Assembly (NCBI GenBank): GCA_017406005.1
Contig: JAFQZI010000167.1
Span: 1-35,373 of the forward strand
Length of the DNA stretch: 35,373 nt
Direction of reading: 5' to 3'
DNA from: Oscillospiraceae bacterium
GTDB lineage: Bacteria > Bacillota > Clostridia > Oscillospirales > Oscillospiraceae
Every line of letters starts with the position of its first letter. The first letter of the stretch is position 1. The position numbers were made by a program, and so were the translations under genes. Under the pieces are notes generated by a model. The model searched no databases and had not been told where the DNA came from. It was given only the letters and a program-made list of their open reading frames with translations. Shown in pieces: positions 1 to 35,373 of the stretch.

Positions 1-1488
1 AGAAAACTTCCCGGTCAGGTACCGGATATAGCAGGTCGGATCAAACTTCCCGCAGGTGCGCTCGAGCAGTTCCATCGGCGGATAGAGCGCACTGTACTGA
101 TGGATATGTTCACGCAGCCAGGCTGTGGCAGGGGCAAGATCCCCGGAAGCAATGCTGTCCCAAACGGTGGGAACCTGCTCTTCCATCTTGAGGACCATCT
201 GTGCGCCGTAGGCACTGCCCAGCGCGTATGAGGGGAAGTATCCGAACGCTCCACCCGACCAGTGGGAATCCTGCAGGCAGCCCTCCCGATTGGTTTGCGG
301 GCGGATGCCGAGGTATTCCTCATAAAGATCATTCCATACGGCGGGAACATCCGACACGGCAAGGGATCCGCCGATCAGCTGCTTCTCTATCTCGTAGCGC
401 ACCATCACGTGCAGGGAATAGGTCAGCTCGTCCGCTTCCGTGCGGATCAGGGACGGCTCCGAATAGTTGATCTCTCGGTAGAACTGCTCGTCCGTCACGT
501 CAGCAAGCTGCTCCGGGAAGACTTCACGGCAGGCCTTCAAAAGCGGAGCCGAAAATGCCTTGCTTCGGCCGATGATGTTTTCATAAAAGCGGCTCTGGCT
601 CTCGTGCATGCTCATGGACGCACCGCCGTACAGGCAGGTGTAGTTGAACCGGTCGTCTCCGTTCATCTCATAGATCGCGTGGCCGCCCTCATGCAGCACG
701 GAATAAATGGAAGATAAAAACGACTTCTCATGATAGTGTGTGGTGATGCGGAGGTCTCTGTTGTTAAAACCGGTGGTAAACGGATGCTCCGTTGTGCCGA
801 GCACGCAGCGCTTTGGGTCGATCCCTTCCAGCTCCATCAGGGCATGGGCGAGCTTCTCCTGTCCGTCGAGCGGATAGGAACGGAGGGCAAATTCCTCATG
901 CGGCCTCCGGACCTGCTTTATTTTTTCGATCAGCGGGACGATTCCTTTCCGGACAGTCGTAAAGAAGGCATCACAGGCCGTCATGGTAAGCCCTTCCTCA
1001 AAACTGTCGAGCAGGACATTATACGGCTCTTCTTCCGGATTCCAGAGTGATGCCATACGCCGGTTCGCAGCAATCAGCTTCTCCAGATAGGGGGCGAAGA
1101 GGGCAAAATCATTGTCGTTCTTCGCCTTGATCCAGACATTTGACGCTTCGCTTGTGAGCATGGAATACTGCATGTATTCCTCCGCCGGGATTTTGATGAT
1201 TTTCCCGGTCTCTCTGCGGAGGACCTTTACTTCGCGCCTTGTCTGTTCATCCAGCTCATCGGCATGCTCCTCCAGCTCATCCAGCAGGCGCTGTGTTTCC
1301 GGTGAGGCAGCCAGTTCATACTCCATCTCACTGAGAACGCCCATTGTTCTCGCACGGCCCTCTACAGAGTCCTCCGGGGCGATCGTCACGCCGTCACAGT
1401 ACAGGAGCCCGCTCGCATGTGACAGTGCTGCCTGTTTTGCTTCTATTTCGCGCAGCTTTTCAACGGCTGCTTCTTTTTCAAATGCCAT
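1..1488 (-). CDS. M32 family metallocarboxypeptidase (Taq type), C-terminus cut by window edge
   Basis: Zinc carboxypeptidase that removes C-terminal residues from peptides, normally cytoplasmic. The frame is open from an ATG at 1488 through position 1, giving 496 residues; family members are about 500 residues, so probably only a dozen or so C-terminal residues are missing. The zinc motif HEGGH is at residues 266-270, and the following stretch with a HESQSR motif fits the third metal ligand region of M32. No signal peptide is visible. The start is supported by AAGGAG just upstream on the minus strand and by a good promoter at 1526-1554. It is divergent from proC. The motif and length make the M32 assignment firm; the physiological substrate is unknown, most likely recycling of peptides from intracellular protein turnover. 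Confidence 0.93.
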   Translation of the reverse strand, partial: MAFEKEAAVEKLREIEAKQAALSHASGLLYCDGVTIAPEDSVEGRARTMGVLSEMEYELAASPETQRLLDELEEHADELDEQTRREVKVLRRETGKIIKIPAEEYMQYSMLTSEASNVWIKAKNDNDFALFAPYLEKLIAANRRMASLWNPEEEPYNVLLDSFEEGLTMTACDAFFTTVRKGIVPLIEKIKQVRRPHEEFALRSYPLDGQEKLAHALMELEGIDPKRCVLGTTEHPFTTGFNNRDLRITTHYHEKSFLSSIYSVLHEGGHAIYEMNGDDRFNYTCLYGGASMSMHESQSRFYENIIGRSKAFSAPLLKACREVFPEQLADVTDEQFYREINYSEPSLIRTEADELTYSLHVMVRYEIEKQLIGGSLAVSDVPAVWNDLYEEYLGIRPQTNREGCLQDSHWSGGAFGYFPSYALGSAYGAQMVLKMEEQVPTVWDSIASGDLAPATAWLREHIHQYSALYPPMELLERTCGKFDPTCYIRYLTGKFS

Positions 1489-1525
1489 GTTTTTTCTCCT
1501 TTTCGGTGGTTTTACTGATGTTCTG

Positions 1526-1554
1526 ATTCTATCAAAATTATCCCGCGCTTTCAA
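1526..1554 (-). promoter_or_regulatory. sigma-A promoter of the M32 carboxypeptidase
   Basis: Read on the minus strand, TTGAAA (1549-1554) and TAGAAT (1526-1531) are separated by exactly 17 bases, placing the transcription start about 30 bases before the start codon at 1488. Confidence 0.6.
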
Positions 1555-1569
1555 GCCGAATGTAAAAGG

Positions 1570-1598
1570 TAGACTTCTTCTTCCCTTTCGTATATAAT
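1570..1598 (+). promoter_or_regulatory. sigma-A promoter of proC
   Basis: TAGACT (1570-1575), a 17-base spacer and a consensus TATAAT (1593-1598) lie about 40 bases upstream of proC. The -35 boxes of this promoter and the divergent carboxypeptidase promoter are only about 15 bases apart. Confidence 0.65.
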
Positions 1599-1638
1599 AG
1601 ATGTATCTTTTTTATCACACGAAAAAGGAGTACAAACC

Positions 1639-2430
1639 ATGAAAATAGGATTTATCGGGACAGGACATATGGGAGGTGCACTGGCAAAAGCCGCTTCCCA
1701 GAACGGAAGCAACACCCTTCTGCTTGCCAACAGGCATCCGGAAAAAGCGCAGAAGCTCGCAGAAATCATCGGCGGCACTCCCTGCGACAATCTTCAGGCC
1801 GCTTCCGAGGCAGATTATCTGTTTCTCGGTGTTAAGCCGCAGATGCTGGAGGGGATGCTGATCGGGATCGAAGATACGCTGAGAGAGCGGAAAACCCCCT
1901 TTGTTATCGTCTCCATGGTCGCAGGGCGGTCCATCGCACAGCTGCAGGAGATGCTTGGATTCAATGCACCGGTCATTCGGATCATGCCGAATACGCCTGT
2001 ATCCGTCGGAGCAGGGATGATCCTCTATTGCTGCAGCAGTGAGGTATCCCCGGAAGCAGAAGACGGATTTCTCAGCGCCATGACTTTTGCCGGCCGGTTT
2101 GTCAGGATTGAAGAACGTCTGGCTAATATCGGCTCCGTGGTTTCCGGGTGTGGCCCGGCTTTTGCCTCTCTCTTTCTGGAAGCACTGGCGGACGGCGGTG
2201 TTGCCTGCGGCATGCCGCGGGACCAGGCTCTGGAAGTATCTGCGCAGATGCTGCTCGGCACTGCCAAGATGGCTCTGGAATCCCGTGCCCATCCCGGGCA
2301 GATGAAAGACGCCGTCTGTTCTCCGGGAGGCACCACCATTCAGGGCGTGCGTGTTCTGGAGGAAAACGCATTCCGCGCCGCCGTGATGGACGCCGTGATT
2401 GCCGCCTACGAGAAAACCGTTAATCTGTAA
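1639..2430 (+). CDS. proC: pyrroline-5-carboxylate reductase
   Basis: Catalyses the last step of proline synthesis, NAD(P)H-dependent reduction of 1-pyrroline-5-carboxylate to L-proline, in the cytoplasm. The 263-residue product has the usual family length. The N-terminal Rossmann fold shows GTGHMG at residues 7-12, and the C-terminal dimerisation and active-site domain carries GCGPAF at 170-175 and the family signature SPGGTTIQG at 228-236. AAAGGAG sits 8-9 bases before the ATG. It is transcribed alone from its own promoter; the next gene has a separate promoter, and no other proline synthesis gene is adjacent. In anaerobes that degrade hydroxyproline, ProC also reduces the product of the radical enzyme HypD, but the radical enzyme in this window does not look like HypD. 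Confidence 0.96.
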   Translation: MKIGFIGTGHMGGALAKAASQNGSNTLLLANRHPEKAQKLAEIIGGTPCDNLQAASEADYLFLGVKPQMLEGMLIGIEDTLRERKTPFVIVSMVAGRSIAQLQEMLGFNAPVIRIMPNTPVSVGAGMILYCCSSEVSPEAEDGFLSAMTFAGRFVRIEERLANIGSVVSGCGPAFASLFLEALADGGVACGMPRDQALEVSAQMLLGTAKMALESRAHPGQMKDAVCSPGGTTIQGVRVLEENAFRAAVMDAVIAAYEKTVNL

Positions 2431-2453
2431 CCTGGTTTATAAATAAACAAAGG

Positions 2454-2483
2454 TTGCATTATTGATCTGCTGTGTGCTAAAAT
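2454..2483 (+). promoter_or_regulatory. promoter of the FMN_bind flavoprotein gene
   Basis: TTGCAT (2454-2459) and TAAAAT (2478-2483) are separated by 18 bases, with a TGC directly before the -10 box, as in extended -10 promoters. It shows that the flavoprotein gene is transcribed separately from proC. Confidence 0.55.
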
Positions 2484-2532
2484 TGGTTATGCTTCGATCC
2501 AAAAAATGCAGAAAAAGAAAGGATGACACAAC

Positions 2533-3696
2533 ATGAAGCAAACCAAACTGATCCTCGCCGTGCTGTTGATTGCAGCCATGCTTGCGGGCAGCACCTCCCT
2601 CGCCTATGCAGACAGCGCAACGGCGACAGCACAGGGTCTGGAAGAGACCGTTACCGTAACTCTCACCCTGGAAGACGGCATCATTACAGCCGTCGATGCA
2701 CAGACAGACAAGGAAGACCTCACCATCGGCCGCCAGGCGCTCGAAAAACTGCCGACCGCCATGGTGGAGCAGAACACTGTCAAGGTGGATGCGATTTCCG
2801 GTGCCACCAGCACGAGCAACGCCGTCATCTCCGCTGCTACCAGCGCCTATATGGAGCTGACCGGCACACAGGTCAATCTCGACGCCTGGGCAAAAGGGAT
2901 GGGCTATCTTAAGGCGGAAGACTTCCAGATGGTTACAGGCGCGGATGCCATCACCTCCGCCACGGAATCCGGCAAAGGCGGCATCAACTTCGGTGATATG
3001 GATCTCAGCGATGAGCTCAAGAGCGAGCTGCTGCTGGAGTACCTGAAGGGTGCTGAAAACAACTACCGCGAGATGTACCAGATCGCCACCGCCTACAACA
3101 ATGTGCCCACCATCGGAAGCGTGGAGTATGTGCTGGATCCCGCCGATCTTTCCCTCTTCGGTTCCAGTGAAACGAACACCGCCAAGCTCAACAATATGGA
3201 CCTCAATCCGCAGGTCGACCTCTACTGGACGCGCCAGATCCGCGAAGGCGATATCTGCTCCGAAGCGGTGCCTGTTCTCCCGACCTATTTCATGAGCTAC
3301 GGTGTACAGTTCACCGGCACCTACAGGAGAATCGTGTTCGCAGAGCTGAGCGAGGAGGAAATTCCTGTCTTCGTCAACAAGGCACGCGTCTACTTCGCAA
3401 CACTGAGCAACACTGCTCCTCTGGCAGCGCAGAGCGACGAGGATCTGTATGCCTATCTCTGCTCTTCTCCGATGAATTTCTACCAGATCGTTCCGAGCCG
3501 CATTGTTATCACCTCCCCGTGGTTCCTGAACGTGTATGACACCGGCTATTCCCGCCAGTTCATTAGCCAGGAACTGCAGGATAAGCTTGCCGCCTTCGTC
3601 GCTGAGAAGTATCCGGAAGCTGCCGGCCTTACCATGCTCGATTTTGCAACCTTCTCCGCAACAGGCCTCAAAACCCAGCAGATCATCAAATTCTGA
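2533..3696 (+). CDS. exported FMN_bind flavoprotein with a PNPOx-like second half
   Basis: Predicted extracytoplasmic flavin protein of 387 residues. A signal peptide ends near residue 26 (cut AYA/DS), without a lipobox cysteine. Residues about 35-110 look like an FMN_bind domain: DAISGATS at 86-93 fits the flavinylation motif in which ApbE attaches FMN to the threonine, here Thr92. A second motif, DAITSAT at 138-144, is a near copy. Residues about 170-300 (the stretch around NPQVDLYW at 225-232 and a following GVQFTGTYRR) resemble the split-barrel fold of pyridoxamine-phosphate-oxidase-like proteins; this part is my inference from pattern only. The ATG is preceded by AAAGAAAGG. Codon use is strongly biased, as in nifJ, suggesting high expression. 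A role in extracellular electron transfer is plausible, but the partner and acceptor are unknown, and no apbE or rnf genes are in the window. Confidence 0.75.
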   Translation: MKQTKLILAVLLIAAMLAGSTSLAYADSATATAQGLEETVTVTLTLEDGIITAVDAQTDKEDLTIGRQALEKLPTAMVEQNTVKVDAISGATSTSNAVISAATSAYMELTGTQVNLDAWAKGMGYLKAEDFQMVTGADAITSATESGKGGINFGDMDLSDELKSELLLEYLKGAENNYREMYQIATAYNNVPTIGSVEYVLDPADLSLFGSSETNTAKLNNMDLNPQVDLYWTRQIREGDICSEAVPVLPTYFMSYGVQFTGTYRRIVFAELSEEEIPVFVNKARVYFATLSNTAPLAAQSDEDLYAYLCSSPMNFYQIVPSRIVITSPWFLNVYDTGYSRQFISQELQDKLAAFVAEKYPEAAGLTMLDFATFSATGLKTQQIIKF

Positions 3697-3718
3697 GGAA
3701 TCGATTCATACCTACCGA

Positions 3719-3749
3719 CCGCCGGACTTTTCCGGCGGCCTTTTCTTTT
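3719..3749 (+). terminator. intrinsic terminator after the flavoprotein gene
   Basis: An 8-bp perfect stem (CCGCCGGA at 3719-3726, TCCGGCGG at 3731-3738) with a 4-base loop is followed by a T-rich tract (TTTTCTTTT). Confidence 0.85.
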
Positions 3750-3778
3750 ATGAATACAAGAAAAATCCTTCTTGACGG

Positions 3779-3807
3779 TTGCCTTTTTCCTGAAATGATG
3801 TTATAGT
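3779..3807 (+). promoter_or_regulatory. promoter of nifJ
   Basis: TTGCCT (3779-3784), a 17-base spacer and TATAGT (3802-3807) lie about 50 bases before the start codon. A better-looking TTGACG at 3772-3777 is 24 bases from this -10 box, too far to be its -35. Confidence 0.5.
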
Positions 3808-3859
3808 ATATCTGTCTGTTTTGAGGCAGAAATTACTTGTAATGGAGATGAACTAAGCT

Positions 3860-6800
3860 ATGATTGAGCGTCACTTCAAATCGATGGACGGTAACAACGC
3901 AGCCGCCCACGTATCCTATGCATTCACAGAAGTAGCAGCAATCTACCCGATTACCCCGTCCAGCCCGATGGCTGACTATGTGGATCAGTGGTCCGCAGCA
4001 GGCAGAAAGAATCTTTTCGGCAGCACTGTCAAAGTGCAGGAAATGCAGGCTGAGTCCGGTGCAGCAGGCGCTGTCCACGGCAGCCTGAACGCAGGCGCCC
4101 TTACGACGACCTACACCGCATCCCAGGGCCTTCTGCTGATGGTTCCGAACATGTACAAGATCGCCGGCGAACTTCTCCCCGGTGTCTTCCATGTCACAGC
4201 CCGCGCTCTCGCATCCCACACCCTCAGCATTTTCGGTGACCATTCCGACGTAATGGCTTGCCGTCAGACAGGTTTCGCCATGCTGTGCGAATCCAACGTT
4301 CAGGAAGTTATGGACCTCAGCCCGGTTGCCCACCTCGCAGCCATCAAGGGCAGAGTGCCTTTCCTCAACTTCTTTGACGGTTTCCGTACCTCCCACGAAA
4401 TCCAAAAGATCCAGGTTTGGGACTATGAAGACTTTGCCGACATGATCGACATGAAGGCTGTGGAAGAGTTCCGTGCCCGTGCCCTGAACCCGAATCATCC
4501 CACCATGCGCGGCTCTCACGAAAATGGTGATATTTTCTTCCAGAACCGTGAAGCAAGCAACCCCTACTACGAGGCAATCCCCGCAGTCGTCGAAGAGTAC
4601 ATGGGCAAGATCAACGAGAAGCTCGGCACCGACTACTCTCTCTTTAACTACTATGGTGCTCCCGATGCCGACCGCGTCATCGTAGCCATGGGCTCCATCT
4701 GCGACGTTGCAGAAGAAGTGATCGATTACCTCACCGCACAGGGCGAGAAGGTCGGTCTCGTAAAGGTCCGCCTGTTCCGTCCGTTCTGCCCGGATAAGCT
4801 CATCGCAGCTATCCCCGCAACCGCAAAGAAGATCGCCGTTCTCGACCGCACCAAGGAACCCGGCGCCCAGGGCGAGCCTCTCTACCTCGACGTTGTCACT
4901 GCTCTGGCAAATGCCGGCAAGAATGACATCACCGTGATCGGCGGCCGCTACGGCCTCGGCTCCAAGGATACTCCTCCTGCTTCCGTCTTCGCTGTATACA
5001 ACGAACTGAAGAAGGCCGAGATGAAGCGCCAGTTCACCATCGGTATCATTGATGATGTGACCAACCTCTCTCTCGAAGAGACCAAGGCTCCCTCCACCAC
5101 GCCGGCCGGCACCATCGAGTGCAAGTTCTGGGGTCTCGGCGGCGACGGTACTGTCGGTGCAAACAAGAACTCCTGCAAGATCATCGGCGACCATACAGAC
5201 AAGTATGTTCAGGCCTACTTCCAGTATGACTCCAAGAAGACCGGCGGTGTCACCATCAGCCACCTGCGCTTCGGTGACAAGCCCATCAAGAGCCCGTACT
5301 ACATCAACCAGGCTGACTTTGTTGCCTGCCACGTTCCTTCCTACATCATGAAGGGCTTCCCCATTGCCCGTGATGTAAAGCCCGGCGGCATCTTCCTCGT
5401 CAACAGCCAGTGGAACTTCGAGGAACTCGATCATCACCTCGACGCTGCTTCCAAGCGCTACATTGCCAACAACAATGTCCAGCTCTACATGATCAATGCT
5501 ATTGACCTTGCCAAGAAGATCGGCATGGGCAAGCGCACCAACACCATTCTCCAGTCTGCTTTCTTCTCCCTCGCAAAGGTTCTGCCCGAGGCAGAGGCGA
5601 TCGGCTACATGAAGGATGCCGCTCTCCACTCCTACCTCAAGAAGGGCCAGGATGTCGTTGACATGAACTACAATGCCATCGACGCCGGCGCAACCGCCTA
5701 CACGAAGGTTGAAGTTCCCGAGAGCTGGAAGACCGCAGAAGACAAGGCTGCTGAGAGCAAGCACACCGGCCTTGCCAAGACCTTTGAGATGGTCAACAAC
5801 ATTCTTGATCCGGTTGACCGTATGGACGGTGATTCCCTGCCCGTATCCAAGTTCGTTGATCACGCAGACGGCACCTTCCCGCTCGGTGCTTCCGCATACG
5901 AGAAGCGCGGCATTGCAGTTTCCGTTCCGGAATGGAATGCCGACAAGTGCATCCAGTGCAACAACTGTGCATTCGTCTGCCCGCATGCTACCATCCGCCC
6001 GTTCGCACTCAATGCTGAAGAAGCTGCTGCAGCTCCTGCAAACACCAAGCTTGCTGAAATCAAAGTCGGCAAAGGCAAGGGTGAATATCAGTTCTGCATG
6101 GCAGTTTCCCCGAATGACTGCATGGGCTGTGGCGTCTGCATCAGCCAGTGCCCGGTAGGCGCCATCGAGATGAAGCCGCTTGAGAGCCAGGAAGATCAGC
6201 AGCCTGTATTCGATTACATGGTTGCAAAGGTATCCGAGAAGAAGGATATGGTCGCTTCCGACAACGTGAAGTTCAGCCAGTTCGCACAGCCGTATCTCGA
6301 GTTCTCCGGCTCCTGCGCAGGCTGCGCCGAGACAAGCTATGCCCGTCTCGTAACCCAGCTCTTCGGCGACCACATGATGATCTCCAACGCAACCGGATGC
6401 TCCTCCATCTGGGGCGGCCCGGCTGCCACTTCCCCGTACACCGTCAACAAGGAAGGCAAAGGCCCCTCCTGGGCAAACTCCCTCTTTGAAGACAACGCTG
6501 AGCACGGCCTCGGCCTCTACCTCGGCCAGAAGAAGATTCGCGACGATCTCAAAGCCAAGGTTGAAGCCATGATCGCAGCACCCAGCTGCTACTCCGGCCT
6601 TAAGGATGCCGCACAGGCATGGCTCGACACCTACAACGACGGCACCAAGAACCAGGCCGCTTCCAAGGCTCTGATCGCTGCTCTCGAAGAGTGCGTCAAC
6701 AGCATTGACGACACCATCGGCTTCTTCAAGTCCGACGCGGCAAAGTCTGCTTTCGGTGATGCACAGCCCGAGATGCTTGCAAAGGCAGAAGCTGCCAAGG

Positions 6801-7525
6801 CTGCCGGCGAGACCGTCTGCACCTGCGACGCCTGCCAGCTCGGCGCTCAGATTCTTGCACAGAAAGATTACCTCAACAAGAAGTCTGCATGGATCTTCGG
6901 CGGTGACGGCTGGGCATTCGATATCGGTTACGGCGGCGTTGACCACGTCCTCGCATCCGGTGAAGATGTCAATGTGTTCGTATTCAACACCGAAGTCTAC
7001 TCCAACACCGGCGGACAGGCTTCCAAGGCTTCCAACATCGGCCAGGTTGCACAGTTTGCAGCAGCCGGTAAGGAAATCAAGAGCAAGAGCCTCGCAGAGA
7101 TGGCTATGACCTACGGTTACGTCTACGTTGCACAGATCGCAATGGGCGCCAACAAGGTTCAGACCCTCAAGGCAATTGCAGAAGCCGAAGCATATCCCGG
7201 CCCGTCCCTCATCATTGCCTATGCACCTTGCGAGATGCACAGCATCAAAGGCGGCATGGAGAACTGCCAGAAGGAAATGGACAAGGCCGTCAAGTGCGGT
7301 TACTGGAATCTCTTCCGCTACAACCCGGCTCTGCCCGAGAAGAAGTTCACGCTCGACAGCAAGGCTCCGGCCGATGGCTTCAAAGACTTCCTCATGAACG
7401 AAGCCCGTTACAGCCGTCTGACTCGCGAGTTCCCGGCACGTGCAGAAGTTCTCTTCGACAAGGCCGAGGCAACTGCCAAGGAGCGTTACGAGCATCTCGT
7501 CAAACTCCAGGCACTGTACGAATAA
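3860..7525 (+). CDS. nifJ: pyruvate:ferredoxin (flavodoxin) oxidoreductase
   Basis: Oxidises pyruvate with CoA to acetyl-CoA, CO2 and reduced ferredoxin: the central electron-releasing step of clostridial fermentation. It is a single-chain enzyme of 1221 residues, slightly longer than the usual 1170-1200. The N-terminal domain carries YPITPSSPMAD near residues 29-39. Two 4Fe-4S motifs follow, CxxCxxCxxxC starting at Cys697 and at Cys754. The cysteines of the cluster next to thiamine diphosphate are Cys819, Cys822, Cys847 and Cys1124. The thiamine-binding GDG includes Asp1016, followed by NTEVYSNTGGQ at 1043-1053. It is monocistronic between its own promoter and terminator. Codon choice is extreme (strong preference for C-ending and selected codons), typical of a very abundant protein, and it leaves a long spurious open frame on the opposite strand. 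Confidence 0.98.
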   Translation: MIERHFKSMDGNNAAAHVSYAFTEVAAIYPITPSSPMADYVDQWSAAGRKNLFGSTVKVQEMQAESGAAGAVHGSLNAGALTTTYTASQGLLLMVPNMYKIAGELLPGVFHVTARALASHTLSIFGDHSDVMACRQTGFAMLCESNVQEVMDLSPVAHLAAIKGRVPFLNFFDGFRTSHEIQKIQVWDYEDFADMIDMKAVEEFRARALNPNHPTMRGSHENGDIFFQNREASNPYYEAIPAVVEEYMGKINEKLGTDYSLFNYYGAPDADRVIVAMGSICDVAEEVIDYLTAQGEKVGLVKVRLFRPFCPDKLIAAIPATAKKIAVLDRTKEPGAQGEPLYLDVVTALANAGKNDITVIGGRYGLGSKDTPPASVFAVYNELKKAEMKRQFTIGIIDDVTNLSLEETKAPSTTPAGTIECKFWGLGGDGTVGANKNSCKIIGDHTDKYVQAYFQYDSKKTGGVTISHLRFGDKPIKSPYYINQADFVACHVPSYIMKGFPIARDVKPGGIFLVNSQWNFEELDHHLDAASKRYIANNNVQLYMINAIDLAKKIGMGKRTNTILQSAFFSLAKVLPEAEAIGYMKDAALHSYLKKGQDVVDMNYNAIDAGATAYTKVEVPESWKTAEDKAAESKHTGLAKTFEMVNNILDPVDRMDGDSLPVSKFVDHADGTFPLGASAYEKRGIAVSVPEWNADKCIQCNNCAFVCPHATIRPFALNAEEAAAAPANTKLAEIKVGKGKGEYQFCMAVSPNDCMGCGVCISQCPVGAIEMKPLESQEDQQPVFDYMVAKVSEKKDMVASDNVKFSQFAQPYLEFSGSCAGCAETSYARLVTQLFGDHMMISNATGCSSIWGGPAATSPYTVNKEGKGPSWANSLFEDNAEHGLGLYLGQKKIRDDLKAKVEAMIAAPSCYSGLKDAAQAWLDTYNDGTKNQAASKALIAALEECVNSIDDTIGFFKSDAAKSAFGDAQPEMLAKAEAAKAAGETVCTCDACQLGAQILAQKDYLNKKSAWIFGGDGWAFDIGYGGVDHVLASGEDVNVFVFNTEVYSNTGGQASKASNIGQVAQFAAAGKEIKSKSLAEMAMTYGYVYVAQIAMGANKVQTLKAIAEAEAYPGPSLIIAYAPCEMHSIKGGMENCQKEMDKAVKCGYWNLFRYNPALPEKKFTLDSKAPADGFKDFLMNEARYSRLTREFPARAEVLFDKAEATAKERYEHLVKLQALYE

Positions 7526-7544
7526 TCTTAAATCGCATTTCTCA

Positions 7545-7580
7545 GCGGCCTCTGGAAAACCCGGAGGCCGCATTTTTCTT
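7545..7580 (+). terminator. intrinsic terminator of nifJ
   Basis: GCGGCCTC (7545-7552) pairs with GAGGCCGC (7564-7571) across an 11-base loop, followed by ATTTTTCTT. The next promoter's -35 box begins immediately after it. Confidence 0.85.
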
Positions 7581-7581
7581 C

Positions 7582-7610
7582 TTGCAAGCCTGCTGTGCAT
7601 CCTGTATAAT
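7582..7610 (+). promoter_or_regulatory. promoter of the TIM-barrel isomerase gene
   Basis: TTGCAA (7582-7587), a 17-base spacer and a consensus TATAAT (7605-7610) directly follow the nifJ terminator, so the downstream gene is an independent transcription unit. Confidence 0.7.
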
Positions 7611-7659
7611 CTCCTCAGAAAACCCAACAAACTATGATATGGAAAGGACTATATGCAAG

Positions 7660-8583
7660 ATGCTTCATTTTGGATTACTCACCGCAATTCTGGATGGATG
7701 GAATTTTGAAGAAGCGGTCGACACCGCCGCTGAAATGGGCTTTGAATGCCTGGAAGTCGCCTGCTGGCCGGCAGGCAAGGCAGAGAGGCGCTATGCAGGC
7801 GTCTCCCACATTGATGCGGAGCGCGTGCTGGAAGATGATGCCTATGCGGACTATGTAAAAAACTACGTAGAAAGCAAGAGTATGCATATCTCCTCCCTTG
7901 CCTTCTATCCCAATGCCCTGGATTCGGATGTTGCCAAGCGGGAAGCCGCCATCGCCCACCTCAAGGCGCTGATCAAAGCATCCGCCAAACTGGGTGTAGG
8001 CATGGTAACGACGTTTATCGGCCGCGACCAGGCAAAGACTGTTGAGGAAAACCTCGAACTTGTAAAAGAAATCTGGCCGCCGATCATCGCCCTGGCGGAA
8101 GAAAACAACGTCAAGGTCGCCATTGAAAACTGCCCGATGCTCTTCGGCAAAGACCAGTGGCCCGGCGGACAGAACCTCATGTGCACGCCGGCTCTTTTCC
8201 GGAAGCTCTTTGAGATCCTCCCGTCTCCGAACTTCGGCATCAATTTTGACCCGAGCCATTATGTCTGGCAGCAGATGGACTACATCAGGACCATCTATGA
8301 GTTCAAGGATAAGATCTTCCATATCCACTTCAAGGATATCAAGCTCTATCCGGAAAAACTGGCGGAATGCGGCGTGCTGGCCTATCCGCTGGACTATATG
8401 AGCCCGAAGATTCCCGGCCTCGGCGACGTGAACTGGAGCGCATTTGTCTCTGCCCTCAATGACATCCGCTATAACGGGGATGCGGTCATTGAGGTGGAAG
8501 ACAAAGCGTTTGAAGGCAGCAGGGAAGACATCCTCAAATCCATCCGCCTCAGCAAGCACTATCTCGACAACTACATCGGTTAA
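7660..8583 (+). CDS. sugar phosphate isomerase/epimerase-like TIM-barrel protein (xylose isomerase-like)
   Basis: A 307-residue cytoplasmic protein of the AP-endonuclease-2/xylose-isomerase-like TIM-barrel family, which includes sugar epimerases, IolE-type dehydratases and enzymes acting on 3-keto sugars. The expected metal ligands are visible: Glu156 in AIENCP, Asp197 in NFDPSH, His223 in HIHFKD and Glu278 in VIEVED. The frame is open well upstream, even into nifJ, but only the ATG at 7660 has a ribosome site (AAAGGA at 7643-7648) downstream of the promoter; an in-frame ATG at 7639 lacks one. It has its own promoter and terminator. It lies near a ROK kinase, a Gfo/Idh/MocA dehydrogenase and a sugar importer. 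TIM-barrel and Gfo/Idh enzymes often work together on oxidised sugars, so a link is possible. The exact reaction cannot be assigned. Confidence 0.85.
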   Translation: MLHFGLLTAILDGWNFEEAVDTAAEMGFECLEVACWPAGKAERRYAGVSHIDAERVLEDDAYADYVKNYVESKSMHISSLAFYPNALDSDVAKREAAIAHLKALIKASAKLGVGMVTTFIGRDQAKTVEENLELVKEIWPPIIALAEENNVKVAIENCPMLFGKDQWPGGQNLMCTPALFRKLFEILPSPNFGINFDPSHYVWQQMDYIRTIYEFKDKIFHIHFKDIKLYPEKLAECGVLAYPLDYMSPKIPGLGDVNWSAFVSALNDIRYNGDAVIEVEDKAFEGSREDILKSIRLSKHYLDNYIG

Positions 8584-8589
8584 ATCACA

Positions 8590-8620
8590 CGGGAGGGCCT
8601 CACGCCCTCCCGCTTTTATT
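8590..8620 (+). terminator. intrinsic terminator after the isomerase-like gene
   Basis: A 9-bp perfect stem (8590-8598 with 8604-8612, CGGGAGGGC and its complement) with a 5-base loop is followed by CTTTTATT. Confidence 0.9.
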
Positions 8621-8670
8621 CAGCAAAAGATGTATTGCTTTTAAAAAATGTTCTTTGCAGACCGCCTTGT

Positions 8671-8742
8671 CCTCTCGCCTGTCTCGCCCCTTTCGCCCGT
8701 CTCGCCCTCGCTCTGCGCATGCAAAAGTCAGGGCGAAAGGGC
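8671..8742 (+). repeat. short TCTCGCC repeats and an inverted repeat in the intergenic region
   Basis: TCTCGCC occurs at 8673-8679, 8682-8688 and 8700-8706, with a related TTCGCC copy near 8692. GCCCCTTTCGCCC (8686-8698) is nearly complementary to GGGCGAAAGGGC (8731-8742), differing by one extra C, so transcripts from either strand could fold. The stretch lies between two convergent genes and has no coding frame of note. Its function is unknown. Confidence 0.5.
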
Positions 8743-8750
8743 AAAAGATT

Positions 8751-8784
8751 CCCTGTCGGAATGAACAGTCCGGCAGGGCTTTTT
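8751..8784. terminator. probable bidirectional terminator between isomerase and ROK genes
   Basis: CCCTGTCGGA (8751-8760) pairs with TCCGGCAGGG (8769-8778) with one G-T wobble. It is followed on the plus strand by CTTTTT and preceded by AAAAGATT, which gives a weaker U-tract to leftward transcripts of the ROK gene. Confidence 0.65.
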
Positions 8785-8796
8785 ACTATTATGAGA

Positions 8797-9729
8797 TCAT
8801 CGTACCAATTCGGCTGCGCCGATGATGCCGAAATCCTGTTTCAGTTCGGCGAACCGGAAATACACCGGCTGCGGAATATGGTTGTAGCGGTCAAATTCTG
8901 CACGTACTCTGTCGAAAAGCAGGGGGCCGAAATGCGTCAGCCCGCCGCCGAAGACGAACAGATTCACATTCAGCATCTGATAAATGTTGAATACACAGAC
9001 GCCGAGATAGTGCGCCATTTCATCCAGAACCGCCATCGCAAGAGGGTCCTCTTCCCGGCAGGCTTTCAGAAGCGCAACCCCGTCCGGTCTTTTGGACAGA
9101 TCCATTTTGGTATCAAAGGAAGCCGCCTTTTGCAGTACCCTGTCGGGAATGTACTTGCCGGATGCCCAGCTCATAAAACAGCCGCGATTCCGGCAGCCGC
9201 ACTCCAGCCCTTCATCCGGGGTGATCAGCATGTGCCCGGTCTCTCCCGCCCAGCCGTAGCTTCCGCGGAACAGCTCCCCGTTTAAAATCAGCCCGCTGCC
9301 GACACCAGTGCTGGCTGCCATGTAAATCATGTGGCGGCTGCCGCGTCCGGCGCCGAAGCGGTATTCCGCAAGGGCAGCGCAGTTGCTGTCATTGTCCAGT
9401 ACAATCGGGACAGGCAGTCGCTTTGTCAGATAATCCCGCATGGCAAAATCCCGGATATTTTCCATGGCAGACGTCATGCAGATATATCCCTCGTCAAACA
9501 GGATAAAAGATGGCATGCAGACACCGATCCCGCTCAGATCCTCGATTTTCAAGTCCTGCTCCTGCAGCAGTGCCCGGCAGTTTTCTATGATAAGATCTGA
9601 AAACTGCGGGCCGTCTGCCTCGGCAGGTGTGGGGTGCTGCCTTCTGCAGACAAGGTTGTTTTCCTGATCGAAAAGGCCATAGGCGACTTTCGTTCCGCCC
9701 GCATCAATTCCTATTCTGTACGCACTCAT
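8797..9729 (-). CDS. ROK family sugar kinase
   Basis: Cytoplasmic ATP-dependent sugar kinase of 310 residues. DAGGTK at residues 9-14 is the phosphate-binding loop. Asp114 in LDNDSN is the expected catalytic base. GETGH (162-166) with CGCRNRGC (177-184) gives the ROK zinc site: His166, Cys177, Cys179, Cys184. Most ROK members phosphorylate glucose, fructose, allose or N-acetyl amino sugars at the 6-hydroxyl. The gene is 13 bases downstream of the DeoR gene and follows the radical-enzyme activase, reading leftward as one unit. In this context it probably phosphorylates the sugar brought in by the ABC importer at 15136-18968. If the radical enzyme is an anhydrohexitol-phosphate lyase, the kinase substrate would be 1,5-anhydroglucitol or a relative; plain glucokinase is the main alternative. 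Confidence 0.92.
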   Translation of the reverse strand: MSAYRIGIDAGGTKVAYGLFDQENNLVCRRQHPTPAEADGPQFSDLIIENCRALLQEQDLKIEDLSGIGVCMPSFILFDEGYICMTSAMENIRDFAMRDYLTKRLPVPIVLDNDSNCAALAEYRFGAGRGSRHMIYMAASTGVGSGLILNGELFRGSYGWAGETGHMLITPDEGLECGCRNRGCFMSWASGKYIPDRVLQKAASFDTKMDLSKRPDGVALLKACREEDPLAMAVLDEMAHYLGVCVFNIYQMLNVNLFVFGGGLTHFGPLLFDRVRAEFDRYNHIPQPVYFRFAELKQDFGIIGAAELVR

Positions 9730-9742
9730 TTTTATGCCTTTC

Positions 9743-10492
9743 TTATTCCGCTTTTGCTACGCTGATTCCGCGCCGCTGCAATGCCTGCTCTGTCTCAGCA
9801 GGGAGCAACGAGTCCGTAATCACATGCAGGGGTTTTTCCGGAAGTCCAAGCGGAACCACACCATGGCGGGTAAATTTACTGCTTTCGGTAATCACGAAAA
9901 TCCGATCCGCCTTTTCCGCCATATCCCGCACAGCCTGAACACGAAGATGGTCTTTTCCCGTAAACCCGAGTTCCTCGGAATAACCGTCCACCCCAATAAA
10001 GAGCTTGTCGACATAGAACTGCGCAGCGCAGACCTTCAGAATCGGCCCGACCATCACCTGGGCATCCTTCTGAAAGTCTCCCCCGAGGAGGATAATGTTT
10101 ACGCTGCTGTTGTGCCGGATATAGCTTGCTATAAAAGCACTGTTGGTAAGAATCGTAACACCAGGATTTGTTCTGGCAAGCTCCTCTGCAAACAGGGCAC
10201 AGCAGCTTCCGTTTTCAATCATAACCGTCTCGCCGGGGCTCACCAGCGATGCGGCATAACGCGCAATCCGGCGCTTCTCCTCATAATGAACGGCAAGCCT
10301 GTTGTTCAGGTCATCACTGCCTCCGAAAACGGCAAACCCGTGTTCCCGGCGGATAACGCCACGCTTTTCCAGCGTGTCCAAGTCTTTTCGGATAGTAACC
10401 TGTGAGGTCTCGAGCTTTTCCGCCAGGGCAGAAACTTCCATCCGCCCGTTCTCCGCCAGCAATTCCAGAATGAGAGGTTCTCTTTTTTTCAT
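9743..10492 (-). CDS. DeoR/GlpR family transcriptional repressor
   Basis: Sugar-responsive regulator of 249 residues. The N-terminal winged helix-turn-helix (about residues 1-57, with VTIRKDL in the recognition region) is typical DeoR. The C-terminal sensor domain has the family-style segments IENGSC and GVDGYSEE, which normally bind a phosphorylated sugar that releases the repressor. It lies between the activase (63 bases upstream) and the ROK kinase (13 bases downstream), so it probably regulates this cluster. Upstream of it, minus-strand TTACGATT (10523-10530) resembles two 8-mers in the divergent activase/radical-enzyme promoter region, consistent with autoregulation and control of both units. 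The effector is not known; the kinase product is the obvious candidate. Confidence 0.92.
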   Translation of the reverse strand: MKKREPLILELLAENGRMEVSALAEKLETSQVTIRKDLDTLEKRGVIRREHGFAVFGGSDDLNNRLAVHYEEKRRIARYAASLVSPGETVMIENGSCCALFAEELARTNPGVTILTNSAFIASYIRHNSSVNIILLGGDFQKDAQVMVGPILKVCAAQFYVDKLFIGVDGYSEELGFTGKDHLRVQAVRDMAEKADRIFVITESSKFTRHGVVPLGLPEKPLHVITDSLLPAETEQALQRRGISVAKAE

Positions 10493-10555
10493 CGTTTTCT
10501 CTTTTCTTTCGTTTCCTGTTTCAATCGTAACACAGAACCATTTGAAAATCCAGAT

Positions 10556-11326
10556 CTATTTAAAAGAACACGTCAGCCCATACTGTAAGAAAACTTCTCT
10601 GTATTTCTCAAGGTTTTCAGGATGAAGCTGTGGAACTTCCTTCATCTCATAGGGAATACCGAGTTTTTCATATTTGCTCTCGCCCAGCTGATGAAACGGA
10701 AGGAGATGCACTTCCTTCACGCCGATCTCCGAAAGCTTTCCTGCCAGGGCCTCAGCAGCGGAGAAGGAAGCATTAAACCGCGGGATCACGGGAATTCTTG
10801 CGATCACGTCCTTTCCCGTCGTCACAGCATAACGCAGATTTTCGATAATCACATCATTATAGACGCCTGTCCCCCGGAAATGTGCTTCCCTGTCGGCATG
10901 TTTGAAGTCATACAGGAGCAGGTCAATGTGTGCAAGAAAAGCGCGAAACCGTTCCGGAGCCGTGTATCCTTCCGTCTCCGCTGCGACATGGATTCCTTCC
11001 CCATGCGCAGCATCTGCCAGAACGGATGCAAATTCTGCCTGCTGGAGAACATCACCGCCGGAGAACGTCACCCCGCCGCCCGAATGCTCATAAAATGGCT
11101 TATCCTGGCGGACAACCTGCATAACTTCTTCTACTGTATAGGTACGGCCGCAGTACGCAGTCTCATCCATTTTCTCCGTAATAGATGCAAACCGGTTCTG
11201 CGATTCCGGATTGGAACACCATTTGCACTGCAGCGGGCAGCCTTTGAAAAAGACTGTTGTGCGAATGCCCGGGCCGTCATTGATGCTGAATTTCTGTATA
11301 TTAAAGATCCTGCCTGTCAGTTCCAT
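10556..11326 (-). CDS. glycyl radical enzyme activase (radical SAM)
   Basis: Radical SAM enzyme that abstracts a hydrogen from the glycine of its partner enzyme, here almost certainly the radical enzyme encoded divergently at 11505. The SAM-cluster motif CxxxCxxC is Cys30, Cys34 and Cys37, followed by SNPESQ; the SAM-binding GGD is in SGGD at 89-92. The start is taken as the ATG at 11326, because GAGGA lies 7 bases upstream; a GTG at 11344 in frame would make the ribosome site part of the coding sequence. At 256 residues it is short: the insert with two extra 4Fe-4S clusters (eight cysteines) found in most activases of dehydratase-type radical enzymes appears absent, with only Cys59 left in that region. 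In this respect it resembles PflA. Confidence 0.95.
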   Translation of the reverse strand: MELTGRIFNIQKFSINDGPGIRTTVFFKGCPLQCKWCSNPESQNRFASITEKMDETAYCGRTYTVEEVMQVVRQDKPFYEHSGGGVTFSGGDVLQQAEFASVLADAAHGEGIHVAAETEGYTAPERFRAFLAHIDLLLYDFKHADREAHFRGTGVYNDVIIENLRYAVTTGKDVIARIPVIPRFNASFSAAEALAGKLSEIGVKEVHLLPFHQLGESKYEKLGIPYEMKEVPQLHPENLEKYREVFLQYGLTCSFK

Positions 11327-11333
11327 TATCTCT

Positions 11334-11338
11334 TCCTC
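11334..11338 (-). promoter_or_regulatory. ribosome binding site deciding the activase start
   Basis: GAGGA on the minus strand is 7 bases before the ATG at 11326. It favours that start over the in-frame GTG at 11344. Confidence 0.7.
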
Positions 11339-11358
11339 TTTCACTCACTATGTACAGC

Positions 11359-11387
11359 ATTATAACGAATCGTGTGATATTTGTAAA
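11359..11387 (-). promoter_or_regulatory. promoter of the activase-DeoR-ROK unit
   Basis: On the minus strand TTTACA (11382-11387), a 17-base spacer and a consensus TATAAT (11359-11364) precede the activase. The spacer end next to the -10 box contains the small palindrome ACGA-T-TCGT. Confidence 0.7.
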
Positions 11388-11409
11388 GCACTATTTGTTT
11401 TATTCGTAA
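11363..11409. promoter_or_regulatory. candidate operators for the DeoR-type repressor
   Basis: Plus-strand TAACGAAT (11363-11370) overlaps the -10 region of the activase promoter. ATTCGTAA (11402-11409) lies between the two divergent promoters. Together they form an imperfect inverted pair with 31 bases between arms. A similar 8-mer, AATCGTAA, lies upstream of the DeoR gene at 10523-10530. That this regulator binds them is inference. Confidence 0.35.
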
Positions 11410-11437
11410 GTTTTTTTATTATGAACGTAATTTTTTG

Positions 11438-11466
11438 TTGACAGCATTCTTCCTGCAGATTATAAT
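11438..11466 (+). promoter_or_regulatory. promoter of the glycyl radical enzyme gene (perfect consensus)
   Basis: TTGACA (11438-11443), exactly 17 bases, then TATAAT (11461-11466). Both hexamers and the spacing match the sigma-A consensus perfectly, so the gene should be strongly transcribed unless repressed. Confidence 0.85.
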
Positions 11467-11504
11467 AATGCCAGAATGAAAAGAGTGATAAAGGAGAACT
11501 ATCC

Positions 11505-13919
11505 ATGGAACAGAAATCCTCCCGTTTCGGCACGCTGACGCCCCGCATGAAGGCTTATCGCGAGACCCTGCTCTCTGCCAGACCCCAGGTCTGTGCGGAA
11601 CGTGCCATGCTCACCACCGAGAGCTACCGCTTGCATGCAGACAAACCCGTTGTGCTCCGCCGTGCCTATATGCTACAGAATATTCTGGAGAAGATGACCA
11701 TCTATATCGAACCGGAAACCCTTCTTGCCGGGAATCAGGCTTCAACCAACCGCGCCGCCCCGATTTTTCCGGAATATGCGATGGACTGGGTCATCCGTGA
11801 GCTGGATGAATTTGAAAAGCGTGACGGCGATGTTTTCTATATCACCGATGAGACCAAAGAACAGCTTCGAAGCATCTATCCCTTCTGGGAACACAACACC
11901 CTGCTCGACAGGGGGCTCGCCGCAATTCCGCCGGAAAGCCGTGTGTTTTACGATCTCGGCATTATCAAAGCGGAAGGGAATATTACTTCCGGGGATGCGC
12001 ATATCGCCGTAGCTTACGAAACCTTACTGCGGGAAGGGCTGAAGGCGTACGAGGCAAAAACACGCGCATGCATGGCTGCCCTTGACCTGACGGATTGCCA
12101 GAACCTGAAAAAGTATTATTTCTATCAGGCTATTCTGATCGTCATTGACGCACTGCGCGTCTTTGCCGAGCGGTATGCCGCACTGGCAGAAGACCTCTCC
12201 GAAAAGGCGGACCCTGCCCGCGCCTCCGAATTAAAAGAGATGGCACGGATCCTCCGCAAAGTGCCGTATGCGCCAGCTGAAACTCTGCAGGAGGCGGTGC
12301 AGGCGCTATGGCTTACGCATCTCGTGCTGCAAATTGAATCCAACGGACACTCTCTTTCCTACGGCAGGATGGATCAGTATCTCTGGCCATATTATGAAAA
12401 GGATCTCGCCGCAGGCCGTACGGATGAAGAACATGCCTGCGAACTGATGACAAATCTCTGGCTCAAAACTTTCACCATCAACAAGATTCGCTCCTGGAGC
12501 CATACACAGTTCAGTGCCGGCTCTCCCTTGTACCAGAATGTGACGATCGGCGGCCAGACCACGCAGCACAAAGACGCCGTCAATCCCATGTCCTGGCTGA
12601 TTCTCCGCTCGGTGGCGCAGACGCATCTGCCTCAGCCGAATCTCACTGTGCGCTATCATGCAGGCCTGCCCGACGATTTTATGAACGAAGCCGTTGAGGT
12701 GGTAAAGCTCGGTTTCGGGATGCCGGCATTCAACAACGATGAAATCATCATCCCCTCTTTCATCGCGCGCAGTGTGAGGGAAGAGGACGCTTATAATTAC
12801 AGCGCCATCGGCTGTGTGGAAACTGCCGTGCCCGGCAAATGGGGCTACCGCTGCACCGGTATGAGTTTCCTGAACTTCCCGAAATCCCTGCTGATTGCTA
12901 TGAACAACGGTACAGATCCTCAGAGCGGCACAAAGCTGGTCGAAGGCACCGGTCACTTCCGGGACATGACTTCCTATGAAGAGCTGGCACATGCCTGGGA
13001 TGTAATTATCCGCGATTTCACGCGCCACAGCGTCATCATCGAAAATGCCTGTGATATGGTGCTGGAAGAAACCGTGCCGGATGTGCTCTGTTCCGCCCTG
13101 TGTGAGGACTGCATCGGCCGCGGCCTGACCCTGAAAGAAGGCGGCGCTGTCTATGATTATATCAGCGGTCTGCAGGTCGGTATAGCCAATCTGGCGGATT
13201 CCCTTGCCGCGATCAAAAAGCTGGTCTTTGAAGAGAAAAAGCTCACCCCTGCCCAGCTCTGGGCTGCTCTCGAAAGTGACTTCGCCGGAGAAGAGGGCGA
13301 ACGCATTCGCCGTATGCTTGTGAACGACGCTCCCAAATACGGGAACGATGACGACTATGTTGACCGGCTGGTAGTTGATGCCTATGACTCTTATATCGAT
13401 GAAATCCGGAAATACCCCAACACAAGGTTCGGCCGCGGGCCGATCGGCGGCATTCGTTACGCAGGGACCTCCTCCATCTCTGCAAATGTCGGCCAGGGAC
13501 GCGGTACTCTTGCCACGCCGGACGGGCGGCATGCCGGTGAGCCTCTTGCGGAAGGTTGCTCCCCCAGCCACGCTATGGATAAAAACGGACCCACAGCCGT
13601 TTTCAAATCCGTCAGCAAACTGCGCACGGAAGAAATCACGGGCGGAGTTTTGCTCAACCAGAAAGTAACCCCCACTCTTCTTTCCAAAGAAGAGAACAAG
13701 CAGAAACTGATCCTTCTGGTCCGCACTTTCTTCGACCTGCTGCACGGCTACCATGTGCAGTATAATGTAGTGTCCCGCGAGACCATGCTGGATGCCCAGA
13801 TTCATCCGGAAAATCACCGCGATCTGATCGTTCGCGTGGCAGGATACAGTGCTTTCTTCAACGTGCTTTCCCGCCAGACCCAGGATGATATTATTGCCAG
13901 GACAGAGCAAACCCTATAG
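11505..13919 (+). CDS. YbiW-type glycyl radical enzyme, candidate 1,5-anhydrohexitol-6-phosphate C-O lyase
   Basis: Glycyl radical enzyme of 804 residues. The radical glycine is Gly780 in RVAGYSA. The thiyl cysteine is Cys437 in GCVE, with Glu439 as in eliminating (dehydratase-type) members; pyruvate formate-lyase instead has two adjacent cysteines. From memory of E. coli YbiW (810 residues), many blocks are the same or nearly so: KAEGN and SGDAH (His166), ESNGHS, GRMDQYL, AGSPLYQNVTIGGQ, FGMPAFNNDE, GKWGYRCTGMSF, APKYGNDDD and QDDIIARTE. PflD differs at several of these. YbiW is reported to open the ring of 1,5-anhydroglucitol 6-phosphate to 1-deoxyfructose 6-phosphate. The activase is divergent, with ROK kinase and DeoR behind it and a dehydrogenase and sugar importer downstream. 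Family placement is firm; the substrate is inferred, and a related phosphorylated anhydro-sugar is possible. Confidence 0.9.
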   Translation: MEQKSSRFGTLTPRMKAYRETLLSARPQVCAERAMLTTESYRLHADKPVVLRRAYMLQNILEKMTIYIEPETLLAGNQASTNRAAPIFPEYAMDWVIRELDEFEKRDGDVFYITDETKEQLRSIYPFWEHNTLLDRGLAAIPPESRVFYDLGIIKAEGNITSGDAHIAVAYETLLREGLKAYEAKTRACMAALDLTDCQNLKKYYFYQAILIVIDALRVFAERYAALAEDLSEKADPARASELKEMARILRKVPYAPAETLQEAVQALWLTHLVLQIESNGHSLSYGRMDQYLWPYYEKDLAAGRTDEEHACELMTNLWLKTFTINKIRSWSHTQFSAGSPLYQNVTIGGQTTQHKDAVNPMSWLILRSVAQTHLPQPNLTVRYHAGLPDDFMNEAVEVVKLGFGMPAFNNDEIIIPSFIARSVREEDAYNYSAIGCVETAVPGKWGYRCTGMSFLNFPKSLLIAMNNGTDPQSGTKLVEGTGHFRDMTSYEELAHAWDVIIRDFTRHSVIIENACDMVLEETVPDVLCSALCEDCIGRGLTLKEGGAVYDYISGLQVGIANLADSLAAIKKLVFEEKKLTPAQLWAALESDFAGEEGERIRRMLVNDAPKYGNDDDYVDRLVVDAYDSYIDEIRKYPNTRFGRGPIGGIRYAGTSSISANVGQGRGTLATPDGRHAGEPLAEGCSPSHAMDKNGPTAVFKSVSKLRTEEITGGVLLNQKVTPTLLSKEENKQKLILLVRTFFDLLHGYHVQYNVVSRETMLDAQIHPENHRDLIVRVAGYSAFFNVLSRQTQDDIIARTEQTL

Positions 13920-13971
13920 CCGTCAGTTTGTACAACTTGTGTATTTTTATCCCGATTTTCAAGATTCCTGT

Positions 13972-14000
13972 TTGACATTTTCCGTGAAAATTACTATACT
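13972..14000 (+). promoter_or_regulatory. promoter of the dehydrogenase-ABC importer operon
   Basis: TTGACA (13972-13977), a 17-base spacer and TATACT (13995-14000) lie 50 bases before the dehydrogenase start. No terminator is visible after the radical enzyme gene, so read-through from the upstream promoter may add to expression. Confidence 0.8.
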
Positions 14001-14049
14001 ATAGCTATCTTGAGAAGAAACTAAACGCTATGCGGAAGGAGACATCGAT

Positions 14050-15081
14050 ATGTTGAATGTTGCCGTTCTGGGCTGCGGAAAAATTGCCCAGGTTCGCCAC
14101 ATCCCCGAATATGCTGCCAATGAGAATGTACGCCTGGTCGGTTTTTATAACCCCACTTCCAGCAGGGCGGAAGATATGGCAAAAAAATACGGCGGGAAGG
14201 TCTATCTCTCCCCGGAAGAACTGCTGTCCGATCCCGAAGTGGAAGCCGTATCTGTCTGCTCTGCCAACTATGCTCACGCTTCCCTTACTATTGCCGCGCT
14301 GGAAGCCGGCAAGCATGTGCTGTGCGAAAAGCCCATGGCCACCACGGAAGAAGACTGTGAAGCCATGCTGGCTGCCGCAAAGAAATCCGGCAAACGCCTG
14401 CTGATTGCGCAGAATCAGCGCCTTGCAAAAGCACACGAGAAGGCGAAGGAGCTTCTGGATGAAGGATTGATCGGCAGCGTTATCACCTTCCGCACAACCT
14501 TCGGCCACGGCGGGCCGGAAACCTGGTCTATCACGCCGGGCAAAAACACCTGGTTTTTCGACAAGAAGCGTGCCGCTATGGGAGCCATGGCAGATCTCGG
14601 CATTCACAAGACGGACCTGATCCGTTACCTCCTCGGAAAAGATGTCGCCCGCACCACCGCACGCCTCACGACGCTGGATAAGCGCGGCCCGGATGATGAG
14701 CTGATCGATGTGGATGACAATGCCATTTGCATCTATGAGATGGAAGGCGGAGCAATCGGAACCATGACCGTCAGCTGGACGTATTACGGAGCGGAAGACA
14801 ATTCCACCATCCTCTACGGTACAAAAGGCATCATGCGCATCTATGACGACCCTGCACATTCCATCGTAGTCAAACTCGCCGACGGCACGGAAAAGACCTA
14901 CGATGTGGAACAGATTCAGACCAACGACAACCAGACGGCTTCCGGCGTCATTGACGAATTTGTCGCCGCTGTGGAAGAAAACCGGTCGAGCATCCTGGAT
15001 GCAGAAGGCGTCATGAATTCCATGAAGGCCGTTTTCGCCAGCATCAAATCGAGCGAAACCGGAGCTCCGATAACTGTTTAA
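14050..15081 (+). CDS. Gfo/Idh/MocA family oxidoreductase
   Basis: NAD(P)-dependent sugar or polyol dehydrogenase of 343 residues. The N-terminal Rossmann domain has GCGKIA at residues 8-13. CEKP at 92-95 contains the conserved Lys94, and DLGIH at 182-186 supplies the usual acid/base residues (Asp182, His186). The C-terminal half is the alpha/beta substrate domain. AAGGAGA precedes the ATG. It is the first gene of the importer operon, suggesting it acts on the imported compound. The family includes 1,5-anhydro-D-fructose reductase as well as inositol, glucose-fructose and 3-keto-glycoside enzymes. Beside a YbiW-like enzyme, interconversion of anhydrofructose with anhydroglucitol or anhydromannitol is an attractive guess, but the sequence alone does not specify it. 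Confidence 0.9.
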   Translation: MLNVAVLGCGKIAQVRHIPEYAANENVRLVGFYNPTSSRAEDMAKKYGGKVYLSPEELLSDPEVEAVSVCSANYAHASLTIAALEAGKHVLCEKPMATTEEDCEAMLAAAKKSGKRLLIAQNQRLAKAHEKAKELLDEGLIGSVITFRTTFGHGGPETWSITPGKNTWFFDKKRAAMGAMADLGIHKTDLIRYLLGKDVARTTARLTTLDKRGPDDELIDVDDNAICIYEMEGGAIGTMTVSWTYYGAEDNSTILYGTKGIMRIYDDPAHSIVVKLADGTEKTYDVEQIQTNDNQTASGVIDEFVAAVEENRSSILDAEGVMNSMKAVFASIKSSETGAPITV

Positions 15082-15084
15082 CGG

Positions 15085-15108
15085 TAATAACTGTAAATCC
15101 AGTTGTTA
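15085..15108 (+). other. small hairpin between dehydrogenase and binding-protein genes
   Basis: TAATAACTG (15085-15093) pairs with CAGTTGTTA (15100-15108) with one G-T wobble and a 6-base loop. No U-tract follows, so it is more likely an mRNA processing or stability element than a terminator. Confidence 0.4.
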
Positions 15109-15135
15109 TAAAAAATCTATATTTGGAGGAAGATT

Positions 15136-16230
15136 ATGAAGAAAATTCTCGCAATCGCACTCGCACTCTGCATGGTATTCGCCCTCTGCGCTGTATCCGC
15201 ATCCGCTGACGGAAAGACCATTTATGTTCTTGGTCCTACCCCTGACCATGGCTGGACGGCTCAGGCCGGTGCCTACGCCCAGGCAAAATGCGAAGAGATC
15301 ACCGCTGAAGGCACCTACAAAGCTGTCTACATCCCCGCATCCTCCGGTGAAGAGCAGGTTGACCAGATTAACACCATCGTTGCAAACGGCGATGCCGCTA
15401 TCGTTGTTATGATGGCTCTGGATGATTCCGCTCAGGCTGGCCAGGAAACCCTCTACGCAGAAGAAATCCCCTTCATCTCCTTCGACCGTATCATTGAAGC
15501 CACCGAAGCTTACGCTGCTCTGAACTACTCCGGCAACAACTGGGAGTGCGGCGCCGGCATTGCTTACTGGCTCCAGAAGAACGGCATGCAGCCGGGCGAC
15601 ACGGTTGTTGTCCTCTACGGTGATAACGGTACCGTTTGCTCCCGCCGTCAGGAAGGCTTTGAGCAGTTCCTCCGCGGCGAAATGAAGTACTCCGACCTGA
15701 ACGCCGGTGAGTTTGAGACCACCCAGGTCTGGGAGCAGGCAGACATCGACAACATCTTCAACGGCTACACCGTCGTCTGCAACTGGTCCGCTGATGGCGC
15801 TTACGGCTATATCGAGCAGAAATTCGATGAAATCGTAGCTGCTGCCAAAGCAAATACCGGCAAGCTCTACATCTACTCCATGGACGACGAGATGACCTTT
15901 GGTGTTCTCAATTACCTCCAGGCAGGCGCATCTGCAGAGACGCTCGCTGATACCGAAGCTCTCGAACTCTACATCTCCGCTATCGGCGGTATGCAGGAAC
16001 TCTACAATGTCATGGCCGGTACGGATGAGAAGAGCGAACTCGCTGAAAAGTACTTTGATGACATGATGTCCGTCTCCTTCAACCCGAAGATGATGCAGTC
16101 CGCTATCCAGTTTGGTGTTGACTACGTCAACGGCAACTGGGACTTTGAGACCGGCTCCGGTTCCTATGAGCCCGTCTTCATCGTTGACCGCACCAACGCT
16201 GCAGAAGTAGAAGGCTTCCAGGGTCACTGA
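15136..16230 (+). CDS. sugar ABC transporter substrate-binding protein (ribose/galactose type)
   Basis: Extracellular sugar-binding protein of 364 residues, of the periplasmic-binding-protein type I family (RbsB/MglB-like). A clear signal peptide ends near residue 24 (SASA/DG). There is a cysteine at residue 18, but Leu at the preceding position does not fit a lipobox, so membrane anchoring by lipid is not supported. The mature part starts with the typical strand and glycine region (IYVLGPTPDHGW) and shows the expected domain-crossing pattern. GGAGGA precedes the ATG. Codon use is strongly biased, matching an abundant binding protein. A hairpin downstream separates it from the ATPase and permease genes and probably sets its higher expression. 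The ligand cannot be read from the sequence; context suggests a hexose-like or anhydro-sugar. Confidence 0.92.
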   Translation: MKKILAIALALCMVFALCAVSASADGKTIYVLGPTPDHGWTAQAGAYAQAKCEEITAEGTYKAVYIPASSGEEQVDQINTIVANGDAAIVVMMALDDSAQAGQETLYAEEIPFISFDRIIEATEAYAALNYSGNNWECGAGIAYWLQKNGMQPGDTVVVLYGDNGTVCSRRQEGFEQFLRGEMKYSDLNAGEFETTQVWEQADIDNIFNGYTVVCNWSADGAYGYIEQKFDEIVAAAKANTGKLYIYSMDDEMTFGVLNYLQAGASAETLADTEALELYISAIGGMQELYNVMAGTDEKSELAEKYFDDMMSVSFNPKMMQSAIQFGVDYVNGNWDFETGSGSYEPVFIVDRTNAAEVEGFQGH

Positions 16231-16270
16231 TCCTTCTAATTCTCTGCTTCTCTGAGGAAAAAACAACCAT

Positions 16271-16314
16271 GCGGATGCAGGCCATTCCTGCATCCGCACC
16301 CTTTATGATTTTTT
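16271..16314 (+). terminator. hairpin, probable partial terminator between binding protein and ATPase
   Basis: A perfect 11-bp stem (16271-16281 with 16287-16297) with a 5-base loop. A T-run occurs only about 11 bases later (16309-16314). It may act as a leaky terminator or as protection against 3' decay, giving more binding protein than ATPase and permease. Confidence 0.6.
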
Positions 16315-16386
16315 ACAGTTATTACACCATTCCTCCAGTATCACAACAAGTATTAAACCGCACACAAATTAAGGGAGACCGCGTTT

Positions 16387-17895
16387 ATGACAATCCTTGA
16401 GATGAACCATATTTCCAAGGCATTCGGCGGAGCAAAAGCCCTCTCAGATGTTCATATTTCCGTGGAAAAAGGCGAAATTCACGCACTTTTAGGGGAAAAC
16501 GGAGCAGGGAAAAGCACCCTGATGAATATCCTGACAGGCGTACTTCCTGCCGATGAGGGCTCCATCACCTTCCTTGGGAAACAGTATCCAAGCCCTACCA
16601 TCCAGCAGATGGAGGCTGCAGGCATTGCCTTTGTGCATCAGGAGCTGAATGTCATCAATGACCTCTCTGTTTCTGACAATATTTTTCTCTGCCGTGAGAT
16701 CAAGGACAAGCTCGGCCTGATCGACCACAAAGAACAGCTCAAGCGCACACGACAGCTGTTTGACAATCTCGGAGTGGATATCAATCCGACCGTCATGGTT
16801 TCCGAGCTGAAAACGAGCGAAAAGCAGCTTCTGGAAATCTGCCGTGCACTGTATGCAGATGCCCAGCTGCTGATTCTCGACGAGCCGACGACTTCGCTCT
16901 CCAACAACGAAATCGATCACCTCTTCGGCATCCTCCGCAAACTGCGTGATCAGGGGAAATCCTTTATTTTTATTTCCCATAAGATGCCTGAGGTCTTTGC
17001 GATCTCTGACCGCTATACGGTATTCCGCAACGGCGAATTCGTCGCTTCCGGAAATATCAGCGACACCAATCCGCATGAAATAACCTCTTACATGGTCGGC
17101 AGGCAGTATGCGGATGAAAAAGTCTATGAATCCCGCCCCCTCGGTGATGTGATTGTTAAGCTCGAAAACTACACCGGGGAAGGATTTGAAGATATCAATC
17201 TGGAAGTCCGGCGCGGAGAAATCATTGCCTTTACGGGCCTGGCAGGCTGCGGTGCTTCCGAACTGATGCAGACGATGTTCGGGGCCCTTCCTTCGACCGG
17301 CGGCAGCTTTTCCGTCAACGGGAAAATGCTGGACGGTTCAATCGTCAGCTTCATGAAAAATTCCGTCGCCATGCTTCCCTCCAACCGGAAGGAGAATTCC
17401 GTGGTGCCTGACATGAGTATTATGGAAAACTTCTATCTGGCGGAGCATGAGATTTCCAAACGGAAAAAGCCTTTTATCAACATGAAAGAAGAGCTCGCCC
17501 GCTATTCCGCCCAGAAAGAAGCGCTCCGCATCAAGGCGGGAGATTCCTCTGACAGCATTTCATCCCTCTCCGGCGGAAATCAGCAGAAGGTCTTTCTGGC
17601 AAGATGGCTGAACATCGGGGCAGATCTTCTCCTCTTTGATAACCCGACGCAGGGCGTTGACGTCGGAGCGAAGGAAGAAATATACAAGCTCATCCTCAGC
17701 TTTGCACAGCAGGGAAAAACCGTTATCATCAACACCCTAGAAATTCCTGAAATTCAGAAAGTTGCAGACCGCTGCGTTGTTTTCTACGAGGGTAAAATCG
17801 TAAAGATATTCGAGCACAACGAAGTGAATGAGCACAACGTTATGATGTATTCTACCAATGCTATTGAGACAATTCGGGAGGCACAGAAACCATGA
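16387..17895 (+). CDS. sugar ABC transporter ATP-binding protein (RbsA/MglA type, two ABC domains)
   Basis: Energises uptake of the sugar bound by the preceding gene product; cytoplasmic face of the membrane. It has 502 residues with two ABC domains, the usual family design. The first domain has Walker A at 36-44 (GENGAGKST) and Walker B with Asp165-Glu166. The second has a degenerate P-loop (GLAGCGASE) and a good signature (LSGGNQQK). Its Walker B reads FDNPTQGVD, with Asn419 where the catalytic glutamate normally sits, so only one site is likely to hydrolyse ATP efficiently. Degenerate second sites are common in this family. GGGAG precedes the ATG. The stop codon overlaps the permease start by 4 bases (ATGA). 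Confidence 0.95.
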   Translation: MTILEMNHISKAFGGAKALSDVHISVEKGEIHALLGENGAGKSTLMNILTGVLPADEGSITFLGKQYPSPTIQQMEAAGIAFVHQELNVINDLSVSDNIFLCREIKDKLGLIDHKEQLKRTRQLFDNLGVDINPTVMVSELKTSEKQLLEICRALYADAQLLILDEPTTSLSNNEIDHLFGILRKLRDQGKSFIFISHKMPEVFAISDRYTVFRNGEFVASGNISDTNPHEITSYMVGRQYADEKVYESRPLGDVIVKLENYTGEGFEDINLEVRRGEIIAFTGLAGCGASELMQTMFGALPSTGGSFSVNGKMLDGSIVSFMKNSVAMLPSNRKENSVVPDMSIMENFYLAEHEISKRKKPFINMKEELARYSAQKEALRIKAGDSSDSISSLSGGNQQKVFLARWLNIGADLLLFDNPTQGVDVGAKEEIYKLILSFAQQGKTVIINTLEIPEIQKVADRCVVFYEGKIVKIFEHNEVNEHNVMMYSTNAIETIREAQKP

Positions 17896-18968
17896 ACAAC
17901 AGTTTCGGAAAAAGACTGGGCAGAGTCTGGAGCCAGTACAGTTACATCTTTGTCCTGCTGATTATCATGATCGGCTACGCAATTACCATCCAGTCCAACG
18001 GCAACACCTTTAAATTCAGCCATATAGCAGCCATTCTCGGCAGCCAGAACACCTGTATCGTCGGAACGATCGCATTGGGCATGGCCTTTGTCATCATCAC
18101 CGGACAGATCGATCTTTCAGTCGGCTCCTCTCTGGTTCTGTGCACAGGCGTCACCATTGTTGTGTTCAATATGACGGGCTCTATCATTCTCATGATCCTT
18201 GCCGCACTGGTGACCGGTGCTCTCTGCGGGCTCATCAACGGGCTGCTGGTCGGACTCGGCAAAATGCCTCCTTTCGTTGTTACGCTCGGCACGATGCTGA
18301 TCTACCGTTCGCTCACCCTTTCTGTCGTGCGTAAGATTGACCCTGCTATCAGCGGATCCTCCTCCAGCCAGTTCGCCATGATCAGCAAAAAGGTCAATTA
18401 CAACTTCCTAAGGATGAAGTTCGGGACCGGCAAGCTGAAATTCGGGTCTTTCTCTATCCCGTACATCTTCTTTGTTTTCCTGCTTGTAGCTATTCTGCTG
18501 ATCATTGTCTCCCGAAAAACCAAGTACGGCAAGAGCGTCTATGCAGTCGGCTCCAATGAAAAGAGTGCGCGTCTGGCAGGCATCAATGTCACATGGGTGA
18601 AGATTTCCGTGTTCGTCCTTACCGGCGTGCTGGTAGGCATCGCTTCTATTCTCCAGGCATGCAAGATCGGCAATGTCACACCGGCTTCCTCCGGCCAGAG
18701 CTATGAGATGTACGCCATCGCCTCTGTTGTGCTGGCAGGCGTCAGTATGGCGGGCGGCAAGGGCAATATGCTCGGCGTTATTTTCGGCGCACTTTCCTAT
18801 ACGACGATCAACTTTATCATTGTCTCCATCCCGGGGCTCAGCGTCGATATTCAGGATACCTTCCAGGGCCTCGTGCTGATCATTGTTATTCTGATCCAGA
18901 CAGCAGGCCCGGCCATCAAGGAGAGCTTCCAGCGTTCCAGAAAGCGCCGCCTTGCCTCTGCAAAATAA
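17892..18968 (+). CDS. sugar ABC transporter permease (RbsC/MglC type)
   Basis: Membrane channel of the importer; a single permease of 358 residues, probably working as a homodimer with the double ATPase, as in ribose systems. There are about eight to ten hydrophobic segments, beginning with one around residues 15-33. A conserved family block lies near GQIDLSVGSS, and the typical cytoplasmic loop YGKSVYAVGSNEKSARLAGI-like region lies about two thirds along. The ATG overlaps the end of the ATPase gene by 4 bases, implying translational coupling. It is the last gene of the operon, followed by a strong inverted repeat. Family membership is clear; the substrate is inferred only from neighbours. 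Confidence 0.94.
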   Translation: MNNSFGKRLGRVWSQYSYIFVLLIIMIGYAITIQSNGNTFKFSHIAAILGSQNTCIVGTIALGMAFVIITGQIDLSVGSSLVLCTGVTIVVFNMTGSIILMILAALVTGALCGLINGLLVGLGKMPPFVVTLGTMLIYRSLTLSVVRKIDPAISGSSSSQFAMISKKVNYNFLRMKFGTGKLKFGSFSIPYIFFVFLLVAILLIIVSRKTKYGKSVYAVGSNEKSARLAGINVTWVKISVFVLTGVLVGIASILQACKIGNVTPASSGQSYEMYAIASVVLAGVSMAGGKGNMLGVIFGALSYTTINFIIVSIPGLSVDIQDTFQGLVLIIVILIQTAGPAIKESFQRSRKRRLASAK

Positions 18969-18992
18969 GGATTCCTTCCCACAAAACTTTAC

Positions 18993-19037
18993 AGGACAAA
19001 AGGACAAAACTCATTTCGGGTTTTGTCCTTTTGTCCT
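18993..19037. terminator. 18-bp perfect inverted repeat, probable bidirectional terminator
   Basis: The arms 18993-19010 and 19020-19037 are fully complementary over 18 bases with a 9-base loop. Each arm is itself a doubled unit (AGGACAAA twice). T-rich sequence follows on the plus strand. It lies between the importer operon and the convergent PurN-like gene. Confidence 0.75.
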
Positions 19038-19109
19038 CTTTGTAAACAGAATCTGTGACAGTTCTGTGATACTTCTTATGTTATTTTCGTCAGGAGACCT
19101 TCGGGCAGA

Positions 19110-19745
19110 TTATTTTTTCTCGCCCGTGATGAAAACACGGTTTCCGTGATGAGAGAGCCTGCCCTGACAGTAGAGTGAGAGGGCTTCGATCATCAGCTTG
19201 CACTCGGCCTCCTCCGTCACGCGGCTGCGGAGCGTTCCAGGTGTATCCTCAGGATATACCGTAATGGCTTTCTGCTGGATAATGCTGCCGACCATTCCGT
19301 CATTATCGGCGAAATAAGCCGTCGCTCCGGTGATCTTCACCCCGCGCTCCAGAATGGCCTGGAACACTTCTCCCTCCGGGACCTCCTCAAAAGCAGGGAT
19401 GAGGCACGGGCATGTACCGACAATCCGGTTTTTGTACTGGAAAGGAATTACACCAAGTTCAAGATTATATCCTGCCAGGATAACCAGATCGATATCCATA
19501 TCCCGAAGCTTATTCGCTACTGCCATGCTGTGACTTGTCATATTCGGAAAGAGCTCCGGATCCACCACAAAAGCCGGAACGCCTGCGCCTGCAGCACGCT
19601 TCATTGCCTTGGTGTTCCTCTCCGGAGAGATAACGGCAACAAGTTCAAAATTCGGAATTTCCTTAAAATAAACCGCGTCAAGAATCGCCTGAAGCTTACT
19701 GACATCCCCAGACACAAGCGCCGCTGCCCTGACCAAAACCGTCAC
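19110..19745 (-). CDS. PurN-like formyltransferase-fold protein with altered active site
   Basis: A 211-residue protein with the fold pattern of phosphoribosylglycinamide formyltransferase (PurN): VSGDVSKLQAI at the N-terminus corresponds to the phosphate-binding SGxGSNLQAI, LAGYNLEL to the LAGFMRIL segment, and the C-terminal half aligns with ITGATAYF, DNDGMVGSII and RVTEEAE. However, the catalytic segment that reads NIHPSLLP in PurN is GTCPCLIP here (110-117 region: Gly110, Cys112). The essential Asn and His (E. coli Asn106, His108) are therefore missing, while the Asp equivalent to Asp144 (Asp149) remains. Ordinary GAR transformylase activity is unlikely. The first codon is GTG at 19745; a TTG at 19736, with AGGTGA 5 bases upstream, is an equally plausible start. 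No purine genes are nearby. The true role is unknown. Confidence 0.8.
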   Translation of the reverse strand: MTVLVRAAALVSGDVSKLQAILDAVYFKEIPNFELVAVISPERNTKAMKRAAGAGVPAFVVDPELFPNMTSHSMAVANKLRDMDIDLVILAGYNLELGVIPFQYKNRIVGTCPCLIPAFEEVPEGEVFQAILERGVKITGATAYFADNDGMVGSIIQQKAITVYPEDTPGTLRSRVTEEAECKLMIEALSLYCQGRLSHHGNRVFITGEKK

Positions 19746-19795
19746 CTGCCCTGCTTTGTTTCACAAAAATTAAAAATCTCTTAAAAGGTAATCTC

Positions 19796-19824
19796 TTGTA
19801 GAAAACTGAAAATAAAGATATAAT
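19796..19824 (+). promoter_or_regulatory. promoter of the histidine phosphatase-GNAT gene
   Basis: TTGTAG (19796-19801), a 17-base spacer and consensus TATAAT (19819-19824). It faces the leftward promoter at 19841-19869. Confidence 0.55.
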
Positions 19825-19840
19825 AGAAAACACTTTTTGT

Positions 19841-19869
19841 ATTATACATCTCAGTTCACATAACGTCAA
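19841..19869 (-). promoter_or_regulatory. promoter of the PurN-like gene
   Basis: On the minus strand TTGACG (19864-19869), a 17-base spacer and consensus TATAAT (19841-19846). The transcript would have a leader of nearly 90 bases and would run through the opposing promoter. Confidence 0.7.
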
Positions 19870-19885
19870 GACAGGATATGAGACA

Positions 19886-21019
19886 ATGACGCAAATTTAT
19901 TTGATCCGTCATACGCAGGCAGAAGGCAACCTCTATCGCATGATGCAGGGGCACTGGGATGGGGACGTTACTCCGCTCGGTATGAAGGAAGTCGATGCAC
20001 TTGCCTCCCGTTTCCGGGATATTCCGGTTGATGCCGTCTACTCCAGTGATCTGACCCGTGCCGTACTGACAGCTGAGGGCATTGCCCGAGGCAAGGGGCT
20101 TCCTGTGCTGAAGGATGCACGCCTGCGGGAGCTGGATCTCGGGCCGTGGGAATCCCAGTTTTTTGGGAATATCACATATCAATTCCCAAAAGAAGCGGAT
20201 ATCTTCCTGCATGACCCGGGCAACTGGAAAATCGACGGTGCGGAGACAGCCTACGACGTCATGGACCGTGCCTATCCGGCTTTCCTTGAAATTGCGGAAA
20301 GACATCCCGGACAGAGCATTGCAGTGGTCAGCCACGGTGTCACTATCCGCTGCCTGATGACAAAAATCCTCGGCCTGAGTTTTTCTCCGGATGAGATCCT
20401 GCCGATTTTCAAAAATACATCCATAACCAAACTGCTTTTTGAAAACGGATCCTTTTCGGTAGAATATATGAATGATGCGGCCCATATTCAAGGGCTTGAA
20501 TCCGGTGACTGGGTTATGACCGGTGCTTTACGGGATGAACCCTTTTATCCCGCAGATGATCCGGATTTCTATCTTGGCTGTTATGAGGACGCATGGCGCA
20601 TTGTTCACAGGGGCAACACGAACCGTTTTCGGCCGGAGCGCTATTACGAGGCAGCGTTGAAGCACAGCAATGCCTATCCCGGCGCTGTTCGGAAGATCTA
20701 CGACGGAGAAACCTGTGTCGGCCTGCTCGACTGCGACACTGAGAAAGGCGCACATGCAAATTACGGCTGGGTGAGTTTTCTCTATCTTACGGAAAACTAC
20801 CGCGGCAAGGGTTACGGCATTCAGGTGCTCGGGCGTGCCCTTGTGCTTTACCGAAACCTCGGGAGAGCAACGCTCCGTCTGTATGCAGCATCTTCCAATA
20901 CCCCTGCTATACGCTTTTATGAAAACTGCGGTTTTACCATTCTCTCCAGCGAATCCGGAGCAGACGGCCTTCTGTATCTGATGGAAAAGAAGTTTAGAAA
21001 GGAGAACAGACATGCTTGA
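19886..21019 (+). CDS. histidine phosphatase (phosphoglycerate-mutase-like) fused to GNAT acetyltransferase
   Basis: A two-domain protein of 377 residues. Residues 1 to about 200 are a histidine phosphatase of the phosphoglycerate mutase superfamily: RHT at 8-10 with nucleophile His9, SSDLTRA at 53-59 with Arg58, REL with Glu82, and VSHG with His150. These are all the catalytic residues of the family. Residues about 225-372 are a GNAT acetyltransferase: RGKGYG at 306-311 is the acetyl-CoA pyrophosphate loop, and the segment NTPAIRFYENCGF at 338-350 is the usual C-terminal signature. The two domains are in one continuous frame with no stop or frameshift. AGGA lies 9 bases before the ATG. The stop overlaps the next gene by 8 bases. 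Substrates of both halves are unknown; pairing suggests processing of a phosphorylated metabolite or antibiotic-like amine, which is speculation. Confidence 0.9.
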   Translation: MTQIYLIRHTQAEGNLYRMMQGHWDGDVTPLGMKEVDALASRFRDIPVDAVYSSDLTRAVLTAEGIARGKGLPVLKDARLRELDLGPWESQFFGNITYQFPKEADIFLHDPGNWKIDGAETAYDVMDRAYPAFLEIAERHPGQSIAVVSHGVTIRCLMTKILGLSFSPDEILPIFKNTSITKLLFENGSFSVEYMNDAAHIQGLESGDWVMTGALRDEPFYPADDPDFYLGCYEDAWRIVHRGNTNRFRPERYYEAALKHSNAYPGAVRKIYDGETCVGLLDCDTEKGAHANYGWVSFLYLTENYRGKGYGIQVLGRALVLYRNLGRATLRLYAASSNTPAIRFYENCGFTILSSESGADGLLYLMEKKFRKENRHA

Positions 21020-21449
21020 ACATTATCTGATCGTCCACAAAAGTGTCCTTCCCGATTACTTTGAAAAAGTCGTGGAAGCACGTCGTCTGATCGAGAGCGG
21101 AAAAGCCCCAGATGTCTCTTCCGCGGTAAAAATGGCGGGGATCTCGCGCAGCACTTTTTACAAATACAAGGACTATATTTTGGAACCGTCTGCCATGAGT
21201 GACGGCAGGAAAGCGGTGCTTTCCGTTATGCTCGTTCACGAAACGGGTGTGCTCAGCGCTCTTCTGGCAAGGGTATCGGAAGCCGGCTGCAATGTTCTCA
21301 CCATTACACAAAGCCTTCCCATTCACGACCGGGCCGGGGTAACAATATCCATGGACATCAGCGAGATGCCCGGCACTATTGACAGCCTGCTCGCATCCAT
21401 TGCCGCCACCCCCGGTGTAGAGCAGCCTAAGCTGCTCGCAATTGAATAA
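21012..21449 (+). CDS. ACT domain protein of the PheB family
   Basis: A 145-residue protein of the PheB/UPF0735 type. The N-terminal part (about residues 10-57) contains a helix-turn-helix-like stretch, AVKMAGISRSTFYKYKD at 38-54. The C-terminal part (about 66-143) is an ACT domain, with VLSVMLVHETGVLSALLARV at its first strand and helix, the region that binds amino acids in regulatory ACT proteins. In Firmicutes the family often sits near homoserine or phenylalanine genes, but here it follows the phosphatase-GNAT fusion with an 8-base overlap, so the two are co-translated. AAAGGAG lies upstream of the ATG. It is likely an amino-acid-responsive regulator; the ligand is unknown. Confidence 0.9.
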   Translation: MLEHYLIVHKSVLPDYFEKVVEARRLIESGKAPDVSSAVKMAGISRSTFYKYKDYILEPSAMSDGRKAVLSVMLVHETGVLSALLARVSEAGCNVLTITQSLPIHDRAGVTISMDISEMPGTIDSLLASIAATPGVEQPKLLAIE

Positions 21450-21462
21450 GCAATTTCATCTC

Positions 21463-21469
21463 AAAGGAG
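21463..21469 (+). promoter_or_regulatory. ribosome binding site deciding the M16 protease start
   Basis: AAAGGAG lies 11 bases before the ATG at 21481. The frame is open to a TTG at 21442, but the signal peptide begins at 21481, which supports the shorter form. Confidence 0.7.
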
Positions 21470-21480
21470 TATTTTTATTT

Positions 21481-24400
21481 ATGAAACGCATTTTGTCCCT
21501 TTTTCTTGCACTTGCAATTGTCCTCTCTTTCTCGGGATTCGGTTTCGCTGAGAACTCAGCTCTGCCCGCTCTCGGGGAAACTGTTGAAGGTTTCACCGTA
21601 AAGGAGATCAGGGAGTTTCCTCTCCTCGGTGCCGACATTATTCTCTTTGAGCACGACCGTACCGGGGCAAAGCTCCTGTATGTTGCAAATAACGACACTA
21701 ACCGCGTGTTCGATCTCACCTTTTTCACCAGAGCGATTGACAACACCGGCCTGCCCCATGTTTTTGAGCATGCTACCCTGAACGGATCAGAAAAATACCC
21801 CTCAACAGCGCTGTTCTTCAACCTGATGTATCAGACATACAACACTTTCATGAATGCCATGACGGCTCCTCTCTTTACGACTTACCCGGTAGCGAGCCTG
21901 TCGGAAGAACAGCTCTTGAAATATGCCGATTTTTATACAGACAGCTGCTTCCACCCCATGATTCTCGAAAAGGAAAGCATTTTCCGGGAAGAAGCCTGGC
22001 GCTATCGCCTGGAAAAGCCGGAAGATGATCTGACCATTGAAGGCACTGTCTATTCGGAAATGCTTGCAGGCCTTAATCTTGACAGCATGGCTTACCGCAA
22101 TATGCTTCGTGCCGCATTTCCCGGCTCCACCATCGGGAATGAGTCCGGCGGTGACCCCTCCTATATACCCGACATGACCTGGGATGCACTCAAAGACTAT
22201 CATGAAACTTATTACCATCCCTCCAACTGTGTTGCTTATCTTTACGGCCAATTCGACCACTATGAAGCATTTCTCTCTCTGCTCGACGAGGCTTTTTCTC
22301 CGTATGAGAAGCGGGAATTCACCTTTGACGATGCCGGCTATACTCCACTTGTCTCCTCTGTGGAGGAAAGCCTTCCTTTCCCGGTGGAGGCCGGTTCCGA
22401 TACGAAAAACCGTTCCACCATCTACTATGCTTTCGTTTGCCCCGGGCTGAAGGATGACATTCAGGAAGAGCTGGTTCTGAACACTCTGACCGACCTTCTG
22501 ATGGCTGACGCTTCCGTCCTGATCCAGAGCCTGAAAAAAGCTCTTCCCTCCGGTTCTTTCGGCTCCTACATTGAGCTTGATACACCGGAAGATGCAATCC
22601 TCTTTTATGCTGCCAATGTCAACCCAGAGGATGCCGGAATTTTCCGTGACACCGTCAACGCTGCACTGGCAGAAGTTGCTGCAAACGGCTTCCCGCAGGA
22701 TCTGGTAGACGGCATCATGTCGTCCCTCTCCCTTTCCATGAAGCTCAGCAGAGAGAACAGCAGTGTTGGGGTCAATCTGCTTGCCGCGGGACCTTTTGTT
22801 TCCCTTTATGCCTCTACGGGCGATCCTTTCAATTATCTGGACTACGTAGATGCGCTTGAGCAGATGGACACCTGGAACCAGAACGGGCGCTACAAAGATG
22901 CCGTAACAAAATGGCTGACCGGAAATGAGACGACCGTGCTGGTCGGCACCTATCCCGAACCAGGTCTTCGTGAGAAAATGGATGCCGAAGAGGCCGAGCG
23001 TCTTGCAGAAGTAAAAGCCTCCATGACGGAGGAGGAACTGTCCGCCATCGTTGCACAGACCAACGCTGAAAAAGAAGAAAAAGATGCTTCCGCACTTGTC
23101 GCAAAGCTTCAGGCTGTCACTGTTTCCTCTCTCCCGGAAGAAATCCGCATCTATGATGTCGAAGACACAACCGACGAAAACGGGCTCCGCCATCTCTCGG
23201 CGGAAGCCGCTGTGGATGACGTCGGAGAACCGCTTCTCTTCCTGGATGCAGCCGGCCTGCCGCAGGAGGATCTGCACTGGTTCGTCCTCTACACAGCCCT
23301 GCTTGGGGAAATGGATACTTCCTCCCACACCCATGAAGAACTGGCCACCCTGCTGACCCGCTATTTCTACAACGGCAGCATCCGGCTCTCACTCGTCAGC
23401 ACCTATGGCACGAAGGACTATCATCCCTATCTCCGCTCCAGCTGGATTGCCACGGATGAAGATCTCGCAGCCGGATATGACCTCCTGTATGAAATCCTCT
23501 ACGACACACAGTTTACGGACACGGAGAAGCTGCTCGGCCTGATCACGCAAAACAAGGCTTCTCTCAAGAGTTCCATCACCAACAGCCCTTACTCCGCTCA
23601 GCTTTACCGCGCATTCGGGGCATTCACTCCGCTCTACGCTTATTATGACTATGTCAATTTCCTTCCGTACTATGCATTTCTGGATCAGGCAGAACAGCTC
23701 ATGCAGAGCAATCCGGAAATCGTCATATCGAAGCTTGAGCAGATCCAGCAGTTCTTCTGCAACCGTGCAAATACAATTTCCGCCTATGCCGGCAGTGCTG
23801 AAGGCATTGAAGTAAACACAGCCCTGGCGGATGCCTTCTTTGCCAAGCTGGATGACAGGCCGACAGAACCTGTTTCTTATCAGTTTGAAACATCCGCTCA
23901 GCGGGAGGCACTTATCGTCGACAGCGCCGTACAGTATAACTGTATCGTCAGCGACTTTGACGGGATGGATCTTCCTGAGTATACGGCCGACCTCGATGCC
24001 GTATCTGCTTTGATTTCCGATGTCTATTTGATGCCGATGCTGCGAGAGCAATACGGTGTCTATACACCGATGCACGGATATCTCGAAGACGCCGGATCGT
24101 ACTTTATTTCCTATCGCGACCCGAATATAACCGAAACCTTTGACGTTTACGAGGCACTCCCCGAGTTCCTCTCTTCCTTTGAAACGGACCAGGAAACGCT
24201 CGACGGCTACATTCTCTCCAGTTATGCCGGTTATGCCATGCCGGAAGGAGAACTGAGCGGAGCGATTTCCTCCATTACCGGCGTTCTGACAAGCAGGCCG
24301 GAGGACCTCAAGCTCCAGTATATGAAAGAACTGAAGGCCCTTACTCCGGACAGAGTACTCTCCCTTTCTGATGCTTACGCTGCTATGATGAATACAGGCA

Positions 24401-24891
24401 TTCGCCTCACAGCCGGTGGTGCTGCTGCGCTCAATGCAAAAGCCGATCTGTATGATGTCATTTTCAATCCCTTCGGAGCAGTTGATACTTCCCAGGTGGA
24501 CTTCTCCGATGCTCTTGAAGGCAGTGATCATTATGAAGCCGTACGCTTTGTATTTGAAAACCATCTTATGATGAGCAAAGAGGAGACCCGCTTCGGAGCA
24601 GAGGACAATGCTTCTCTTGGGGATCTCGCAGGCGCGCTCTATGCCCTCGTCGGCGGTGACGCATCCGATCCGGATACTGCAGCTGCCTTCCTAGCCGAAA
24701 ACGGCCTCCTGCCGCCGGAATCCGATGCATCGGCAGAACTGACCGATAATACAGCTTATGAAATCCTTTCCATTTTCAGCCAGGCTGTGGGAATCCCCTT
24801 CACTGCGCCGGATCCACCGGTTGAGGACTTTGTGCTGACCCGCGCAAACCTCGCAGAAATCATAATGTTCTACACCAACGGTTTAGGCTGA
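21481..24891 (+). CDS. secreted M16C (PreP/insulinase-like) zinc metalloprotease
   Basis: A large peptidase of 1136 residues that probably degrades peptides in an enclosed chamber. It has a signal peptide (residues 1-23, cut FGFA/EN), so it is exported. The inverted zinc motif HVFEH is at 93-97 (His93, Glu96, His97) and the third ligand is Glu193 in VYSEM; the spacing of 97 from Glu96 equals that of organelle presequence protease PreP. The remaining three homologous domains lack the motif, as expected for the M16C single-chain design. An acidic, Lys/Glu-rich linker lies around residues 500-545. It starts 31 bases after the PheB gene and ends at a strong terminator. Many Firmicute relatives are cytoplasmic, so the export signal is notable. 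Peptide scavenging is the likely role. Confidence 0.93.
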   Translation: MKRILSLFLALAIVLSFSGFGFAENSALPALGETVEGFTVKEIREFPLLGADIILFEHDRTGAKLLYVANNDTNRVFDLTFFTRAIDNTGLPHVFEHATLNGSEKYPSTALFFNLMYQTYNTFMNAMTAPLFTTYPVASLSEEQLLKYADFYTDSCFHPMILEKESIFREEAWRYRLEKPEDDLTIEGTVYSEMLAGLNLDSMAYRNMLRAAFPGSTIGNESGGDPSYIPDMTWDALKDYHETYYHPSNCVAYLYGQFDHYEAFLSLLDEAFSPYEKREFTFDDAGYTPLVSSVEESLPFPVEAGSDTKNRSTIYYAFVCPGLKDDIQEELVLNTLTDLLMADASVLIQSLKKALPSGSFGSYIELDTPEDAILFYAANVNPEDAGIFRDTVNAALAEVAANGFPQDLVDGIMSSLSLSMKLSRENSSVGVNLLAAGPFVSLYASTGDPFNYLDYVDALEQMDTWNQNGRYKDAVTKWLTGNETTVLVGTYPEPGLREKMDAEEAERLAEVKASMTEEELSAIVAQTNAEKEEKDASALVAKLQAVTVSSLPEEIRIYDVEDTTDENGLRHLSAEAAVDDVGEPLLFLDAAGLPQEDLHWFVLYTALLGEMDTSSHTHEELATLLTRYFYNGSIRLSLVSTYGTKDYHPYLRSSWIATDEDLAAGYDLLYEILYDTQFTDTEKLLGLITQNKASLKSSITNSPYSAQLYRAFGAFTPLYAYYDYVNFLPYYAFLDQAEQLMQSNPEIVISKLEQIQQFFCNRANTISAYAGSAEGIEVNTALADAFFAKLDDRPTEPVSYQFETSAQREALIVDSAVQYNCIVSDFDGMDLPEYTADLDAVSALISDVYLMPMLREQYGVYTPMHGYLEDAGSYFISYRDPNITETFDVYEALPEFLSSFETDQETLDGYILSSYAGYAMPEGELSGAISSITGVLTSRPEDLKLQYMKELKALTPDRVLSLSDAYAAMMNTGIRLTAGGAAALNAKADLYDVIFNPFGAVDTSQVDFSDALEGSDHYEAVRFVFENHLMMSKEETRFGAEDNASLGDLAGALYALVGGDASDPDTAAAFLAENGLLPPESDASAELTDNTAYEILSIFSQAVGIPFTAPDPPVEDFVLTRANLAEIIMFYTNGLG

Positions 24892-24920
24892 GTAATACAG
24901 ATTACAAACCCAACAAAAAT

Positions 24921-24965
24921 CGCCCTGTTTCTGATCTCTCAGAATACAGAGCGGTTTTCTTTTTT
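24921..24965. terminator. terminator, probably bidirectional
   Basis: CGCCCTGT-TTCTGA pairs imperfectly with TCAGAA-ACAGAGCG (24921-24953), followed by TTTTCTTTTTT on the plus strand. Read leftward, the hairpin is followed by ATTTTTG, so it can also stop transcription coming from the PAP2 gene. Confidence 0.8.
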
Positions 24966-25053
24966 GTGTGGGAAAACAGGCTTTCCGGACAAGATTTATT
25001 CTTCTTCCGGCAAAAGCGTTCCTCACTGGTTGGACAGGAGCTGTTTCCTTTTG

Positions 25054-26175
25054 TTATTTCACGTGCTTGCCCTGATAGCCGGACGAGGTGGAGGTTTTTG
25101 ACTTAAACGAAAGCTTGCCTGTTGAAAGATGGCTTCTCCGGGCTGTCTGCTCGGTTTTCGCAACGGCCTCCGGCTGCGGAACAGGTTCTACAGGGGCAGT
25201 GCTCTCTGCGGGGACAGCTTCTCCCGGAGCTTCCTCCAGTTTCGCTGCAGGAGTCTCTGTCTGGACTGCAGGAGTCTCAGCCTGAGCAGCTTCCGTCGGC
25301 ACAGCGGTTTCTGCCGTTTCTGCAGGCTGGACTTCTGTAGCCTGCTCTGCAGCAGGGGCAGCTTTTTTAACCGGGAGCTTATTCAGGAGGGCAGACGCCT
25401 TCCCGGTCACAGCAGTGATATCAAACTTCTTTCCCGAACCGTTCTTCACGCTTTCGGGAGAATCCGTTTTCTCTTCAAAGGCTTTTGCGAAATAATCGTT
25501 CACCGGCTCCCCAGTAAGGCCGAGCTTCGACGGGATGCCCTTATAGTCCGGCGCAGACCAGTTTAGCACAAGGCCGCACCAGTTCTTTTTCCTGTTGATG
25601 TAGAGGAACTGGAAGATAAAGCGAGTAATGAAATAGGCAATAAAGGCAGAGGCGACGCCGATGATCGCCGCAGCCAGAACATCGGTGGGATAGTGCGCCA
25701 TGAGATAATTGCGGGAAAGCATCATCAGTACCACCCAGACAATGGCCGGAACTGTCCATTTCTTTCCTTTCATGAGGCGGATTGCCACCATGCCTGCTGC
25801 CGCTGCCGTAACATGCCCGGAGGGGAAAGACCATCCGTCTTCCGCCGGTGCGTTGATATCCGCCCACCACTGGGAATAGGGAGCCACCGTAAGCGGGCGG
25901 GGACGGGCAATGGCATCTTTCAGGATCACATTCGTAATCAGCGCCCCGCAGCAGACCGCGCCGAAAATGCAGACGCCGAGTTTACGCGTTTTGGGGAACA
26001 GCATAAAGATGATCGCGGCCAGGAAGAAAACCAGCCCTTTTTCGCCGATCAGTGTGATCAGCTTGGCGAGGAATGTGAAGAAGCCGTTGCTGACAGCGTG
26101 AAGTGCTGACAGGATCAGCCTGTCATATCCGGCAAACGCCGTGTTCAGCCAGCTGGCTGCTGCAGTAAGTTCCAA
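25054..26175 (-). CDS. PAP2-family membrane phosphatase with Ala/Glu/Pro-rich C-terminal tail
   Basis: Membrane lipid phosphatase, such as an undecaprenyl-pyrophosphate or phosphatidylglycerophosphate phosphatase. The 373-residue product has the three PAP2 motifs: Lys86 to Arg93-Pro94 (KDAIARPRP), PSGH at 118-121, and Ser154-Arg155 with His161 and Asp165 (SRNYLMAHYPTD). Several hydrophobic helices fill residues 1-190. From about 265 onward the sequence becomes low-complexity, rich in Ala, Glu, Pro and Thr, and ends in a basic Ser/Lys/Thr-rich stretch; this is unusual, because family members generally end near 200-220. The start codon is TTG, supported by GGAGG 8 bases upstream. It is 65 bases downstream of the MATE gene. 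The tail may be a linker to cell wall or a partner protein; this is inference. Confidence 0.9.
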   Translation of the reverse strand: MELTAAASWLNTAFAGYDRLILSALHAVSNGFFTFLAKLITLIGEKGLVFFLAAIIFMLFPKTRKLGVCIFGAVCCGALITNVILKDAIARPRPLTVAPYSQWWADINAPAEDGWSFPSGHVTAAAAGMVAIRLMKGKKWTVPAIVWVVLMMLSRNYLMAHYPTDVLAAAIIGVASAFIAYFITRFIFQFLYINRKKNWCGLVLNWSAPDYKGIPSKLGLTGEPVNDYFAKAFEEKTDSPESVKNGSGKKFDITAVTGKASALLNKLPVKKAAPAAEQATEVQPAETAETAVPTEAAQAETPAVQTETPAAKLEEAPGEAVPAESTAPVEPVPQPEAVAKTEQTARRSHLSTGKLSFKSKTSTSSGYQGKHVK

Positions 26176-26183
26176 AAAAATCG

Positions 26184-26188
26184 CCTCC
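26184..26188 (-). promoter_or_regulatory. ribosome binding site for the TTG start of the PAP2 gene
   Basis: GGAGG on the minus strand precedes the TTG at 26175 by 8 bases. No ATG in frame has a comparable site before the first transmembrane segment. Confidence 0.7.
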
Positions 26189-26240
26189 AGAAAATTTATT
26201 ATTAGGGGATGGGGAAAACTCGCCTGAACAGATGTATTAC

Positions 26241-27623
26241 TTAATCTGCAACCAGGTTATTCACCCAGATGCGTTTTTTTACGAACACATAACCGATCAC
26301 ACATTTGATGATATCGACCCCATAGCACAGAGCATAGATTGGAATGATCGGCAAAGCGGTTCCCTTGACGAGGAAGAGCGTCAGCGGGATGCAAAGGACC
26401 CAGATATACACACTGTCGTACAGGAAGGTCAGGAATGCCTTCCCGCCCGAACGCAGTGTAAAAAAGCAGGAATTGGTAAACGCGTTTGCCGGCATCATCA
26501 CAGCGTTGATGATCAGCATGCCGGTTGCCAGATGCCGAACGATCTCCGTAGTGTTGTAGATCCGCGGAACATATGGGGAGAGAAGTGCCATCACTACGCC
26601 GACAACCGCGCTGAGTGTGACGGAAAAAGCAATCAGCTTGCGGTCTTCGTCCACAGCCTGCTCCAGCTTTCCCGCGCCGAGCAGCTGCCCGACGATGATG
26701 GAAATTGCCGTACCCATCGCAAAAAAGGCACAGAAAAACAGATTGGACACAGTTGCAGCTATGTTTTCAGCCGAAACAACTTCCAGCCCACGTCGTGACA
26801 TGATCTGGTTGAGTGTCGTCATGCCGCCGGACCAGAGAAGCTCGTTGATGAGCAGCGGCATCCCGGTTTTGGAAACCTGCCCGGCAAGGCCGGCAGGAAC
26901 CTTCATGGAGCGATAAAGCCCCTTTGCAAAAGGATGCTTTGCGGTATGGGTATGCGTATAGCCAATAATAATGGTGCACTCCACCACACGCGCAAGGACT
27001 GTTGCAATTGCCGCGCCGACAACGCCGAGCTTCGGGGCACCGAGCTTGCCAAAAATCAGCATATAGTTGAAGAAGAGATTGACAAAAACCGCCAGGATTC
27101 CGGCCCTCATCGGAATCTTCGTCTCTCCGGTTTCGCGCAGGGTGCTTGAATAGACATTCAGCAGTGCAAAAAGCGGCATCTGCAGCAGCATCACATTCAT
27201 ATATTGCCTGCCGTAGTGCAGGGTCGCCGCGAGGTCGAGATTGTCCTCCCCTTCGTGGATAAACAGGGAAATCAGCTCTTCCCCAAAGGAACAAAGCATG
27301 CAGAGTGCAACAGCAAGCACGCCCAGGACAACCCAGAACTTGAATCGCATGCTGTTCCTGATGCCCTGCTCATCTCCCTTGCCATAATACTGTGCCGTAT
27401 AGATGCCCGCTCCCGCGAGGCTGCCGAAAATGCACAGATTAAAGATGAAAAGGATCTGGTTGACAATCGCCACACCGGACATCGGCTCCGTTCCGATGCG
27501 GCCAACCATAATATTGTCAAGAAGGGAGACAAAATTGGTGATGACATTCTGAATCAGGACAGGAACCATCACCGCAAACAGTTTCTTGTAAAACTCCCTG
27601 TCTCCGATATATTTTTTTAACAT
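26241..27623 (-). CDS. MATE family efflux transporter
   Basis: Cation-coupled multidrug or metabolite exporter of the MATE (NorM/DinF) family in the cytoplasmic membrane. The 460-residue length and about twelve hydrophobic segments fit the family. Typical segments include VPVLIQNVITNFVSLLDNIMVG near residues 19-40, with the conserved D-x-x-x-V-G of helix 1, and a second-half repeat around LLINELLWSGGMTTLNQIM. The ATG at 27623 has only a weak AGGT-type site. It starts 30 bases after ricT and is probably transcribed with the gltX-holB-ricT unit. The exported compound cannot be inferred from the sequence. Confidence 0.93.
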   Translation of the reverse strand: MLKKYIGDREFYKKLFAVMVPVLIQNVITNFVSLLDNIMVGRIGTEPMSGVAIVNQILFIFNLCIFGSLAGAGIYTAQYYGKGDEQGIRNSMRFKFWVVLGVLAVALCMLCSFGEELISLFIHEGEDNLDLAATLHYGRQYMNVMLLQMPLFALLNVYSSTLRETGETKIPMRAGILAVFVNLFFNYMLIFGKLGAPKLGVVGAAIATVLARVVECTIIIGYTHTHTAKHPFAKGLYRSMKVPAGLAGQVSKTGMPLLINELLWSGGMTTLNQIMSRRGLEVVSAENIAATVSNLFFCAFFAMGTAISIIVGQLLGAGKLEQAVDEDRKLIAFSVTLSAVVGVVMALLSPYVPRIYNTTEIVRHLATGMLIINAVMMPANAFTNSCFFTLRSGGKAFLTFLYDSVYIWVLCIPLTLFLVKGTALPIIPIYALCYGVDIIKCVIGYVFVKKRIWVNNLVAD

Positions 27624-27653
27624 ATAAGCTGACCTATGTCAGAGCCGCCTTCG

Positions 27654-29087
27654 TCAGCCGGATGTCTGCCCGCTTCCTCCGGATGGTTTTTTCCCCCGGT
27701 GGTAATATCTCCGGCGGCTGTTCTTTTTCTTTTCGGAAGATGCGCCGGGTGCAGGGGCTGCTTCCTGAGCCGGCTTTTCCTGCCCGGTTTGTTTTCCTTT
27801 TTCTGCCGTACGCTCTGCACCGGAGAGCTCTTTTTTGCTTTCGGCGCTCTCTGTTTTCTTATTATGCTGCCTGTTTCCGGATGTGCGGCGATGTGCCCTT
27901 GCATTTCTCCGGCTCCCGCCGGCATGGGCAGCATGCTCTGCCGGCTCGTCAGCCTTGGGGGATACTTTTTTCTCTTCCTGTGGTGCAGCTTTCACTTCCG
28001 GTTCAGGTTTTTCCGGGTTCCCATGGGGCTTGCTCCCGCTTTGCTTCGTACCGGGACGCCTCTTCTGCCGACGGCGGCGGGACGACTGACGGAGAGCGAC
28101 TTCCTCTTTCAGTTCCTCTAATGCCGCTTCATTTAGCAGTTCGGCAACTTCCGCTTCCTTCTCTTCCTCTGCAAACATCAGCGGAAGCGCCCAGGGATCT
28201 TCTTCCTCAAGAGGCTCCTCGGCTTCAGGCACGTAATTCAGCACCTTAGGATACGCTTCTCCCTCTTTGGGATGCCCGCCGGGGACCGCTGCGACTTCCG
28301 CCGCTTTGAAGAGATGGGTTGCCTCGTCCGACTCTCCCTCCAGATGCACTTTCACGAGCTGCTTCAGGAGATCAACAGAAACCACATTGCCGTAGCCAGC
28401 GGTGGTTTCCACAAAAGCGCCCTGCTTCGGGACGTTTTTCACCAGATCTTCATAGGCTTCTTCCTCATAGCGGAGGCAGCACATCAGGCGCCCGCAGCTG
28501 CCGGAGATCTTTGCAGGATTCAGGGAGAGATTCTGGATTTTTGCCATTTTGGTAGAAACCGGAGCAAATTCATTGAGGAAAGCATGGCAGCAATACGGCC
28601 TGCCGCAGATGCCGATACCTCCCAGCATTTTTGCCTCATCCCTAACGCCGATCTGCCGCAGCTCGATGCGGTTATGGAACACACTGGCAAGATCCTTCAC
28701 CAGTTCGCGAAAGTCCACGCGGCCGTCAGCCGTGAAAAAGAAGAGAGTTTTGCTGCCGTCAAAACAGCATTCCACATCAACGAGTTTCATATCAAGCCCG
28801 TGATCTTCAATTTTCTTCTGGCAGATGACAAAGGCTTCCTTTTCACGAAGGCGGTTCTGTTCTTCCGTTCGCTTATCCTGTTCGGTGGCAATGCGCACAA
28901 CCGGACGCAACGGCTTGACGATCGATGCGTCCTCTACCATGCGGTTGCCCTGCGCACATTCTGCAATTTCAAGCCCTTTTGCAGTCTCGACAATGACTTT
29001 GTCTCCCTCGCGTAGGATCATACCCTCCGGAGAAAAGTAATAACTCTTTCCGCTGGATTTGAATTTTATGCTAACAATTTCTGTCAA
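27654..29087 (-). CDS. ricT: RicT (YaaT/PSP1) family protein with long basic tail
   Basis: RicT-type protein that, in Bacillus, forms a complex with RicA and RicF (YmcA, YlbF), carries 4Fe-4S clusters and modulates RNase Y-dependent mRNA maturation. The PSP1 core fills about residues 1-255. The conserved cysteines are visible: Cys161, Cys166, Cys167, and Cys198, Cys203, Cys204. From about 330 to 477 the sequence becomes charged, low-complexity and very basic, with Lys/Arg/Gln/Ser-rich blocks; B. subtilis RicT is about 275 residues, so this tail is extra and looks disordered and RNA-binding. The start is TTG, with GAGGAG 6 bases upstream, overlapping the holB stop by 4 bases. The holB-ricT order is common in Firmicutes. 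Confidence 0.93.
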   Translation of the reverse strand: MTEIVSIKFKSSGKSYYFSPEGMILREGDKVIVETAKGLEIAECAQGNRMVEDASIVKPLRPVVRIATEQDKRTEEQNRLREKEAFVICQKKIEDHGLDMKLVDVECCFDGSKTLFFFTADGRVDFRELVKDLASVFHNRIELRQIGVRDEAKMLGGIGICGRPYCCHAFLNEFAPVSTKMAKIQNLSLNPAKISGSCGRLMCCLRYEEEAYEDLVKNVPKQGAFVETTAGYGNVVSVDLLKQLVKVHLEGESDEATHLFKAAEVAAVPGGHPKEGEAYPKVLNYVPEAEEPLEEEDPWALPLMFAEEEKEAEVAELLNEAALEELKEEVALRQSSRRRRQKRRPGTKQSGSKPHGNPEKPEPEVKAAPQEEKKVSPKADEPAEHAAHAGGSRRNARAHRRTSGNRQHNKKTESAESKKELSGAERTAEKGKQTGQEKPAQEAAPAPGASSEKKKNSRRRYYHRGKKPSGGSGQTSG

Positions 29088-29905
29088 TTTATACTCCTCT
29101 TTTGCTTTCCGGCAAGAATCGAGCCGGTTTCCAACAGCCCGAAAACCTGCTTTACATTGACATTCACTTTCAGATAATCAATGCATTTTTCCATCAGCTC
29201 AACGAGAGCGTGCAGTTGCTGCGGTCCCATGCCCATAGAATCGGCACGGAAACAGAGCGCCTCGGTAACACGCTGCTCTGCGCAGAGGCAGAATTCCGTC
29301 ATCTCCTGAAAAGAGATCCCCGCGTTTTCCTCGCAAAACTGCCAGAGGGAAAGCCTGTCTCCCGCCGCCACTCTCTTCAGGTATTCTTCCGCAAGCGCCG
29401 CCATTGTACTTGCTTCCGCTTCATTTTCTGCCGCCACGGTTACTTCCACACAGCGTGACCGAACCGTCGGCAGCAGACGCCCGGGATTGGATACGCACAG
29501 CACGATCACCGCTCCGTTCGGCGGCTCCTCCAGAAACTTCAGAGAGGCATTCTGGGCCTCCGGATTCATGAATTCCGCATCTTTGAAGAGATAGACCTTT
29601 CTCGGTGCTTCATTCGGAAGGATCGCTGCATCGGCAGCTGCTTCTCTGACCTGATCTACGACGACCTCGCGCTTCTTTTTCCCGGCATCATTGGTCAGCC
29701 TTTCGATCACGGTAATATCCGGATGCAATCCGGCCAGAGCTTTTCGGCAGGCATTGCATTTCCCGCAGGGAAGGGGTGGCCGGCCCTGGCAGACGGCAGC
29801 CTGAGCAATGCGGAGTGCCTCCTGCCATCCGTCTTCTGCTGAAGGCGCAACGACGATATAAGCGTGCCGGATCTCTTCGGCGTTTTCGAAGCGGACCTTT
29901 GCCAT
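29084..29905 (-). CDS. holB: DNA polymerase III subunit delta' (clamp loader)
   Basis: Clamp-loader subunit of 273 residues, AAA+ fold, that helps load the sliding clamp. The four-cysteine zinc site is present: Cys39, Cys47, Cys50, Cys53. The sensor segment LPTVRSRC, with conserved Ser-Arg-Cys, follows the LKFLEEPP box. The P-loop position reads APSAEDGW, without the Gly-Lys-Ser/Thr, so the subunit cannot bind ATP in the usual way, as in many delta' proteins. The frame is open 27 codons upstream, but the ATG at 29905, one base after the gltX stop, fits the family start; a GGAG lies upstream inside gltX. It overlaps ricT by 4 bases. Expression is therefore coupled to gltX and ricT. Confidence 0.88.
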   Translation of the reverse strand: MAKVRFENAEEIRHAYIVVAPSAEDGWQEALRIAQAAVCQGRPPLPCGKCNACRKALAGLHPDITVIERLTNDAGKKKREVVVDQVREAAADAAILPNEAPRKVYLFKDAEFMNPEAQNASLKFLEEPPNGAVIVLCVSNPGRLLPTVRSRCVEVTVAAENEAEASTMAALAEEYLKRVAAGDRLSLWQFCEENAGISFQEMTEFCLCAEQRVTEALCFRADSMGMGPQQLHALVELMEKCIDYLKVNVNVKQVFGLLETGSILAGKQKRSIN

Positions 29906-29906
29906 G

Positions 29907-31382
29907 TCAGGCGAGCTTCTCCAGGCCGATGCGCAGCCGGCGCAAAGTTTCTTCTCTGCCGAGAATCCTGCAGATTTCCACTGCACCGCCCGGCGTCACA
30001 GCCTTGCCAGCCGCCGCAATTCTGACAGGCCACATAACCACAGATTTTTTAACCTCCATCCGCTCTGTCAGCTCCGTCATGGCGGCGAGGATGCCCTCAT
30101 CCTTCCACTCCGTCAGAGCTTCAAACATCGGAAGGATATCCGTCAGCACCGCTTTGGAGGATTCCAACGTGCTCTTGCTCTTCTGATGTACGAAAAGCGA
30201 AGCATCATATTCCGGCAGAACATCAAAAAAGTCAAGCTTCTCAGGGATATCGGTCAGGATCTCCGTGCGCTGCTGCAGGAGAGCGGCAATCGCAACAGGA
30301 TCTATGGCCGGGTTCTTCACAGCTTGCCGGATAAAGGGCTCTGCAACCTTTGCAAATTTTTCCGGAGCCATGGCACGGATATATTCCGCATTGAAATATC
30401 TCAGCTTTTCAAGATCAAAGATAGCCGGCGATTTAGAAATTCCCTTCAGATCAAAAATCTCTTTCAGTTCTTCAAGGGAATAGATTTCCCGTTCTCCGCC
30501 GGGGCTCCAGCCCAGAAGTGCCACATAATTGATGACGGCATCGGTCAGATAGCCCTGCGCGATAAGATCCTCATAAGAGGGGTCGCCGTGACGCTTGGAC
30601 ATCTTGTTGTGTGCATCCCGCATCACCGGAGAACAATGGACGTAACGGGGGATCTCCCAGCCAAAGCCCTCATAAAGCAGATTATACTTTGGTGCCGAGG
30701 AGAGGTATTCGCTCCCACGCACCACATGCGTAATGCCCATCAGATGGTCATCCACGACATTCGCAAAATTGTAGGTGGGCATCCCGTCTCTCTTGATCAG
30801 CACCTGATCATCGAGCGTCTTGTTTTCCACCGTGATGTCCCCGAAAATCTCGTCATGGAAGGTCGTCGTCCCTTCATGCGGAATTCTCTGGCGGATGACA
30901 TATGGCTTCCCTTCCGCAACGCGGGCATCCGACTCTTCCCGCGAAAGTGTACGGCAGGGATCATCAGCACGGTCAAATTCGCCGGAGTCTTCTTCACTCT
31001 CGGCTTTTTCGCAAAAGCAGCGGTAAGCGCAGCCCTTTTCCACAAGCAGTTCGGCATATTCCTTGTACATCGCCATACGCTCGCTCTGGATATACGGTGC
31101 CACGGGCCCGCCGACATCCGGGCCTTCATCATGCTCAAGATGGCATTCTTCCATCGTACGGTAAATCACATCCGTCGCACCTTCGATCAGGCGGCCGCGG
31201 TCGGTATCTTCAATACGGAGAATAAACTTTCCTCCCGCATGACGGGCTATCAGGTAAGTATACAGCGCCGTGCGCAGATTGCCCACGTGCATATAACCTG
31301 TGGGGGAAGGTGCAAACCTCGTACGCACTTCACCGACAGGAATCTTCTTTTCATTTGCTTCGAACCATGTCATGTCTTTCAT
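29907..31382 (-). CDS. gltX: glutamyl-tRNA synthetase
   Basis: Charges tRNA-Glu (and, in organisms without GlnRS, tRNA-Gln) with glutamate. The product is 491 residues. Class I motifs are clear: HVGN at 32-35 (HIGH-like) after FAPSPTG, and KMSKR at 260-264. The glutamate and tRNA recognition region ENKTLDDQVLIKRDG-like stretch is normal. The start at 31382 is chosen because GGAG (31392-31395) lies 9 bases upstream. The frame is open further to an ATG at 31409, but the ribosome site would then be inside the coding region. It heads the leftward unit gltX-holB-ricT, possibly with the MATE and PAP2 genes. The promoter at 31419-31447 overlaps that of trpS. No T-box leader fits in the short intergenic region. 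Confidence 0.97.
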   Translation of the reverse strand: MKDMTWFEANEKKIPVGEVRTRFAPSPTGYMHVGNLRTALYTYLIARHAGGKFILRIEDTDRGRLIEGATDVIYRTMEECHLEHDEGPDVGGPVAPYIQSERMAMYKEYAELLVEKGCAYRCFCEKAESEEDSGEFDRADDPCRTLSREESDARVAEGKPYVIRQRIPHEGTTTFHDEIFGDITVENKTLDDQVLIKRDGMPTYNFANVVDDHLMGITHVVRGSEYLSSAPKYNLLYEGFGWEIPRYVHCSPVMRDAHNKMSKRHGDPSYEDLIAQGYLTDAVINYVALLGWSPGGEREIYSLEELKEIFDLKGISKSPAIFDLEKLRYFNAEYIRAMAPEKFAKVAEPFIRQAVKNPAIDPVAIAALLQQRTEILTDIPEKLDFFDVLPEYDASLFVHQKSKSTLESSKAVLTDILPMFEALTEWKDEGILAAMTELTERMEVKKSVVMWPVRIAAAGKAVTPGGAVEICRILGREETLRRLRIGLEKLA

Positions 31383-31391
31383 TCCATTTTT

Positions 31392-31395
31392 CTCC
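31392..31395 (-). promoter_or_regulatory. ribosome binding site deciding the gltX start
   Basis: GGAG on the minus strand is 9 bases before the ATG at 31382. Longer in-frame starts have no comparable site. Confidence 0.6.
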
Positions 31396-31418
31396 ATTCT
31401 CAATAACATAACTAATAT

Positions 31419-31447
31419 ATAATAAGAATTAATTTTGCAGTTGTCAA
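31419..31447 (-). promoter_or_regulatory. promoter of the gltX unit
   Basis: On the minus strand TTGACA (31442-31447), a 17-base spacer and TATTAT (31419-31424). Confidence 0.7.
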
Positions 31448-31469
31448 GTCGAAGTTCTTCTGATAAAAT
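31441..31469 (+). promoter_or_regulatory. promoter of trpS
   Basis: TTGTCA (31441-31446), a 17-base spacer and TAAAAT (31464-31469). Its -35 hexamer overlaps the divergent gltX -35 hexamer in five of six positions. Confidence 0.65.
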
Positions 31470-31530
31470 ATGGAACTACGAATAATCCGCATCAAGTGCG
31501 GATAAAAATCATGAAGAAGGTACCTCACAA

Positions 31531-32547
31531 ATGGAAAACCAGAATGAATCCAAAAAAGTAATGTTCTCCGGCATTCAGCCCTCCGGTGATCTTCATCTCG
31601 GCAGCTATCTCGGCGCCATGAAGAACTGGGTCGCCCTTTCCGATGAATACCAGTGCTACTACTGCATTGTAGACGAGCACAGCATCACCGTGCGGCAAAA
31701 CCCGGCAGAGCTCCGCCGCCGTTCCGTGCTGCAGCTCGCACAATACATTGCCTGCGGCCTTGACCCGCAGAAAAACACGCTCTTCATTCAGAGCCATGTC
31801 CATGAACATGCTGAACTCGGCTGGATTCTGAACTGCTATACCATGTTTGGGGAACTGAGCCGTATGACGCAGTTTAAAGACAAAAGCGCCAAAAATGCCG
31901 AAAATATCAACGGCGGGCTTTTCACCTATCCGACGCTGATGGCTGCAGATATCCTGCTGTACGGAGCACATTTCGTCCCCGTCGGTGCTGACCAGAAGCA
32001 GCATGTAGAGCTGACAAGAGACATTGCTATTCGCTTCAACAATATCTACGGCGACACTTTTGTAGTGCCCGAGCCCTATATCCCTCAGGTCGGTGCAAGA
32101 ATCATGTGCCTCTCCAACCCGACGTCAAAAATGAGCAAAAGTGACCCGGCAGGCTGTGTGTTTATTATGGACTCTCCGGATGAAATTTCGCGGAAGTTCA
32201 AGCGTGCCATTACGGATTCCGATACGGAGCGCTGCGTCCGCTATGCACCAGAGGAAAAACCGGGAGTTGCCAACCTAATGAGCATCTACTCTTCTGTCAC
32301 CGGCAAAACCTATGCCGAAATCGAAGCGGAGTTCGAAGGTAAGGGCTATGGCGCTTTCAAGCCTGCCGTCGGTGATGCCGTTGTGGAGGCTCTGCGTCCG
32401 ATCCGCGAGGAGACGGATCGTCTTCTCGCTGACAAGGCCTATCTGAAAGATATTTATACGGAAGGTGCCAACCGTGCCCAGTATGTCGCCAGACGGACGC
32501 TCCGCAAGGTGGCAAAGAGAATAGGATTTGTAGAAAAGCCCTTCTGA
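31531..32547 (+). CDS. trpS: tryptophanyl-tRNA synthetase
   Basis: Charges tRNA-Trp with tryptophan. A class I synthetase of 338 residues, the usual bacterial length. The HIGH-like motif is HLGS at 22-25 within PSGDLHLGSY, and KMSKS is at 200-204. VPVGADQKQHVELTRD in the central part is the conserved family block. GAAGG lies about 10 bases before the ATG. It is the first gene of a rightward unit with the TagO-like transferase gene (24 bases downstream). No T-box leader or leader peptide is visible in the 60-base untranslated region, so regulation by tRNA or TRAP is not supported here. Confidence 0.98.
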   Translation: MENQNESKKVMFSGIQPSGDLHLGSYLGAMKNWVALSDEYQCYYCIVDEHSITVRQNPAELRRRSVLQLAQYIACGLDPQKNTLFIQSHVHEHAELGWILNCYTMFGELSRMTQFKDKSAKNAENINGGLFTYPTLMAADILLYGAHFVPVGADQKQHVELTRDIAIRFNNIYGDTFVVPEPYIPQVGARIMCLSNPTSKMSKSDPAGCVFIMDSPDEISRKFKRAITDSDTERCVRYAPEEKPGVANLMSIYSSVTGKTYAEIEAEFEGKGYGAFKPAVGDAVVEALRPIREETDRLLADKAYLKDIYTEGANRAQYVARRTLRKVAKRIGFVEKPF

Positions 32548-32571
32548 TTAACCCCTGACGCGGAGGAAGTT

Positions 32572-33702
32572 ATGTTTTCTGTTCTTGCGCATCCGTTCAG
32601 AATCGCTCTTGCGCTGTTCTCGGCGTTTGCGGTCTCCTATTTTATGGTTCCGTCGGTCAAGCGTTTTGCCGAGAGCGTCGGAGCGATAGATATGCCCAAT
32701 GCCCGCCGCATCAACAAAGTCCCTGTCCCACGCATGGGCGGCATCGCGATTTTTTACGGTTTTATCTTCTCGGCTATTCTGTTTGTTGATCTGACGGATC
32801 AGGTAAAAGGTATCCTGATCGGTAGCGGCATCATTGCCATCATGGGCGGGTTTGACGATGTTTACAACCTCAGCCCGATGATAAAGCTCGCCGTGCAGAT
32901 CGCGGCAGCAGTAGTGTGTGTGGCCTGCGGCGTCATGGTCGACGGGATCACGAACTTCATGGCCGAAGGGGATATGTTCTTTTTCAGCCAGCCTGTCTCT
33001 GCTATTGTAACAGTACTCTGGATCGTCGGCTGTACGAATGCCATCAACCTGATTGACGGTCTGGATGGCCTGGCTGTCGGGATGTCCTGTATCAGTGCCA
33101 CCACGCTGTTCATCATATCCGTCATTGTGGAGGACATCAATATCAATGTCTCCGTGATACTGGTATGCGTGATCGGTGCATGCACAGGCTTCTGGCCGTA
33201 CAACCGAAATCCCGCCCGAATCTTCATGGGTGATGTCGGATCCCAGATGCTCGGCTTTCTTCTGTCGACCATATCCGTTATGGGCCTGTTCAAAATGCAT
33301 GCTCTTGTCACCATGCTGATTCCGTTCCTTGCAATGGCAGTTCCTCTTGCCGACACAGCATTTGCCTTTATACGAAGAATTCTCAAGGGGCAGAGTCCCT
33401 TCCACGCCGACAAAGGGCACTTCCATCACAGGCTGCTGGCAATGGGTTTAACACAGAAGCAGGCTGTCACCGTGATGTATGCCATTTCGATTATGCTCGG
33501 GGTTTTCGCCTATCTCATGATCGGAAAGACGCGTAATGTGAAGATCGTATGCCTGGTGGTTGCTTTTGTGCTCGTTCTCTTTATCGTTGTGTTTGTACTG
33601 AAAATCTATCCGCGTACCCATCCGAAACACCCGGCCAACGATGAACAGATGGAAGAGGATATCAAAATCTATCATGAGAAAGGGAGAAGCAAAAACGAAT
33701 GA
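32572..33702 (+). CDS. undecaprenyl-phosphate GlcNAc-1-phosphate transferase (TagO/WecA type)
   Basis: Membrane enzyme of 376 residues that transfers N-acetylglucosamine 1-phosphate from UDP-GlcNAc to undecaprenyl phosphate. This is the first step for wall teichoic acids or other glycopolymers. The catalytic Asp pair (GGFDDVYN, Asp95-Asp96), NAINLIDGLDGLA at 157-169 and FMGDVGS at 218-224 are all present. The cytoplasmic loop HADKGHFHHRL, with its histidine cluster, is the carbohydrate-recognition motif of the WecA/TagO branch, distinguishing it from MraY. About ten to eleven hydrophobic segments fit. GGAGG precedes the ATG. It overlaps the MFS gene by 4 bases. In a Gram-positive organism tagO would be the usual symbol, but teichoic acid genes are not in the window. 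Confidence 0.93.
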   Translation: MFSVLAHPFRIALALFSAFAVSYFMVPSVKRFAESVGAIDMPNARRINKVPVPRMGGIAIFYGFIFSAILFVDLTDQVKGILIGSGIIAIMGGFDDVYNLSPMIKLAVQIAAAVVCVACGVMVDGITNFMAEGDMFFFSQPVSAIVTVLWIVGCTNAINLIDGLDGLAVGMSCISATTLFIISVIVEDININVSVILVCVIGACTGFWPYNRNPARIFMGDVGSQMLGFLLSTISVMGLFKMHALVTMLIPFLAMAVPLADTAFAFIRRILKGQSPFHADKGHFHHRLLAMGLTQKQAVTVMYAISIMLGVFAYLMIGKTRNVKIVCLVVAFVLVLFIVVFVLKIYPRTHPKHPANDEQMEEDIKIYHEKGRSKNE

Positions 33703-35120
33703 ATCTGAAGCTTAATTATAAGCGAACCTTCCTGATTGGTTTCGCCTTTTTCGGCATTCTTCTGCTCTGGCAGGTATATGACTCCTGGTGCCCCACCTTC
33801 CTCACGGACATCTTCGCGAGGCGGATGTACGGCATCTCTTCCGCGGAGCTGAAAGCAGGAGATCCGGAAAAGATTCTCAACGTACAGTGGCTGGTCGGCA
33901 TCATTATGGCCTGTGATAATCTCGCGGCGCTGATCCTTCTTCCGATTTTCGGCAATCTCTCGGATAAGACCTCCACTCCTATCGGGAAGCGCATGCCCTA
34001 TATCCTCACCGGCACCTTTGTGGCAGCTATCGCTTTCCCTTTTATCCCGCTGTTCTTCCATGCCAATAACATTGCCGGTATGATCGCAATGATGGCTATT
34101 GTGCTGATGTTTATGATGATGTACCGCAATCCTGCCGTTGCTCTCATGCCGGATATCACACCGAAGCCGCTGCGGGCAAAAGCAAACGGCATTATCAACA
34201 TCATGGGATATCTGGGCGGAGCATTTGCCACGGTGCTGGGCATCTTCCTCAAGCTGAGCGATTATATCAATTCCGCCGATGAGGCCCGCAACGTCTGGAC
34301 GATTGAGCTGCCCTTCATCATCGCCTCCATCCTCATGGTGATCTCTGCAATGGTTCTTTTCTTCACCATCAGAGAGAACAAGATCGCTGAAGAGATCAAA
34401 GATGAAATGGCAGAAGGCGAACGATGGGCTGCCATTGAAAATCCGATCGAGGATGATAAGCCGATGACCCCGGCAAACAAAAAGATGCTGCTTGCCATCC
34501 TGGCTGCTGAATTTCTCTGGTTCATGTCTGACAATGCGATCGGTACTTATATCGGCAACTACGTGATTTACTATCTGCAGTCAGTTTCCAGTGCAACGAT
34601 GATTCTCACCATTATCGGCGGGCTTGCCAGCGTTGTCGGTTTTGCCACTGCAGGTGCAATTGCAGATAAAATCGGCCGTAAATGGACAATTTCCACCGGG
34701 CTTGCTATCACTTTTCTTGCACTGATCGTCATGTGCTCTGTTGCCCCGACACATGTTGTCACAGGCGTTAACGGAGAGTTTTCTTTCCCGAAACTGCTCT
34801 TTGCAGTCTGGGCCATCAAAGGGTTCGGTATGGCGCTGGTGCATAACTGCTCCTTCCCCATGGTCGTAGAGCTCTCTTCCTCCAAAACCATCGGCAGGTT
34901 CACCGGCTTCTATTACACGGCGAGCATGTCCGCACAGACGGTTACGCCGATTCTTCTCGGTCTTGTCTTCAACATGACCGGCAAATGGAGAGCGCTCTCT
35001 ATCTATGCCGCTGCTCTTACTGCTCTCAGCTTCTTTGTTTTCACCCTTCTGGTCAAGAACATCAAGGCCAACAAGGTCAACAATGTAAAGGGTCTGGAGG
35101 CCCTCGGCGGAGACGACTGA
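33699..35120 (+). CDS. MFS transporter, sugar:cation symporter-like (GPH/SLC45 type)
   Basis: Secondary transporter of 473 residues with about twelve hydrophobic segments. The loop between helices 2 and 3 reads GNLSDKTSTPIGKRMP around residues 85-100, close to the G-x-x-SD-(R/K)-T-x-T-x-x-G-(R/K)-R-x-P pattern of GPH and SLC45 sugar symporters. A second copy of the MFS loop, GAIADKIGRKW, occurs in the C-terminal half. A charged central loop (about 225-260) separates the halves. The start overlaps the TagO-like gene by 4 bases, so it is co-translated with it. The substrate is probably a glycoside or disaccharide, but nothing in the sequence fixes it, and the link to trpS and a wall enzyme gives no clue. 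Confidence 0.88.
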   Translation: MNLKLNYKRTFLIGFAFFGILLLWQVYDSWCPTFLTDIFARRMYGISSAELKAGDPEKILNVQWLVGIIMACDNLAALILLPIFGNLSDKTSTPIGKRMPYILTGTFVAAIAFPFIPLFFHANNIAGMIAMMAIVLMFMMMYRNPAVALMPDITPKPLRAKANGIINIMGYLGGAFATVLGIFLKLSDYINSADEARNVWTIELPFIIASILMVISAMVLFFTIRENKIAEEIKDEMAEGERWAAIENPIEDDKPMTPANKKMLLAILAAEFLWFMSDNAIGTYIGNYVIYYLQSVSSATMILTIIGGLASVVGFATAGAIADKIGRKWTISTGLAITFLALIVMCSVAPTHVVTGVNGEFSFPKLLFAVWAIKGFGMALVHNCSFPMVVELSSSKTIGRFTGFYYTASMSAQTVTPILLGLVFNMTGKWRALSIYAAALTALSFFVFTLLVKNIKANKVNNVKGLEALGGDD

Positions 35121-35150
35121 TCCCGGTATTCCATAACCTGAAAAAGGTCA

Positions 35151-35212
35151 AAAAAAAAGAAATAACCCTTGACCGTTGCATCTTTCACCTGCAGCAGCCA
35201 AGGGTTATTTCT
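35151..35212 (-). terminator. long hairpin with U-tract for leftward transcripts
   Basis: A perfect 14-bp stem (35158-35171 with 35199-35212) with a 27-base loop. On the minus strand it is followed by a run of eight Ts (35151-35158, sharing one base with the stem). On the plus strand no T-run follows, so it stops the MFS operon only if it works without one. Confidence 0.6.
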
Positions 35213-35373
35213 CCAAGATCTTCGTATCTAGCATCCTGGTTACCTCTCTTTCTTTCATTTGCCGAATATTAGCAAAGCTGTTCATGCGCTTTAACATATG
35301 CCGAAAATAATTTTGGAGGATCGACCTTTCTTGCGTGCATTTCGCTTTGAAAATATCCGTTTATGAACAGGCA
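35213..35373. other. non-coding end of window
   Basis: No convincing gene is visible. A 22-codon frame (35298-35366) has no ribosome site. GGAGGA at 35316-35321 is a good ribosome-site match, but no ATG follows at a proper distance before the window ends. A GTG at about 35335 opens a frame to the edge at a distance of 14 bases, which is weak evidence for a gene beginning here. Confidence 0.4.

Follow-up and report, generated by a model that had tools for sequence, protein, structure and literature searches.

How might a bacterium deliver a phosphorylated anhydro sugar to a YbiW-type glycyl radical enzyme when no phosphotransferase system (PTS) lies beside it? In excerpts of a recent review (PMC12441222), the E. 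coli anhydroglucitol pathway of YbiW, YbiY and FsaA is credited to Ma et al. 2024 (doi 10.1021/jacs.4c07718), and bacterial anhydroglucitol breakdown is described as PTS-dependent. The window examined here, a 35,373-nucleotide stretch of an Oscillospiraceae contig (JAFQZI010000167.1), holds an ABC importer and a ROK kinase at the place where E. coli is described there with a PTS. The first-pass annotation had proposed that these two replace PTS entry, and the gene content agrees: both are present, and a search with 21 PTS references, and then with their matches, found no PTS in the window.

We put the probability at about 70% that the ROK kinase, a DeoR regulator, a radical-enzyme activase, the radical enzyme and the importer together feed the YbiW reaction without a PTS. 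1,5-Anhydroglucitol would enter unphosphorylated through the importer, the ROK kinase would phosphorylate its O6, and the radical enzyme, primed by the activase, would open 1,5-anhydroglucitol-6-phosphate to 1-deoxyfructose-6-phosphate, with DeoR probably governing the divergent promoters. In the sequence, this reading draws on membership of the YbiW clade with its motifs, on kinase-enzyme linkage, on the near-exclusion of Fsa, on importer over-representation and on a methionine in the linked kinases; the substrate, the kinase reaction, the regulation and any part played by the Gfo/Idh or TIM-barrel protein are what we infer.

Gene layout and the radical enzyme

Profile matches and coordinates recover every member of the gene set named by the first-pass annotation. 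A TIM-barrel protein comes first on the forward strand (7696-8583; AP_endonuc_2, 129 bits), its start codon having been picked by eye within a range that the earlier annotation opened at 7660. Three reverse-strand genes follow, encoding the ROK kinase (8797-9729; ROK, 192 bits), the DeoR-family regulator (9743-10492; DeoR, 136 bits) and the activase, a radical SAM protein (10556-11344; NCBIfam PFLE_PFLC, 281 bits against a cut-off of 174) of 262 amino acids with a single CxxxCxxC and five cysteines overall. A divergent promoter region (11345-11504) separates the activase gene from that of the radical enzyme (11505-13919, forward; PFL-like 703 and Gly_radical 113 bits). It contains sigma-70-like promoter matches on the forward strand (11438-11466, 12/12 match) and the reverse strand (11387-11359, 11/12 match), as well as TTCGTAAGTTT (11403-11413), a possible regulator site that is found again directly before the -35 element in loci L003 and L097. 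The remaining genes are all on the forward strand: a Gfo/Idh/MocA dehydrogenase (14050-15081; 118 bits), 130 bases 3' of the radical enzyme gene, and a complete CUT2-type sugar importer with its substrate-binding protein (15136-16230; 61 bits), dual ATPase of the AraG/XylG/RbsA type (16387-17895; 172 bits) and permease (17892-18968; 151 bits).

The entire order is conserved in L097, of the same genus, at identities of 79% for the ROK kinase, 80% for the activase, 90% for the radical enzyme, and 91% for both the Gfo/Idh and TIM-barrel proteins; L007, whose contig starts within the radical enzyme gene, keeps the second half. A common empty insertion site was sought and set aside, as G041 alone carried the POR-side and the 19.9-kb-side neighbours on one contig, with differing genes and orientation. 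KIN15, a 600-amino-acid kinase-like protein, had no match in Pfam, NCBIfam or PDB sequences.

The radical enzyme is 52% identical to E. coli YbiW and 37% identical to PflD. Against solved structures it scores 884 bits with two YbiW chains and 897 with 6xs4, named formate C-acetyltransferase, followed by glycerol dehydratase (580), diol dehydratase (561), CutC (at most 499) and PflD (481). In a tree built by a quick search, with long YbiW and outgroup branches, it falls into an 84-row group with YbiW (SH-aLRT 99), and PflD and four PflD-like rows stand separate. The glycyl loop RVAGYS, the thiyl cysteine motif GCVE and the YbiW active-site motifs are all present, whereas PflD departs in every active-site segment compared; we chose these segments from glycerol-dehydratase anatomy. 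Of 232 columns that are conserved in relatives lacking a linked ROK gene and shared with YbiW, variation among the ROK-linked enzymes touches 18, and 13 of these differ in a single member.

We therefore have a predicted 1,5-anhydroglucitol-6-phosphate lyase of the YbiW type, as first proposed; neither a place in another functional branch nor a YbiW-unlike active site, either of which would have spoken against that proposal, was found in the tree or the motifs. The functions of PflD, HypD, CutC, glycerol dehydratase and sulfopropanediol dehydratase were considered and rejected against profiles, structure scores and the tree. With the E. coli YbiW/YbiY/FsaA pathway the locus thus has in common a YbiW-clade enzyme, a linked activase and the same active-site motifs. 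With the E. coli PflD/FrwBCD/FsaB/GldA locus, as outlined in excerpts of PMC12441222, it shares a glycyl radical enzyme of the kind that handles anhydrohexitol phosphates, and differs in the low identity and divergent active-site segments given above.

A methionine in the linked ROK kinases

Like the ROK sugar kinases glucokinase, NagK and NanK, the window's kinase keeps the GGT loop, the catalytic ND, ExGH and the zinc cysteines; unlike them, it carries a methionine after those cysteines, where the acid of the GC-x-E/D motif stands. The same methionine occurs in 15/15 enzyme-linked kinases and in none of 21 control ROK proteins, which have 16 Glu, 2 Asp, 1 His, 1 Asn and 1 gap. Linked kinases form one clade, including one unlinked member (SH-aLRT 97), and are akin to each other, so the 15 methionines count as one retained change and not as 15 events.

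Sugars of the 1,5-anhydro type have no 1-OH. In the GlcNAc kinase NagK, according to excerpts of PMC10031466, Asp187 engages the sugar 1-OH, D187N reduces efficiency, and the residue is unconserved in one orthologue. With Asp187 mapped onto the GC-x-E/D position, the linked kinases by alignment have lost the 1-OH-contacting residue. This loss would also fit a sugar substituted at O1: in 4htl, a ROK structure from Listeria that bears the name beta-glucoside kinase, Asn occupies the same 1-OH-contact position (PMC5458393).

It is here that the kinase might be read as a glucokinase or glucoside 6-kinase serving the Gfo/Idh-TIM-barrel pair and not the radical enzyme. Its closest solved relatives are indeed ROK glucokinases (144 bits), and 4htl has lost the acid too; yet it scores 190 bits where the ROK glucokinase cut-off is 260, the methionine is present in every linked kinase, the kinase clade admits one unlinked control only, and 13 loci have kinase and enzyme together without a match to the Gfo/Idh-TIM-barrel pair. 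We regard this assignment as improbable, and the ROK protein as a candidate 1,5-anhydroglucitol 6-kinase.

Neighbourhoods, the importer and the Gfo/Idh-TIM-barrel pair

We compared 83 loci, including the closest 80 of 590, which are related to each other and in some cases short. A ROK kinase lies near the radical enzyme in 15, from genomes titled Clostridia, Lachnospiraceae and Treponema. Fsa occurs in 1/15 ROK-linked loci vs 46/68 others (Fisher 1.5e-5), and still in 1/10 vs 37/47 among the 57 loci whose sequence extends 3 kb ahead of the enzyme and 1 kb beyond it; a PTS occurs in 0/15 vs 16/68 (0.064) and a CUT2 ATPase in 6/15 vs 3/68 (8e-4). Eighteen of the 83 have neither ROK nor Fsa nor PTS. 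The first-pass annotation had asked for kinase and importer to persist beside the enzyme in relatives, and these counts bear it out for the kinase in 15 loci and for the CUT2 ATPase in six of those.

Two loci connect the feeding types. In L098, ROK, radical enzyme and Fsa genes are consecutive, and in L048 the enzyme is nested among Fsa-linked ones, yet its ROK, DeoR and activase are 65-67% like the window's; together they suggest one substrate for the PTS-fed and kinase-fed types. They weigh, as do active-site motifs that agree with YbiW and not PflD, against a radical enzyme that opens a related phosphorylated anhydro sugar (e.g., anhydromannitol- or anhydrogalactitol-6-phosphate) or works before phosphorylation. 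That alternative, which we consider unlikely, gains from the aldolase results: the complete assembly, with the window, was searched in all six frames and gave no member of the Fsa/transaldolase family (PF00923), and 7/15 ROK-linked genomes had no match.

The importer is harder to place. Compared with that of L003, L004, L014 and L048, its ATPase is 33-39% identical and its binding protein is another one; nearer ATPase analogues (43-47%) adjoin a Gfo/Idh-TIM-barrel pair without the radical enzyme, so the window's importer may carry glucosides. Adjacent genes for this pair occur in six genus members that lack the enzyme, at 70-72% and 82-85% identity to the window's, and in three genus genomes (L150, L151 and L155) both C-glycoside deglycosidase subunits, alpha and beta, adjoin it; the window, L097 and L007 gave no match to either subunit. 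On account of these settings the Gfo/Idh and TIM-barrel proteins look like glucoside 3-oxidation enzymes, and the role in oxidised or epimeric substrates first suggested for them finds no support. From gene order we call the pair DfgC/DfgD tentatively. We rejected the TIM barrel as a constant member of the radical module, since it is found in 8 same-genus genomes without a detected enzyme (E 1e-150); its fold, predicted without related sequences, was of poor quality (pLDDT 59.9). Against solved structures the Gfo/Idh protein scores 118 bits with DgpA, 109 with the dehydrogenase 6a3f (levoglucosan dehydrogenase), 102 with glucose-fructose oxidoreductase and 96 with 1,5-anhydrofructose reductase 2glx; since 2glx comes behind three others, sequence leaves a 1,5-anhydrofructose reductase role undecided. 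Excerpts of PMC8563793, PMC11170127, PMC10628242 and PMC7676230 describe a like pair with a sugar importer in the Dfg/Dgp C-glycoside and Lgd levoglucosan clusters; the window differs in joining the pair to a radical enzyme and kinase, with deglycosidase subunits unmatched.

Two unrelated neighbouring modules could account for this arrangement: importer, Gfo/Idh and TIM barrel would bring in and cleave glucosides to glucose, and ROK, DeoR, activase and enzyme would handle anhydroglucitol entering otherwise. We hold this to be possible, though the less probable account. The six enzyme-less genomes favour it, three having the pair behind an importer with an ATPase 43-47% like the window's, as does the lack of a Gfo/Idh or TIM-barrel match, at the thresholds used, in 13/15 ROK-linked loci, several on contigs of just 5-7 kb. 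Against it, the enzyme and Gfo/Idh genes share a strand 130 bases apart, L097 conserves the entire gene order, the TIM-barrel and Gfo/Idh genes bracket the ROK-enzyme module, one on each side, and same-class importers recur near ROK-linked enzymes. The two accounts concur on kinase and enzyme and part over the importer.

All the genes might also serve one route, which we think quite unlikely. The Gfo/Idh and TIM-barrel proteins would act on a glucoside by C3 oxidation followed by elimination, giving 2-hydroxy-3-keto-glucal. This product already is a 1,5-anhydro sugar, and its reduction would yield 1,5-anhydroglucitol for the methionine-type ROK kinase and the radical enzyme. If true, glycoside beta-elimination would supply radical ring-opening, and not hydration to glucose, and would account for the origin of microbial anhydroglucitol and for the genes' togetherness.

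Downstream steps and significance

The absence of an Fsa-type aldolase, remarked on earlier for the window, thus extends to the genome, where it is likely rather than certain, given an assembly 92.9% complete (6.6% contaminated); PF00923 had no member in 15 same-genus genomes either. Iron-dependent alcohol dehydrogenases gave 10 matches in the genome, and the 8 compared with GldA are 24-32% identical where aligned (best 56 bits). Of the known downstream steps, sought here as the first-pass annotation had advised, the Fsa step did not turn up and GldA had no close counterpart among the proteins compared, so the described downstream route appears to be missing.

Relative to the E. coli YbiW/YbiY/FsaA pathway, then, the window's genome is without a detected Fsa or transaldolase, and the window adds the DeoR module, Gfo/Idh and TIM barrel. 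The kinase-fed route is probably a differently assembled version of the recently found E. coli one. Literature searches, with the full text of the 2024 primary paper outside their scope, returned nothing pairing anhydroglucitol with "glycyl radical enzyme", nothing on "anhydroglycolysis", and, for the anhydroglucitol pathway with ROK, the review PMC12441222 alone.

The locus exposes an aldolase gap, seven of 15 carriers having no detected member of the known aldolase family, and supplies a candidate sugar kinase with a one-residue structural signature. 1,5-Anhydroglucitol serves as a diabetes marker. Its 6-phosphate accumulates in neutrophils in two inherited diseases, as noted in excerpts of PMC12441222. 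A kinase-fed version of the pathway broadens the range of organisms that might use this sugar.

The radical enzyme and its gene cluster

Compared with solved structures, the glycyl radical enzyme encoded at 11505-13919 (+) scores 897 bits to 6xs4, named formate C-acetyltransferase, 884 bits to two YbiW chains, 580 to glycerol dehydratase, 561 to diol dehydratase, at most 499 to CutC and 481 to PflD. Its sequence identity is 52% with YbiW of E. coli and 37% with PflD. NCBIfam equivalogs for CutC, HypD and sulfopropanediol dehydratases were also considered, and the scores fall far under the cut-off. A 90-row tree, built by a quick search and with long branches on YbiW and the PflB outgroup, places YbiW together with the window enzyme and 82 relatives, apart from PflD and four PflD-like proteins (SH-aLRT 99). 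In the rows shown, the active-site segments, picked by analogy with the anatomy of glycerol dehydratase, are those of YbiW and unlike those of PflD. The columns that are conserved in relatives lacking ROK linkage and common to YbiW number 232; ROK-linked enzymes show variation at 18 of these, and at 13 of the 18 it is confined to a single member. The E. coli YbiW pathway is taken as described in a review (PMC12441222).

All ten genes between 7696 and 19745 have family matches. The radical enzyme gene shares an intergenic region with the activase (10556-11344, -), which starts from it, and with the DeoR and ROK genes, also on the - strand; the Gfo/Idh gene and then a three-gene importer follow downstream on the + strand. 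The tenth gene, a neighbour at 19110-19745, encodes a PurN-like formyltransferase (102 bits, PurN cut-off 150), and the PurN-like gene retains a histidine-phosphatase/GNAT fusion as its neighbour in L097, a locus of the same genus, and in L007 and L142. With 262 aa, the window activase contains one CxxxCxxC motif and five cysteines in total, whereas YbiY has 299 aa and eleven cysteines; from its sequence, the window protein therefore seems to lack the extra iron-sulfur insert.

The activase-enzyme intergenic region holds sigma-70-like matches of 12/12 on the + strand and 11/12 on the - strand (three such matches found, 0.9 expected). It also contains TTCGTAAGTTT at 11403-11413, and in L003 and L097 TTCGTAAGTTT followed by TTGTTGAC lies directly before the radical enzyme gene. 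Because the one window match is not above chance (0.44 expected, one mismatch allowed), only the recurring position is suggestive.

The linked ROK kinase

We compared 83 loci, comprising the best 80 of 590 relatives plus the window, L097 and L098, with flanks of at most 10 kb; a ROK gene (at least 120 bits) is present at 15 of the 83. In all 15 linked kinases of this set, the GGT loop, ND, ExGH and zinc cysteines are kept, and GC-[FLYV]-M stands where ROK kinases have GC-x-E/D. As controls, 30 ROK proteins were taken from 73 matches in 12 genomes; nine are linked kinases, and the remaining 21 have Glu (16), Asp (2), His (1), Asn (1) or a gap (1) at the Met position.

Human GNE carries Glu588 here, which is counted among five residues that putatively bind the sugar (PMC2742894), and a study of P. 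shigelloides NagK describes Asp187 engaging the 1-OH and a D187N change lowering kcat/KM from 2.1 to 0.26 per µM per s (PMC10031466). Counted along the alignment, NagK Asp187 falls on the Met position of the linked kinases. The 1-OH is absent from 1,5-anhydro sugars. Against a narrow anhydro-sugar reading, an O1-substituted sugar would also fit the linked kinases, because 4htl, named beta-glucoside kinase, has Asn at this position (PMC5458393) and the NagK study describes one orthologue in which the Asp187 position is not conserved (PMC10031466).

The linked kinases, 44-79% identical to the window kinase (8797-9729, -), form one clade (SH-aLRT 97) with a single unlinked member, L132 (Asn), and L125 (His) is next. 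L132 is a ROK protein at G002:C16:15305-16243 with Asn in place of Met. Since the linked kinases form one clade, the Met is one change retained across 44-79% identity. Among the ROK neighbours, a D-lyxose isomerase family protein adjoins the kinase in L005 (6899-7579, PF07385) and a homologue does so in L025 (7998-8684); a 7-bladed lactonase adjoins it in L004 (5908-7065), with a homologue near the ROK gene in L025.

The Gfo/Idh and TIM-barrel pair

The window Gfo/Idh protein scores best against the solved structures of DgpA (118 bits), 6a3f (109) and glucose-fructose oxidoreductase (102), with 1,5-anhydrofructose reductase tenth-best at 96. The top solved matches of the TIM barrel are 2zds, named putative DNA-binding protein (66 bits), and, weakly, 2-hydroxy-3-keto-glucal hydratase (29 bits). 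Of 41 same-genus genomes, the window's included, ten carry the Gfo/Idh protein and ten the TIM barrel, and the two sets of ten differ. They adjoin one another in six genomes in which the radical enzyme was not found at E 1e-150 or better (G043, G055, G056, G069, G073, G074). At three of these six loci (L150, L151, L155), a second Gfo/Idh gene and both C-glycoside deglycosidase subunits lie beside the pair; the L155 alpha subunit scores 529 bits against the E. cellulosolvens DfgA structure and its beta subunit 128 bits against PF19906, and both subunits of L150 and L151 are 88-94% identical to those of L155. These dfg-type clusters span 1124-5716 in L155, 6523-10995 in L150 and 8403-12972 in L151. 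At the other three loci (L152-L154), the pair is accompanied by an importer, its ATPase 43-47% like the window's, and by a second TIM barrel and a second Gfo/Idh gene. A CUT2 importer with the pair and no radical enzyme is seen in L152, L153, L154 and L157. Neither deglycosidase subunit was matched in the window, L097 or L007.

Going by gene order, the window Gfo/Idh and TIM-barrel proteins may be equivalents of DfgC and DfgD. O-glucosides are reported to be split by DfgCD (PMC11170127), and such pathways are described as reaching glucose by way of the 1,5-anhydro sugar 2-hydroxy-3-keto-glucal (PMC10628242, PMC7676230). Because this compound would link both halves, we infer that the window pair could feed the radical enzyme through a common 1,5-anhydro intermediate, 2-hydroxy-3-keto-glucal being reduced to 1,5-anhydroglucitol for the ROK kinase and the radical enzyme; we regard this route as unlikely, at roughly one chance in eight.

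Distribution and proposed kinase-fed versus PTS-fed loci

At E 1e-150 or better, the radical enzyme occurs in only four of 60 genomes (the window's own, 2/36 of the same genus and 1/23 others of the order), so the cluster looks accessory within the genus. The Fsa/transaldolase family PF00923 would be expected to split 1-deoxyfructose-6-phosphate. Searches for it gave no match in 15 same-genus genomes or in that of the window, which is 92.9% complete with 6.6% contamination; the identical search was positive in 10 of 14 control genomes and gave two matches in G098. Across the 15 ROK-linked genomes (from the best 80 of 590 relatives plus three), seven have none, one has a weak match (30 bits) and seven have matches of several lengths. 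Ten Fe-ADH matches were found in the window's genome; the eight compared with GldA, the dehydrogenase of the E. coli route, are 24-32% identical where aligned (best 56 bits).

Among the 83 loci (best 80 of 590 plus three; p values ignore kinship), Fsa is present at 1/15 ROK loci versus 46/68 others (p 1.5e-5), PTS at 0/15 versus 16/68 (p 0.064) and a CUT2 ATPase at 6/15 versus 3/68 (p 8e-4). One of those three, L007, lies on a contig in which a ROK gene could not be seen. As PTS was searched for with E. coli proteins and three further references taken from the loci themselves, it may be undercounted. Requiring 3 kb of sequence upstream of the enzyme and 1 kb downstream leaves 57 loci of the same set, and in these Fsa accompanies 1/10 ROK-linked versus 37/47 other enzymes; ROK, Fsa and PTS are all absent at 18 of the 83.

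A second cassette is present in L005 (from 1713), L006 (from 2909), L045 (15390-17780) and L030 (2515-4653). Its PflD-like radical enzyme is 41-42% identical to PflD in L005, L006 and L045, and all four loci encode KIN15, a 600-aa kinase-like protein (DIGGTD motif in L030) for which searches of Pfam, NCBIfam and PDB gave no match. This cassette is possibly a kinase-fed counterpart for anhydromannitol.

The ROK label requires at least eight changes on the 90-row tree. The L048 enzyme is nested among Fsa-linked enzymes, and the ROK, DeoR and activase proteins of that locus are 65-67% like the window's; in L098, from the same order as the window's organism, ROK, enzyme and Fsa genes stand in a row. 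On sequence grounds, this mixing of modules in L048 and the gene row in L098 argue for one substrate common to the kinase-fed and PTS-fed enzymes.
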